From contig JAIPBX010000011.1 of assembly GCA_021738485.1 (NCBI GenBank), forward strand, positions 1-48,991: DNA of 48,991 nt, in the 5' to 3' direction. The position numbers and the translations under genes were made by a program. Positions 1 through 48,991 of the stretch are shown one piece after another; position 1 is the first letter of the stretch; the number at the start of each line of letters is the position of its first letter. The notes under the pieces were generated by a model. It was not told where the DNA came from. It saw nothing but the letters and a program-made list of their open reading frames with translations, and did no database searches. The stretch comes from Bacteroidales bacterium. Lineage in GTDB: Bacteria; Bacteroidota; Bacteroidia; Bacteroidales; JAIPAH01.

Positions 1-1
1 C

Positions 2-1150
2 TTGTATACCCGAAAAGATGGAAGCATGAAGATATCCCTGAACAAAAACATGCATAAGGATACCATCTTTTTTGTGGATGAGGCTTCCATGATTCCCGAT
101 CGTAGCAAAGATTCCAAAAGTTTTGCCCAACACAGCCTGTTGGATGATTTAGTGGAATTTATTTACTCAGGACAAAACTGTAAGATGATACTTATTGGCG
201 ATACAGCACAGTTACCCCCCGTAGGATTGTCCATCAGCCCGGCACTGGATGCGGATTTTCTGAAAAGTTCATTCAGCCTGGATCTTTTTTCCGATGAATT
301 AACCGAGGTGGTCAGGCAGGAACAGGATTCGGGGATTCTTACCAATGCCACCCGCCTGAGGGAAAAAATTGCCGTGGAGGATTTTGATTATCCGTTTTTC
401 CGGACACACCAACTCCCACAGGTCAATCGCATAACGGGCAATGAGCTGGAAGAGGCGCTCCTAGACACTTTTAACGGACGGGAAACCGGCGAATCGGTAG
501 TGATTACCCGTTCTAATAAAAGGGCCAACCTATATAACCGTGAAATACGCCGCCGGATTCTTTTCCAATTCGATGAGCTTTCTTCCGGCGATTTTATGAT
601 GGTGGTCAAAAACAATTATTTCTGGTTGCCCGGGGAATCTAAAGCCGGATTTATTGCCAACGGGGATATTATAGAGGTGCTTAAGGTTAAAGGGATAGAA
701 GAAATGTATGGATTTCGCTTTGCCAGCGTATCCGTGCGCCTTGTGGATTATCCCGAAGAAGATGATTTGGATGTTATCCTTTTGCTTGATACTATTGATG
801 CCGAGAGCGCATCCCTCACCTATGAGCAAAACCAGAAGCTGTTTCAGGCCGTGATGGAGGACTATACGGATATTGCCGGAAAACGCAAGCGGCTGGAAAA
901 GGTAAAAAGCAATCCCTACTTTAATGCCCTGCAGGTTAAATTCGCCTACTCCCTGACATGCCACAAAACCCAGGGAGGGCAGTGGGATAATGTGTTCGTG
1001 GAGCAAGGTTTTTTTAAGGATGAAATGCTGTCGGTTGATTACCTCAGATGGCTTTATACAGCTTTGACGAGGGCTACCAGGCAGTTATATCTTGTTAATT
1101 TTAAGCAAGAGTTTTTTGAGGAAGAAGAGGGCGTGTATTATTATGATTAA
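2..1150 (+). CDS. RecD-like ATP-dependent DNA helicase (5' end cut by window)
   Basis: C-terminal 382 residues of a superfamily 1 helicase of the RecD/AAA_30 type, a DNA-unwinding motor in repair or recombination. Visible motifs, in fragment numbering: Walker B 'FFVDEASM' near residue 23, motif III 'LIGDTAQLPPVG' near 64, and the UvrD-like C-terminal signature 'SLTCHKTQGGQWDNV' near 320 followed by 'LYTALTRATRQLYLV' near 351, which carries the motif VI arginine. The Walker A loop and the N-terminus lie before the window, so the first codon here is probably internal rather than a true start. Free-standing RecD-like helicases of about 470 residues are common in Bacteroidota, so roughly 90 residues are probably missing. 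The histidine kinase gene follows 41 bp later on the same strand. Confidence 0.85.
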   Translation: MYTRKDGSMKISLNKNMHKDTIFFVDEASMIPDRSKDSKSFAQHSLLDDLVEFIYSGQNCKMILIGDTAQLPPVGLSISPALDADFLKSSFSLDLFSDELTEVVRQEQDSGILTNATRLREKIAVEDFDYPFFRTHQLPQVNRITGNELEEALLDTFNGRETGESVVITRSNKRANLYNREIRRRILFQFDELSSGDFMMVVKNNYFWLPGESKAGFIANGDIIEVLKVKGIEEMYGFRFASVSVRLVDYPEEDDLDVILLLDTIDAESASLTYEQNQKLFQAVMEDYTDIAGKRKRLEKVKSNPYFNALQVKFAYSLTCHKTQGGQWDNVFVEQGFFKDEMLSVDYLRWLYTALTRATRQLYLVNFKQEFFEEEEGVYYYD

Positions 1151-1191
1151 CAGATGAAAGTATCTATATTTGAACAAACAACTTTTTTGTA

Positions 1192-2697
1192 ATGGGAAAA
1201 TCACAGGAGAAAAGACGGTTATATTTATGGACTTTTGTTGCTATTAGCGCTGCTATTCTTATTATTGGGTTTGCAGGTGTGACCTATTCTGTATCCAATA
1301 TCAAAGAAAAATATGTCAATCAACAGTTGGAATCCAATAAACGTACTGCCAAGGTTGTATCTAAAATACTTTCTGACAAGCTAAAGTCCGGGATTTCAGA
1401 AAAGGAAGTTTTAGATTCTTTTCAAAAAGCTATCGCCGGCAGCCAGGTCAATGAGGGTTACCTCTGTATGTTTGATACCAAAAAATCTGTTTTGGTTTGT
1501 CATCCTGATCCCTCAGCTATTGGTAAAAAAATCGAAGGGCAACAATTTCAGTTTCAGAATCTGAGGGAAAATAGAGAAGAGTTATTTGAAAATGCCGTAG
1601 GTTCGTCCGAACAGGAGGGGGGTGTGCTTTCAATGCAGGAACCCACCCGTTCGGAAATCACATACATGGTTCCGGTACCCGGAACGCATTGGAAAGTTTC
1701 TGTCCATGAAAATCTGGATAAAATAGAAGCTAATCTGGCTGATTTAAGAATGAGAGCCTATACGGGCTTTGTCGCTCTGGCATTAGTGATTTCTGTCATT
1801 TCCTCCATAATAAGCCGCAGGATTAATGCTTCCTATGAGGAGAAAATAGAGGCGCAGAAAGAAGAGCTTCACCAAAATTACGAAACCCAAAAATCCCTGA
1901 ATACTCAAATAGAAAAACAAAAGGCCACAATCGAAGAATATACGCAATCCCTGGAGCAAAAGGTAAAAGACCGCACAAGGAAGTTGGAAAATGCCAATGC
2001 GAAATTGGCTGATTTGGATAAGGCAAAAACAGATTTTCTGGGAATCATCAGCCATGAGCTACGCACCCCTTTGAATGGGATTATCGGATTTTCGGATATA
2101 TTAGAGCAAGAGCTCAACCAGGAAGAGCATCGGGAATTTGTACAAAATATAAAGCAATCCGGACAGCGGTTGATTAAGTTCTCCGAAACGGCCATGCTCA
2201 TTACCGAATTAAGCTCTAACTATATGGAGCTTAAATTTGAAAAAGTCAGGGCTAAAGATTTGTTTGACAAAGTGCGCAAAGAATATGAAGGATGGCTGCA
2301 GGAAAAAAATATAACCCTGACAAAAGAAGAGCAGGAGCCTGATAGGGAGCTGGAGGTAGTTCCCAATCTTGTAAAAAAATGTTATGAGAATATTCTTGAC
2401 AATGCCATCAAATATACTCCTGAGGGAAAGGAAATAAAAGTATACAGTTATCCTAATAAAGACAACAATTATATCTGGGAGATCAGAGATAGCGGCCCCG
2501 GTTTCTCAAATGAAGCCCTGAACAAGCTGTTTGATTTTTTCGGCTCTGACGATGTGATGCATCATAAGGAGGGATACGGTTTGGGTTTGGCTGCTTCAAA
2601 GCTTATCATGGAAGCGCATTCAGGTCGTATAGACATTGACAATTGCGAAAGCGGGGCAAAAGTAACCGTTAGTTTCATTAATAGCAATTCATCATAA
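1192..2697 (+). CDS. Membrane sensor histidine kinase with periplasmic Cache-like domain
   Basis: 501 residues. A transmembrane helix at about 12-34 is followed by a periplasmic region of about 150 residues that looks like a single Cache sensor ('GYLCMFDTKKSVLVCHPDP', 'TYMVPVPGTHWKVSVHE'), then a second helix near 189-208 and a long coiled coil to about 280. The HisKA H-box 'ISHELRTPLNG' has the predicted phospho-acceptor at His288. The HATPase domain shows the N-box 'ENILDNAIKYTPEG', G1 'IRDSGPGFS' and G2 'GYGLGLAASK'. The protein should autophosphorylate in response to a small extracellular ligand, but the ligand cannot be told from sequence. No response regulator or receiver domain is encoded nearby, so its partner lies elsewhere. 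The MFS gene starts 1 bp after its stop, which suggests co-transcription. Confidence 0.88.
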   Translation: MGKSQEKRRLYLWTFVAISAAILIIGFAGVTYSVSNIKEKYVNQQLESNKRTAKVVSKILSDKLKSGISEKEVLDSFQKAIAGSQVNEGYLCMFDTKKSVLVCHPDPSAIGKKIEGQQFQFQNLRENREELFENAVGSSEQEGGVLSMQEPTRSEITYMVPVPGTHWKVSVHENLDKIEANLADLRMRAYTGFVALALVISVISSIISRRINASYEEKIEAQKEELHQNYETQKSLNTQIEKQKATIEEYTQSLEQKVKDRTRKLENANAKLADLDKAKTDFLGIISHELRTPLNGIIGFSDILEQELNQEEHREFVQNIKQSGQRLIKFSETAMLITELSSNYMELKFEKVRAKDLFDKVRKEYEGWLQEKNITLTKEEQEPDRELEVVPNLVKKCYENILDNAIKYTPEGKEIKVYSYPNKDNNYIWEIRDSGPGFSNEALNKLFDFFGSDDVMHHKEGYGLGLAASKLIMEAHSGRIDIDNCESGAKVTVSFINSNSS

Positions 2698-2698
2698 A

Positions 2699-3955
2699 GT
2701 GAGTGCTGAAAGGTTCAAAAAGGATTTCCAATATTACCGGTTTTGCCTTTATGGCTTTTTAAAAAACCTCCGGTTTTTTGAACCCTTTCTTTTGCTGTTT
2801 TTCCTGGAAAATGAACTGTCCTATCTACAAATCGGGGTGCTTTACAGCATCCTGGAAATAACCCGAAATCTCCTGGAAATCCCGGCCGGCTTTATCTCCG
2901 ATACGCTGGGCCGGCGCAAGACTATGGTTGCTTCCTTTTCTTTTTACATTGTCTCCTTCATTGTTTTCTTTTTGTCATATACTTATTCCTATTTTATCGT
3001 GGCCATGGTACTTTTTGCCGTAGGTGATGCGTTCCGGACGGGAACACATAAGGCTATGATTTTCACTTATCTGAAACTAAACGGATGGGAAGATCAGAAG
3101 GTTGCCTATTATGGAAATACCCGCTCCTGGTCGCAGATGGGCTCGGCTATTTCTTCACTTATTGCTGCTCTTATCATTTTTTACCAGGGAAGTTACCGCG
3201 ATATCTTTTTGTTTACCCTCATCCCCTATGTGCTTGACTTGTTTAATGTAATGTCATACCCCTCCAAACTCGAAGGGGCTATCAGTCATGAGGGTTCGTT
3301 AAAAGCATCTTTTAAAAAGGTGGGGCAGGCTTTTAAGACTTCTTTTCAAAACCTGGCTATCATCAGGAGTTTGGTTAATGTATCTTCGCACAGCGGTTTT
3401 TATAAAGCCGCAAAAGATTATCTGCAACCGGTGGTGAGGACCTTTGCCCTTTCACTACCTCTGTTAACAGCTTTTTCTGAAAAGCAGCGTACCGCCGTAA
3501 TGGTTGGGTTGGTTTATTTTTTAATTTACCTTATAACTTCCGCTTCATCGAGACGCTCCGGGCGGTTTAAGGATGCTTTCAAGACTTTTAGTGTACCTTT
3601 GAATCTGACTGTGGCCGCTGGGTTGATTATGGGGATGGCCAGTGGGTTGCTTTATGAAACACAGGTGTTATGGCTGGCTATAATTTTTTACGTGGGCATC
3701 TTTGTCATCGAAAATCTTCGAAAACCCATCGGAATGGGCTACCTATCCAAAAAACCTGACGAAAGTGTATTGGCTACTGTCCTGTCTATCGAATCGCAGA
3801 CCAAGTCGATTTTAGCAGCTATTGTGGCTCCTTTGCTGGGCTTTTTTGCCGATGAATTCGGCGTGGGATACAGCCTGGCGATCACTTCGGGGCTATTGCT
3901 CCTCGCTTTGCCCTTGTATTATGCCCGCAAAGCAAACGGAAGCAGTGAGGAATGA
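2699..3955 (+). CDS. Major facilitator superfamily transporter
   Basis: 418 residues, mostly hydrophobic, with about 10-12 predicted membrane helices. The MFS signature between helices 2 and 3 is present ('GFISDTLGRRKT', near residue 62), and a charged central loop separates two halves. The substrate is not recognisable. The start is a GTG one base after the histidine kinase stop; no upstream ATG is available, and the N-terminus (a charged stretch, then helix 1 near residue 22) fits an MFS protein. The tight spacing suggests translational coupling to the kinase gene, so transport and sensing may be linked, but that is inference. ispF on the other strand converges with a 5-bp gap. Confidence 0.82.
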   Translation: MSAERFKKDFQYYRFCLYGFLKNLRFFEPFLLLFFLENELSYLQIGVLYSILEITRNLLEIPAGFISDTLGRRKTMVASFSFYIVSFIVFFLSYTYSYFIVAMVLFAVGDAFRTGTHKAMIFTYLKLNGWEDQKVAYYGNTRSWSQMGSAISSLIAALIIFYQGSYRDIFLFTLIPYVLDLFNVMSYPSKLEGAISHEGSLKASFKKVGQAFKTSFQNLAIIRSLVNVSSHSGFYKAAKDYLQPVVRTFALSLPLLTAFSEKQRTAVMVGLVYFLIYLITSASSRRSGRFKDAFKTFSVPLNLTVAAGLIMGMASGLLYETQVLWLAIIFYVGIFVIENLRKPIGMGYLSKKPDESVLATVLSIESQTKSILAAIVAPLLGFFADEFGVGYSLAITSGLLLLALPLYYARKANGSSEE

Positions 3956-3960
3956 AAACG

Positions 3961-4443
3961 TTATTGTTTGCTTTTTATCAGTGCAACGGCATAGGCGGCC
4001 ACGCCTTCCTCGCTCCCAACAAAACCCATTTTCTCGGTTGTTGTAGCTTTTATAGATATTTGCGACATATCGCATCCAATGGTTTCGGCAATTACTGAAC
4101 GCATCGAATCTATATAATTGGTCAGCCGGGGTTTTTGGAGAACAACAGTGACATCTATGTTACCTGTTATCCAGTTATTTTCATTAAGCAGATCAATCAC
4201 CCGCGTAAGCAGCCTTTTGCTGTCGATATCTTTGAATTCCGGGTCATTAGCCGGGAAGTGGTATCCGATGTCCCTAAGATTGGCTGCCCCCAACAGGGCA
4301 TCACAAATGGCGTGCAACAATGCATCGGCATCCGAATGTCCTTTAGCCCCTTTGTTGTGTTCTATTGTTGTTCCCCCAAGCATAAAGGGGAACCCTTCTT
4401 CCAGTTTGTGAACATCATATCCGAATCCTACTCTGATATCCAT
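3961..4443 (-). CDS. ispF: 2-C-methyl-D-erythritol 2,4-cyclodiphosphate synthase
   Basis: 160 residues from the ATG at 4443, the usual IspF length. A TTG six codons upstream is also in frame but adds residues not typical of the family. It catalyses cyclisation of CDP-ME 2-phosphate to MEcPP in the MEP isoprenoid pathway, in the cytoplasm as a trimer. Visible motifs are the metal ligands in 'GYDVHKL', the 'GHSDADALLHAICDALLGA' segment, 'GYHFPANDPEF' and the C-terminal 'ATTTEKMGFVGSEEG' CDP-binding signature. It lies downstream of porV but beyond a strong terminator hairpin, so it probably has its own promoter or relies on read-through. Confidence 0.96.
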   Translation of the reverse strand: MDIRVGFGYDVHKLEEGFPFMLGGTTIEHNKGAKGHSDADALLHAICDALLGAANLRDIGYHFPANDPEFKDIDSKRLLTRVIDLLNENNWITGNIDVTVVLQKPRLTNYIDSMRSVIAETIGCDMSQISIKATTTEKMGFVGSEEGVAAYAVALIKSKQ

Positions 4444-4460
4444 GGCATTTTGTTTTTGCA

Positions 4461-4505
4461 AAAGAAAAGAGCAGGTAGATATGACTATTCTTTACCTGCT
4501 CTTTC
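4461..4505 (-). terminator. Rho-independent terminator after porV
   Basis: A 10-bp inverted repeat (AGAGCAGGTA / TACCTGCTCT) with a loop of about 14 nt is followed on the minus strand by a T-rich tail (TTTTCTTTT). It sits between the porV stop and the ispF start and should end the porU-porU-porV transcript. Confidence 0.8.
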
Positions 4506-4522
4506 TCCTATGTTAATCTTTA

Positions 4523-5689
4523 TTAGCCTCCTGTAAAAGCATCAAAATCGAAGAACAGGCTGAATCGCAAGGTATTATCCAGCGGGCTTCTCTGGCCGGT
4601 GGGAATGAGATAAGAGAAATCCAGCGAAAAAACGTTGTATTTCAGTCCGGCACCCATAGTAAAATATTGCCTGTTCCCTTTGGTCGGGTCTTCGTAGAAG
4701 TAACCTCCGCGCAAAGCAAATGTGTCATCATACCAGTACTCCGTTCCGAAAGCGAACGAAATCTCACGCATTTCTTCATTAAATCCTCCCGGAGCATCAT
4801 AAAAAGACTGGAATATCCCTGTGATTACCGATACGTCATTATCCATACCTTCAGCAATTTCTTCCTGGTCATTCTCTTTATAAATAGGTGGCGTAGGGAC
4901 AAGTAATTTATTCATGTCCAGGGCAAAAGAAATTTCGTTGTAGCTGTCCAGCTCAAGCTTAACGGCCGGCCCCAATCGCAAATTCGTGGGGATAAAGTCC
5001 TTTTCAACATCTGTGGTATAAGAAATCTTAGCCCCGATATTTGAGATATTCATACCAAAAGAAAATATTCCGTCATTTCTGCCAAAGTCCATCTCATTCT
5101 CGTAATACAGGCCTATGTCAGCTGCTATGGAAGTTCCCGGGCGCGTATCAGCGCCATTGGTATTCTGACCAAGGGTGAGGTTAGAGTAAATAAACCGTCC
5201 GGCTACCGCCAGGGAGAGTTTTTCTGTTAATTTTCGGGAATAGGTACCGTCTATGGCCCACTCATTAGGCTGGTACTCACCCAGAGAAGTCCCTTGATCA
5301 TCTGTAAACTGAATACTTCCCAATGAGAAATACCTGAGCGTCGCACCTATGACCTGTTGATCATCCAGTCTGTTGTAAAAAACCGCATTGTAAAGGCCTA
5401 TATCGTCTACAAGCTCACTGAGCCATGGGCTGACACCAAGAGATACTCCTGCCTTTTTATCGATGAAAGCATATTTTGCCGGATTCCAAAACATGGAGTT
5501 TGCACTGGGTTCTGTAGCCACGCCTACATCCCCCATCGAACCTCCACGGGCATCAGGCGAGATCATTAAAAAAGGAACTCCCGTTGTAATTGTCGCGAGT
5601 CGGTCATTATTTTGAGCTTGGGTTGTCATTGAGATAAGAGCTATGGCACTCAGAAGCAATGCTTTTAAAGCTTTTCCTGTTTTCTTCAT
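4523..5689 (-). CDS. porV: T9SS outer-membrane shuttle protein PorV (LptO)
   Basis: 388 residues with a signal peptide ('LLLSAIALISMTTQAQ'). The mature start, 'TTGVPFLMISPDARGGSMGDVGVA' (residues about 36-59), is the hallmark of PorV/LptO, a FadL-like outer-membrane beta barrel. It ends in an aromatic-rich strand ('FSLFFDFDAFTGG'). PorV collects cargo leaving the translocon and delivers it to the PorU sortase complex. It is downstream of two porU-like genes on the same strand. The F. johnsoniae order gldJ-porU-porV is recognisable here, except that gldJ is on the other strand and porU is doubled. A minus-strand -7-like box at 5721-5728 may add a local promoter. Confidence 0.93.
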   Translation of the reverse strand: MKKTGKALKALLLSAIALISMTTQAQNNDRLATITTGVPFLMISPDARGGSMGDVGVATEPSANSMFWNPAKYAFIDKKAGVSLGVSPWLSELVDDIGLYNAVFYNRLDDQQVIGATLRYFSLGSIQFTDDQGTSLGEYQPNEWAIDGTYSRKLTEKLSLAVAGRFIYSNLTLGQNTNGADTRPGTSIAADIGLYYENEMDFGRNDGIFSFGMNISNIGAKISYTTDVEKDFIPTNLRLGPAVKLELDSYNEISFALDMNKLLVPTPPIYKENDQEEIAEGMDNDVSVITGIFQSFYDAPGGFNEEMREISFAFGTEYWYDDTFALRGGYFYEDPTKGNRQYFTMGAGLKYNVFSLDFSYLIPTGQRSPLDNTLRFSLFFDFDAFTGG

Positions 5690-5720
5690 TCTATTCTTTT
5701 TTTAATCTTTTTAACTCGTG

Positions 5721-5728
5721 CAAATCTA
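5721..5728 (-). promoter_or_regulatory. Possible Bacteroidota -7 box before porV
   Basis: On the minus strand the sequence reads TAGATTTG, matching the Bacteroidota -7 consensus TAnnTTTG, 31 bp before the porV ATG in the 99-bp gap after porU1. No good -33 TTG is seen at the expected distance, so this is a weak call for an internal promoter. Confidence 0.3.
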
Positions 5729-5788
5729 ATACTTAATGATAAATAAATTAACGATACCGTATTTTGTTTATTGTCTGCTACAATTCCT

Positions 5789-8700
5789 TTAGCGGGTTTT
5801 TATGAGCTTTCCGTTTTCCCTGTCTGTATCACCGTTTTGGTTAGTAATAATAATGCTGTAGATATACATGCCCTTTTTAATACTATTGCCATGACTGTCT
5901 CTTCCATCCCATTGGATGGGCGCCGTATCATAGCCGTCGGATAAGATTTCCCTGGGCCCTATTTCCTTTATCAATTGGCCCTGCAATGAAAAAATTTGTA
6001 AGCGTACATTCAATCTTTCTCCAAACTGATTATGGCTGAATTTAAAGTTTGTTTGATTAGAGAATGGATTGGGATAACACTGGACAGTTCCTATCATCGG
6101 GGGTATGTTATCGGAAACCACAAAATTGATTGTCTTTTCCGAAGAATTGTTGTAAACATCCCATGCTTTCAGTGTCAACTGATGCTCTCCCGGTGGTAAA
6201 TTATTAAACGGATACTCTACGCTCCCGCTTTTATAGCTGTCAAGATCGGAAGTGTAGAAATCGTTTAGAACAATGTCGCTTTTGCCATTTTTGTTCTTGA
6301 CTTTAGCAGCCAAATCATGCCCGATGCTGTTTCCAACAGTATTCACCCCGCTTTCATCACTGATATGTGCCATTAAGACCGGGGAGCTATTAATTACATC
6401 TCCCGGACTGAAGGTAGTGTCGTTCATATACATTACAATTTCGGGACCTTCGTTGTCTTCATCCAATTGGTTGGTAGAGCCTCCGACCACTACATTGGTG
6501 CTGGCACCGGTGGCATCCATATTTTCATTGTGGGCATAATAGCTTAATTTGCCTTTACCATAGCTGTAATTGATGTCTTTAGGGACAACAAACGTAAAAT
6601 CGAACTTGCCATCTTTTACCGTAACCTGTCCTTTGTACAGAATATTATCCTGTAATTCAAAGGGCGTTTCGTAAGAAGAAGGATCGTTGGCCCTGGTAGT
6701 TACAGAGTATCTCTTATCAAAGACGGTAGGATTCAGTTTTCCATTAAACCCGGTTTGCAGTTCTCCGGTACTGTTTTGTATTTCACCTTTTATAGTGATT
6801 TTTTTAAGCGCTTTTAGTGTGTCGGAAGGGTTTTGATTCTCCGTACCCCGGATAGAAGTAGTTACAACTTCTTTTTCGGGATAGGCTAAGGTCATGGCCG
6901 GATCCCCCAGAAGGACAAAATTGTATAAATTGTCATTCATAGGTGTTTTGGAAGCAATCACGAGATCACCTAGTCGCGGATGGGTGCCATTTTCCTGGTT
7001 TTTGTCAAAAGCCTTTTTAAATACCCTGATATTGAGTATACTGTTGGTGTGAGAAAACGCCAGCCGGGTTGTAGACAAAAGCCCTATGCTTCCTCCATCA
7101 GGATTCAAAAATGATTTTTCTCCCGCAGAGACGAATTCAGGGTTATCGAAACGGCTAAATTCACAAGTGGCCGTTATAAAAAGCGGCAGCGCGTTATAAT
7201 TTTTCCAGTTCTCCACATCCGGGGTATTGATAATATTTTCATGAGCCAGACCCGACTCTCCGCCATGACCGGTATAATTCATTATTAAAGCTCCTTTTTC
7301 CATCCGGGCATTGATTGCATCGTTTACTTCCGGGTAGCGCTCCCCACCGGGCATCGTTTCCTGGCGGTAGGCGTCAAGGTAAATCTTTTGCAGGTTAATT
7401 TTAGAATAGCCGGTATCTACAATAGTAGCCAGTTTTTCGGCCTGACGGAGATGGATATTACTGTCTTCGTCATCTGCAATAAGACAAATCTCATTCCGCC
7501 ATTTTCCGAAGACTTGCGGGGATGTATTGTAGTGAAGAATTTTATCCACCATAATTTTTGCATCTTCAGGACTTCTCGCAGGAAGACGCCCTATTCCGAT
7601 ATCCAGTAGCCCCTTTAAATCGTCAGAACGTGGTCCTTTATGTCCTTCCCCTTCATCCAATAAACCGAAATAATCGTCTGTCAAATACGACATACCGATA
7701 TTATCGGAATTATACCCCTGGAAGGTAGGTACGTAATTGGTATTTTTTTCTATCCTGTCCATGTAATCATAAGAAGCACTGCCGAACAACAGCAAATATT
7801 TTAGCCTTTGACTGGAGTCAGAGCTTTTATAGATATGTCTTGCAAAATTTCTTATAGCCGTCACATCTTGCCCACCCGAGGAAAACTCATTATAGATTTT
7901 TTGGGGTGTAACCACATGGCACTTCATGCCATCATGTTCCCGGTGATGTTCAGCCAACCGCTGTGCCTGGTCCACAAAATCGGGATGACTGATCACCAGG
8001 TATTCCACATTTTTAACGCCGTGAAGGTTTTGATTATTAACACTTTCTTCAAATTCGGGAGTAAGAAACTCCTGGCCGCTAAACGCTGCGTACTGATGTA
8101 TTTCACTTGCTTCAGCCGTGAATGAAGTGGTATTGTTGTTATTTGTGGTCTCCACAAGGCGGGGGGCAATAGGATCAGTAACATCCCACACCTCAAGGCC
8201 CTGCTGAGAATTACTGATTTTAAATTCTACTATCTGATCTTGTCCCTGGGATTTTTTATCCCTGAAAAGGAGCTGTTCATTTTCATAGCGAAGCTCACAA
8301 CGGGCCGATAGCTCCACCCAATTAATCCATGCATATGAGGATGAACTGGAACTGGGGTATTCCACGGTAATGGTGTAGTTATCATCGCCGGTTTCGTCGA
8401 ATTTTCTTCTTTTGGTATTCGGCCTGAAATATCTGTTATCATCTACATCCAGGGGAGATACAATGTGATTGTATATCTCCTGACCATTGGCGTATAGATA
8501 AACTTCCGAGGTGTAAGGAGAACGGACGCCAACATCACTTTCCAGAAAAAGTTTAGAGCCTTCTACCACATTTTTAAATTCAAATTCAGGTAATTCAATC
8601 TCGCTGCGGGTATTGTCCAGCCGCTCGCCATACCATATTCTTCCTGATTCGAGGAGGTTTTTATCATTGACCTCATGATACTGATAGTTGTCGTAAGTGG

Positions 8701-9619
8701 TGACCGTTGTCTGGGGTTCTCCCGATGGAGGGGCTTGCTGTTCTAAACGCTTCCCCGTGCCTTGATCCGTAGTCAGAAAATAATAAGAGTAATCCGTATA
8801 GTAATTTATTTGATGATTGAATTTTGGGGCTAATGGTTCGAATTCCCAATAAACAGGGCCATGGCCGAAAAAAAGGATATAATCGCCGGAGTCGAAACTG
8901 CCGTCTTCACCTGCGTATACCTGAATGGAATTTTCCGTTAATCCTTGCGGGGTAGAACCATCTATCTGTTCCGGAAGCAGTTTTCCCGTATTGCCAAAAA
9001 TCCCGATTTCTTCAGGGTTGATGTTATTCACCATAACCCCATTATTTTCAAGAAATTCATAGGTGATTTTATAGATGCCGTTTTCTTGTAGCTTCAATTT
9101 ATACCAGTTGCCTTCGGAAAGTACAGACGATTGCTTGTGTTCTGTTTTTCCCTTTTTGGCGTCAACGGGAGCTTTTTGGAACGTTATATCGAATTCGGTG
9201 ATTTTGTATAACGTACCGTTCTTACGCACAATGGGAACAAAACTCACCTTTTCAAAAACCTCCCGCCTTTGCAGGAGCCTGGATAATGTAACTTCAGGGC
9301 TGGCGGGGAATTTCTCGTCTTTTAAAATATTTTTTTCTACAGGATTTACTTTTTCATAAACCGGGTTCGATATTTTAACACTTTGGAACTTTTCTTCTGT
9401 ATTAACGGGAAACAGCTCGGTAAAATAGGGAATAGCAGCGAAAGGCCCCTGATAATTGGCTTTATCAAAAACCATACGTTGAAAAGTGATAGAATCTCCC
9501 AGGGTAATTTTCTCCACCGGTGCCCAGCTTATTGTCCTGTGATACGTCTCCTGGTTCCCTGCCAAAGCAGATTGTACCAATAGTAATAGTGAGACTACCA
9601 TGTACTTACTAATATTCAT
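5789..9619 (-). CDS. porU: PorU-like T9SS sortase, C25 peptidase (copy 1, porV-proximal)
   Basis: 1276 residues with a signal peptide ('MVVSLLLLVQSALAG'), a long N-terminal gingipain-propeptide-like region, a peptidase C25 domain, several beta-sandwich segments and a C-terminal FlgD/CTD-like domain ('CYPNPFSNQTNFKF' ... 'GMYIYSIIITNQNG'). The catalytic pair is present: His785 in 'NYTGHGGESG' and Cys819 in 'TATCEFSRFD', 34 residues apart as expected for the family. PorU sits on the cell surface with PorV, PorQ and PorZ, removes C-terminal sorting domains from cargo, and attaches lipopolysaccharide. This copy is next to porV, 99 bp away, so it is the better candidate for the housekeeping PorU. 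It follows copy 2 by only 12 bp. Confidence 0.88.
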   Translation of the reverse strand: MNISKYMVVSLLLLVQSALAGNQETYHRTISWAPVEKITLGDSITFQRMVFDKANYQGPFAAIPYFTELFPVNTEEKFQSVKISNPVYEKVNPVEKNILKDEKFPASPEVTLSRLLQRREVFEKVSFVPIVRKNGTLYKITEFDITFQKAPVDAKKGKTEHKQSSVLSEGNWYKLKLQENGIYKITYEFLENNGVMVNNINPEEIGIFGNTGKLLPEQIDGSTPQGLTENSIQVYAGEDGSFDSGDYILFFGHGPVYWEFEPLAPKFNHQINYYTDYSYYFLTTDQGTGKRLEQQAPPSGEPQTTVTTYDNYQYHEVNDKNLLESGRIWYGERLDNTRSEIELPEFEFKNVVEGSKLFLESDVGVRSPYTSEVYLYANGQEIYNHIVSPLDVDDNRYFRPNTKRRKFDETGDDNYTITVEYPSSSSSSYAWINWVELSARCELRYENEQLLFRDKKSQGQDQIVEFKISNSQQGLEVWDVTDPIAPRLVETTNNNNTTSFTAEASEIHQYAAFSGQEFLTPEFEESVNNQNLHGVKNVEYLVISHPDFVDQAQRLAEHHREHDGMKCHVVTPQKIYNEFSSGGQDVTAIRNFARHIYKSSDSSQRLKYLLLFGSASYDYMDRIEKNTNYVPTFQGYNSDNIGMSYLTDDYFGLLDEGEGHKGPRSDDLKGLLDIGIGRLPARSPEDAKIMVDKILHYNTSPQVFGKWRNEICLIADDEDSNIHLRQAEKLATIVDTGYSKINLQKIYLDAYRQETMPGGERYPEVNDAINARMEKGALIMNYTGHGGESGLAHENIINTPDVENWKNYNALPLFITATCEFSRFDNPEFVSAGEKSFLNPDGGSIGLLSTTRLAFSHTNSILNIRVFKKAFDKNQENGTHPRLGDLVIASKTPMNDNLYNFVLLGDPAMTLAYPEKEVVTTSIRGTENQNPSDTLKALKKITIKGEIQNSTGELQTGFNGKLNPTVFDKRYSVTTRANDPSSYETPFELQDNILYKGQVTVKDGKFDFTFVVPKDINYSYGKGKLSYYAHNENMDATGASTNVVVGGSTNQLDEDNEGPEIVMYMNDTTFSPGDVINSSPVLMAHISDESGVNTVGNSIGHDLAAKVKNKNGKSDIVLNDFYTSDLDSYKSGSVEYPFNNLPPGEHQLTLKAWDVYNNSSEKTINFVVSDNIPPMIGTVQCYPNPFSNQTNFKFSHNQFGERLNVRLQIFSLQGQLIKEIGPREILSDGYDTAPIQWDGRDSHGNSIKKGMYIYSIIITNQNGDTDRENGKLIKTR

Positions 9620-9631
9620 ATCATCTCCTGC

Positions 9632-12600
9632 TTATCTAATCAATAATAATTTGTTAGTTTTTTCGGCTATTTTGCCATTTTTGTTATTGACAGTTATCTT
9701 ATAGATATATACGCCTTTTTTCAGCCTGGAACCATATGAAGCCTCTCCGCTCCACGATATCGGGCTGATTTTGTAGCCATCCGCAAAAATAGTTTTATTT
9801 ATCTTATCTACAAGCTGTCCTTTCGTGTTGAATATTTGAAGCTTGATTTCAAGCTCTGTATTTTTTTGATTGTGTTCGAAAATGAATTTAGTGTGATCTG
9901 TTACCGGATTAGGATAGTTGATCAAACGCTGAATTTTAAAATCATCTTGTGATGCCACTACGAAATCCAGCGATGCTGTGGATGAGTTGTTATAGACATC
10001 CCAGGCTTTCATATATAGGGTATGTTCCCCATCGGGAACATTGAAAAAGGGATACGTTACAGTTCCTTTATTGTAGCGGTTCAGGTCGGTTACATAGTAA
10101 TCGTTGAGAACTTTGATATTGGCCTTTTTGTCAATGTAAGCTGTAAGATCATGGCCGATACCGTTTCCCACTGTGTTGATGCCATTTTCATCCGAGACTT
10201 TGGCGTGCAGCACAGGATTCGAATCGGTAATACCGCCCGATTTAAATGTCGTATCATTAATAAAAAGTTTAATATCAGGGCCTTGGTTGTCAGTCTCTGC
10301 GTTTTCATTGAATCCTCCAACCATAATATCTTTAAAATAACCATTGGCATCGGTTTGGTTTTCCGAAGCTGCATAAAGGGATATTTTACCCTTGCCCATA
10401 TTGTAATCAATGTCTTTAGGTACGACAAACGTGTAGTGGAACTTACCGTCCTTCACATTAGCCTTCCCTTTGTAAAGAATGTTTTTACGTACATTAAAAT
10501 CCATGGGATAAGAGTCATCATCATTAGCAAGGGTAGTTACCGTTATTTTTTTATCATACACGGTAGGATAAATCACTCCATTAAAATCTGATTTCAGTTG
10601 ATCGTTAAAATCCCTGATTTCTCCGCTCATAGATATTTCAGACAAAGCCTTCAGCGTGTCAGTGGGGGCATCTATCGATTGCTCGTTAACTTGAGTTAAT
10701 ACCGCATTATATTCGGGATAGGCCATCTGCAGGGCAGGATCACCAATCAGGATAAATTTTCTTCCGTTGTTGCCGGAGTTGTGCAACGCCTTCGACAATC
10801 GTATCAGGTCGCCCATTCGCCGGTATTCTCCTTCGGATTTAGCGAAAGCGTAAGTGTAGAAATTTTGATTCAAAGCGAAATTCGGGTTTCCGTAAGTAGC
10901 CCTGGTGGTGGTAAATAAGGCTATTCCCCCTGCATTTTCCCGCAGAAAAACCCTTTCTCCCGCAGAGGTGAGTTCCGGATCATCAAAACGGGTAAATTCG
11001 CATGTGGCTGTGACAAACACGGGTAGTTTATTTCTGTTGTTCCAGTTTTCAATGTCAGCCATACCCAACACGCGTTCGTGGGCCCAGCCGACTTCTCCGC
11101 CATGACCCGTATAGTTGATGATTAGCGCCCCCTGTTCAACGCGGGTGTTGATGGCTTCATTGACATCAGGATAACGCTTGCCTCCAGGAGTAGACTCTTG
11201 CTGGTATGCATCAAAAAAGATTTTTTGTACATTATATTCCGGGTGGTTTGTTTTTACAGAACCAGCCAGCTCGTTGGCCTGATTAGCATGGGAGTTATTG
11301 TCCTCGTCATCACCAATAAATGTCAATTGATTTCTCCAATCTCCCAGTACATTTAATGAATCACTTCCGTAACGAATAATTTTATCCACAGCTGTTTCGG
11401 CTTGCTCACCAGTGGCAATAGGCAAGCGTCCCAATCCAATATCCAGCCGATCATCGGTAAGAAGACCTTCACCGGGATCGAGATATCCGAAGTAATCATC
11501 AGTGGCATAGGAGGAAACGGGATGCAGTGAATTTCGGGACTGATAGGTGGGGATGATATTTGTATTATTCTCTATAATATCTTTATAATCAAAGGATCCG
11601 TCACCAAACATAAGGGCATATCGCAATTCGTTGCCTTCTTCACCACGGTCATAAAGCATTTTAAAAAAATCTCTTATGGCAGTGATATCCTGAACACCTC
11701 CTGAAAATTCGTTGTATATTTTTTTGATATTTACTATCCTGACAGATAAATCGCTATTGTTTCTATGAAAATCGGCCAGTCTTTCAGCTTCCTCTCTCAT
11801 CGATTCCCTGGTAAGAATAACATAGTTTACACCCTGGGTGATGCCGTGGAGGTTTTGGTTTTCAACATTCCCTTCTAACTCGGGGTCCAGGTATGCTGTT
11901 CCGTCAAAAGCGATGAATTCACGCAACGAATCGACCGGGGCTTTGAAAAACACTTTCCCGTCTGTGTTTTCAAGGGCCATCTTTTTTGGTTGCACCGGGC
12001 TTGTTACCTCCCAGATTTCTGGGGGCTCATTATTGTAGGTTACTTCAAAACGCCCGATATCACCTTCATTGACAGAATTTTTATCTCTGAAACTCAATTG
12101 GCCGTCGTTGAGGGTCAAAGTCTTTCGCATATTAAGTTCGATATAATCCAGCCATCCTATTGATGAAGAATTACTTTTATTGTAAGTAATTTCGATGTTC
12201 AAAGAATTCTGCGAAGGGTCGAAACTAAATGTTTTTATTTGGTCTTGGGCATACTTTTTATTATATCCCAGTGAAATGCTGGGTATGGAAACGCTATTGA
12301 CTCCCTCCCCTGTGTTAATAGTGAAAGTACTTGCCGCCGTCGATCGCGCCACAAATCGTCCTTTAAAGTATACCGGCTCTTCCCCGGATCGATTTGTGAG
12401 GTCAAACATATAGTTTTGAGCGGTTTCCAAATCAAATTTTTCACTCATCCAATGTCTTCCGGAATTTAACAGGTTATAGTTGTCGGTTTCATGATAAAAC
12501 AGGGCATCGTAAGTTGTGATGATTTGGTCAGCATCATCATTGATCACGTTTGCCGTGTTAACTCGTTTACCATCCGGTGTGCCCAGGGTGACAAAGTAAT

Positions 12601-13423
12601 AATGTTTGTCGCTATAAATGTGCTGATGGTGCTTGTAGGTATCGTTGTTTTTTTTGAAAGACCATGTGTGAGGAGATTGTCCATAAAATAGAAGATAATC
12701 CCCGCTATTAAAAGTTCCGTCGCCGCCATCCACCATTTTTACGGCAATTTCCGGAAGATCGTCATACCTGAAATCGCTTACCTTCTCGGGCAGCATACCT
12801 CCCGGTCGCCCGTGAAGATGAATCCGTGAAGAGGCGAGATCGTTCATGCTAAAGCCCATTTGGGATAGGTCCTCAAAATCGAGTTTATAGATACCTGTGC
12901 TGTCTACTGATATCTTGTGCCAGTTGCCGGAGGCAAGGACGGATTCGTCAGTGCGCTGCTTGCTACCGGTTGATTGAGCGATCTTTTTTTCCTGCTCTAC
13001 ATAACTCAGGGTAAATTTTTTCAGCTTATAATAAGTTCCGTTTTTGTCTTTCCTGAAGGGCAAAACATCGGCATAACCGATATATTGGCGATTTTGCCTG
13101 GCTACACCATAATTCAACCGATATTGTTCGGAGAGATTAATTTGGCTTAAAAGGCGTTGTGTTTCCGGGGTGCAGGGGATCTCTTCCAGTACCTCCAAAA
13201 AAGCTATGATGCTATTGCTGCCGCCGGAAAGTTCGATGCTTTGGCTATATTTTTGCACTAAAGGATGTTGCCCGGAAGCTACTCCGTTCTGAAAAAGAAT
13301 ACTCCTTCCTTCCCGATCTTCTGTCCAATTGAGTGATGTTGTACTTTCACCATATTGGCCTTTGGACGAAAAGGCAATGAACAGCAACAGGAGAATAATA
13401 TAAAAGGAGTAACTGTACTTCAT
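9632..13423 (-). CDS. PorU-like C25 peptidase (tandem copy 2)
   Basis: 1263 residues with the same architecture as the gene downstream: signal peptide ('YIILLLLFIAFSSKGQ'), 'ASGNWHKISVDSTGIYKL' region, C25 domain, beta-sandwiches and a C-terminal 'NYPNPVTDHTKFIFEHNQ' ... 'GVYIYKITVNNKNG' domain. The catalytic pair is intact: His774 ('NYTGHGGEVG') and Cys808 ('TATCEFTRFD'). The two proteins align over their whole length but differ at many positions, so the duplication is not recent. It is the first gene of the leftward unit and starts from the region shared with porP. It could be a second sortase with a different client range, or an alternative PorU. Sequence alone does not decide which copy is essential. 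Confidence 0.85.
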   Translation of the reverse strand: MKYSYSFYIILLLLFIAFSSKGQYGESTTSLNWTEDREGRSILFQNGVASGQHPLVQKYSQSIELSGGSNSIIAFLEVLEEIPCTPETQRLLSQINLSEQYRLNYGVARQNRQYIGYADVLPFRKDKNGTYYKLKKFTLSYVEQEKKIAQSTGSKQRTDESVLASGNWHKISVDSTGIYKLDFEDLSQMGFSMNDLASSRIHLHGRPGGMLPEKVSDFRYDDLPEIAVKMVDGGDGTFNSGDYLLFYGQSPHTWSFKKNNDTYKHHQHIYSDKHYYFVTLGTPDGKRVNTANVINDDADQIITTYDALFYHETDNYNLLNSGRHWMSEKFDLETAQNYMFDLTNRSGEEPVYFKGRFVARSTAASTFTINTGEGVNSVSIPSISLGYNKKYAQDQIKTFSFDPSQNSLNIEITYNKSNSSSIGWLDYIELNMRKTLTLNDGQLSFRDKNSVNEGDIGRFEVTYNNEPPEIWEVTSPVQPKKMALENTDGKVFFKAPVDSLREFIAFDGTAYLDPELEGNVENQNLHGITQGVNYVILTRESMREEAERLADFHRNNSDLSVRIVNIKKIYNEFSGGVQDITAIRDFFKMLYDRGEEGNELRYALMFGDGSFDYKDIIENNTNIIPTYQSRNSLHPVSSYATDDYFGYLDPGEGLLTDDRLDIGLGRLPIATGEQAETAVDKIIRYGSDSLNVLGDWRNQLTFIGDDEDNNSHANQANELAGSVKTNHPEYNVQKIFFDAYQQESTPGGKRYPDVNEAINTRVEQGALIINYTGHGGEVGWAHERVLGMADIENWNNRNKLPVFVTATCEFTRFDDPELTSAGERVFLRENAGGIALFTTTRATYGNPNFALNQNFYTYAFAKSEGEYRRMGDLIRLSKALHNSGNNGRKFILIGDPALQMAYPEYNAVLTQVNEQSIDAPTDTLKALSEISMSGEIRDFNDQLKSDFNGVIYPTVYDKKITVTTLANDDDSYPMDFNVRKNILYKGKANVKDGKFHYTFVVPKDIDYNMGKGKISLYAASENQTDANGYFKDIMVGGFNENAETDNQGPDIKLFINDTTFKSGGITDSNPVLHAKVSDENGINTVGNGIGHDLTAYIDKKANIKVLNDYYVTDLNRYNKGTVTYPFFNVPDGEHTLYMKAWDVYNNSSTASLDFVVASQDDFKIQRLINYPNPVTDHTKFIFEHNQKNTELEIKLQIFNTKGQLVDKINKTIFADGYKISPISWSGEASYGSRLKKGVYIYKITVNNKNGKIAEKTNKLLLIR

Positions 13424-13607
13424 TGTGCTATTTTAATTTTCTGATCAACACTGTTTATAGCAAATCGTTTATCGGTTGATAAAACTCTATCAGTGAATTT
13501 TGATAGAAACGATTTATTAATTGACATATTGTAATTGCTTCACCTATTTTTATTAATACAATTTTTTCTTTTAATTGACGTATACAATTAGATAAGGTAA
13601 AAAAGTA
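13424..13607. promoter_or_regulatory. Divergent regulatory region between porU2 and porP
   Basis: A 184-bp AT-rich spacer feeds the porU-porU-porV unit leftward and porP-gldJ rightward. It contains two related 20-bp stretches, at 13517-13536 and 13571-13590, both starting TTAATTGAC. The second is an inverted repeat (TAATTG, 7 bp, CAATTA). These could be operator half-sites. No textbook TAnnTTTG box was found in either direction. Confidence 0.45.
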
Positions 13608-14597
13608 ATGAAAGAATATTTAAACTGGATACCGGCCTTACTGTTTTTTTTTACTGCTGGGATGCAAGCACAGGATGTGTCGTTTTCCCAGTTTTATTCC
13701 AGTCCTTTGCAGCTTAACCCAGCCCTTGCAGGTCAATTGGAACAATGCGCACGAATTGGCTTGAATTACCGGAATCAGTGGCCTGCCATTCCGGATGCGT
13801 ATCAAACTTACCAGGTTACTTATGATCAGACCTTATCATCTATCAACAGCGGTTTTGGTTTGCTTGTAAATTCCGATCGCCAGGGCAGCAACGCTTATGT
13901 GGTAAATCAAGCGGGAGGTATTTTTTCTCACCAGATAAAAGCCACTGAAAAAATAGTGGTAAGCGCAGGTATGCAGGCGACGTATTATCAGAATAGTTTG
14001 AATACTGAAGAATTGGTTTTTGCCGACCAAATCAATATTGGCGGCACGGATGAGCCTTCCCCTACCGGAATAATAGCCAACGAAACACAATCTTTTGTGG
14101 ATTTTTCGGGAGGATTAGCTTTTGATTATGACAATAAGTATTATGGCGGTTTAGCGGTTCATCACATGACGGAGCCTTCCAATTCATTTACCGAAAATGA
14201 TGAGAATTATTTATCCATGAAGTATACTATTCATGGCGGGGCAATGTATAAGATAGAGCCTGCTATCTATGAAAAGAAAACAAAAGTTATTTCTCCGAAT
14301 TTTTTGTATGTGCAACAAGGAAAATATCACCAGTTGAATCTGGGGTTGTATGCTCATATCAAACCTTTTATATTTGGCGGATGGTTCAGACATAATTTTG
14401 AAAATCCTGATGCTACAATAATTTTATTAGGTTTGCAGTTAGATAATAAATGGAAAGTAGGATATAGTTACGATTATTCATTGTCGGCGCTGAGTGGAAA
14501 TACCGGAGGAGCTCATGAGATTTCGCTCTCATACAGGTTTTGCATTTATGTAGAAAAATCACGAGAAGTTCGTGCAATAAAGTGCCCTGAATTTTAG
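13608..14597 (+). CDS. PorP/SprF family T9SS membrane protein
   Basis: 329 residues with a signal peptide ('LLFFFTAGMQAQ') followed by the family start 'DVSFSQFYSSPLQLNPALAG', which is diagnostic of PorP/SprF (TIGR03519). The rest is an outer-membrane beta barrel rich in aromatic strands ('GLNYRNQWP', 'FGGWFRHNFENPDATIILLG', 'WKVGYSYDYS'). In P. gingivalis PorP works with the PorK-PorN ring and PorE; SprF homologues help present specific adhesins. It comes just before gldJ, with only a few bases between them, so the two are likely co-transcribed. Genomes often carry many PorP/SprF paralogues, usually near their cargo, so whether this is the core PorP or a paralogue is open; the gldJ neighbour favours a core role. 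Confidence 0.88.
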   Translation: MKEYLNWIPALLFFFTAGMQAQDVSFSQFYSSPLQLNPALAGQLEQCARIGLNYRNQWPAIPDAYQTYQVTYDQTLSSINSGFGLLVNSDRQGSNAYVVNQAGGIFSHQIKATEKIVVSAGMQATYYQNSLNTEELVFADQINIGGTDEPSPTGIIANETQSFVDFSGGLAFDYDNKYYGGLAVHHMTEPSNSFTENDENYLSMKYTIHGGAMYKIEPAIYEKKTKVISPNFLYVQQGKYHQLNLGLYAHIKPFIFGGWFRHNFENPDATIILLGLQLDNKWKVGYSYDYSLSALSGNTGGAHEISLSYRFCIYVEKSREVRAIKCPEF

Positions 14598-14632
14598 TTA
14601 TTATGTATATTTGGAAACAAAATTTTAACCCA

Positions 14633-16120
14633 ATGCGAGGATATAAGAACGTATTATTTTTTGCGCTTGTAGCTTTTATTTTTGCTTCATGCCAACAAGA
14701 GGTTTCCCGTACAACGGGATGGGAGTATAACAAAGCAGAAAACGGCGGATTCAACAAAGTGGATTATAAAGAGCAAAAGACAGGTCCCGGCTTAAGGTTG
14801 ATTGAAGGCGGAACTTTTACTATGGGCTCTACGCTCCCTTCCCCTATGAAAAATTATGATAACAAACCCCGAAGGGTAACCGTACAAACCTTTTATATGG
14901 ATGAAACAGAGGTGCGGAACATCGATTATGTTGAATATCTTTATTGGTTGGAAAGAGTGTATGGCACCGAAGATCCGCTATACCAGGAAGCACTCCCCGA
15001 CACTATGGTCTGGAGAGACCGAATGGCTTATAATGAACCGCTGGCTAACCTTTACCTGCGGCATCCTGCCTTCCAGAATTACCCGGTAGTAGGTGTTAGC
15101 TGGGTGCAGGCCAATGATTATTGCGTATGGCGAAGTGACCGCGTAAATGAAAAAATTCTGGTGGAAAAGGGGATTCTCGAGTGGAACGTTGAAGAGGCTA
15201 ACCCGGAGCAGGGTAAATATCCCTTCAGCACCAAGGCCTACCTGTCAGGGGCTTATAAGGACAGAGTCAACCAGGGATTACCTAACTTAGACCCTACGGC
15301 AGAGGGGGAAACCCGGCGGGTAAGAATGGAAGACGGTATCTTATTACCCAATTACAGGCTCCCCACAGAAGCCGAATGGGAGTATGCCGCATTGGCACAA
15401 GTAGGTAATACAGTTGAAGAACGGGTATATCAAAGAAAATTTTACCCATGGAATGGAAATTATGTGAGAAACCCGGACAAAAGCAACTACGGAGAAATGA
15501 TGGCCAACTTTAAGCGAGGTCGGGGTGACTATGCCGGAGTTGCCGGAAATCTCAATGACGGCGCCGTAATTACGGAAGAAGTAGGGTCCTATTGGCCTAA
15601 TGATTTCGGATTGTACAACGTGGCCGGCAATGTGGCCGAATGGGTGCAGGATGTGTACCGCCCCATGTCACACAGAGATGTGGCCGATCTCCAGCCATTC
15701 CGAGGAAATGTATTTAAAAAACCGGTTACCGACCCTAATACCGGGAAAGTTGAACTCGATAGAATGGGCCATGCCAAAAAGAAAAAGATAGACAATGTGC
15801 AGCGACAAAATTATCAGCGGGCCAATAATATAAACTATAAAGATGGGGATCAGATTTCTCTGGAAAGCTTTGAAGACGCCGGAGAACAAGCCCAGCAAGG
15901 TCAACAGCAGGATGATCAAAGTTTAACCAAACAAATGTATAAACCCAACCGATCGTTAATTTCGGATGAAACCCGCGTATATAAAGGTGGATCATGGCAG
16001 GACCCCCCATACTACCTTAACCCGGGCGCCAGACGATTTATGAAGCAGACTATGGCTACCAACTATATAGGCTTCAGATGTGCCATGACAAGGGTAGGTA
16101 GCTCGTCGGTGAACAGGTAG
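14633..16120 (+). CDS. gldJ: Gliding/T9SS lipoprotein GldJ
   Basis: 495 residues from the ATG at 14633, chosen because it gives a clean lipoprotein signal 'FFALVAFIFASC'; an ATG at 14603 would add ten residues. The mature part is a formylglycine-generating-enzyme (SUMF1)-like fold: 'GPGLRLIEGGTFTMGS', 'FYMDETEVRN', 'EYLYWLERVYG', 'HPAFQNYPVVGVSW', 'YRLPTEAEWEYAA', 'GLYNVAGNVAEWVQD', 'RVYKGGSWQD' and 'YIGFRCAM'. These match GldJ more closely than GldK. GldJ is a periplasm-facing outer-membrane lipoprotein needed for the GldK-N complex, secretion and gliding; the fold is structural, not enzymatic. A Gln-rich insert lies near residue 420. It follows porP and ends at a strong terminator. Confidence 0.9.
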   Translation: MRGYKNVLFFALVAFIFASCQQEVSRTTGWEYNKAENGGFNKVDYKEQKTGPGLRLIEGGTFTMGSTLPSPMKNYDNKPRRVTVQTFYMDETEVRNIDYVEYLYWLERVYGTEDPLYQEALPDTMVWRDRMAYNEPLANLYLRHPAFQNYPVVGVSWVQANDYCVWRSDRVNEKILVEKGILEWNVEEANPEQGKYPFSTKAYLSGAYKDRVNQGLPNLDPTAEGETRRVRMEDGILLPNYRLPTEAEWEYAALAQVGNTVEERVYQRKFYPWNGNYVRNPDKSNYGEMMANFKRGRGDYAGVAGNLNDGAVITEEVGSYWPNDFGLYNVAGNVAEWVQDVYRPMSHRDVADLQPFRGNVFKKPVTDPNTGKVELDRMGHAKKKKIDNVQRQNYQRANNINYKDGDQISLESFEDAGEQAQQGQQQDDQSLTKQMYKPNRSLISDETRVYKGGSWQDPPYYLNPGARRFMKQTMATNYIGFRCAMTRVGSSSVNR

Positions 16121-16140
16121 AAGAAGAAGAATTGAATTAA

Positions 16141-16182
16141 AAGCTGCATTAAAAAGGTCTTTTTTAATGCAGCTTTTTTTAT
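16141..16182 (+). terminator. Rho-independent terminator after gldJ
   Basis: A long inverted repeat (AAGCTGCATTAAAAA, GGTC loop, TTTTTTAATGCAGCTT) followed by a T run, 20 bp after the gldJ stop. It overlaps an apparent upstream extension of murF, which supports the shorter murF start. Confidence 0.88.
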
Positions 16183-16211
16183 TTTTATGCAAACAATTTT
16201 TTTCACTAGAT

Positions 16212-17522
16212 ATGACCGAAAAGAAAGTTGAACAACTTTATAATCTTTTTCTGAAGCATCCCCTGATAAGCCTCGATTCGAGAAATGTTCAGAAAGACAG
16301 CCTTTTTTTTGCACTGAAAGGAGAACATTTCAATGGGAACCGTTTTGCCAAAAGTGCCCTGCAAAAAGGAGCCAGCTATGCGATAATCGATGAGCCTTAT
16401 GTTGCTGAAAATGATAATTATATACTCGTGGAGGATTCGTTGGATGCATTGCAGCGATTGGCACGTCATCACCGGGAAAGACTGGATATTCCTTTTATAG
16501 GAATTACAGGCTCGAATGGGAAAACAACTACCAAGGAGCTTATATCCTGCGTGCTTGGCCAAAAATACAACCTTATAGCTACCAGGGGAAACCTTAACAA
16601 CCACATCGGTGTACCTCTTACGATTTTGCAAATCAATAATCAGCATGATTTAGCCGTGATAGAAATGGGAGCAAATCACCAGGGAGAAATTGCTTTTTTA
16701 TGCGAAATTGCCCGGCCCCAATACGGTATTATTACGAATGTGGGTAAAGCTCATCTTGAAGGCATGGGAGGCCTTGAAGGAGTAAAAAAAACGAAGAAAG
16801 AGCTTTACGATTTTATAAGAAAGGTCAACGGGAAAATTCTGGTTAACATCGGGGATGTCGATTTGATGTCAATTGCTGATGATATTCCGCGCCTCACCTA
16901 TGGTTCTGCTTCCACTAAGGCCCGGGTAAAAGCTCATCAAATCAGGGCCAATCCCCGTTTGTCATTAGAATGGAGCACAATCAGCTATCAGAAAGTGTTT
17001 TCCCTCGACACACAACTGCTGGGGGAATATAACTGGACGAACGTGATGGCCGCCATTGCAGCAGGAATCCTTTTTGAGGTTCCTGCAACGGATATTAATA
17101 ACGCACTGGCCTCCTATAAACCTTCGGATAATCGTTCGCAATATCTTGTAACGGATTCCAATGAAGTGATCCTGGATGCCTATAATGCCAATCCTACCAG
17201 TATGCAGAAAGCATTAACAAGCTTTATGAAACTAAACAGCCGGAACAAGTGTCTTATACTGGGTGAAATGAAAGAAATAGGAGTAGAGGCAGGGCATGAA
17301 CATGAGAATATTGTCGAAATGATCCGGAAGAATCGGGAAATGTTTGACAATGTTTTTTTTGTAGGGGAAGAATTTTCAAAATTATCCCCGAAAGCGGCTG
17401 TGACTTTTACAGATTCTGAGGAGTTGAAGGAGTATCTAAAAAAACATCCGGTCAAAGGAAAAACAATTTTGGTGAAAGGTTCCAGGGTTAATCAACTGGA
17501 AAGCCTTATCGAAGTGCTATAA
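16212..17522 (+). CDS. murF: UDP-N-acetylmuramoyl-tripeptide--D-alanyl-D-alanine ligase
   Basis: 436 residues from the ATG at 16212. The frame stays open upstream, but those codons lie inside the gldJ terminator and add a non-family stretch. MurF adds D-Ala-D-Ala to the UDP-MurNAc-tripeptide in the cytoplasm, the last soluble step of peptidoglycan precursor synthesis. Motifs: 'SLFFALKGEHFNGNRFA' (N-terminal substrate domain), P-loop 'GITGSNGKTTTKE' at about 97-109, 'NLNNHIGVPLT', 'IEMGANHQGEIAFLCEIA', and the C-terminal 'LDAYNANPTSM' and 'ILGEMKEIG' signatures. anmK starts one base after its stop, pairing wall synthesis with wall recycling. Confidence 0.95.
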   Translation: MTEKKVEQLYNLFLKHPLISLDSRNVQKDSLFFALKGEHFNGNRFAKSALQKGASYAIIDEPYVAENDNYILVEDSLDALQRLARHHRERLDIPFIGITGSNGKTTTKELISCVLGQKYNLIATRGNLNNHIGVPLTILQINNQHDLAVIEMGANHQGEIAFLCEIARPQYGIITNVGKAHLEGMGGLEGVKKTKKELYDFIRKVNGKILVNIGDVDLMSIADDIPRLTYGSASTKARVKAHQIRANPRLSLEWSTISYQKVFSLDTQLLGEYNWTNVMAAIAAGILFEVPATDINNALASYKPSDNRSQYLVTDSNEVILDAYNANPTSMQKALTSFMKLNSRNKCLILGEMKEIGVEAGHEHENIVEMIRKNREMFDNVFFVGEEFSKLSPKAAVTFTDSEELKEYLKKHPVKGKTILVKGSRVNQLESLIEVL

Positions 17523-17523
17523 T

Positions 17524-18585
17524 ATGGAGAAATACAAGGTTATAGGCGTTATGTCGGGCACCTCTCTTGACGGTGTCGACATCGCTTACTGTGAATTTAC
17601 TCATAAGAAAGGAAAATGGAGCTACCATGTGCTTTACAGCATCACTTATCAATATTCCGATTTATGGAAAGAAAAACTTAGAAATCTCCCTGATGCTTCT
17701 GCTTATGATATTGCAAGTGTGGATAATGAATACGGCTTGTTTCTGGGGAAGATATTGGCTGTATTTATTCGCGATAGTCATATCAAGCCCGACATCATAG
17801 CTTCGCACGGGCATACCATATTTCATAATCCCGATCAATATTTTACTTGTCAGATTGGGAATGGAGCTCCAATAGCTTCACTTACCAAAGTGCCTGTAAT
17901 TAACAATTTCAGAAGCAGCGATGTAGCAAAGGGCGGCCAGGGAGCCCCTTTAGTCCCAATCGGGGATAAGTGGCTTTTTGGGGAATATGACTTTTGTCTC
18001 AACCTCGGGGGCATTGCCAATATCTCTTTTGATGATGAAGAGGGGCAGCGCGTTGCATTTGATATAGCCCCGTGTAATATGGCGCTGAATTACCTTGCCG
18101 CTGCGCTGGATTTACCCTATGATGATGAGGGACAGACAGCAAGAAATGGACGTGTTGATATTTCTTTGCTTGAAGAATTGAATTCGCTGGACTTTTATTG
18201 GAAAAGTGGAGCCAAAAGTATTGGCAGAGAGTGGTTCGAGCAGGAAATAATACCGATTCTATCCCACTCAAAAGCTCCTCCCCAGAATAAACTGGCTACA
18301 CTGACCGAGCACATTGCCCATCAAATTGGGAAGGTAATAACCAAACATTTCGGGGAAAACCTGTTAATAACAGGGGGAGGTGCACACAATACCTACCTCG
18401 TGGAGAGAATAACCCAGGCCGTGACTCCCGAAGTTATTGTTCCGCATAAAACTGTGGTGGACTATAAAGAAGCTATTATTTTTGCCTTTTTGGGAACGCT
18501 GAGATACAGGTCCCAAACGAATATACTGAAAAGCGTAACCGGGGCTTCATCCGATTCGATAGCCGGAACAATATGGTTGCCATGA
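17524..18585 (+). CDS. anmK: Anhydro-N-acetylmuramic acid kinase
   Basis: 353 residues, of typical length. AnmK hydrolyses and phosphorylates 1,6-anhydroMurNAc to MurNAc-6-phosphate, returning cell-wall sugar to metabolism. Motifs are the ATP-binding start 'GVMSGTSLDGVDIAYCEF' (8-25), 'IASHGHTIFHNP', 'QIGNGAPIASLTKVPVINNF', 'GGQGAPLVPIGD', 'LNLGGIANIS', 'DIAPCNMALNYLA' and 'LLITGGGAHNTYLVERI'. The start ATG is immediately after the murF stop, so expression is probably coupled. A 177-bp spacer then separates it from the exbB-exbD-tonB cluster. Confidence 0.95.
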   Translation: MEKYKVIGVMSGTSLDGVDIAYCEFTHKKGKWSYHVLYSITYQYSDLWKEKLRNLPDASAYDIASVDNEYGLFLGKILAVFIRDSHIKPDIIASHGHTIFHNPDQYFTCQIGNGAPIASLTKVPVINNFRSSDVAKGGQGAPLVPIGDKWLFGEYDFCLNLGGIANISFDDEEGQRVAFDIAPCNMALNYLAAALDLPYDDEGQTARNGRVDISLLEELNSLDFYWKSGAKSIGREWFEQEIIPILSHSKAPPQNKLATLTEHIAHQIGKVITKHFGENLLITGGGAHNTYLVERITQAVTPEVIVPHKTVVDYKEAIIFAFLGTLRYRSQTNILKSVTGASSDSIAGTIWLP

Positions 18586-18762
18586 ATTTACCGCTTTTGG
18601 ATTTGCATGGCACGGGATGATATTCGGGGATTTTATTTTTGACTATTTTTTTTCACTTGTCGATATTTCAGGATAAATTCGCAAATCACTAGGCAAGACA
18701 TAAAATAAACATCAAATTTTTCAGTTAATTATCGTACAAGTAAAACTTTAAAAGGCATTCAC

Positions 18763-19470
18763 ATGATTCAAATGATAATGTTACAAGCTGCTCAGGCTGC
18801 CGCTGATGCGGCTTCCCAGGCGGGCCAGACCGGAGAAGGGGAAGAATTGAAACTGTCTATCTGGGACCTTATATTAAAAGGAGGTTGGATAATGGTCCCG
18901 CTAGCCCTGCTCTCGGTAATTACCGTTTATATCTTTATTGAACGTTTCTTGATCATAAGCAAGGCAACAAAAGAGGATAATAATTTCATGAATAATATCC
19001 GGGATTTTATTCATGAAGGCAAAGTCGATTCGGCAGTAGCTCTGTGCAAAAGCACTAAAGGACCACTGCCCCGGATGATTGAAAAGGGACTCACAAGGCT
19101 TGGGAAACCTTTGAACGATGTTAATGCAGCCATAGAGAACGTAGGGAAACTGGAAGTGTCCAGGCTTGAGAAAAATATTGCCACACTTGCCACTGTGGCT
19201 GGCGCGGCCCCTATGATAGGATTTTTGGGAACGGTGATGGGGATGGTGAAAGCCTTTTACGATATGTCAATGGCCGGAAATAACGTTGACATTGCATTGC
19301 TCTCAACCGGTATCTATCAGGCTATGATCACCACTATCGCAGGTCTCATTGTCGGTATTATAGCTTATATCCTACACAATGTGCTCGTTGCTCGTATCGA
19401 AAAAGTGGTCTTTTTACTCGAGGCCCGGGCAACAGAGTTTATGGATGTTTTACATGAACCCGCCAAATAA
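18763..19470 (+). CDS. exbB: MotA/TolQ/ExbB proton channel family protein
   Basis: 235 residues. A short N-terminal extension rich in Ala and Gln precedes helix 1 ('GGWIMVPLALLSVITVYIFIERFL', about 43-66). Helices 2 and 3 carry the family signature 'LATVAGAAPMIGFLGTVMGMVKAF' (about 140-163) and 'TTIAGLIVGIIAYILHN'. ExbB-type subunits form the inner-membrane pentameric proton channel that powers TonB or related energy transducers. It is followed by exbD 8 bp later and by a tonB-like gene, giving a complete module. Three in-frame ATGs lie at the start (18763, 18772, 18778); the first is used here. TolQ is an alternative name, but the tonB-like third gene favours ExbB. Confidence 0.9.
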   Translation: MIQMIMLQAAQAAADAASQAGQTGEGEELKLSIWDLILKGGWIMVPLALLSVITVYIFIERFLIISKATKEDNNFMNNIRDFIHEGKVDSAVALCKSTKGPLPRMIEKGLTRLGKPLNDVNAAIENVGKLEVSRLEKNIATLATVAGAAPMIGFLGTVMGMVKAFYDMSMAGNNVDIALLSTGIYQAMITTIAGLIVGIIAYILHNVLVARIEKVVFLLEARATEFMDVLHEPAK

Positions 19471-19478
19471 AGAATACT

Positions 19479-19892
19479 ATGGCTATCAGGATAAGAAATA
19501 AAGTAAAATCCGAATTCAGCACGACATCTATGCCCGATTTGGTGTTCCTGTTGCTGATATTTTTTATGCTTACCTCTACATTGGTAAGTCCGAACGCGAT
19601 CAAATTACTGTTGCCCCAAAGCGATAGTAAAACCATGGCGAAACAAACGATAACGGTATATATTAATGATCGCTATGATTATTTTATTGGGGAAAACAAG
19701 ATAGCCCAGAATCAACTGGAGAATAACCTGGCCGATAAACTGGCCCTGCAGAATGAGGGGGTCGTTGTGTTGCGATCGGACAAAAGCGTTCCGATACAGT
19801 ATGTGGTCAATGTGATCGATGCGGTCAATAATATTAATGATAAAAATAATTCGAAACATAAAGTCATTCTGGCTACGAAACCAAAAAAATAG
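19479..19892 (+). CDS. exbD: ExbD/TolR family biopolymer transport protein
   Basis: 137 residues. A basic N-terminus ('MAIRIRNKVKSEF') is followed by 'STTSMPDLVFLLLIFFMLTSTL', the single membrane helix carrying the conserved Asp ('MPDLVF') needed for proton use, and then a small periplasmic domain ending in 'HKVILATKP'. It pairs with ExbB to drive TonB. Bacteroidota often carry two exbD genes per cluster; only one is present here. Spacing to exbB is 8 bp and to the tonB-like gene 9 bp, consistent with one operon. Confidence 0.9.
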   Translation: MAIRIRNKVKSEFSTTSMPDLVFLLLIFFMLTSTLVSPNAIKLLLPQSDSKTMAKQTITVYINDRYDYFIGENKIAQNQLENNLADKLALQNEGVVVLRSDKSVPIQYVVNVIDAVNNINDKNNSKHKVILATKPKK

Positions 19893-19901
19893 AAAGCTCC
19901 T

Positions 19902-20759
19902 TTGAACGCAGATAGAAATAAAATATGGGGAATTGTTGGTACGGTGGTATTTCATGGCCTGCTTCTGGCCCTGTTTCTGATGTTTTTTCTCAAAACGGAA
20001 AAACCTTTACCAGGAGAAGAAGGGGTATTGGTTAATGTGGGCTATATGGAAGAAGGCACCGGCGAGGTTCAGAAGGAGCAGCCCATGCAGGAAAAACAAC
20101 AACCACCTAAACAAAAGCAACCCGAAGAGAAGGTAGAACCGGAACCGGAACAAAAAGAGGATGTGATGACTCAGGAAGCCCAGGAAGCTCCTTCGGTGCC
20201 GAAAGAAAAAGAGAAAAAAGAGGAAAAAGAGAAAGAACCCGAAGAGGAGCAACCGGAGCCTGAAAAGGAGCCGGTGGAAGAAGAACCTGAAAAGAAAACG
20301 GAGGAGGAACCCGAGCCCGAGGAAGAAAAACCTGATGTGAATGAAAAAGCCCTCTATAAAGGAAAATCTGATGCTGAAGAAGGCCAGGATGAGGGAGAAA
20401 CCGGGGAGCCCGGTGATCAGGGTAGTCAGTTAGGCTCGGAAAATGCCGATAATCATGAAGGGGAAGGAGGCATGGGTGAAGGCATATCCTTTAGTCTCAA
20501 GGGGCGGAGCGCAAAACATCTGCCCAAACCTGAATATAATTCCATGGATGAAGGTAAGGTGGTGGTGAGAATCTACGTCGATAAATACGGGAATGTCAAA
20601 AGAGCTGAAGCAGGAGCTCGCGGGACGACGGTTACGGATTTGCGATTGAGAAAGCTGGCTCAAAAAGCCGCTATGCGGGCTAAATTTAGCCAGGACCCGG
20701 AAGCACCGGAAATGCAAAAAGGAACCATTACTTATAATTTTATCAGGATGCAAAATTAG
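19902..20759 (+). CDS. TonB-like energy transducer with acidic Pro/Glu-rich linker
   Basis: 285 residues from a TTG start. The first in-frame ATG falls inside the membrane helix, so TTG is the only start that keeps the anchor. Layout: inner-membrane anchor 'GIVGTVVFHGLLLALFLMFF' (about 9-28); a periplasmic linker of about 100 residues made almost entirely of E, P, K and Q (about 45-150); a Gly-rich hinge; and a C-terminal TonB-type domain ('GKVVVRIYVDKYGNVKRAEAG' to the end). TonB transmits proton-motive force to outer-membrane transporters. The linker is net acidic, unlike the Pro-Lys linker of classical TonB. Its position as third gene after exbB-exbD supports the role. No receptor gene is nearby. 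Confidence 0.82.
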   Translation: MNADRNKIWGIVGTVVFHGLLLALFLMFFLKTEKPLPGEEGVLVNVGYMEEGTGEVQKEQPMQEKQQPPKQKQPEEKVEPEPEQKEDVMTQEAQEAPSVPKEKEKKEEKEKEPEEEQPEPEKEPVEEEPEKKTEEEPEPEEEKPDVNEKALYKGKSDAEEGQDEGETGEPGDQGSQLGSENADNHEGEGGMGEGISFSLKGRSAKHLPKPEYNSMDEGKVVVRIYVDKYGNVKRAEAGARGTTVTDLRLRKLAQKAAMRAKFSQDPEAPEMQKGTITYNFIRMQN

Positions 20760-20872
20760 GGTGCAGCTAGCGTAAAAAATATCTTGTTATCAATGAGTTC
20801 CCTTCCCCCACGCTTTTTTGTTTTTTATAGTACCATAAGTTTTTAGACCTTTGTTCTGCAAAAGGAGAGGAT

Positions 20873-22159
20873 ATGAATTATCAACAGGCTTTGGATTGGA
20901 TGATGAGTAGGCTTCCGATGTTTCAGAGGGTTGGAAGGCCTGCTTTCAAACCGGATCTAAGCAAATCATGGGAGATGATGCGGTTATTGGGTAATCCGCA
21001 GAAGCAATTCAAAACTGTCCACATTGCCGGAACCAATGGAAAAGGCTCCACAGCCCATTATCTGGCCTCCATTTTCATGGAAAGGGGATGGAAGGTGGGA
21101 TTATATACCAGCCCACACCTTAAAGATTTTCGCGAGCGCATTCGGATAAATCAGAGCCTCATCGAAAAAGATTATGTGACCACCTTCACAGAGAAATATC
21201 GTCGTCAATTTGAAGACCTTGGCCTCTCTTTTTTTGAAATGACGGTAGGCTTGGCATTCAGCTATTTTGCCAGGCAAAAGGTTGATATTGCTATCGTGGA
21301 AGTGGGAATGGGCGGCCGTCTTGACTCAACTAATGTAGTTACCCCCGAACTATCTGTCATTACTAATATCGGTCTGGACCATACCTTTTTTCTCGGGGAA
21401 ACACTGCCTGAAATTGCCGCCGAAAAAGCAGGTATCATCAAAAAGCACGTGCCGGTTTTGATAGGTAAAACACAGGAAGAGACGCGGGCTGTTTTTGAAC
21501 AGAAGACAAGGGAAAAAGAAACTCAAACCATATATGCCGACCGGCATTTCAAACTGTCGAAGCCTCATTTTCGCCAAATAGGCGAGTTTTATGATAAAAT
21601 AATGAAAGACGGGGCGGACTATCTTACCGGAATATTTAACCCGCTGGCCGGAGCTTATCAGCAACAGAATATAGTCACGGCAGTTGCAGCGGCTGACAGG
21701 ATGGCCGCTCATTTTCAGATAGATGCTTCCCATATCCGATCAGGAATTAAAAATGTAATTGAAAATACCGGGTTGCAGGGCCGGTGGCAGGTTTTGAATC
21801 GCAAGCCCCTGGTGATTTGCGATACAGCTCATAACAGCGATGGAATCAAAATAGTAGTCCATCAGCTTTTATCGCTGAAAAAAGACCATATTCATTTTGT
21901 TTTGAGCACTGTTAATGACAAAAATCTTACAGAGGTGTTATCCTTACTCCCCGAAAGCGCCACTTACTACTTCTGTAAAGCAGACATTCCGCGAGGGCTG
22001 CCCACCTCGGTATTAGTAAAAGAGGCGGCGAAGGTGGGTTTAAAAGGGGAAGAGTATCCATCGGTTAAAGAGGCTTTTGAGGCAGCTAAAGCTAATGCCG
22101 GGAAGAATGATTTGGTGTTTGCGGGGGGGAGTACCTTTACGGTGGCTGAAATTTTATAA
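20873..22159 (+). CDS. folC: Folylpolyglutamate synthase / dihydrofolate synthase
   Basis: 428 residues, normal for FolC. It makes dihydrofolate from dihydropteroate and glutamate and/or adds further glutamates to folates, in the cytoplasm. Motifs are 'HIAGTNGKGSTAHYLA' (P-loop, about 50-65), 'GLYTSPHLKDFRERI', 'VEVGMGGRLDSTNVV', 'NIGLDHTFFLG', 'IAAEKAGIIKK', 'LQGRWQVL', 'CDTAHNSDGI' and 'FAGGSTFTVAEI'. The gene ends directly against the stop codon of the convergent thiS gene, with no spacer and no visible terminator. Confidence 0.95.
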   Translation: MNYQQALDWMMSRLPMFQRVGRPAFKPDLSKSWEMMRLLGNPQKQFKTVHIAGTNGKGSTAHYLASIFMERGWKVGLYTSPHLKDFRERIRINQSLIEKDYVTTFTEKYRRQFEDLGLSFFEMTVGLAFSYFARQKVDIAIVEVGMGGRLDSTNVVTPELSVITNIGLDHTFFLGETLPEIAAEKAGIIKKHVPVLIGKTQEETRAVFEQKTREKETQTIYADRHFKLSKPHFRQIGEFYDKIMKDGADYLTGIFNPLAGAYQQQNIVTAVAAADRMAAHFQIDASHIRSGIKNVIENTGLQGRWQVLNRKPLVICDTAHNSDGIKIVVHQLLSLKKDHIHFVLSTVNDKNLTEVLSLLPESATYYFCKADIPRGLPTSVLVKEAAKVGLKGEEYPSVKEAFEAAKANAGKNDLVFAGGSTFTVAEIL

Positions 22160-22363
22160 TTATCCACCGCTTACCAACGGATATATGGTAATCCTGTCAC
22201 CTTCCGTCAGCTCAGTTTTGCGGTGGCGCAGCCGGGGTAAATATTCCCCGTTAAGGTACACGACAAAATAATGCGTGTTGTAAGCCCCTTTATCAATAAT
22301 ATCCTGGATAGTTATCTTATCTCCATTGAGCTTTGTTTCTTTCTCATTAATATACACTATCAT
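22160..22363 (-). CDS. thiS: ThiS-family sulfur carrier protein
   Basis: 67 residues with a ubiquitin-like beta-grasp pattern: 'MIVYINEKET', 'TIQDIIDK', 'FVVYLNGEYLPR', 'TELTEGDRITIYPLVSGG'. It ends in Gly-Gly, the residue pair that is adenylated and then thiocarboxylated. It lies 2 bp downstream of a ThiF-family E1 gene, the expected partner. ThiS supplies sulfur for the thiazole of thiamine, but no thiG, thiH, thiC or thiE is in the window, so thiamine synthesis is likely but not proven; other ThiS-like carriers feed cysteine, molybdopterin or tungstopterin pathways. Confidence 0.82.
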   Translation of the reverse strand: MIVYINEKETKLNGDKITIQDIIDKGAYNTHYFVVYLNGEYLPRLRHRKTELTEGDRITIYPLVSGG

Positions 22364-22365
22364 AT

Positions 22366-22950
22366 TTATGAGCTTTTTAGCATTAGTTCGAGCGCTATGT
22401 TAGCTTGCATATTGGCTACAATACCAATGCGCGGTGCCATTAACGGCGCATCTTCAGATACATGAGATTTTAAATCCCCACACATGTACAATGTGTTAGA
22501 CTGGTGTACGTTAATTTCATTGGTATTTCCCCATCCGGCCATTCCTACCCCCGAAATTATTGGTTTCTCAGGTGCATCTTTTTGCAAAGCTTCTATAATT
22601 GTTTGTTTTGATTTAGCATCATCCACAGCTTCAATAACAACATCCGCTGTCTGAAAAAGTTCATAAACATCAGAAGGACATAGCCGTATATCGAAACAAT
22701 AAATATTTGCCGAAGGATTTATATCAAGGATATTCTCTTTGAGCGCATGAATTTTTAGTTTTCCTACCTGGTTTCGGAAGTAACACTGGCGATAAATATC
22801 TTTTAACTGAATAGCATCAAAATCTGCTAAAAAAAATGTTTTTACTCCGGCTCGTGCCAGCGACATGGCACAATGAGAGCCAATCCCCCCACACCCTGCA
22901 ATTCCTACCGATTTATGTTTTAGTATCTCATGAATTTCTTTTTCGGACAT
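22366..22950 (-). CDS. thiF: Short ThiF-family adenylyltransferase (E1-like)
   Basis: 194 residues, resembling the short 'ThiF family 2' subgroup, which is less than the roughly 250 of E. coli ThiF. It has the nucleotide-binding start 'SVGIAGCGGIGSHCAMSLAR' (about 14-33), 'ADFDAIQLKDIYRQCYF' (about 42-58, with the Asp and Arg of the E1 active site) and 'DVVIEAVDDAKSKQTII'. The paired CxxC zinc motifs of longer MoeB/ThiF proteins are not apparent. It should adenylate the C-terminal glycine of the ThiS encoded immediately downstream. The gene pair stands alone, between folC and an aldehyde dehydrogenase whose terminator precedes it. Confidence 0.8.
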   Translation of the reverse strand: MSEKEIHEILKHKSVGIAGCGGIGSHCAMSLARAGVKTFFLADFDAIQLKDIYRQCYFRNQVGKLKIHALKENILDINPSANIYCFDIRLCPSDVYELFQTADVVIEAVDDAKSKQTIIEALQKDAPEKPIISGVGMAGWGNTNEINVHQSNTLYMCGDLKSHVSEDAPLMAPRIGIVANMQANIALELMLKSS

Positions 22951-22978
22951 TTTTTTAAGACTTTTAAAACGGCAATAT

Positions 22979-23012
22979 ACAAAAAAAGAGCTGCTATTTC
23001 GAGCAACTCTTT
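22979..23012 (-). terminator. Rho-independent terminator after the ALDH7 gene
   Basis: Minus-strand hairpin AGAGTTGCT / AGCAGCTCT with a 6-nt loop, followed by seven T residues, about 20 bp after the aldehyde dehydrogenase stop and 30 bp before the thiF start. It separates the two units. Confidence 0.8.
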
Positions 23013-23034
23013 TTAAGATTTCGTATCACTAAAT

Positions 23035-24597
23035 TTAAATATCAAATTCTATGCCTTGTGCGAGCGGCATTTCCTTGCCATAATTGATAGTATTAGTTTG
23101 ACGTCGCATGTAGTTTTTCCATGCATCAGAACCTGATTCGCGTCCGCCACCGGTGTCTTTCTCACCACCAAATGCACCACCGATTTCAGCACCTGATGTT
23201 CCGATGTTAACGTTGGCAATGCCGCAATCGGAACCAACAGCTGAGAGGAATTTCTGGGATTCATGAACATCCTGTGTGAAAACAGCTGACGACAGGCCTT
23301 GTGGCACGTCGTTATGCAATTCAAGCGCTTCGTCGAAATCGCTGTACTTGATAAGGTATAGCAGGGGGGCAAAGGTTTCTTCCTGGACAATCTCATATTT
23401 GTTTTCGACTTCAGCGATGGCTGGAACAACATAGGTACCCACCCCGGCACTGTCTTCCACTTTTTCGCCGCCGAAAATAACTTTGCCTCCTTCTTTTTCT
23501 ACTTGCTTCATAGCATTCTGAAATTCACCTACAGAAGCCGTATCAATCATCGGACCCACAAGGGTGTCTTCATTCAGGGGATGCCCGATTTTCGTGGGCA
23601 ATTGTTTATACGCGCTGACCAGTTTTTCTTTGAACGTATCATACACCTTGTCCGAAACAATCATTCTTCGTGTAGTAGTACATCGCTGGCCTGTTGTTCC
23701 GACAGCACCGAAAATGGTAGCTCTAACGGCCATATCCAGATCAGCATGCTCCGAAACAATAATGGCGTTGTTGCCGCCCAGTTCGAGAATAGTGCGGCCC
23801 AATCGCTTCCCTACTTTTTCAGCTACGCGGCGTCCCAAAGGGGTGGAACCGGTAGCGGAAATTAGCGGCAGGCGCTTGTCTTCCAGCATAACATCGCCGA
23901 TATCTTTGGATTTTCCGGCTATCATATTGATGACGCCCTCAGGCATATCGTTGTCTTTGAGTACTTTTTGCATGATGTTCATTACCGATATGGCACACAT
24001 GGCTACTTTTGAGGAGGGCTTCCAAATTACGGTATCTCCACCGATAAGCGCATTCATAGTATTCCATGCCCATACAGCTACCGGAAAGTTAAAAGCAGTA
24101 ATTATCCCGATAGGTCCCAGGGGGTGATACTGCTCCGAGAGCTTGTGGTTAGGGCGCTCGGAATGGGTATTCATCCCGTAAAGCATGCGGGCCTGCCCTG
24201 TGGCAAAGTCGGCAATATCTATCATTTCCTGTACTTCGCCCAGACCTTCCTGGTAAATTTTACCCATTTCGTATGATACGATAGCTCCCAGGGCCTCTTT
24301 ATTTTCCCTTAAAGCCAGGCCCATCTGCCGGACAATATCACCTCGTTGCGGTGCCGGGACGATACGCCATTTTTTGAAAGCATCCTGGGCTGTCTGCATC
24401 ACCTTCTCATAGTCCTCTTTATCTGCGAGCTTGATAGTGCCAATTGTTTCACCATCAGCGGGCGATACCGATTCTACTTTTTTCCCTCCGGTTTCCAGCC
24501 AATTTTGGCCTGTACATGCTCCGTAAAGTAATTCCTGATCGAGTCCTAGTTTCCTGAACGTTTCTTTAATTGGGTAATCCGTTTTAATTTCTGTCAT
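23035..24597 (-). CDS. ALDH7-family aldehyde dehydrogenase (alpha-aminoadipic semialdehyde dehydrogenase type)
   Basis: 520 residues, antiquitin-like. Such enzymes oxidise alpha-aminoadipic semialdehyde/piperideine-6-carboxylate in lysine breakdown, or related aldehydes, with NAD+. Motifs are 'GIITAFNFPVAVWAWN' (cofactor fold), 'WKPSSKVAM', 'ATGSTPLGRRVA', the general-base Glu in 'LELGGNNAIIV' (about 272), and the catalytic Cys306 in 'GTTGQRCTTTRR'. The family end 'GGAFGGEKDTGGGRESGSDAWKNYMRR' region is recognisable (about 475-501). It lies downstream of a second dehydrogenase gene for glutamate semialdehyde, but a hairpin separates them. Exact substrate is not proven; no lysine aminotransferase is nearby. 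Confidence 0.88.
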   Translation of the reverse strand: MTEIKTDYPIKETFRKLGLDQELLYGACTGQNWLETGGKKVESVSPADGETIGTIKLADKEDYEKVMQTAQDAFKKWRIVPAPQRGDIVRQMGLALRENKEALGAIVSYEMGKIYQEGLGEVQEMIDIADFATGQARMLYGMNTHSERPNHKLSEQYHPLGPIGIITAFNFPVAVWAWNTMNALIGGDTVIWKPSSKVAMCAISVMNIMQKVLKDNDMPEGVINMIAGKSKDIGDVMLEDKRLPLISATGSTPLGRRVAEKVGKRLGRTILELGGNNAIIVSEHADLDMAVRATIFGAVGTTGQRCTTTRRMIVSDKVYDTFKEKLVSAYKQLPTKIGHPLNEDTLVGPMIDTASVGEFQNAMKQVEKEGGKVIFGGEKVEDSAGVGTYVVPAIAEVENKYEIVQEETFAPLLYLIKYSDFDEALELHNDVPQGLSSAVFTQDVHESQKFLSAVGSDCGIANVNIGTSGAEIGGAFGGEKDTGGGRESGSDAWKNYMRRQTNTINYGKEMPLAQGIEFDI

Positions 24598-24642
24598 TTT
24601 TTTCTTGATTTTTTACAGTTTTAAAAGCAAGGTTTGTGATAA

Positions 24643-24690
24643 AATGAATGAACCGACCCCTCTTAATCAATCGAAGGATCGGGTTCATTA
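24643..24690 (-). terminator. Probable terminator after the P5C dehydrogenase gene
   Basis: An inverted repeat (AATGAACC / GGTTCATT plus inner pairs) lies in the 115-bp spacer between pruA and the ALDH7 gene. The minus-strand tail is only moderately T-rich (CATTTTATC), so it may leak and let both genes be read together. Confidence 0.55.
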
Positions 24691-24712
24691 ACACTATTAT
24701 AATATTGCTAAA

Positions 24713-26344
24713 TTATTCATCTCCCATGTATGCATACTTAAAGTCCCTGGGAGGATTCAGGTTTTCTTTTATAGCGCGTTGCGATACCCATCGGGTCAGG
24801 TTCAGCAGGCTACCGGCTTTATCATTGGTTCCTGAGCGTCTTGCTCCGCCAAACGGCTGCTGGCCGACGATAGAACCGGTTGGTTTATCATTGATATAAA
24901 AGTTTCCTGCCGATTGTCGCAGCACATATTCCGCCTCAGTGATTGCATAGCGTTCTTTAGCAAAGATAGAACCTGTTAATGCGTATGGAGAGGTCTCGTC
25001 CAGCAGATGCAGGGTTTCCATATATTTCTCATCATCATACACATAAACCGTTAATACGGGCGCAAAGAGTTCTTCCTCCATGGTAACGTATTTCGGATCG
25101 GAAACACGAATAACCGTGGGCTCTATGAACCATCCCTTCGATTTATCATAATTTCCACCAATGATCACTTCCGCTTCCTTGTCTTTCTTAGCCTGGTCGA
25201 TATAACCGGCTACATTGTCAAAGGAGGCTTCATCGATAACGGCGCCCATGAATTTTTTAAAATCCTGCACATCGCCCATTTCGATTTCATCAATCATACC
25301 TTTCAACTCTTTATAGGTGTCATCCCATAAGGATTTGGGAACATAGGCTCTTGACACGGCCGAGCATTTTTGTCCCTGATATTCGTAGGCTCCTCTGACC
25401 ATGGCCGTAGCAATTTCTCTCGGGTTAGCCGACGGATGAGCCATAATAAAGTCTTTACCTCCTGTTTCTCCCACTATACGGGGATATTGATTGTATTTTG
25501 ATAGGTTATTGCCTACAGATTGCCACAGGTAATCAAACGTAGCTTTGGATCCGGTAAAATGCAGGCCTCCGAAATATTCGCTTTCAAGAGTGGTTTTTCC
25601 GATTACCGAACCCTTGCCGGGTATAAAGTTAATAACCCCGTCGGGCATGCCTGCTTCTTTATAAACCTGCATCAGGTAATAATTAGAAAGCAGGGCAGTA
25701 GTAGCCGGTTTCCATAGTGAAACATTACCCATCAACGCCGGTGCTGTTGGCAGATTGGAGGCTATGGCCGTAAAGTTAAACGGCGTAACGGCCAGAATGA
25801 AGCCTTCTAAGGGCCGATACTCCGTGCGGTTGATCACTCCTTCAACAGACAGCGGTTGATCACCGTAGATTTTTTGCATAAAGTAGGAGTTAAACCGATG
25901 AAAATCCGATGCTTCACATACGGCCTCGATCTCTGCCTGATGAGGGGTTTTGCTTTGCCCCAGCATCGTCGAAGCATTGATCAAGTAGCGGTATTTGGTG
26001 CTGATGAGTTCGGCAATCTTCATAGCAATGGAAGCGCGCTCGACCCATGGGGTTTTTTCCCATTCTTTTTTGGCTTCCAGTGCTGCATCAATGGCCATCT
26101 TAATTTCTTTTTCCCCGGCTTTATGATACGTGGCAAGCACATGCTGGTGATCGTGGGGCATAACAAATTTGCCGGTGTCACCTGTTTTCACCTCTTTACC
26201 ACCTATAATCAAGGGGATTTCTACCTCCTGAGAGCTTTGTCTTTTCAATTCTTTTTTGAGCTCTTCCCGCTCCTTAGTCCCTGGTGCGTAAGATAACGGC
26301 ATCTCGTTCGATGGCCGCTCAAATGTAAATAATGCGTTATTCAT
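24713..26344 (-). CDS. pruA: L-glutamate gamma-semialdehyde (P5C) dehydrogenase
   Basis: 543 residues from the ATG at 26344; a TTG three codons earlier is in frame but less likely. It oxidises P5C/glutamate semialdehyde to glutamate with NAD+, the second step of proline catabolism. It is a single-function enzyme of the eukaryote-like type, without a proline dehydrogenase domain. Motifs are 'AVTPFNFTAIASNLPTAPAL', 'WKPATTALLSNY', 'HFTGSKATFDYLW', the Glu in 'VGETGGKDFI', the catalytic Cys327 in 'YQGQKCSAVSR', 'PVLTVYVYDD' and the C-terminal 'QPFGGARRSGTNDKAGS'. A minus-strand TAACTTTG box at 26389-26396 is a possible promoter element. putA-type proline dehydrogenase is not in the window. Confidence 0.93.
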   Translation of the reverse strand: MNNALFTFERPSNEMPLSYAPGTKEREELKKELKRQSSQEVEIPLIIGGKEVKTGDTGKFVMPHDHQHVLATYHKAGEKEIKMAIDAALEAKKEWEKTPWVERASIAMKIAELISTKYRYLINASTMLGQSKTPHQAEIEAVCEASDFHRFNSYFMQKIYGDQPLSVEGVINRTEYRPLEGFILAVTPFNFTAIASNLPTAPALMGNVSLWKPATTALLSNYYLMQVYKEAGMPDGVINFIPGKGSVIGKTTLESEYFGGLHFTGSKATFDYLWQSVGNNLSKYNQYPRIVGETGGKDFIMAHPSANPREIATAMVRGAYEYQGQKCSAVSRAYVPKSLWDDTYKELKGMIDEIEMGDVQDFKKFMGAVIDEASFDNVAGYIDQAKKDKEAEVIIGGNYDKSKGWFIEPTVIRVSDPKYVTMEEELFAPVLTVYVYDDEKYMETLHLLDETSPYALTGSIFAKERYAITEAEYVLRQSAGNFYINDKPTGSIVGQQPFGGARRSGTNDKAGSLLNLTRWVSQRAIKENLNPPRDFKYAYMGDE

Positions 26345-26388
26345 AGCGAACAATTTTTTTGTTTTATTTTGGATGTCCCAAAGTTACA

Positions 26389-26396
26389 ATAATTGA
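26389..26396 (-). promoter_or_regulatory. Possible -7 box before pruA
   Basis: Minus-strand TAACTTTG matches TAnnTTTG and lies about 45 bp before the pruA ATG. A clear -33 TTG is not seen, so the call is weak. Confidence 0.3.
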
Positions 26397-26498
26397 TATA
26401 TTTTTAAAAGGACGAACAGTTGTTTCATTGATAATTTGGAATGAATCGAAAACGTTAGTAAATTGAGCTTTTGAACGATAACTAAAAAAATCACAGTC

Positions 26499-27257
26499 AT
26501 GAAAAATGTTTTTATAATTACAGGAGCTTCCCGGGGTATAGGAGCTGCTATCGCCGATGAATTGATTGACCCCGCCAATCATTTGATTTGTAGTTCGCGA
26601 ACAAAAAATAAATCACTGGTAGAAAAAGCAGAGCAAAAGGGATGCACCATTGACTATTATGAATTGGATTTTGCTGATAGCTCTCTGGTGACCACCCAAT
26701 TTTCAGGGATATTCCGTACAATCGATTGGGAAAATGCCAAAAGTGTATCCCTGATTAATAATGCGGGAATGTTAGAGCCCGTAGCAAGAGCTGAAGATAG
26801 CGATCCTTGGGCCATGGTTGATCATATTACAGTGAATCTGACGAGTCTTATGCTGATATCTTCCGGATTTATTCATGCAGGCAAATCTCATAAAGTGCCG
26901 AAAACCATTCTTAATATTTCATCCGGAGCAGCCTATAACCCATACCGGGGTTGGTCAAGCTATTGCACCTCTAAAGCCGGGGCCCTGATGTTTTCACGTG
27001 TGTTGGCCGAAGAACAGAAAGAGGCGGAGAATCCGGTCAAGGTGATTTCTTTAGCCCCCGGAGTGGTGGAAACATCCATGCAAGAAACAATACGCAGTAA
27101 ATCCGCTGAGGAATTTCCCAATATCGATAAGTTTATATCGCTCAAGAAGGAAAATAAACTGTATGACCCTGCTTTTGTAGCCCGCAAAATCAGAGAGGAG
27201 ATAATTTACAATGACAGGATTAGACAAGGTGATGAAATTGATATAAGGACGTTGTAA
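26499..27257 (+). CDS. Short-chain dehydrogenase/reductase (sepiapterin/benzil reductase-like)
   Basis: 252 residues of classical SDR fold. NAD(P) loop 'IITGASRGIGAAIADEL' (6-22), 'NNAGMLEPVARAE' (about 87), Ser in 'ILNISSGAAYNPYRG', and catalytic Tyr155-Lys159 in 'YCTSKAG'. 'SLAPGVVETSMQETIRS' follows. The overall pattern resembles sepiapterin reductase and YueD-type benzil reductases, so a carbonyl substrate and NADPH are likely, but the natural substrate cannot be read from sequence. It is divergent from pruA, with a 154-bp shared upstream region. Confidence 0.88.
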   Translation: MKNVFIITGASRGIGAAIADELIDPANHLICSSRTKNKSLVEKAEQKGCTIDYYELDFADSSLVTTQFSGIFRTIDWENAKSVSLINNAGMLEPVARAEDSDPWAMVDHITVNLTSLMLISSGFIHAGKSHKVPKTILNISSGAAYNPYRGWSSYCTSKAGALMFSRVLAEEQKEAENPVKVISLAPGVVETSMQETIRSKSAEEFPNIDKFISLKKENKLYDPAFVARKIREEIIYNDRIRQGDEIDIRTL

Positions 27258-27366
27258 AAACAGTGGACAGCAGGTTTTGACGTTTTTTGTTTCTGATTTT
27301 CCGAAAAGAAAGTCGTAGTAAACCGAGGTTTTTTAGTGTTGTTATTTTTATAAAAAAATTAGATTT

Positions 27367-27624
27367 ATGGAAGTTACTAATGATACGCTTATCGAAGACC
27401 TGGTGGAAGAAATCCCCAAAGCGATAGATTATTTAAAAGATAAAGGGATACGATGTATTCGCTGCGGCGAACCAATATGGGGCACGCTGGAGGAAGCTGC
27501 CAGGGAGAAAGGTTTTGGTGATGAAGATATACGGAGATTCGTCGAAGAGATCAATCAGATCAAAGATGAACCGAACGGAAATTCCGGATATGATCAAAAG
27601 ATCAATCCAGATCCAATGAATTGA
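27367..27624 (+). CDS. DUF1858 domain protein
   Basis: 85 residues. The whole of residues 1-60 fits the DUF1858 pattern: 'DTLIEDLVEEIPKAIDYLKDKGIRC', then the conserved 'CIRCGEPIWGTLEEAAREKG'. The domain is found alone or at the N-terminus of iron-sulfur and ScdA-like proteins, and its helical fold with a CxxC pair suggests metal or redox handling; the function is not established. A polar tail of about 20 residues follows. It is 109 bp after the SDR gene, on the same strand. Confidence 0.8.
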   Translation: MEVTNDTLIEDLVEEIPKAIDYLKDKGIRCIRCGEPIWGTLEEAAREKGFGDEDIRRFVEEINQIKDEPNGNSGYDQKINPDPMN

Positions 27625-27796
27625 TATACCGACAATTCAATATTGCCTGCTTTTGGCAATATACCTGAAGTTTTAATAATCAGGAACCTGCCTCAGACTC
27701 CAAGAAATCGGGCATGCCGATGCCGAATGGGGTTGTTTTAGTTTAAGGAGGGTGTATTGTGTATGTTTATTATATTTTGGAACTAACCGGAAAAAA

Positions 27797-27827
27797 TTGT
27801 TTAACAAAGAATATTTTGATATATTTG
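27797..27827 (+). promoter_or_regulatory. Bacteroidota-type promoter for the T9SS cargo gene
   Basis: TTG at 27797-27799, a 20-bp spacer, then TATATTTG at 27820-27827, which matches the -33/-7 consensus (TTG, 19-21 bp, TAnnTTTG). Start of transcription would be near 27834, leaving a short leader before the ATG at 27860. The rest of the 235-bp spacer upstream holds no gene that could be supported. Confidence 0.65.
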
Positions 27828-27859
27828 CCTATTATGTAAATTATAAATTAATACCAATT

Positions 27860-29275
27860 ATGAAAAAAACTATACTCATTTCTTTGATTTTGATGATCAC
27901 TGGTAGTATCTCAGCGTATTCACAGGATACTATAGCAGGCTGGACTTTTCCGACAGGAACAACTGATGATAAATATTGCAATCTCGGTACCGATGCGAAT
28001 GTAGGCAGCAAGGACTTACGGGCTACGGATATCGAGGATAATGCCAGGGAGATAACCTATACGGAGACCAATGGTGATTATGCCGCAAAAGCTGTACATT
28101 GGGAAAACGGTAAGGACACGAAGTATTGGATGGTTCGCTTTGATGCGGAGAATTATAAAGATATAACCATTAATTCGAAACAACGTTCCGCAGGGGCAAA
28201 CCCCGGCCCACGAGATTTTGCGGTTGATTATAAACTTGGTAGTGCAGGTGACTGGCAAAGACTTGACACGGTGGTAGTAAAAAACGACTGGACCACCGGT
28301 GTGGTCGAAAACCTGGCCTTGCCCGAAATTAGCGATACGTATCCGAATACAATTTCGGTGCGATGGATTATGATAAGCGATACTTCAGCTTATGACAGTG
28401 AGGTTTTTGAAGACGGCATTTCATGGATAGATGATATTATGATTACAGGGACCTATGTGGAACCTAATCCCGATCCTATTCTTGCCGGATGGTCTTTCCC
28501 AAATGCTTTTAGTACCGAGTACACACCAGATACTTCTATTGCCGAAAATAGCGATTTTGAACTTGAACTGATAAACGACAACATTGGCGATGCCGAGGCC
28601 TTTAACCTGGGTAGCGGGTATTCTACATATGCGGCTTATGCTTCGGGCTGGAGTGATATGAGTGAGCAGAAATACTGGATGGTGAAGTTTAAAACCGACG
28701 GTTACGTGAATGTTTATTTTTCATCACGGCAATCGAGTAAGTCCCAGTATCCGGGCCCGGGTTCTTTTGTGGTCCAATACCGCGTCGGTGGTGGCGAATG
28801 GACAGATATCGAAGGAGCACAAGTACAGGTGGATGATTCATGGAATACCGGTGTATTAGAGAATGTCAGCCTTCCGGAAATTTGCTGGGATACAACTGCC
28901 TCAGTCTACTTGAGATGGTTGTCAACTTCCAATACAGATTTTAACGGAAATGCCCTGACGGATGAAGATGTATCCATTATTGACGATATCAGAATAAGAG
29001 GAGAAGTAAATACTATCGGTACGGAGGATATAGAGGCTCCGGATAAGCTGGATATATCACCCGTTCCCGCCGACGACAAGCTGTATGTTAGTAGCGATGA
29101 AAAATTTGCCCAAATAAGTGTTTTTAGTTTACGGGGAAAACAAATCAAAACTATTGAAGCAGCGAATGTCCGGCAACTACAGATTAATGTGGCAAATATA
29201 AACCCAGGTCCTTACGTGCTTAGAATCAAGATGGAAAAGGGGTATATTGTTACACGGAAGATTGTAGTGATGTAA
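27860..29275 (+). CDS. Secreted protein with two repeated beta domains and a T9SS type A sorting domain
   Basis: 471 residues from the ATG at 27860, which begins a signal peptide ('ILISLILMITGSISAYSQ'); the frame is open for 36 codons upstream but these include the promoter. Two repeats of about 190 residues each begin 'IAGWTFPTG' and 'LAGWSFPNAFS'. Both contain 'KYWMV(R/K)F', a 'Q(R/S)S...PGP..F.V.Y..G' segment and a 'DDI.I.G' ending, suggesting paired jelly-roll or choice-of-anchor beta sandwiches. The last 75 residues form a type A sorting domain ('LDISPVPADDKLYVS' ... 'GPYVLRIKMEKG'), so it is probably exported by the T9SS and released or anchored by PorU. No catalytic motif is recognised. 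Confidence 0.82.
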   Translation: MKKTILISLILMITGSISAYSQDTIAGWTFPTGTTDDKYCNLGTDANVGSKDLRATDIEDNAREITYTETNGDYAAKAVHWENGKDTKYWMVRFDAENYKDITINSKQRSAGANPGPRDFAVDYKLGSAGDWQRLDTVVVKNDWTTGVVENLALPEISDTYPNTISVRWIMISDTSAYDSEVFEDGISWIDDIMITGTYVEPNPDPILAGWSFPNAFSTEYTPDTSIAENSDFELELINDNIGDAEAFNLGSGYSTYAAYASGWSDMSEQKYWMVKFKTDGYVNVYFSSRQSSKSQYPGPGSFVVQYRVGGGEWTDIEGAQVQVDDSWNTGVLENVSLPEICWDTTASVYLRWLSTSNTDFNGNALTDEDVSIIDDIRIRGEVNTIGTEDIEAPDKLDISPVPADDKLYVSSDEKFAQISVFSLRGKQIKTIEAANVRQLQINVANINPGPYVLRIKMEKGYIVTRKIVVM

Positions 29276-29475
29276 TTAGTTTGATTATCTTTGCGCATTC
29301 CGGGACCGGATAAAGTGATTTGCGCAGGCTTTTTAAAGAGCTTGTATTAAGGATTTTAGCAACTTTCTTTAGGGTTGCTGATTGCTTAACTCGTTTTTTG
29401 AGTTAGCCGTTATTGCTTATTAACCGGTTTGACCATTAATTAAAAAAATATTGTTTAAGAAAAAGTTTTTTCCCT

Positions 29476-30045
29476 ATGAATATGAAAAAGTATTTAGCGC
29501 TCATGGTTGTTGCTTTATTGTTTTCCTCTTGCGCCAACAATAACAGACCGGAAAAAGTGGAGATGAAATCCTCCGAAAAAGAGCAAAAGACGACAGATAA
29601 AGGCTCAAATATTTTGAAACTGGCAGATTTTACTATGACGTTGCCTGCAAGTTGGAATAAAGTGGAGCCATCTTCCAAAATGCGTTTACTGGAATTTGAA
29701 ACGCCTGCCACGAAAAATAATATAGCCGGATTTTATTTTGGTGAGCGTGAAAAAATGGTGGATGCGAATATCGAAAGATGGCGCGGCCAGTTTGTGGACC
29801 AGAAAAGCTTTGACCGTGAGAAATTTGATGACGGACAGATCTTTGTGAAGATTTCAGGGGTGTATAAAAAGAAACCGAACCCCATGGCACAGGAATATAC
29901 AGAAGCGCCGGGCTATAAGACATTGGCAGCTATAATACCTTCCAATAAAGGGCCTTATTTCTTTAAGGTGGTGGGTGAAAAAGAGAATGTAGATGACATG
30001 GAAGAAGAATTCATCGAATTTATTGAATCCTACTCCAGGAATTAA
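29476..30045 (+). CDS. Uncharacterised lipoprotein
   Basis: 189 residues with a lipobox 'VVALLFSSC' (lipid on Cys near position 19), a charged linker, then a folded domain from about 48 to the end: 'FTMTLPASWNKVEPSSKMRLLEFETP', 'IAGFYFGE', 'WRGQFV', 'FVKISGVYK' and 'IIPSNKGPYFFKVVGEKENV'. Similar 'P.SW....P.S.MR...F..P' domains occur in uncharacterised lipoproteins of Bacteroidota and Planctomycetes; no function is known to me. Upstream, 29276-29475 holds no feature that could be supported. A terminator follows. Confidence 0.75.
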   Translation: MNMKKYLALMVVALLFSSCANNNRPEKVEMKSSEKEQKTTDKGSNILKLADFTMTLPASWNKVEPSSKMRLLEFETPATKNNIAGFYFGEREKMVDANIERWRGQFVDQKSFDREKFDDGQIFVKISGVYKKKPNPMAQEYTEAPGYKTLAAIIPSNKGPYFFKVVGEKENVDDMEEEFIEFIESYSRN

Positions 30046-30093
30046 ACGCCGGTAGAATAAAAATCTACGGGGCTTAAAATCTCAGTAATATTA

Positions 30094-30134
30094 AAAACCC
30101 GGTTAAATTATTTGCCCTATTTACCCGGGTTTTA
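30094..30134 (+). terminator. Rho-independent terminator after the lipoprotein gene
   Basis: Inverted repeat AAACCCGG(T)TAAAT / ATTTA(C)CCGGGTTT with a 10-nt loop and a TTTTATT tail, 49 bp after the stop codon. Confidence 0.75.
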
Positions 30135-30200
30135 TTATGTAATCGGCTGCATTGAAAATGCAACCTGAACCTATTCGTTTCAGGCAGGTTTTATTTCTGT

Positions 30201-30614
30201 TTATAATTCATTCAGGATTTTATCGATCTTTGATTTGACATCTTTCAAGTCTTTTTCAAATGAAGTTTTGAAATCTTCCCATTCCTCTTTAGAGATATTT
30301 TTTATTTTGTGTAATCTCTGATTCACCTTTTGGCGTTTTTCCTGAAGCTTCTCGATCGATTTTTTCTGCTCTTCATTTAGCTGGGTACCCTCTTTTTGTA
30401 GCTTATTGTTAAGCTCCCTGATTTTTTCGTTGATGTTAGCGAGCTCCTTATTAGCTTTTTGCTGAAGTTGCTTTTGTTCTTTCTTCAGCTCACTACTCTT
30501 TTCGTCTTTCGATGCATTCTCTCCCTCTTTTTGCTGGCCGGAATTGCATCCTGTAAATGCCATAAGGCCTACACTTAAGAGCAGGGCCATGCCAAACTTA
30601 CTAAGTTGTATCAT
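30201..30614 (-). CDS. Small coiled-coil lipoprotein
   Basis: 137 residues. Lipoprotein signal 'LLLSVGLMAFTGC' (Cys near 23), then an almost wholly charged helical region rich in K, E and Q: one predicted coiled coil at about 40-100 and a second short helix 'EEWEDFKTSFEKDLKDVKSKIDKIL'. It resembles the sll1863-like stress-related helical proteins only in general character. Probably an envelope-anchored helical protein of unknown role. It is convergent with the preceding lipoprotein gene and is followed upstream (650 bp) by the tRNA-Val region. Confidence 0.72.
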   Translation of the reverse strand: MIQLSKFGMALLLSVGLMAFTGCNSGQQKEGENASKDEKSSELKKEQKQLQQKANKELANINEKIRELNNKLQKEGTQLNEEQKKSIEKLQEKRQKVNQRLHKIKNISKEEWEDFKTSFEKDLKDVKSKIDKILNEL

Positions 30615-30796
30615 AATTGTTTTATTTTATATTTTTATAACTCCCCTAAAAAGGATCATATTATTTAATCCCTTTTAAAAGAAGTATAAAAGTGGTTAAT
30701 TCTTTTTCAAAGATATTACTTTTTTAGAATATATCCAAATATTGAGGCCCCATTTTGAAATTTAGTTTTTGTAAGATGTCTCAGTTTTTTATGGAA

Positions 30797-30834
30797 ATAA
30801 AAAAGGGTTCCAACGGCTAAACCGCTGAAACCCT
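30797..30834 (-). terminator. Terminator of tRNA-Val
   Basis: Minus-strand hairpin GGGTTTCAGCGG / CCGTTGGAACCC with a short loop, followed by TTTTTTATT, 9 bp after the tRNA 3' end. The rest of 30615-30796 holds nothing that could be supported. Confidence 0.8.
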
Positions 30835-30842
30835 CCTGTAAT

Positions 30843-30920
30843 TGGTGGGTGATGTTAGATTCGAACTAACGACCCCCTGCTTGTAAGGCAGGTGCTCTGA
30901 ACCAACTGAGCTAATCACCC
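30843..30920 (-). tRNA. tRNA-Val (anticodon UAC)
   Basis: A complete cloverleaf on the minus strand: acceptor GGGTGAT / ATCACCC, D-arm AGCTCAGTTGGTTCAGAGC, anticodon stem CCTGC / GCAGG with loop CTTACAA giving UAC (34-36), and T-arm GTTAG TTCGAAT CTAAC. The genomic sequence ends in CCA, so the 3' end is encoded. Length is 75 nt plus CCA. A rearranged partial copy lies immediately upstream in the direction of transcription. Confidence 0.96.
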
Positions 30921-30940
30921 AATTTTTTTTGTAATATAAA

Positions 30941-31047
30941 GAACTAACGACCCCCTGCTTGTAAGGCAGGCGCTCTGAACCAATCCCGAAAATTTCATTT
31001 TCGAGGACCCACGATTTGAAATCAAATCGGGGCTGAGCTAATCACCC
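30941..31047 (-). pseudogene. Degenerate tRNA-Val copy interrupted by a hairpin element
   Basis: Starting 20 bp beyond the intact tRNA, the sequence repeats its 5' end, anticodon arm (with the same UAC loop; one change in 39 bp of that part) and part of the T-arm, stopping at GTTAGTTC, where it runs into the flank. The 3' acceptor strand is missing. A 49-bp insert splits it in the D-arm between AGCTCAG and TTGGT. It cannot form a working tRNA as it stands. The flank after it (31033-31071) repeats 30906-30944 at about 35 of 39 positions. Confidence 0.85.
30984..31032 (-). repeat. 49-bp double-hairpin element (copy 1) in the tRNA-Val pseudocopy
   Basis: Reading the minus strand, it begins CCCCGATTTG and ends TTTTCGGGA. 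It folds as two adjacent hairpins: CGATTTG / CAAATCG and CGAAAAT / ATTTTCG (the latter extended by CC/GG pairs). The same element, with the stems kept and the loops changed, is inserted at the same D-arm position next to tRNA-Gly at 48744-48793. Confidence 0.85.
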
Positions 31048-31264
31048 AAAATTTCTTGCAATATAAAGAACAAAAATGATTTAAGCTATTTGACCTTCCC
31101 TTGCGATGCGTTGATGTCTGTAACAACCGCGTTCATCAACCCTTTTGCCAAATGCGGTTGCAAATATAGATCATTTTTTTTTCTAAACAAGAAGGATGAT
31201 GAAAAAATTTGACTGCCTGCGAAACCCCAATAAATCTTATTTTTGCAACAAATAGCAGATAGTA

Positions 31265-33607
31265 TTGATAAAGCAATTCAGGTTAATAGGATTAATGGTG
31301 CTGACAGGTTTCCTTCTTTATTCGTGTATGCCTTCACGCAAAGCTGGGAATAATGCATTTTTGAAAAAGAACGAGATTCAGGTGGAAGGAGAAGATGTGG
31401 ATGAGGGCGATCTGGAAGATTTTGTGCAGCAAGAAGGTAACAAACGAATACTGGGAGTTTGGTGGTTCAAGCCATGGCTGTATCAACAATTGGATAAAGG
31501 TGAGACCACCGGGATTAAAAAGTGGATGAAGGAGAATCTGGCTTCTCCTCCTGTTTATTATAATCCTTCTATGGCAGTGAGCAGCGTTGACATGATGGAG
31601 CAATATCTCTTCAGCAAGGGCTATTTTGATGCTGAAGTAAATTTTGATACGGTTGAAAATAACAACAAAGCCACCATTACATACCACGCCAGCCCTAACA
31701 GCCCCTATTCCATTAAAAATATCGAATATCAGTTTGAGGACACCTTGCTGCGTCCTTATGTATTTTCCGATACAGTGAATTCCTTGATTAAAGAAGGCGA
31801 TAAATACGATATGTATTTGTTGGACGATGAGCGGGATAGAATTGCCAAAAACCTACGGCGGGAAGGGTTTTACCGCTTCAATAAAGAGTATATCCGCTAT
31901 AAGGTTGATAGTTCTTTGGTGGGCAATAATCTTGATGTCTATGTGCAGTTGTTACCCCGTAAATATCCTTCTCCTGAGGTTCCTGATAAAATGTTGACAA
32001 GGTCGCACAAACGCTACAAAATCAACAGGGTAATTATCAAACCCGATAAAAAAGTATTACAATCACCCGCGAGCACCGACACGCTGGAGCTCCAATACAG
32101 GAAATCCTTTAGCGATACCATTACGACCCCTTATACCTTTATCTATGACGAACCCATGCGGGTAAAACCCAAAACATACATGCGGCGAGTGAAAGTTAAT
32201 CCCGGAAACTGGTATGATTTCAAGAATGTTCAAAGTACTTACGACAACCTTGCCGGGCTGGGTATCACGCGTTTTGTAAAGATTGATTTTTCAGAAAAGA
32301 AATCTCCCAATCTGCCTGATACGCTTGGTTTGCTAGATTGTAATATTGATATTAATCGTAAACCCGTTCATTCTCTTAGTGTTGAAACAGAAGGGACTAA
32401 TACAGCGGGAAGGCCTGGTTTGGCCGGCCGATTGGTATACACCAACAAAAATCTCTTTAGAGGTGGAGAAGTATTTGATATTAGCATGAGGGGAGCCTTA
32501 GAAGCACAGGGAGGTACTAATGAGGCCGAGAATAAATTCCTGATATTTAACACTATTGAAGGGGGGATTGATGCCAGCCTGACAATCCCGCATTTTTTAT
32601 TACCTGTCCAGCCTGAATTCTTCGCCCGGGATTATTATCCCTATACAAATATCAATACGGGTTATAACTACCAGAAGCGACCCGATTATGTGCGTTATAT
32701 CACCAACTTTTCTTTTGGCTACAGATGGCGCCAGTCAAAGGCTAAAAAACATACGCTCACGCCGTTAAATATCAATGCCGTAAAAATATTTACCGAACCC
32801 AGCTTTGAGGAAAGGCTGCAGCAGTTGGATAAGAAATACAGGGAGCAATATACCAATCACCTTCTGGCCTCCCTCAAGTATTCTTTTATCTATAATACTC
32901 AAAATGTGAGAAATGGGAATGACTTTTTCTATTTGCGATCCAATTTCGAGTCATCGGGAATTATTATGGATTTCCTAAGTCAAACCCTTGGTTATGGGAA
33001 ACAACTCGGAGGCTATAACACTCTTTTCAATATCCGGTACGCCCAGTTTTTACGAACCGATATAGATTTCCGGTATTATCACTACCCGGATCAGGATAAG
33101 ACCCTGATTTTTCGCTCTCTTTTTGGTATTGGAGTCCCCTACGGCAACTCCGACGCGTTGCCTTTTGAGAAAGGATTTTATGCCGGCGGCGCGAATGGTA
33201 TGCGTGGTTGGCGCATACGTTCCCTTGGTCCGGGAGGATATGATGACACCGGAGAAGGGGGCTACGACAAGATCGGTGACATCCAGATGGAATTTAATAC
33301 CGAGTATCGCTTCCCGATTTACCGGTTTTTTGAAGGAGCTTTATTTGTCGATGCCGGTAATATTTGGTTGCTCAATAAAAGTAAAGATTATCCTAAAGGC
33401 CATTTTGATTTTGATTCTTTTTTGAAGCAGATGGCTGTGGATGCCGGTTTTGGTCTGCGTCTCGATTTTCAGTTTTTCACCTTAAGGGTGGATGCTGCTA
33501 TTCCTTTCCGTCAGCCTTCCGAGCCTGCCGGGAATAGGTGGCAGAGCCTTACAGAAATCAAATCAGGGGATATATTCTGGAACTTCGGCATTGGCTATCC
33601 CTTCTAA
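31265..33607 (+). CDS. tamL: TamL-type BamA/TamA-family outer-membrane lipoprotein
   Basis: 780 residues from a TTG start. No in-frame ATG precedes the lipoprotein signal 'LMVLTGFLLYSC' (Cys21), which is needed for TamL. A series of POTRA domains follows ('SMAVSSVDMMEQYLFSKGYFDAEV', 'RIAKNLRREGFYRFNKEYIRYKV', 'NVQSTYDNLAGLGITRFVKIDF'), then a 16-strand Omp85 barrel with the family motif 'YAGGANGMRGWRIRSLGPGGY' (about 644-664) and the ending 'SGDIFWNFGIGYPF'. In Bacteroidota, TamL with TamB supports outer-membrane protein or lipid assembly. No tamB is adjacent. dnaX follows after 82 bp. Confidence 0.87.
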   Translation: MIKQFRLIGLMVLTGFLLYSCMPSRKAGNNAFLKKNEIQVEGEDVDEGDLEDFVQQEGNKRILGVWWFKPWLYQQLDKGETTGIKKWMKENLASPPVYYNPSMAVSSVDMMEQYLFSKGYFDAEVNFDTVENNNKATITYHASPNSPYSIKNIEYQFEDTLLRPYVFSDTVNSLIKEGDKYDMYLLDDERDRIAKNLRREGFYRFNKEYIRYKVDSSLVGNNLDVYVQLLPRKYPSPEVPDKMLTRSHKRYKINRVIIKPDKKVLQSPASTDTLELQYRKSFSDTITTPYTFIYDEPMRVKPKTYMRRVKVNPGNWYDFKNVQSTYDNLAGLGITRFVKIDFSEKKSPNLPDTLGLLDCNIDINRKPVHSLSVETEGTNTAGRPGLAGRLVYTNKNLFRGGEVFDISMRGALEAQGGTNEAENKFLIFNTIEGGIDASLTIPHFLLPVQPEFFARDYYPYTNINTGYNYQKRPDYVRYITNFSFGYRWRQSKAKKHTLTPLNINAVKIFTEPSFEERLQQLDKKYREQYTNHLLASLKYSFIYNTQNVRNGNDFFYLRSNFESSGIIMDFLSQTLGYGKQLGGYNTLFNIRYAQFLRTDIDFRYYHYPDQDKTLIFRSLFGIGVPYGNSDALPFEKGFYAGGANGMRGWRIRSLGPGGYDDTGEGGYDKIGDIQMEFNTEYRFPIYRFFEGALFVDAGNIWLLNKSKDYPKGHFDFDSFLKQMAVDAGFGLRLDFQFFTLRVDAAIPFRQPSEPAGNRWQSLTEIKSGDIFWNFGIGYPF

Positions 33608-33689
33608 ATCGGCATTTGATATATTTATCAACAAAGGCAACCACGCTTAGGAAAGATTTATTATTTTTGAATCGAATTTTTAGAGTGCT

Positions 33690-34823
33690 ATGGATAATTT
33701 TGTTGTTTCAGCCAGAAAATATCGTCCCGGGACTTTTAACGAAGTAGTGGGGCAAAAAGCCATTACTTCTACCCTTAAGAATGCGATTAAACATAATCAC
33801 CTGGCCCAGTCATTTTTGTTTTGCGGGCCCCGCGGTGTGGGGAAAACCACTTGCGCACGGATTATGGCCAAGACCATCAACTGCGAAAATCCCACGGAGG
33901 ACGGGGAGGCGTGCAATGTTTGCGACTCCTGTAAACGCTTTAATGAACAGGCTTCTTTTAATATTCATGAACTCGATGCTGCTTCCAACAATTCAGTGGA
34001 TGATATTAGGACGCTGGTCGACCAGGTGCGGATACCCCCACAGGAAGGGTATTATAAAGTGTATATCATCGATGAGGTGCATATGCTTTCCCCGTCGGCT
34101 TTTAATGCTTTTTTGAAGACTCTGGAGGAGCCTCCCGAATATGCTAAATTTATTCTGGCCACCACGGAAAAGCATAAAATTATCCCCACCATTCTCTCAC
34201 GCTGCCAGATTTTTGATTTTAAACGTATTCAGGTTAGTGAAATTGTAGAACATCTGCAGCATGTATCCCACAGAGAGAATATTACTTCCGATCCCGACGG
34301 ATTGCAGATAATAGCTCAAAAGGCGGATGGGGCCCTAAGAGACGCTCTCTCTATTTTTGATCAGATTGTAAGCTTTGCCGGCAAAGAATTTACCTACCAG
34401 GATGTAATCGATAATCTCAATGTGTTGGATTATGAGTATTATTTTCGCCTTGTGGATTATTTTCTGGCCAATGACACGGCAGAGGTGCTCAAAATTTTTA
34501 GTGAGATATTGGACCAGGGTTTCGACGGACAACATTTTATCACCGGATTGGGAGAGCACTTGCGCAATCTCCTCGTAGCCAAGGACGAATCAACGCTCAG
34601 TTTGCTGGAGGTGGGGGAAAATATTCAAAAACGATACCAACAGCAAGCCGCCAACTGCGATTTTGCTTTTATCAATAATGCGCTCAATGAAGTAAATCAA
34701 TGTGATATTCAATATAAAGGCAGTAATAACAAAAAACTGCATATTGAAATTTCGCTCCTTAGGTTAGCTTCGCTGAATGCAGAAGCCAATAAGGATAAAG
34801 ATGTAAAAAAAAAGTCAGCCTGA
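33690..34823 (+). CDS. dnaX: DNA polymerase III gamma subunit (zero-frame product of dnaX)
   Basis: 377-residue clamp-loader ATPase. Motifs are 'SARKYRPGTFNEVVGQ', Walker A 'FCGPRGVGKTTCA' (about 43-55), zinc ligands in 'NCENPTEDGEACNVCDSCKRF', Walker B 'VYIIDEVHMLS', sensor 1 'FILATTEKHKI', the SRC motif 'ILSRCQIFDF' and 'GALRDALSIFDQI'. Reading stops at 34823 shortly after a run of nine A residues; the missing C-terminal part continues in the -1 frame, giving full-length tau. Gamma would load sliding clamps without the DnaB- and alpha-binding tail. A TATTTTTG box at 33662-33669 is a possible promoter -7 element. Confidence 0.93.
   Translation: MDNFVVSARKYRPGTFNEVVGQKAITSTLKNAIKHNHLAQSFLFCGPRGVGKTTCARIMAKTINCENPTEDGEACNVCDSCKRFNEQASFNIHELDAASNNSVDDIRTLVDQVRIPPQEGYYKVYIIDEVHMLSPSAFNAFLKTLEEPPEYAKFILATTEKHKIIPTILSRCQIFDFKRIQVSEIVEHLQHVSHRENITSDPDGLQIIAQKADGALRDALSIFDQIVSFAGKEFTYQDVIDNLNVLDYEYYFRLVDYFLANDTAEVLKIFSEILDQGFDGQHFITGLGEHLRNLLVAKDESTLSLLEVGENIQKRYQQQAANCDFAFINNALNEVNQCDIQYKGSNNKKLHIEISLLRLASLNAEANKDKDVKKKSA
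34805..34814 (+). promoter_or_regulatory. Programmed frameshift/slippage site in dnaX (A9-G)
   Basis: Nine A residues and a G contain the E. coli dnaX slippery heptamer in the right phase (A AAA AAG at 34808-34814). An AAGGA, like the Shine-Dalgarno stimulator of E. coli, lies 12 nt upstream (34791-34795). Inverted repeats downstream (for example CCTGAT near 34819 with ATCAGG near 34860) could stimulate pausing. A9 is also long enough for transcriptional slippage as in Thermus dnaX. Confidence 0.78.
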
Positions 34824-35419
34824 TAGCTCCTCCATTTCTTAAAAGAACAGCTTCATCATCAGGAAGTAAAAATATATCGGAGCAGCTCCAGGAGAAACAA
34901 CGTCCTTTGCACCGGAAAACCAACCGTCCGGTAGGCAATGGCAAACTCGGATCACATTCTTTTCAACAAACCATGGAGAAGGAGTCAAAGCAGGAGGTTC
35001 AGCCGGCTACACCTTCCAGCGAACCCACAGAGGAGGACTATGAAAAAGCTTATAAATTTACACCCAAAGAACTTCAGGATGCATGGAATGACGTGGCTAC
35101 TGTTTTGACCGGAGGGAAGAAAGACCTTTATTTTACCATGATTAACGGCAAGCTGGAGTTGGATCAGGAAAATTATATGATTACGCTCACCGTGCGTAAC
35201 AAGCTACAACTTGAGGAGGTGAAGAAGAACCGTAAGAAAATTGTGGAAATTCTCCGGCGAAAACTGGATAATAAGATCCTGCAGTTGAGCATTAAAATTG
35301 ATAATAATCCTAAATCCCGCAAACCCTATACAAGAAAAGAAAAGTTTGATCATATGGTGGAGAAAAATCCAACTCTCCGGGATTTGCGCGATAAACTGGG
35401 CCTTGATACAAAAGGGTAA
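34814..35419 (+). CDS. dnaX: DNA polymerase III tau C-terminal extension (-1 frame of dnaX)
   Basis: About 201 residues joined to the first 375 of the zero frame after a -1 shift at the A run, giving a tau of about 576 residues. The part just after the shift is a polar linker ('SSSGSKNISEQLQEKQRP'), followed by a folded domain 'KFTPKELQDAWNDVATVL' ... 'LTVRNKLQLEEVKK' ... 'ILRRKLDNKILQLSIKI', the pattern seen at the C-terminus of Bacteroidota DnaX. Its own possible starts (TTG at 34907) lack a recognisable initiation context, so it is better seen as the tau tail than as a separate gene. It should bind polymerase alpha and/or helicase at the fork. pfkB starts 4 bp after the stop. Confidence 0.85.
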   Translation, partial: VSLIAPPFLKRTASSSGSKNISEQLQEKQRPLHRKTNRPVGNGKLGSHSFQQTMEKESKQEVQPATPSSEPTEEDYEKAYKFTPKELQDAWNDVATVLTGGKKDLYFTMINGKLELDQENYMITLTVRNKLQLEEVKKNRKKIVEILRRKLDNKILQLSIKIDNNPKSRKPYTRKEKFDHMVEKNPTLRDLRDKLGLDTKG

Positions 35420-35423
35420 AAGT

Positions 35424-36308
35424 ATGATATATTGTCTGGGAAATACCAACTATGATATTGTCTTTGATGGGGGAGAAATCGCATCCGGATCCCCCGGTGG
35501 GTCCAAGCTCAATACAGCCGTATCCGCAGGAAGGCTGGGCCTGCCCGTGAGTCTTATAAGCCGGGCGGGAAATGACATGCTGGGAGAAAATACGGTCGCT
35601 TTTCTGCAAAAAAATAGTGTGAATACTTCTTTGTTTTTTTTGGATGAGAATTTTAAAACCAACCTGGCCCTGGCATTTCTTGATGATAACAAAAATGCTT
35701 CTTACCTTCATTATGGCAACGAGCAGGCTTATTACCAGGCTCCGCAGGTTGATTTTCAGGATGGGGATTTTTTGTTGTTTGGCTCTACATTTGCCATAGC
35801 TCCTCCTACCGATGGGGTTGTGGATGAAATACTGCACCAAACGCAGGGTAAACAGGTGGTGCGACTTTACGATCCGAATATCCGTAAAAAACATGCGAAT
35901 ATCGAAACTGCTGTAGGGAACGTTTTGAAAAGGATGGGCCAGGCACATATTATAAAAATATCGGATGAGGACCTCGGAGCAATGAACCTTACGGTGAATT
36001 ATCTGAGTGATAATTTTGCCGATCATATTCTTATAATTACACGTAGGGAAAAAGAAGTGAGCCTTTTTTATAAAAAGAAAGAATTGCGGATAAAACCGCA
36101 GGCTTTAACTCCCGTTAGCACCATAGGAGCAGGAGACGGATTCAATGCGGGTATTATCAGGGCTTTATATAGCAAACGTGTTCTTCCCGACCAGCTAGGA
36201 CGTATATCAAAGGATGACTGGCAGGATGTGGTTGAAAGTGGTAACGATATAGCGGCAGAAGTTTGCCGTCGAAAAGAAAATTATGTAGACAAAAAAACCA
36301 ATCAATGA
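35424..36308 (+). CDS. PfkB-family carbohydrate kinase
   Basis: 294 residues from the ATG at 35424; the frame is open 42 codons upstream, but those codons overlap dnaX. Ribokinase-like fold: 'GNTNYDIVFDGGEI', 'GGSKLNTAVSAGRLGLPVSL', 'SRAGNDMLGENTVAFL', and the C-terminal anion-hole/catalytic motif 'STIGAGDGFNAGII' with the base Asp. The substrate is probably a sugar such as fructose (fructokinase-like), but PfkB members also phosphorylate nucleosides and other sugars. Its stop overlaps the start of the acyltransferase gene (ATGA), so the two are translationally coupled. Confidence 0.88.
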   Translation: MIYCLGNTNYDIVFDGGEIASGSPGGSKLNTAVSAGRLGLPVSLISRAGNDMLGENTVAFLQKNSVNTSLFFLDENFKTNLALAFLDDNKNASYLHYGNEQAYYQAPQVDFQDGDFLLFGSTFAIAPPTDGVVDEILHQTQGKQVVRLYDPNIRKKHANIETAVGNVLKRMGQAHIIKISDEDLGAMNLTVNYLSDNFADHILIITRREKEVSLFYKKKELRIKPQALTPVSTIGAGDGFNAGIIRALYSKRVLPDQLGRISKDDWQDVVESGNDIAAEVCRRKENYVDKKTNQ

Positions 36309-36865
36309 TTAAAACGATAAGCCGATTTCTGCTGCGTTTGATGGGATGGAGAATCAGGGAAGACAGTGTCCCCGATGTGCGTAAAGCCGTCATTCTTGTA
36401 GCTCCTCATACCAGCAATAAAGACTTTTTGATTGGCCGGCTGGCTTTTAATATGCTGGATATTAAGGCCGCCTTCTTAATCAAAAAGGAGGCTTTCTTTT
36501 TTCCAGTAGGCGGTATCCTTCGCAAAATAGGAGGTGTTCCCGTGTCGCGCAACCGCAAAACGAATCTCGTAGATCAGCTTAGCCGGTATTTTAGCCATTC
36601 GGAGGAGTTGATGCTGGTGGTTACCCCCGAAGGAACCCGTTCTTATGTAAAGAAGTGGAAGCGCGGATTTTATTACATTGCCCTTAAGGCCAATGTACCA
36701 ATTATTCTTTCTTATATCGATTATGCCCGGAAAGAAGGGGGCATGGGAAAGGTTATTTATCCTTCAGGCGACATTGAAAAAGATTTTGCGGAAATTGTGA
36801 ATTTCTACCAGGGCATTACGGCCCGTTATCCCGAAGATTTTTGCCCGCAACCGGTGCTTCGCTAA
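36305..36865 (+). CDS. 1-acyl-glycerol-3-phosphate acyltransferase-family protein
   Basis: 186 residues from the ATG at 36305, which overlaps the pfkB stop. It has the PlsC-type signature: 'APHTSNKDFLIG' (HX4D catalytic motif, about 35-40), 'FPVGGILRKIGGVPVSRN' and 'VVTPEGTRSYVKKWKRGFYYIA' (EGTR substrate-binding motif, about 107-128), then 'VPIILSYIDY'. Membrane-associated transfer of an acyl chain to a lyso-lipid or similar acceptor is expected. It is shorter than typical PlsC (about 240), matching a compact subgroup common in Bacteroidota. It converges with the plug gene, with one base between the stops. Confidence 0.87.
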   Translation: MIKTISRFLLRLMGWRIREDSVPDVRKAVILVAPHTSNKDFLIGRLAFNMLDIKAAFLIKKEAFFFPVGGILRKIGGVPVSRNRKTNLVDQLSRYFSHSEELMLVVTPEGTRSYVKKWKRGFYYIALKANVPIILSYIDYARKEGGMGKVIYPSGDIEKDFAEIVNFYQGITARYPEDFCPQPVLR

Positions 36866-36866
36866 T

Positions 36867-38165
36867 CTATTGGTTGTCTGTCGAGGAAACAGTTTTTAAT
36901 CCTATAAGTTTGTCATGGAGTTTTCCCGGTGGGCGGTAATAAACATAAATGGTGTAATTGTTTTCCGTATCCGAAAAGGAGTTTTCTATTCGTTTTAATG
37001 TGGCTTGCTTTTTTCCGTCCTGCAGATAAGCATACAAATAGTTATAATAGCCTTGTTTAAGATAAAGTTTCCCTTCATAGGCTTTTGTCCGGTAGTTATA
37101 CTCCATTCGTGATCGCTCATTAAATTCCCATTTGGTAAGCTCTCCCATGATATAAATTCCGCCATTGGCCAATGGGTTTTCAAACGGCAGGGTAAAATGT
37201 ACCCATGCATAATCCGCTTCAATTTCCGAATCTTCATATTCAGTGGTCTTTATCAGACGCTTGCCGTTGATGTCTTCACGATAAGTGTAGGATTTATAGC
37301 GTCTTATATTATCCGGGTAGAGGTAGACCTGGTTCTTTTGACCCGAGCGGTCAATTTCTTGAACCTGGGCCGATTGGTACTTGAAACTTTTGAGATCGAA
37401 GTGCCGGAATTCGTTGCCCCCTTCAAAAAGATTGATGTCCTCATAGTTATATTCCAGCGTGTTTTGCGAGATGTTTAACGGTTTGATGTCGACAATTTTA
37501 TTATCCTTCCGTTCATTCTGCTGCACTATAACCTTCAAGTCCCGCTCGGGATTAGCTACGTTAAGATTCAGGGTGTTTATACTAAAATCCACTTCCTGCT
37601 TAGTATGCAGAAAACGGGGAGAAGTAGCTTTCTTAACGGTGGCAGAAATCGCTACCTGCCTTTTAAAAATTTTAAACCGGGCCGAAAGCAAAGGCTTTCC
37701 GGATTGCCCCTTGGGATAAACGACAAGGAGGTAATTACCCGTTAACAACGGCATCATGTCATCGCTCGGAAAAATTAGTTTATAATGAATGAAGGGCTGA
37801 AGAGTATTGTAGGAGAAACGATAGTCTTCAACGTATCCCTCGTCAAATCCCCGGATGTATTCCGTTTTCCGGATATCCGACGGCTCCCAGGTAGCTGAGC
37901 AATGGATGAAGGTATACCGTAAGTCCTGCGTCCTGTCTTTGAATATATCAAAGGACATAACAAGGCTTTGCTTCAAATCATTAATGTTTACCCAGGGTTC
38001 GGAAAGGGGATGGCCTTTTTTATGAATATCCAGGGAATGGATACTTGTGTCATACACATGGGTCTCATACCTGAAGTAGTCTTTCTGGTAATAGTCTTCC
38101 TGCTGGGCGTGAGATGTTAAGGAAAGAGCTACCGTAATAATAAAGAAAAAAGATTTCAGATTCAT
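36867..38165 (-). CDS. T9SS plug protein (formerly DUF5103)
   Basis: 432 residues with a signal peptide ('FFFIITVALSLTSHAQ'). The family pattern is clear: 'YFRYETHVYDTSIHSLDIHKKGHPLSEPWVNI', 'TFIHCSATWEPSDIRKTEYIRGF', 'YRFSYNTLQPFIHYKLIFPS', 'LLTGNYLLVVYP' and the C-terminal 'YYNYLYAYLQDGKK' ... 'YTIYVYYRPPGKLHDKLIG'. In F. johnsoniae this protein (Plug) binds the periplasmic side of the SprA translocon and closes it when PorV is absent. It is 22 kb from the porV/porU/gldJ block in this window and its own gene neighbours are unrelated. Confidence 0.88.
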   Translation of the reverse strand: MNLKSFFFIITVALSLTSHAQQEDYYQKDYFRYETHVYDTSIHSLDIHKKGHPLSEPWVNINDLKQSLVMSFDIFKDRTQDLRYTFIHCSATWEPSDIRKTEYIRGFDEGYVEDYRFSYNTLQPFIHYKLIFPSDDMMPLLTGNYLLVVYPKGQSGKPLLSARFKIFKRQVAISATVKKATSPRFLHTKQEVDFSINTLNLNVANPERDLKVIVQQNERKDNKIVDIKPLNISQNTLEYNYEDINLFEGGNEFRHFDLKSFKYQSAQVQEIDRSGQKNQVYLYPDNIRRYKSYTYREDINGKRLIKTTEYEDSEIEADYAWVHFTLPFENPLANGGIYIMGELTKWEFNERSRMEYNYRTKAYEGKLYLKQGYYNYLYAYLQDGKKQATLKRIENSFSDTENNYTIYVYYRPPGKLHDKLIGLKTVSSTDNQ

Positions 38166-38563
38166 AACTATATTTTTGATTTAGACCCCAAATTTAACGA
38201 ACAATGGGATATTCTCTTTGTTAAATTTTGTTGTGATTTTATTAACAATTATGATTGTTTGTACATAAACAACAGCTTGAAATTTGCGTTATTGTTTCAA
38301 AACTGTTAAATTTTTAAGTACAATATAAACACTGTTTAAATTTAGGGATTTGATAATCATTTGTTTAAATGACTGATAAAATTTATTTAAATTAAGACTA
38401 AATTACATATGTTATGAAATGGAATCAAATAAATAAAAAATGGCTTTATTTTTTGCTATTTTTAAAATATAGTTCTAAAATTGCATAATCATTTACATAA
38501 TATCATATATCAATAAATAATTGATACATTGCAAACGGAATCAGACTATTAATTACAAAACGT
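38166..38563. promoter_or_regulatory. AT-rich 398-bp leader upstream of the nqr operon
   Basis: The region divides the leftward plug gene from the rightward nqrA and is strikingly AT-rich. Three TTTAAAT palindromes are seen (38335-38341, 38364-38370, 38386-38392), plus several related GTTAAAT stretches. No clean TTG/TAnnTTTG pair was found for nqrA. A 24-codon ORF with a hydrophobic core lies at 38414-38488, but it lacks other support. Confidence 0.45.
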
Positions 38564-39919
38564 ATGTCAGATACTATTAAGTTAAAACGAGGGTTGGATA
38601 TCAAACTGATAGGGATAGCGGAAAAAAAGGTGACTCCACTTAATGCCCGTAAGTTTGCCGTAAAGCCTACTGATTTTGTCGCGCTTCGTTACCCGAAGGT
38701 TTTAGTTAATGAGGGCGACGAAGTGAAGGTCGGAACGGTGCTGTGCTATGATAAATACCGGGAACGCATTCAGTTTACTTCCCCGGTGAGTGGGAAAGTT
38801 ATAGGTATCAAACGTGGCCCTAAGCGTATTTTGGAAGAGTTTCAGATAGAGGCTGACGAAAAAGACAGGCATGTTGATTTTGGTGCTGCCAATCCCGCCG
38901 ATTTGTCACGGGAAGAGATCATTCAAAAGATGCTTGACAGCGGTACATGGCCTATGTTACGTCAGCGCCCTTATTCAGTGATTGCCAATCCCGACGACAA
39001 GCCGAAAGCCATTTTTATTTCAGGCTTTGATAGTGCACCACTGGCACCCGATATGAACTTTATCGTTGAGGGAAAGGAACGCGAATTCCAGGCCGGTATA
39101 GATGTGCTGAAACAATTGACGGAAGGAAAAGTACATTTGAACCTGAAAGCCGGCGATAACCCCTCCAAAGTGCTAACAGGTGCCAGCAATGTGGATATGC
39201 ACTATTTTCAGGGTCCACACCCGGCTAGTAATGTGGGAGTGCAAATTCACCATATCGATCCTGTCAACAAAGGAGATGTCGTGTGGTATACCTATCCCCA
39301 GGAAGTGATTACAATTGGACATTTATTTCTGGAAGGAAAATACAACCCTGAAAAAATCGTCGCCCTTACCGGTTCGGAGGTGCTTAAACCGCAATATTAT
39401 AAGACCCGGATCGGGGTGTCTATCGAAAATATGGTGAAGGATAATGTGAAAGAGGGCCAACTGCGTTATATCAGTGGAAACGTATTAACGGGGACAAAAA
39501 TCCGAAAAGACGGCTATCTTTCGTTTTATCATAACCAGATAACGGTCATTCCCGAAGGCAATTATTATGAGTTTTTCGGCTGGGCCAAACCCGGCCTGAA
39601 TAAGTTTTCCGTTTCCCGATCTTTCCTCTCCTGGTGGTTCAAGCCTAATAAAAAACACAGGCTCGATACGAATATGCACGGAGGCGAACGAGCTTATGTC
39701 ATGTCGGGAGAATATGATAAGGTGATTCCTATGGATATTTTACCTGTCCAGCTCGTGAAGTCAATCATTATTGAAGATATTGATTTGATGGAGAACCTGG
39801 GAATTTATGAAGTGGATGAGGAAGACTTTGCTTTGGCTGAGGTCGTCTGTACCTCAAAAATAAATGTGCAATCGATTATCAGAAAAGGTCTTAATCTGAT
39901 GAGAGCTGAGATGAGTTAA
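38564..39919 (+). CDS. nqrA: Na+-translocating NADH:quinone reductase subunit A
   Basis: 451 residues, normal length. It starts 'MSDTIKLKRGLDIKLIG' and contains 'TPVSGKVIGI'-like 'TSPVSGKVIGIKRGPKR' (biotinyl-lipoyl-like fold, about 70-86), 'DSGTWPMLRQRPYSV' and 'FQGPHPASNVGVQIHHIDP'. NqrA is the cytoplasmic-side subunit of the six-subunit sodium pump that passes electrons from NADH to quinone and exports Na+. First gene of the operon nqrABCDEF. Confidence 0.96.
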   Translation: MSDTIKLKRGLDIKLIGIAEKKVTPLNARKFAVKPTDFVALRYPKVLVNEGDEVKVGTVLCYDKYRERIQFTSPVSGKVIGIKRGPKRILEEFQIEADEKDRHVDFGAANPADLSREEIIQKMLDSGTWPMLRQRPYSVIANPDDKPKAIFISGFDSAPLAPDMNFIVEGKEREFQAGIDVLKQLTEGKVHLNLKAGDNPSKVLTGASNVDMHYFQGPHPASNVGVQIHHIDPVNKGDVVWYTYPQEVITIGHLFLEGKYNPEKIVALTGSEVLKPQYYKTRIGVSIENMVKDNVKEGQLRYISGNVLTGTKIRKDGYLSFYHNQITVIPEGNYYEFFGWAKPGLNKFSVSRSFLSWWFKPNKKHRLDTNMHGGERAYVMSGEYDKVIPMDILPVQLVKSIIIEDIDLMENLGIYEVDEEDFALAEVVCTSKINVQSIIRKGLNLMRAEMS

Positions 39920-39943
39920 TCACAAAGAGTTGAAAAAAACAAT

Positions 39944-41095
39944 ATGAAAGCATTACGAAAGTATATTGATAAAATAAAACCTCATTTTGAAGAAGGGGGT
40001 AGATTTGAAAAGTTACACTCTACATTTGAAGCTTTTGAAACATTCCTCTTTGTCCCCAACACAGTTACCACAAAAGGCAGTCATATCAGGGATGCTATTG
40101 ATATGAAGCGAACCATGTCTACGGTTATTATGGCAATGATTCCCGCGTTGCTTTTTGGTATCTGGAATGTGGGCTATCAGCATTTTCTTTCAGAAGGAGT
40201 GATAGCCGAAACCGATTTCTGGACAATTGTAGGCTTCGGGGTAGTGAAAGTACTGCCCATTATCATAGTCTCTTATGTAGTAGGTTTAGGGATTGAGTTC
40301 TATTTTGCCCAAATAAGAGGCCATGAAGTTAATGAAGGCTTCCTTGTATCCGGAATGCTCATACCCTTGGTAATGCCTCCCGATGTTCCGCTTTGGATGG
40401 TAGCTGTGGCCACAGCTTTTGCGGTAATCTTCGGAAAAGAAGTGTTTGGAGGTACCGGTATGAACATCCTTAACCCGGCCCTTACAGCCCGGGCATTTCT
40501 GTTTTTTGCCTATCCGGCCGAGATGTCGGGCGATAAGGTATGGATTGCCGAACGGGCCGACGCCTACTCCGGAGCTACGCCTTTATCCCTGGGAGGCTCC
40601 GGTAAAATCGATCAGATACCTGATTTTGCGGATATGTTTTTTGGTTTTATCCCTGGTTCTATCGGTGAAACCTCCACCCTGGCAGTGCTCATTGGGGCGA
40701 TTGCTTTGATTGTTCTCGGTGTAGGTAGCTGGCGGATTATGCTCAGTACTGTGCTCGGTGGCCTTTTTATGGGATATATCTTTAACCTGTGGGGAGCTAA
40801 TGCCTATATGGAAATACCGGCGCATTATCACCTGGTAATGGGTGGGTTTGCTTTCGGAGCCGTATTTATGGCCACAGACCCCGTATCGGCTACCCAAACT
40901 ACCAAAGGAAAATACATCTACGGAGCGCTCATAGGAATAATTGCCATACTCGTGCGGGTGTTTAACCCAGCCTACCCTGAAGGGATGATGCTGGCTATTC
41001 TCTTTATGAACGTGTTTGCTCCGTTGATTGACCATTATGTTACTCAGGGAAATATAAATAGGAGATTGAAACGGGCTCAGGCTGTTGCTGGATAA
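39944..41095 (+). CDS. nqrB: Na+-NQR subunit B
   Basis: 383 residues with about ten membrane helices. NqrB carries a covalent FMN on Thr212 in the motif 'AYSGATPLSL', and non-covalent riboflavin; it forms part of the sodium channel. Other signatures are 'SGMLIPLVMPPDVPLWMV', 'GKEVFGGTGMNILNPALTARAF' and 'MATDPVSATQTTKGKYIYG'. It begins 24 bp after nqrA. Confidence 0.96.
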   Translation: MKALRKYIDKIKPHFEEGGRFEKLHSTFEAFETFLFVPNTVTTKGSHIRDAIDMKRTMSTVIMAMIPALLFGIWNVGYQHFLSEGVIAETDFWTIVGFGVVKVLPIIIVSYVVGLGIEFYFAQIRGHEVNEGFLVSGMLIPLVMPPDVPLWMVAVATAFAVIFGKEVFGGTGMNILNPALTARAFLFFAYPAEMSGDKVWIAERADAYSGATPLSLGGSGKIDQIPDFADMFFGFIPGSIGETSTLAVLIGAIALIVLGVGSWRIMLSTVLGGLFMGYIFNLWGANAYMEIPAHYHLVMGGFAFGAVFMATDPVSATQTTKGKYIYGALIGIIAILVRVFNPAYPEGMMLAILFMNVFAPLIDHYVTQGNINRRLKRAQAVAG

Positions 41096-41118
41096 TAAAA
41101 ATATTAAAGAATAATACA

Positions 41119-41877
41119 ATGTTTAGTAACAAATACATATTCACATACGCAGCTGTAATGGTTACAGTGGTGGCCGTCATTTTATCTTCGGCCGCTACAC
41201 TGCTACAACCATTGCAGGAGAAGAATGAAAAGATTGAGAAGATGAGCGGAATACTGGCTTCGGCGGAGCTAAAACCTGCCGAAAAGTCAGAAATGCTCAA
41301 GACTTATAATGAAAAGATCGTTGAAGAATGGGTCATCAATACCGACGGGGAAATTGTCAGTAAATACAAAGACGGAGAGTTTGTAAAAGGCGATTTCCGG
41401 GCTTTTGATATTAAACTGGAAGATGAGTTGCACAAACTTGACCAAATGGAAAAAGGCAAGGATGTGGAACCGCATTTCCCCATTTATATCGCTAAAAATG
41501 ACGGTGAGCGGATATTTATCATCCCGGTAAGGGGAAAGGGTCTATGGGGCCCCATTTGGGGAAACGTAGCCCTGAAAAATGATTTTCGTACCATCGTCGG
41601 TACAACATTCGGGCATAAATCCGAAACGCCCGGTTTGGGAGCTGAAATCGCCAATAAGCCTTTTCAGAACCAATTTATCGGGAAAACCATTTTCAACGAA
41701 GATTACGAATTCACTTCTATTGAGGTTGTTAAAGGAGGTGTCGAAAACAGCAATGTAGACCCGAAACATGGCGTGGATGCCATATCGGGAGGTACTATCA
41801 CCAGTAATGGTGTTTCATCGATGTTGAAAGAAGTGTTATCAGTTTATAAACCTTTTGTCAAAAAACATATAATATAA
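41119..41877 (+). CDS. nqrC: Na+-NQR subunit C
   Basis: 252 residues with one N-terminal helix and a periplasmic FMN-binding domain. The attachment motif 'DAISGGTITSNGV' puts the flavin on Thr226; the residue before it is Gly rather than the more usual Ala (SGAT), a change that leaves the acceptor Thr intact. 'GKGLWGPIWGNVAL' and 'KSETPGLGAEI' are family hallmarks. It is modified by ApbE, whose gene follows the operon. Confidence 0.95.
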   Translation: MFSNKYIFTYAAVMVTVVAVILSSAATLLQPLQEKNEKIEKMSGILASAELKPAEKSEMLKTYNEKIVEEWVINTDGEIVSKYKDGEFVKGDFRAFDIKLEDELHKLDQMEKGKDVEPHFPIYIAKNDGERIFIIPVRGKGLWGPIWGNVALKNDFRTIVGTTFGHKSETPGLGAEIANKPFQNQFIGKTIFNEDYEFTSIEVVKGGVENSNVDPKHGVDAISGGTITSNGVSSMLKEVLSVYKPFVKKHII

Positions 41878-41879
41878 TT

Positions 41880-42533
41880 ATGGCTGCAGATAATATGAAA
41901 GAACCGCTATTTTCTGCCAAGAACAGAAAATTGTTGTCAACACCGCTTGGCAGGGAAAATCCTATTACCGTCCAGGTACTGGGAATATGTTCAGCCCTGG
42001 CCGTTACGGCAAAGCTCGAGCCATCAGTGGTTATGGCTTTATCCGTAGTGGCGGTTATGGGTATTGGTAATACGGTAATCTCCCTGCTGCGGAATACAGT
42101 GCCGCCAAGAATCCGGATTATCGTTCAGCTAACGGTAATTGCTTCTCTGGTCATTTTGGTTGACCAGGTCCTGAAAGCCATAGCCTATGACGTGAGTAAA
42201 CAGCTATCGGTGTTTGTAGGGCTTATCATTACCAACTGTATTATCATGGGACGATTTGAAGCTTTTGGAATGAGCAATAAACCCTGGCCATCCTTCCTTG
42301 ACGGAATAGGCAATGCTATGGGCTATGGATGGATCCTGATAGCTGTGGGGTTTGTCCGTGAACTGTTGGGTTCCGGAACGCTCTATGGCTTCCAGGTGAT
42401 ACCGCAGGCATTTTATGATGCAGGATATGTCGATAACGGAATGGCCATATTGCCGCCAATGGCGCTGATCATTGTCGGAGCAATAATATGGATCCAACGC
42501 TATAAGGATCGTGAATTAATTGAAGAAAACTAA
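41880..42533 (+). CDS. nqrD: Na+-NQR subunit D
   Basis: 217 residues with six membrane helices. Recognisable segments are 'NPITVQVLGICSALAVTAKLEP', 'GLIITNCIIMGRFEAFGM' (including the Cys that helps hold the membrane iron centre with NqrE) and 'GYGWILIAVGFVRELLGSGTLYG'. NqrD and NqrE are RnfE/RnfA-like half-repeats of the membrane core. It starts 2 bp after nqrC. Confidence 0.96.
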   Translation: MAADNMKEPLFSAKNRKLLSTPLGRENPITVQVLGICSALAVTAKLEPSVVMALSVVAVMGIGNTVISLLRNTVPPRIRIIVQLTVIASLVILVDQVLKAIAYDVSKQLSVFVGLIITNCIIMGRFEAFGMSNKPWPSFLDGIGNAMGYGWILIAVGFVRELLGSGTLYGFQVIPQAFYDAGYVDNGMAILPPMALIIVGAIIWIQRYKDRELIEEN

Positions 42534-42557
42534 TCGGAACGTAAAGACACGGAAGTT

Positions 42558-43175
42558 ATGCAAGATTTAGTGAGCATATTTGTAAAGTCGATTTTTGTTG
42601 ATAACATGATATTCGCCTATTTTCTGGGGATGTGTTCTTATCTGGCCGTATCGAAAACGGTCAAAACATCCGTAGGATTGGGCGCTGCTGTTATTTTTGT
42701 GCTGGGTATTACAGTGCCTATTAATTATCTTATAAATAATTATATCCTTCAGCCGGGGGCTTTGACGTGGATTTCTCCCACGCTGGCTGATGTGAACCTG
42801 AGCTTTTTGTCATTCATTTTGTTTATTGCAGTGATTGCATCTATGGTGCAACTGGTCGAGATGATTATCGAAAAGTTTAGTCCCGCTCTGTATTCCTCGT
42901 TGGGAATATTTCTGCCATTGATTGCTGTGAACTGCTCCATTTTAGGAGGGTCACTTTTCATGCAGGAAAGGGGCTATCAGACAATTGCCGAGGCGACCTC
43001 TTTTGGTCTGGGTTCCGGTGTAGGCTGGTTCCTGGCTATTGTAGGAATTGCCGCTATACGCGAGAAAATTCGTTATTCCAATGTTCCCGCTCCCCTACGC
43101 GGACTGGGAATTACCTTTATCATCACGGGGTTGATGGGTATAGCGTTTATGAGTTTTATGGGTATTAAATTGTAA
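42558..43175 (+). CDS. nqrE: Na+-NQR subunit E
   Basis: 205 residues with six membrane helices. Signatures are '[23 protein letters not shown]' (Cys26-type iron ligand region), '[20 protein letters not shown]' (second Cys) and '[23 protein letters not shown]'. The cysteines match those that bind the iron centre between NqrD and NqrE. It starts 24 bp after nqrD. Confidence 0.96.
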
Positions 43176-43192
43176 ATAGAAAAAGACTGAAA

Positions 43193-44455
43193 ATGATATT
43201 ACTCGAAACAGGTATTGGTATCGTTGTGGGCGTAAGTATCGTAGCTTTTCTCTTCATTATTTTGCTTTTGGTGGGAGTGCTGCTGTTTGCCCGGAAGAAA
43301 CTTATCCCGCAGGGAAAAGTAACGATAACAATTAACGATGAAAAAGAAATTGAAACCGATCCGGGAACGACGGTGCTGGGCGCGTTAGCAAGTAGTGGCG
43401 TCTTACTCCCTTCAGCCTGTGGTGGCCAGGGCACATGCGGGCAATGCGCCTGCCAGGTTTTTGAAGGCGGCGGCTCCATTCTTCCTACCGAAAAAGGTTT
43501 CTTTTCCAGGAAAGAAGAGCAGGAAAACTGGCGCCTTGGGTGCCAGGTCAAGATAAGGGAAGACATGAAGATTGGTGTGCCCCCCGAAGTGTTTGGTATT
43601 CAGAAATGGACGTGTGAGGTGGTCTCCAACAAAAATGTGGCCACCTTTATCAAAGAGTTTGTCGTTAAACTGCCCGAAGGGGAAACACTGGATTTCAAAT
43701 CCGGTGGATATGTCCAGATCGATATACCTCCCGCGGAAGTTGATTTCGGAAAAGATATTGAGGTGGAAGACGAGTATAGACCCGATTGGGACAAGTTTAA
43801 TATGTGGAAGCTTAAGATGAAGAATTCCGAACCCATCTACAGGGCATACTCCATGGCCAACCATCCGGCGGAGAATGACATTATCATGCTGAATGTGCGT
43901 ATCGCCACACCGCCTTTCGACCGTAAGAAAGGGGACTTTAAAAATGTGAATCCGGGAATTGCCTCATCCTACATCTTCTCCCTGAAGCCCGGCGATAAAG
44001 TTGATGTGTCAGGGCCCTATGGCGAATTTTTCCTCAAGGATACGGATAAAGAGATGATGTTTATCGGTGGGGGTGCCGGTATGGCTCCTATGCGCTCCCA
44101 TTTGTTCCATTTGTTTAAGACGGTCAAAACCGACCGGAAAGTTACTTTCTGGTATGGGGGACGTTCCTTAAGGGAATTGTTTTACGTGGACGAATTTGAA
44201 GAGATACAACAACAATTCGATAATTTCGAATTTCATATCGCGCTGTCCGAACCGCTTCCCGAAGATAACTGGAACGGCCATACAGGGTTTATCCATACTG
44301 TGATTATGGATAATTACCTCAAAAAACACCCGGAACCCGAAGAGATAGAGTACTATCTTTGCGGGCCACCCATGATGAACCAAGCCGTATTTAAGATGCT
44401 TGACGATTATGGCGTACCGCCTGAAAATATTGCCTTCGACGATTTCGGAGGATAA
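43193..44455 (+). CDS. nqrF: Na+-NQR subunit F (NADH dehydrogenase, 2Fe-2S, FAD)
   Basis: 420 residues. An N-terminal membrane helix, then a 2Fe-2S ferredoxin domain with Cys76, Cys82, Cys85 ('[14 protein letters not shown]') and Cys117 ('RLGCQVKI'), then an FNR-like domain with '[11 protein letters not shown]' (FAD), '[20 protein letters not shown]' and '[20 protein letters not shown]' (NADH). This is the electron entry subunit. It is the last nqr gene, with a terminator 6 bp after the stop. Confidence 0.97.
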
Positions 44456-44460
44456 TTAAT

Positions 44461-44494
44461 AAAACCCGGTTGAAATGATCAGCCGGGTTTTTTT
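44461..44494 (+). terminator. Rho-independent terminator after nqrF
   Basis: AAAACCCGG, 12-nt loop, CCGGGTTTTTTT: a G+C-rich hairpin with a T run immediately after the operon. Confidence 0.85.
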
Positions 44495-44555
44495 GTAAAG
44501 GTAGGTAAAAGGAGAAAATTGACAATTACATAAGCTTCCACAAGCTTAAAAACCA

Positions 44556-44584
44556 TTGAAAGACAAAAAATGGTTTTATTTTTG
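44556..44584 (+). promoter_or_regulatory. Bacteroidota-type promoter for apbE
   Basis: TTG at 44556-44558, an 18-bp spacer and TATTTTTG at 44577-44584, 17 bp before the apbE ATG. It lies after the nqr terminator, so apbE can be expressed on its own. Confidence 0.6.
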
Positions 44585-44601
44585 ACCGAAATAACATTGC
44601 C

Positions 44602-45597
44602 ATGAAAAAAATAGCTATAATATCGCTCATGCTGATGGGCTTAGCCTCCTGCAAGGGACTTTTCACCAGCGATCCCGTCCGGTTTAAGGGAGAAGCACAG
44701 GGGACTTACTATGCCATAACCTATTATGATGATGAGCAAAGAGATTTTTCCGAAGAGATTGATTCATTGCTTACCGAATTCGATAAAACAGCATCGGTCT
44801 ATGTTCCCAATTCCATTATCTCTAAGGTGAATAAAAATAAGCCCTATACCCTGAATGAAATTTTTCTCGACATTTATAAAAAAGGCATGGAAGTAGCCCG
44901 GCAAACCGACGGAAAATTTGATATGACAGTTATGCCGCTGGTAAATGCCTGGGGGTTTGGCTTTGAGACACGGAAGAAAGTCGATACGGCAACGATTGAC
45001 AGCATAATGCAGTTTGTGGGATATGAAAAGATACAGCTACAAGATGGCCAATTGGTCAAGGAAGACCCCCGCGTTCAGTTGGATTTTAACTCCATAGCCC
45101 AGGGATACTCCGTGGACTGGGTTGCGGATTTCCTGGAATCGAAGGGCATAGAGGATTACCTGGTGGATATTGGCGGCGAAGTATATGCAAAAGGCAAAAA
45201 GCCGGGAGCTGAATTCTGGCGGGTTGGTATAGAGAAGCCGGCTAAAGACAAGCATGCGGCACGCGAGATAAAGGATGTGATAGCCCTGAAAGATAAAGCC
45301 ATGGCCACCTCAGGAAGTTATCGTAAATATTACGAAAAAGACGGGGTAAAATATTCTCATACCATTAATCCTCAAACCGGATTCCCGGTAAAACACTCTA
45401 TGCTCAGCGCTTCGGTAGTGGCCGACGACGCAGTTACAGCGGATGCCTATGCAACAGCTTTTATGGTGATGGGCCTCGAAGAATCAAAAAAATTTATCAA
45501 TAAAAAACCCGGTCTGGAAGGATATTTTATCTACTCAGACCGGGACGGAAAATTAAAAACCTATTTTACCTCACGAGTGCGTGAGCTTCTGTATTAA
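44602..45597 (+). CDS. apbE: FAD:protein FMN transferase (lipoprotein)
   Basis: 331 residues with a lipoprotein signal 'ISLMLMGLASC' (Cys17). ApbE attaches FMN to Thr of NqrB and NqrC from the periplasmic side. Motifs are 'AQGTYYAITYYD', 'GKFDMTVMPLVNAWGFG', 'LDFNSIAQGYSVDWVADFL', 'DYLVDIGGEVYAKGKK', 'SGSYRKYYEKDGVKYSHTIN' and 'SVVADDAVTADAYATAFMVMG', which include the Mg2+- and FAD-binding residues. Its position after nqrABCDEF matches its role. Its stop overlaps that of the convergent nqrM-like gene. Confidence 0.95.
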   Translation: MKKIAIISLMLMGLASCKGLFTSDPVRFKGEAQGTYYAITYYDDEQRDFSEEIDSLLTEFDKTASVYVPNSIISKVNKNKPYTLNEIFLDIYKKGMEVARQTDGKFDMTVMPLVNAWGFGFETRKKVDTATIDSIMQFVGYEKIQLQDGQLVKEDPRVQLDFNSIAQGYSVDWVADFLESKGIEDYLVDIGGEVYAKGKKPGAEFWRVGIEKPAKDKHAAREIKDVIALKDKAMATSGSYRKYYEKDGVKYSHTINPQTGFPVKHSMLSASVVADDAVTADAYATAFMVMGLEESKKFINKKPGLEGYFIYSDRDGKLKTYFTSRVRELLY

Positions 45598-45803
45598 TTC
45601 ATTGTTTTTACTTCTACCTTTTTTTGGTTCTCATTGTCGCAAGAGTCTCCTCCACATCCGCAGGTGAGCTGCTCCCCCGATACGGTGATGCCGCTGCTGC
45701 ATGATTTCTTTACTTCCTGCTCTTTGCTGAGCAGTACTTTCAGCCCTATGGCAACAAATAATAGCGCAACGGCTCCTATTGATATCAGAATTAATTGTAA
45801 CAT
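45594..45803 (-). CDS. nqrM: NqrM-like Na+-NQR maturation protein
   Basis: 69 residues. One N-terminal membrane helix (about 5-25) is followed by a cysteine pattern 'KSCSSG' ... 'LTCGCGGDSC' (C-x12-C-x-C-x4-C style), which matches the layout of NqrM (PF04400): a short helix and four cysteines thought to deliver iron to NqrD/NqrE. In gammaproteobacteria nqrM follows apbE on the same strand; here it is on the opposite strand and converges. A strong AAGGAGG lies 8 bp before the ATG (45812-45818), unusual in this phylum. The short length makes the call less secure than those of the operon. Confidence 0.68.
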   Translation of the reverse strand: MLQLILISIGAVALLFVAIGLKVLLSKEQEVKKSCSSGITVSGEQLTCGCGGDSCDNENQKKVEVKTMN

Positions 45804-45824
45804 ATATATTTCCTCCTTATTATA

Positions 45825-45872
45825 AAAACAACCACTGTTAAGACCCTAACACTTAACAGTGGTTGTTGTTTA
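45825..45872. terminator. Hairpin terminator between nqrM and the sigma-like gene
   Basis: A perfect inverted repeat (AACAACCACTGTTAAG / CTTAACAGTGGTTGTT) with a 9-nt loop. On the minus strand a T-rich tail (TTTTTATA) follows, so it should end the transcript of the gene at 45896-47374. The plus strand also has a TTGTTTATT tail, so it may work in both directions. Confidence 0.8.
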
Positions 45873-45895
45873 TTCTCCTTTCAGCTATTAACAAA

Positions 45896-47374
45896 TTATA
45901 AGGGTTTAAGATGAGGATAAAGCTTCGAAGTCTTGCTGTAATTCTTCTCCTTCAGCCCTACATATCCTTTTCTGAAAAAGCTGAACGTATTGGTTTTATC
46001 CAGCTTAAGGTTCGACAGGATGTTTTTGTTGTTAGTTCTGCGATAGCGATTTACAAACTCTGATATCTCGGAAATGTGTACCGGGTCATCGTAATTTTTG
46101 AGATATTCGTAAACCAGCTCTTTAATCGTTCCCGTCCTTACGTTATCCCACTTTTTCAGGGCATAAGTACTGGTCTTACCAATAGCTGTTACTTCATCAA
46201 TACTCAGAATGGAAGAGCGCAGCGACTCGATATTTTGCGGTACCCTGATTTTTTTCTTGTATAAGGCATTACAAATCTCTTCCAGCGTCATAGGCTTTTT
46301 ATACTCTTCCATCACCTCAATGATGTACTCTGATATCTTTTTCAGCGTATTGCGCTTGATGTGCAGACGATTCTGTTTGTCCTTGTAAAGACCAAACTCT
46401 TTTAGTATCAGCTTGTCACAGAAGGGCTTGGCGATTTTGATGGTTTTATCATCCTTGTCTTGCACATATTTACTGATAAGCTTGAGATAGTCAAGAGTAT
46501 AATCCTCTTCGACCCTCTGATGGACCAGGTTATACACTTCTTCGTAAAAGCCCTGGAAATCATACTTGTGCTGTATCTTTTTGTTGACCAAAAAGTAGAT
46601 GTGATGCGTATAATTGTCATTGAGGAATAGAGGACTAAAATCATTGTAAAGCTCCGCAAAAGCGTAGGCATAAAACTTCGGCGTATAGTCGAGGTCTTCA
46701 TACCTGTTGAGCTTATTCGCATGCATCTCGTCCATAACGATGAAATTCTTGTTAGAATCGACCTTATAGTCATAGTAGTTACGGGTATAATACAACTCAT
46801 CGTTGAAGATGCTTAGTATCTCACGCAGCTTTGTGGGGATATATAAGGCGATCTGCCGCACTCTTTCGCGCGTTATGCCATAGATGTCCCCGATAGACTG
46901 GAGCGTCATTTTTTCTTCATTTTTCAGGAAATTGAAATTGTGCCGAAAAATGAAGTATTCCCGGTCGGATAATTCGTTTTCCAGAATCTCCGAAAGGAAT
47001 TTAAATATCGGGAAACGACGCATGAGAAAATACTGCCTGTATGGCTCGGCCGTTTCGCTGGTGATGCCATAGCGCGTGTAGCAGTAAAACTTGAGCTTGT
47101 CGAACAAATAGTTGTCTTCATCAAGCTCTAAGTCGTTGGGGGAGACGTCATATTCAGAAATGTATTTCTTCGACATCTCAATGAGCTCGTTGTTGGTCTT
47201 TTCTCCGCAATTTCTTACCTGCTTGAAGGTTTGGTTCTTAAAATAGTATAAAAGGATCTTAAACAGATTGTCCAATGAGCCGTTCAAGCAAACTTTTTTG
47301 GTGCGTTCCGACAGACCGTTAATTACTTTTAACTCCTCGATGTGATAATTAATTAACTTATTTTGTTTTGCCAC
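45896..47374 (-). CDS. Regulator-like fusion: alpha-CTD-like HhH, sigma region 4, winged helices
   Basis: 492 residues, predicted cytoplasmic. Residues about 11-72 resemble the RNA polymerase alpha C-terminal domain ('LSERTKKVCLNGSLDNLFKI' ... 'QVRNCGEKTNNELIEM'). Residues about 130-186 look like sigma-70 region 4, with the recognition helix 'TLQSIGDIYGITRERVRQI' (157-175). A middle part of about 150 residues (190-340) is rich in Tyr, Asp and Lys and is not recognised. Two winged-helix-like segments follow: about 342-409 ('MTLEEICNALYKKKIRVPQN') and about 412-477 (HARE-HTH-like, 'GTIKELVYEYLKNYDDPVHI'). There is no sigma region 2, so it probably does not melt promoters. It may tether polymerase or recognise DNA. 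It has its own promoter at 47405-47435. Confidence 0.72.
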   Translation of the reverse strand: MAKQNKLINYHIEELKVINGLSERTKKVCLNGSLDNLFKILLYYFKNQTFKQVRNCGEKTNNELIEMSKKYISEYDVSPNDLELDEDNYLFDKLKFYCYTRYGITSETAEPYRQYFLMRRFPIFKFLSEILENELSDREYFIFRHNFNFLKNEEKMTLQSIGDIYGITRERVRQIALYIPTKLREILSIFNDELYYTRNYYDYKVDSNKNFIVMDEMHANKLNRYEDLDYTPKFYAYAFAELYNDFSPLFLNDNYTHHIYFLVNKKIQHKYDFQGFYEEVYNLVHQRVEEDYTLDYLKLISKYVQDKDDKTIKIAKPFCDKLILKEFGLYKDKQNRLHIKRNTLKKISEYIIEVMEEYKKPMTLEEICNALYKKKIRVPQNIESLRSSILSIDEVTAIGKTSTYALKKWDNVRTGTIKELVYEYLKNYDDPVHISEISEFVNRYRRTNNKNILSNLKLDKTNTFSFFRKGYVGLKEKNYSKTSKLYPHLKPL

Positions 47375-47404
47375 GATTTAAAATTTTTGGTTAACTATTC
47401 GTTA

Positions 47405-47435
47405 CAAAAATAATAATATAACAACCCTAAGTCAA
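47405..47435 (-). promoter_or_regulatory. Bacteroidota-type promoter for the sigma-4/alpha-CTD fusion gene
   Basis: On the minus strand TTG (47435-47433), a 20-bp spacer and TATTTTTG (47412-47405), about 30 bp before the ATG. It is among the best promoter matches in the window. Confidence 0.65.
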
Positions 47436-47481
47436 TTTACCTCAAAAAAATTTTGGTATATTTTTCCTTCAAACGTTTGCA

Positions 47482-48240
47482 CTAGCGGCTTTTTCTCAGC
47501 TCATAACATGCTATTGCCGTTGCTATGGAGGCATTCAAAGATTCGGGGCCTTCCTGAAAACTGGGGGTAAATCGAGATATACTCATTTTTTTGTGAATAT
47601 AAACTTGAACAGATTTAGATATGCCGTTAGCTTCGCTACCCGCTACAATAATATTTTTTTTATTTGACTTTTGCTTATCAATGGGATCACCTTGCATAAA
47701 GAGTCCTATAATCATGAATTGGTCGGTTAATAGGGAAAGTATCTGCGGCAGCTCGCGATAAAAAACATTAACGCGGGCGATGGAGCCCATAGTGGATTGG
47801 ATGGTCTTGGGATTGTACACATCTACAGTATCTTCAGAGCAGATAATATCATTGATGCCAAACCAATCGGCCGTACGGATAATCGTTCCCAGGTTACCGG
47901 GGTCGTTGATGCCGTCAAGCATAAGAGTAAGGTCACCCAACTCACCAGGGTTAAAATAAGAATGTGGTTTATCCACCACTGCTAATACTCCCGAGCTGGT
48001 GGACCGGCTGGATATTTTTCCAAAGGTTTTTTCATCACTGATAACCGTGGGCAAATCAGGGTAGGCGTTTTGCAGGTTTTGGCTGGCCGGAGTGAGCACC
48101 AGCAAGTCAACAGAGAGACTAGAGTGGACCACATCATCGAGAATTTTTATCCCCTCCACAAGAAATTGCCCTTCTTTATTTCTGAACTTCTTGCGATGCA
48201 GGGACCTTATATGTTTTATCTGACGGTTTGATAGTGCCAT
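47482..48240 (-). CDS. SpoU/TrmH-family RNA 2'-O-methyltransferase
   Basis: 252 residues. N-terminal RNA-binding part 'IRSLHRKKFRNKEGQFLVEGIKIL' is followed by the knotted SPOUT domain with motif 1 'LDGINDPGNLGTIIRTADWFG' region (about 129-149), motif 2 'NIIVAGSEANGIS' and motif 3 'GPESLNASIATAIACYEL'. It should methylate a 2'-OH in rRNA or tRNA with SAM. RlmB- and TrmH-like subgroups cannot be separated with certainty; the full-length N-terminal extension favours an rRNA enzyme. It ends 107 bp beyond the start of the neighbouring fusion gene, both on the minus strand. Confidence 0.9.
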   Translation of the reverse strand: MALSNRQIKHIRSLHRKKFRNKEGQFLVEGIKILDDVVHSSLSVDLLVLTPASQNLQNAYPDLPTVISDEKTFGKISSRSTSSGVLAVVDKPHSYFNPGELGDLTLMLDGINDPGNLGTIIRTADWFGINDIICSEDTVDVYNPKTIQSTMGSIARVNVFYRELPQILSLLTDQFMIIGLFMQGDPIDKQKSNKKNIIVAGSEANGISKSVQVYIHKKMSISRFTPSFQEGPESLNASIATAIACYELRKSR

Positions 48241-48331
48241 GATATCTGCAATTATATAACAAAGATAGAAGTTTTGAGGATTTATCCCTGACTTTCAAAG
48301 ATACGGATGAGTATGGTCGATAAGGCTTTCA

Positions 48332-48520
48332 GTGTATTGGAAATCCGGGGCTATCAGAAAAGAAATGCAAAACTTCAGGAAATTTATTATCAAATTGACT
48401 GAATCAATTGAGGTGGAAGAAAATGGAAAAATTAACCTGCGATATTTATCAGGTGCTTGGGAAGATACTTTTGATTCAGAAATAAATAAAATCAGAGATT
48501 CAAAGGTTGAAAAAAAATAA
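48332..48520 (+). CDS. Small hypothetical protein, antitoxin-like tail
   Basis: 62 residues from a GTG, or 51 from an in-frame ATG at 48365. The C-terminal half, 'INLRYLSGAWEDTFDSEINKIRDSK', resembles the end of small antitoxins of Bacteroidota that carry an 'SG.WED....EI...IR.SR' pattern. The N-terminal DNA-binding part is missing and no toxin gene follows, so this may be a fragment or chance. Weak support. Confidence 0.3.
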   Translation: MYWKSGAIRKEMQNFRKFIIKLTESIEVEENGKINLRYLSGAWEDTFDSEINKIRDSKVEKK

Positions 48521-48565
48521 TCATGGTAACTGAGAATTCAAATGAATTTGAGCGAATATCCGGAA

Positions 48566-48594
48566 TAAAAAAACGCCCGAATTTCTCCGGGCGT
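48566..48594 (-). terminator. Terminator of tRNA-Gly
   Basis: Minus-strand hairpin ACGCCCGG / CGGGCGT with a run of T residues, 5 bp after the tRNA 3' end. Confidence 0.85.
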
Positions 48595-48598
48595 CCTG

Positions 48599-48671
48599 AG
48601 CGAAAGACGGGACTCGAACCCGCGACCCTAACCTTGGCAAGGTTATGCTCTACCAACTGAGCTACTTTCGC
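48599..48671 (-). tRNA. tRNA-Gly (anticodon GCC)
   Basis: A 73-nt cloverleaf on the minus strand: acceptor GCGAAAG / CTTTCGC with discriminator T, D-arm AGCTCAGTTGGTAGAGC, anticodon stem TAACC / GGTTA with loop TTGCCAA giving GCC, and T-arm GCGGG TTCGAGT CCCGT. CCA is not encoded, unlike in the tRNA-Val of this window. A degenerate copy of its 5' half lies upstream. Confidence 0.95.
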
Positions 48672-48723
48672 TTATGTTTCTGTTTTTTTCTCTCTTCTCT
48701 TCTTCCGCGTCCCTATCCGCCTC
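48657..48723. repeat. 67-bp direct repeat, copy A (tRNA-Gly 5' end plus flank)
   Basis: It begins CTGAGCTACTTTCGC and ends TATCCGCCTC. It is repeated at 48794-48860 with two differences in 67 positions. The copies flank the degenerate tRNA and the double-hairpin element. Confidence 0.9.
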
Positions 48724-48731
48724 AGGCGGAT

Positions 48732-48808
48732 ATGCTCAACCAATCCCGAAAATTCTATTTTCGAGGACCCTCGATTTGAAGCTCAAATCGGGGCTGAGCT
48801 ACTTTCGC
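48732..48808 (-). pseudogene. Degenerate 5' part of tRNA-Gly interrupted by a hairpin element
   Basis: On the minus strand it has GCGAAAGTAGCTCAG, the 50-bp insert, then TTGGTTGAGCATA, after which the tRNA likeness ends in the palindrome TATCCGCCTGAGGCGGATA. The anticodon, T-arm and 3' acceptor strand are absent. The insertion point (after AGCTCAG, before TTGGT) is the same as in the tRNA-Val pseudocopy. Confidence 0.82.
48744..48793 (-). repeat. 50-bp double-hairpin element (copy 2) in the tRNA-Gly pseudocopy
   Basis: Same element as at 30984-31032. Differences fall mainly in the two loops and the joining base, while the stems CGATTTG / CAAATCG and CGAAAAT / ATTTTCG are kept. Confidence 0.85.
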
Positions 48809-48860
48809 TTATGTTTCTGTTTTTTTCTTTCTTCCCTTCTTCCGCGTCCCTATCCGCCTC
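48794..48860. repeat. 67-bp direct repeat, copy B
   Basis: Second copy of the tRNA-Gly 5' end plus flank, 65 of 67 positions equal to copy A. The remaining 48861-48991 holds no gene or site that could be supported. Confidence 0.9.
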
Positions 48861-48991
48861 GTATGTTTGCACCCAACAATGAAGGACCCTGTTTTTTTAT
48901 TATTGTTGTAGGATAATAACAAGCAGGGAGAAGACAGGATAAACATGCTCCGCCAGATGCATTTATTGATGACATCGTGCCTGAGATAAGT

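Follow-up and report, generated by a model that had tools for sequence, protein, structure and literature searches.

Near one end of the 48,991-nucleotide Bacteroidales stretch (the window), an intact tRNA-Gly gene (GCC) lies on the minus strand at 48598-48671, as called by ARAGORN and by Rfam (RF00005, 72 bits), and is followed immediately on its 3' side by a terminator-like hairpin with a T-run (48570-48597, minus strand). Just upstream of it, as upstream of an intact tRNA-Val elsewhere in the window, stands a partial tandem copy of that tRNA, leader included. Read along the minus strand, the partial tRNA-Gly consists of a 5' part, GCGAAAGTAGCTCAG (48794-48808), a double-hairpin insert at G15^T16 that we call element E (48744-48793), a D-arm remnant, TTGGTTGAGCATA (48731-48743), and a palindrome, TCCGCCTGAGGCGGA (48716-48730), which replaces the anticodon arm. 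In 423 kb of the genome, the window among them, palindrome sites of this last type number only two. An outer direct repeat (48794-48860, minus strand), made of leader and tRNA 5' part, is matched by an inner one (48657-48723, minus strand), made of leader and the first 15 nt of the intact gene; the preliminary description had put this repeat at 67 bp with 65 matches, and the alignment agrees, with 67 nt, 97% identity and two mismatches. The Gly junction has CATA as a short shared word. From this locus it is 131 bp to the contig end, and window positions 48850-48990 recur as the end of another contig, C47 (L046 1024-1164; 141 bp, 99.3%), which beyond the common part leads instead to the 3' part of a tRNA and to a GIY-YIG ORF. 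The overlap would be either an assembly fork or a strain variant, and because it is common to the C47 end the outer Gly flank was treated as a fork.

The second locus is built around an intact tRNA-Val (TAC) at 30843-30920, again called by ARAGORN and Rfam and, like its neighbouring features, on the minus strand. Its partial copy begins with GGGTGATTAGCTCAG (31033-31047), is interrupted by E (30984-31032) and continues 3' of E (30941-30983) as far as the T-loop GTTC, where it is joined to the leader GTTCTT, so that GTTC is common to T-loop and leader. The outer direct repeat (31033-31074) has its partner at 30906-30947 (88%). This locus is independently present in a second species, the congener G001 (L067), with an orthologous E in which stems are kept and loops changed. 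An assembly or binning artefact might be suspected from the position of the Gly copy near a contig end with 141 bp shared, and from contig C106 of the MAG (L023), 1842 bp of which recur with 100% identity in contig C125 (L224) of G040, a MAG of a different family, for which reason C106 is probably cross-binned. Such an origin is nevertheless hardly credible, as the Val locus and E both recur, with diverged sequence, in independent assemblies.

In both partial copies E is an insert of 49-50 bp that splits the D-loop (CAG^TTGG), with AGCTCAG directly before it and TTGGT directly after it on the minus strand, so the earlier proposal of the same element at the same D-loop spot beside separate tRNAs holds for Gly and Val. 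E is composed of two abutting hairpins with one bulged base each (CCCCG..CG-N-GGG / TCC-N-CG..CGGGA). The two window copies, 17.76 kb apart, are 91% alike across 46 matched nt; their stems are identical, and the differences lie in the hairpin loops and one bulged base. Similarity extends beyond the D-arm. Chance had also been discounted in the preliminary description, rightly, since a search with hairpin 2 alone, allowing three mismatches, returned 2 matches against 0.01 expected from shuffles, and across the whole genome a structure-only pattern matched tRNA loci alone.

The two copies folded well both as DNA (z = -5.4 and -4.2) and as RNA (z = -3.8 and -3.2). In the two hairpins, left and right arms of the same copy are complementary at 5.7 and 5.4 positions out of 6, compared with 2.5 and 2.4 when arms are swapped between copies (16 and 22 distinct arms). 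When the stem arms of 28 distinct copies were aligned, 97.5% of the cells were paired, against 76% after shuffling and at most 64% after sliding, the base pairs fixed by the search pattern being uninformative for covariation. All ten variable stem pairs change on both sides and by Watson-Crick substitutions only, without a single one-sided (G-U type) change among the 280 variable cells. Selection on an RNA should leave G-U intermediates, and their absence argues for DNA rather than RNA structure. The earlier suggestion that stems are kept while loops differ is therefore substantiated, and of the selection on RNA or DNA structure that it invoked, the DNA half is favoured over the RNA half. These results point to E being a DNA palindrome, maintained by selection or by palindrome-templated repair. 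Two adjacent hairpins with variable stems also make up the short double-hairpin elements of Allomyces mitochondria, which are found in genes and spacers and are not known to be restricted to tRNAs; the likeness is one of form only, E being nearly always at a tRNA.

A structure-only pattern, which fixes just the hairpin feet and centre and has no tRNA context, found six distinct copies of E in this MAG of 3.1 Mb, none of them more than 160 bp from an intact tRNA: one at Val, one at Gly, three at the tRNA-Gly of contig C37 (two of them in T-loops) and one at the tRNA-Asn of C141. The reversed pattern, run as a control on the whole genome, gave no match. E as an ordinary interspersed repeat was rejected, as 423 kb of background contained none except the two tRNA copies; its preference for tRNAs is clear. 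Beyond this genome, wide pattern scans returned mostly chance matches in G+C-rich genomes, and copies were therefore retained only if their inner stems paired. E is rare, being present in three of the 393 Bacteroidales genomes sampled, namely this one, the congener G001 and G040, which belongs to another family, the remaining matches being attributable to chance; in a phylum-wide sample of 395 genomes, the only match outside this genome was a chance one. In species genomes, the matches listed include Saprospiraceae, Flavobacteriales, Sphingobacteriales, Phaeodactylibacter and other Bacteroidota MAGs, and, among Patescibacteria, Zambryskibacteria, Paceibacterota, Yanofskybacteria and Sungiibacteriota, with the same 20-base framework in these distant phyla. 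A phage origin of E was rejected, since none of 80 pattern matches in viral contigs had paired stems.

In D-loops, E occurs in 5' partial tRNAs upstream of the intact gene and follows position 15, 18 or 19 (in L098 it is placed earlier); in T-loops it occurs in 3' partial tRNAs downstream of the gene, always at G53^T54. The D-arm position given in the preliminary description is right for Gly and Val, but it is one target among several, hairpins being found at G53^T54 of the T-loop and in the anticodon arm too. E follows the strand of the tRNA, the orientation being reversed at the 5' ends of CPR tRNA-Glu genes. Three or four copies lie away from tRNAs (L069 and, in CPR, L088, L171 and L166). 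The one in L069 (1501-1587; G040:C157) is the one case of in-frame insertion into an ORF, its 87 bp amounting to 29 codons on the opposite strand of an Rhs-core ORF, in which E stands in for part of the usual Rhs core motif. Palindromic elements of Rickettsia insert into RNA genes and, in frame, into ORFs, to which the L069 copy may be compared; E differs from them in sequence and hosts and sits almost only in partial tRNAs.

Other arrays vary the theme. In L064 (G040:C147), a tRNA-Leu array, one full-length tRNA-Leu carries E in its D-loop, accompanied by degenerate E-like hairpins. In L036 (contig C141 of this MAG, G000), the tRNA-Asn has two 5' partial copies upstream and, downstream, four 124-bp 3' partial copies with terminator, followed by a GIY-YIG ORF. 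At L237 (G001:C139), orthologous to the Gly locus, the intact tRNA-Gly has been lost and a D-loop and a T-loop E are fused around another palindrome, from which we conclude that such loci recombine. A search for an empty site found none, and G001 yielded no Gly-locus ortholog of that kind.

In another reading, the partial tRNA with its hairpin would function as an RNA, serving as transcribed leader or decoy in the regulation of the downstream tRNA. Comparable would be the rtT repeats downstream of E. coli tyrT, tandem repeats that contain part of the tRNA 3' end; they resemble the present loci in combining tandem repeats with partial tRNA, and differ in that they are not known to have a hairpin-split tRNA loop or a nuclease gene. 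Partial copy and intact tRNA do share one strand and probably one transcript, E folds well as RNA, and two species have retained the Val locus. Against this stand the strictly two-sided stem changes described above and the absence from Rfam 15, searched up to an E-value of 5, of any family overlapping E, rtT RNA included. Moreover, the occurrence of 5' and 3' partials, of differing hairpins and of an insertion in a coding sequence suggests no single regulatory role, and L237 keeps its fused E copies with no intact gene to regulate. We therefore judge a regulatory RNA improbable. The transcribed or processed pseudo-tRNA envisaged in the preliminary description is better seen as part of a locus type organised around small GIY-YIG genes.

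Translation of E-bearing loci revealed small free-standing GIY-YIG ORFs adjoining E, in Bacteroidota as in Patescibacteria. PF01541 was confirmed for four of the E-linked ORFs, whose nearest solved structures are UPF0213 proteins. Distances from ORF to E are 0-32 bp in L099, L115, L139, L165 and L183, 102 bp in L078 and 748 bp in the tRNA-Asn array of this genome. In L115, L183 and L078 an intact tRNA-Ala comes first, then the GIY-YIG ORF and then a T-arm partial copy interrupted by E; L099 reads E, GIY-YIG, E, tRNA-Glu, and L139 and L165 read GIY-YIG, E, tRNA-Glu. Every free-standing GIY-YIG ORF of this genome is next to a tRNA gene or a partial tRNA, the contigs being C26 (Arg), C47, C141 (Asn) and the probably cross-binned C106 (Arg). 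At C26 an intact tRNA-Arg is followed by an ORF whose end enters a second tRNA-Arg 3' part, with a hairpin inside the T-loop. ORFs placed between intact tRNA and hairpin-broken copy, the main clue to these loci, had been missed in the preliminary description.

The association was quantified on the best-scoring GIY-YIG loci, which are not a random draw: in E-bearing genomes, an intact tRNA lies within 250 bp of 13 of 24 small GIY-YIG ORFs and of none of 6 long ones, and two further small ORFs touch partial tRNA copies; in other Bacteroidales the figures are 5/13 and 0/15; pooled, they are 18/37 and 0/21 (long ORFs such as UvrC; Fisher p = 6e-5). About half of the small ORFs are away from any tRNA. 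All 13 E-bearing genomes possess a small GIY-YIG ORF, as do 16 of 38 other Bacteroidales (p = 2e-4). No GIY-YIG ORF was found in the window or in the DNA around its Val and Gly loci, and most E-bearing loci, among them Val and Gly of the window and those of G001 and G040, had no nuclease in the DNA examined. At nuclease-bearing loci an intact tRNA and a GIY-YIG ORF are followed by a partial tRNA whose T-, D- or anticodon loop contains a hairpin. This layout recurs with other hairpins at many loci, also in CPR and in Bacteroidales lacking E, and at most nuclease-bearing loci the hairpins are unrelated to E in sequence and occupy the same role.

Replication slippage at palindromes or tRNA inverted repeats might have produced the duplications with no mobile enzyme, leaving hairpins as by-products of template switching. 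The words common to the junctions (GTTC at Val, CATA at Gly) and the many palindromes within partial copies would fit. However, the 20-base framework of E is found in distant phyla, and local slippage therefore cannot be its source; small GIY-YIG ORFs also lie precisely between tRNA copies. We consider slippage highly improbable.

The broken-copy layout, found across Bacteroidota and candidate-phylum bacteria and often with a GIY-YIG ORF between the copies, looks like the trace of a selfish element that enters tRNA genes while sparing one working copy. Comparable anatomy is known from the invasive endonuclease elements of mitochondria (the Allomyces atp6 type), in which the host gene is restored and the ORF lies between the repaired full gene and its displaced end. 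The loci described here share that position of an endonuclease ORF and differ in that the target is a bacterial tRNA gene rather than a protein gene and in the hairpin in the displaced part. For tRNA genes the precedent is SegB, a GIY-YIG nuclease of phage T6 that cuts within them at RAWTSGAAC, the complement of the T-loop GTTCSAWTY; a tRNA segment is amplified in tandem, by way of microhomology, and this requires SegB (PMC13096335). SegB of T4 and T6 is likewise a small free-standing GIY-YIG protein encoded beside tRNA genes, T-loop cleavage and tandem tRNA amplification being properties of SegB itself (PMC13096335; PMC2988022). Unlike SegB, the present ORFs are chromosomal, occur in Bacteroidota and Patescibacteria, encode about 80-95 aa and accompany hairpin-interrupted partial tRNAs, and the window loci have no nuclease gene. 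The system would unite homing of the SegB type with the restoration of the host gene known from the fungal mitochondrial endonuclease elements.

Taking SegB together with the partial tandem copies, the junction microhomology and the loop hairpins, we infer the following scheme. At the core of the element would be a GIY-YIG endonuclease, free-standing and some 80-95 aa long, that would cut a tRNA gene within a loop-coding region; repair or recombination would restore the whole tRNA, leaving a tandem partial duplication whose displaced half remains beside its native flank; and a DNA palindrome, here E, at the cut region of that half would remove the cleavage site. The displaced half, so interrupted, would be neither cleavable nor a functional tRNA. 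The anatomy, its recurrence at many tRNAs, the DNA-type covariation, the preference for tRNAs and the position of GIY-YIG ORFs between the copies, in some cases right beside E, are observations; cutting, subsequent duplication, hairpin entry, mobility and protection of the displaced copy are inferences. On balance we favour reading the Val and Gly loci as ORF-less members, decayed or non-autonomous, of selfish elements of tRNA genes built on GIY-YIG; they may be relics, or forms mobilised in trans. Their link to the nuclease would run through the family of E and the shared anatomy of the loci. The sibling loci contain a GIY-YIG ORF, and position beside the target gene is seen for the small ORFs counted above as for E; since the window loci lack the nuclease gene, they are not themselves classed as homing elements.

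In a less likely alternative, E would be a stand-alone DNA hairpin transposon (MITE- or REPIN-like) that a Y1 (HUH) transposase acting in trans inserts into single-stranded loops; it would survive only in redundant tandem tRNA copies, and GIY-YIG genes would be at tRNA sites independently. The double hairpin with mirrored bulges, the flush ends without target duplication, the constant orientation that D- and T-loop copies have with respect to the tRNA, the DNA-type covariation and the in-frame copy outside a tRNA in L069 are all consistent with it, and Y1_Tnp is present in 11 of the 13 E-bearing genomes. Yet no Y1 transposase was seen at any E locus, and G782, with two E copies, and G784 show none, though both genomes may be incomplete. 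The alternative also leaves unexplained why the same broken-copy anatomy exists with other hairpins at nuclease loci lacking E. REP/REPIN sequences with their RAYT (Y1) transposases resemble E in having paired, bulged hairpins, whereas E is low-copy (the six copies noted above, rather than the high intergenic numbers of REP/REPIN), bound to tRNAs and without a transposase nearby or a visible GTAG/CGTC tag. Within the GIY-YIG scheme, a Y1 transposase is a possible route of hairpin entry.

Open-access literature yielded no description of palindromes in Bacteroidetes tRNA genes or of GIY-YIG genes beside bacterial tRNA genes, and in the part of the literature covered we found no account of bacterial chromosomes in which GIY-YIG genes accompany tRNA copies split by hairpins. 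We tentatively propose that there may be an undescribed class of tRNA-gene-homing GIY-YIG elements in Bacteroidota and Patescibacteria, duplicating part of the tRNA and locking the displaced half with a hairpin, of which E would be a widespread double-hairpin module that could pass from one phylum to another and outlast the nuclease. Bacteria very commonly carry small GIY-YIG (UPF0213-like) genes, most of which have no known function; if tied to tRNA genes with gene-restoring partial copies, they would be selfish homing elements of essential genes, and would allow a test of how an endonuclease can exploit a target that is both essential and constrained in sequence while its host survives. They would also supply chromosomal counterparts of phage SegB and account for a puzzling class of pseudo-tRNAs.

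Tandem forms of the layout were encountered as well. In a genome without E, L368 (G024:C20:12800-15062) comprises three tandem units of a GIY-YIG ORF and a partial tRNA-Val in which a hairpin replaces the anticodon arm. L369 (G003:C3:7600-11000) comprises tandem tRNA-Val / GIY-YIG units with extra tRNA copies whose anticodon arm is altered; ARAGORN labels one of them Phe(aaa), and extra copies of this kind may be misannotated as tRNAs.
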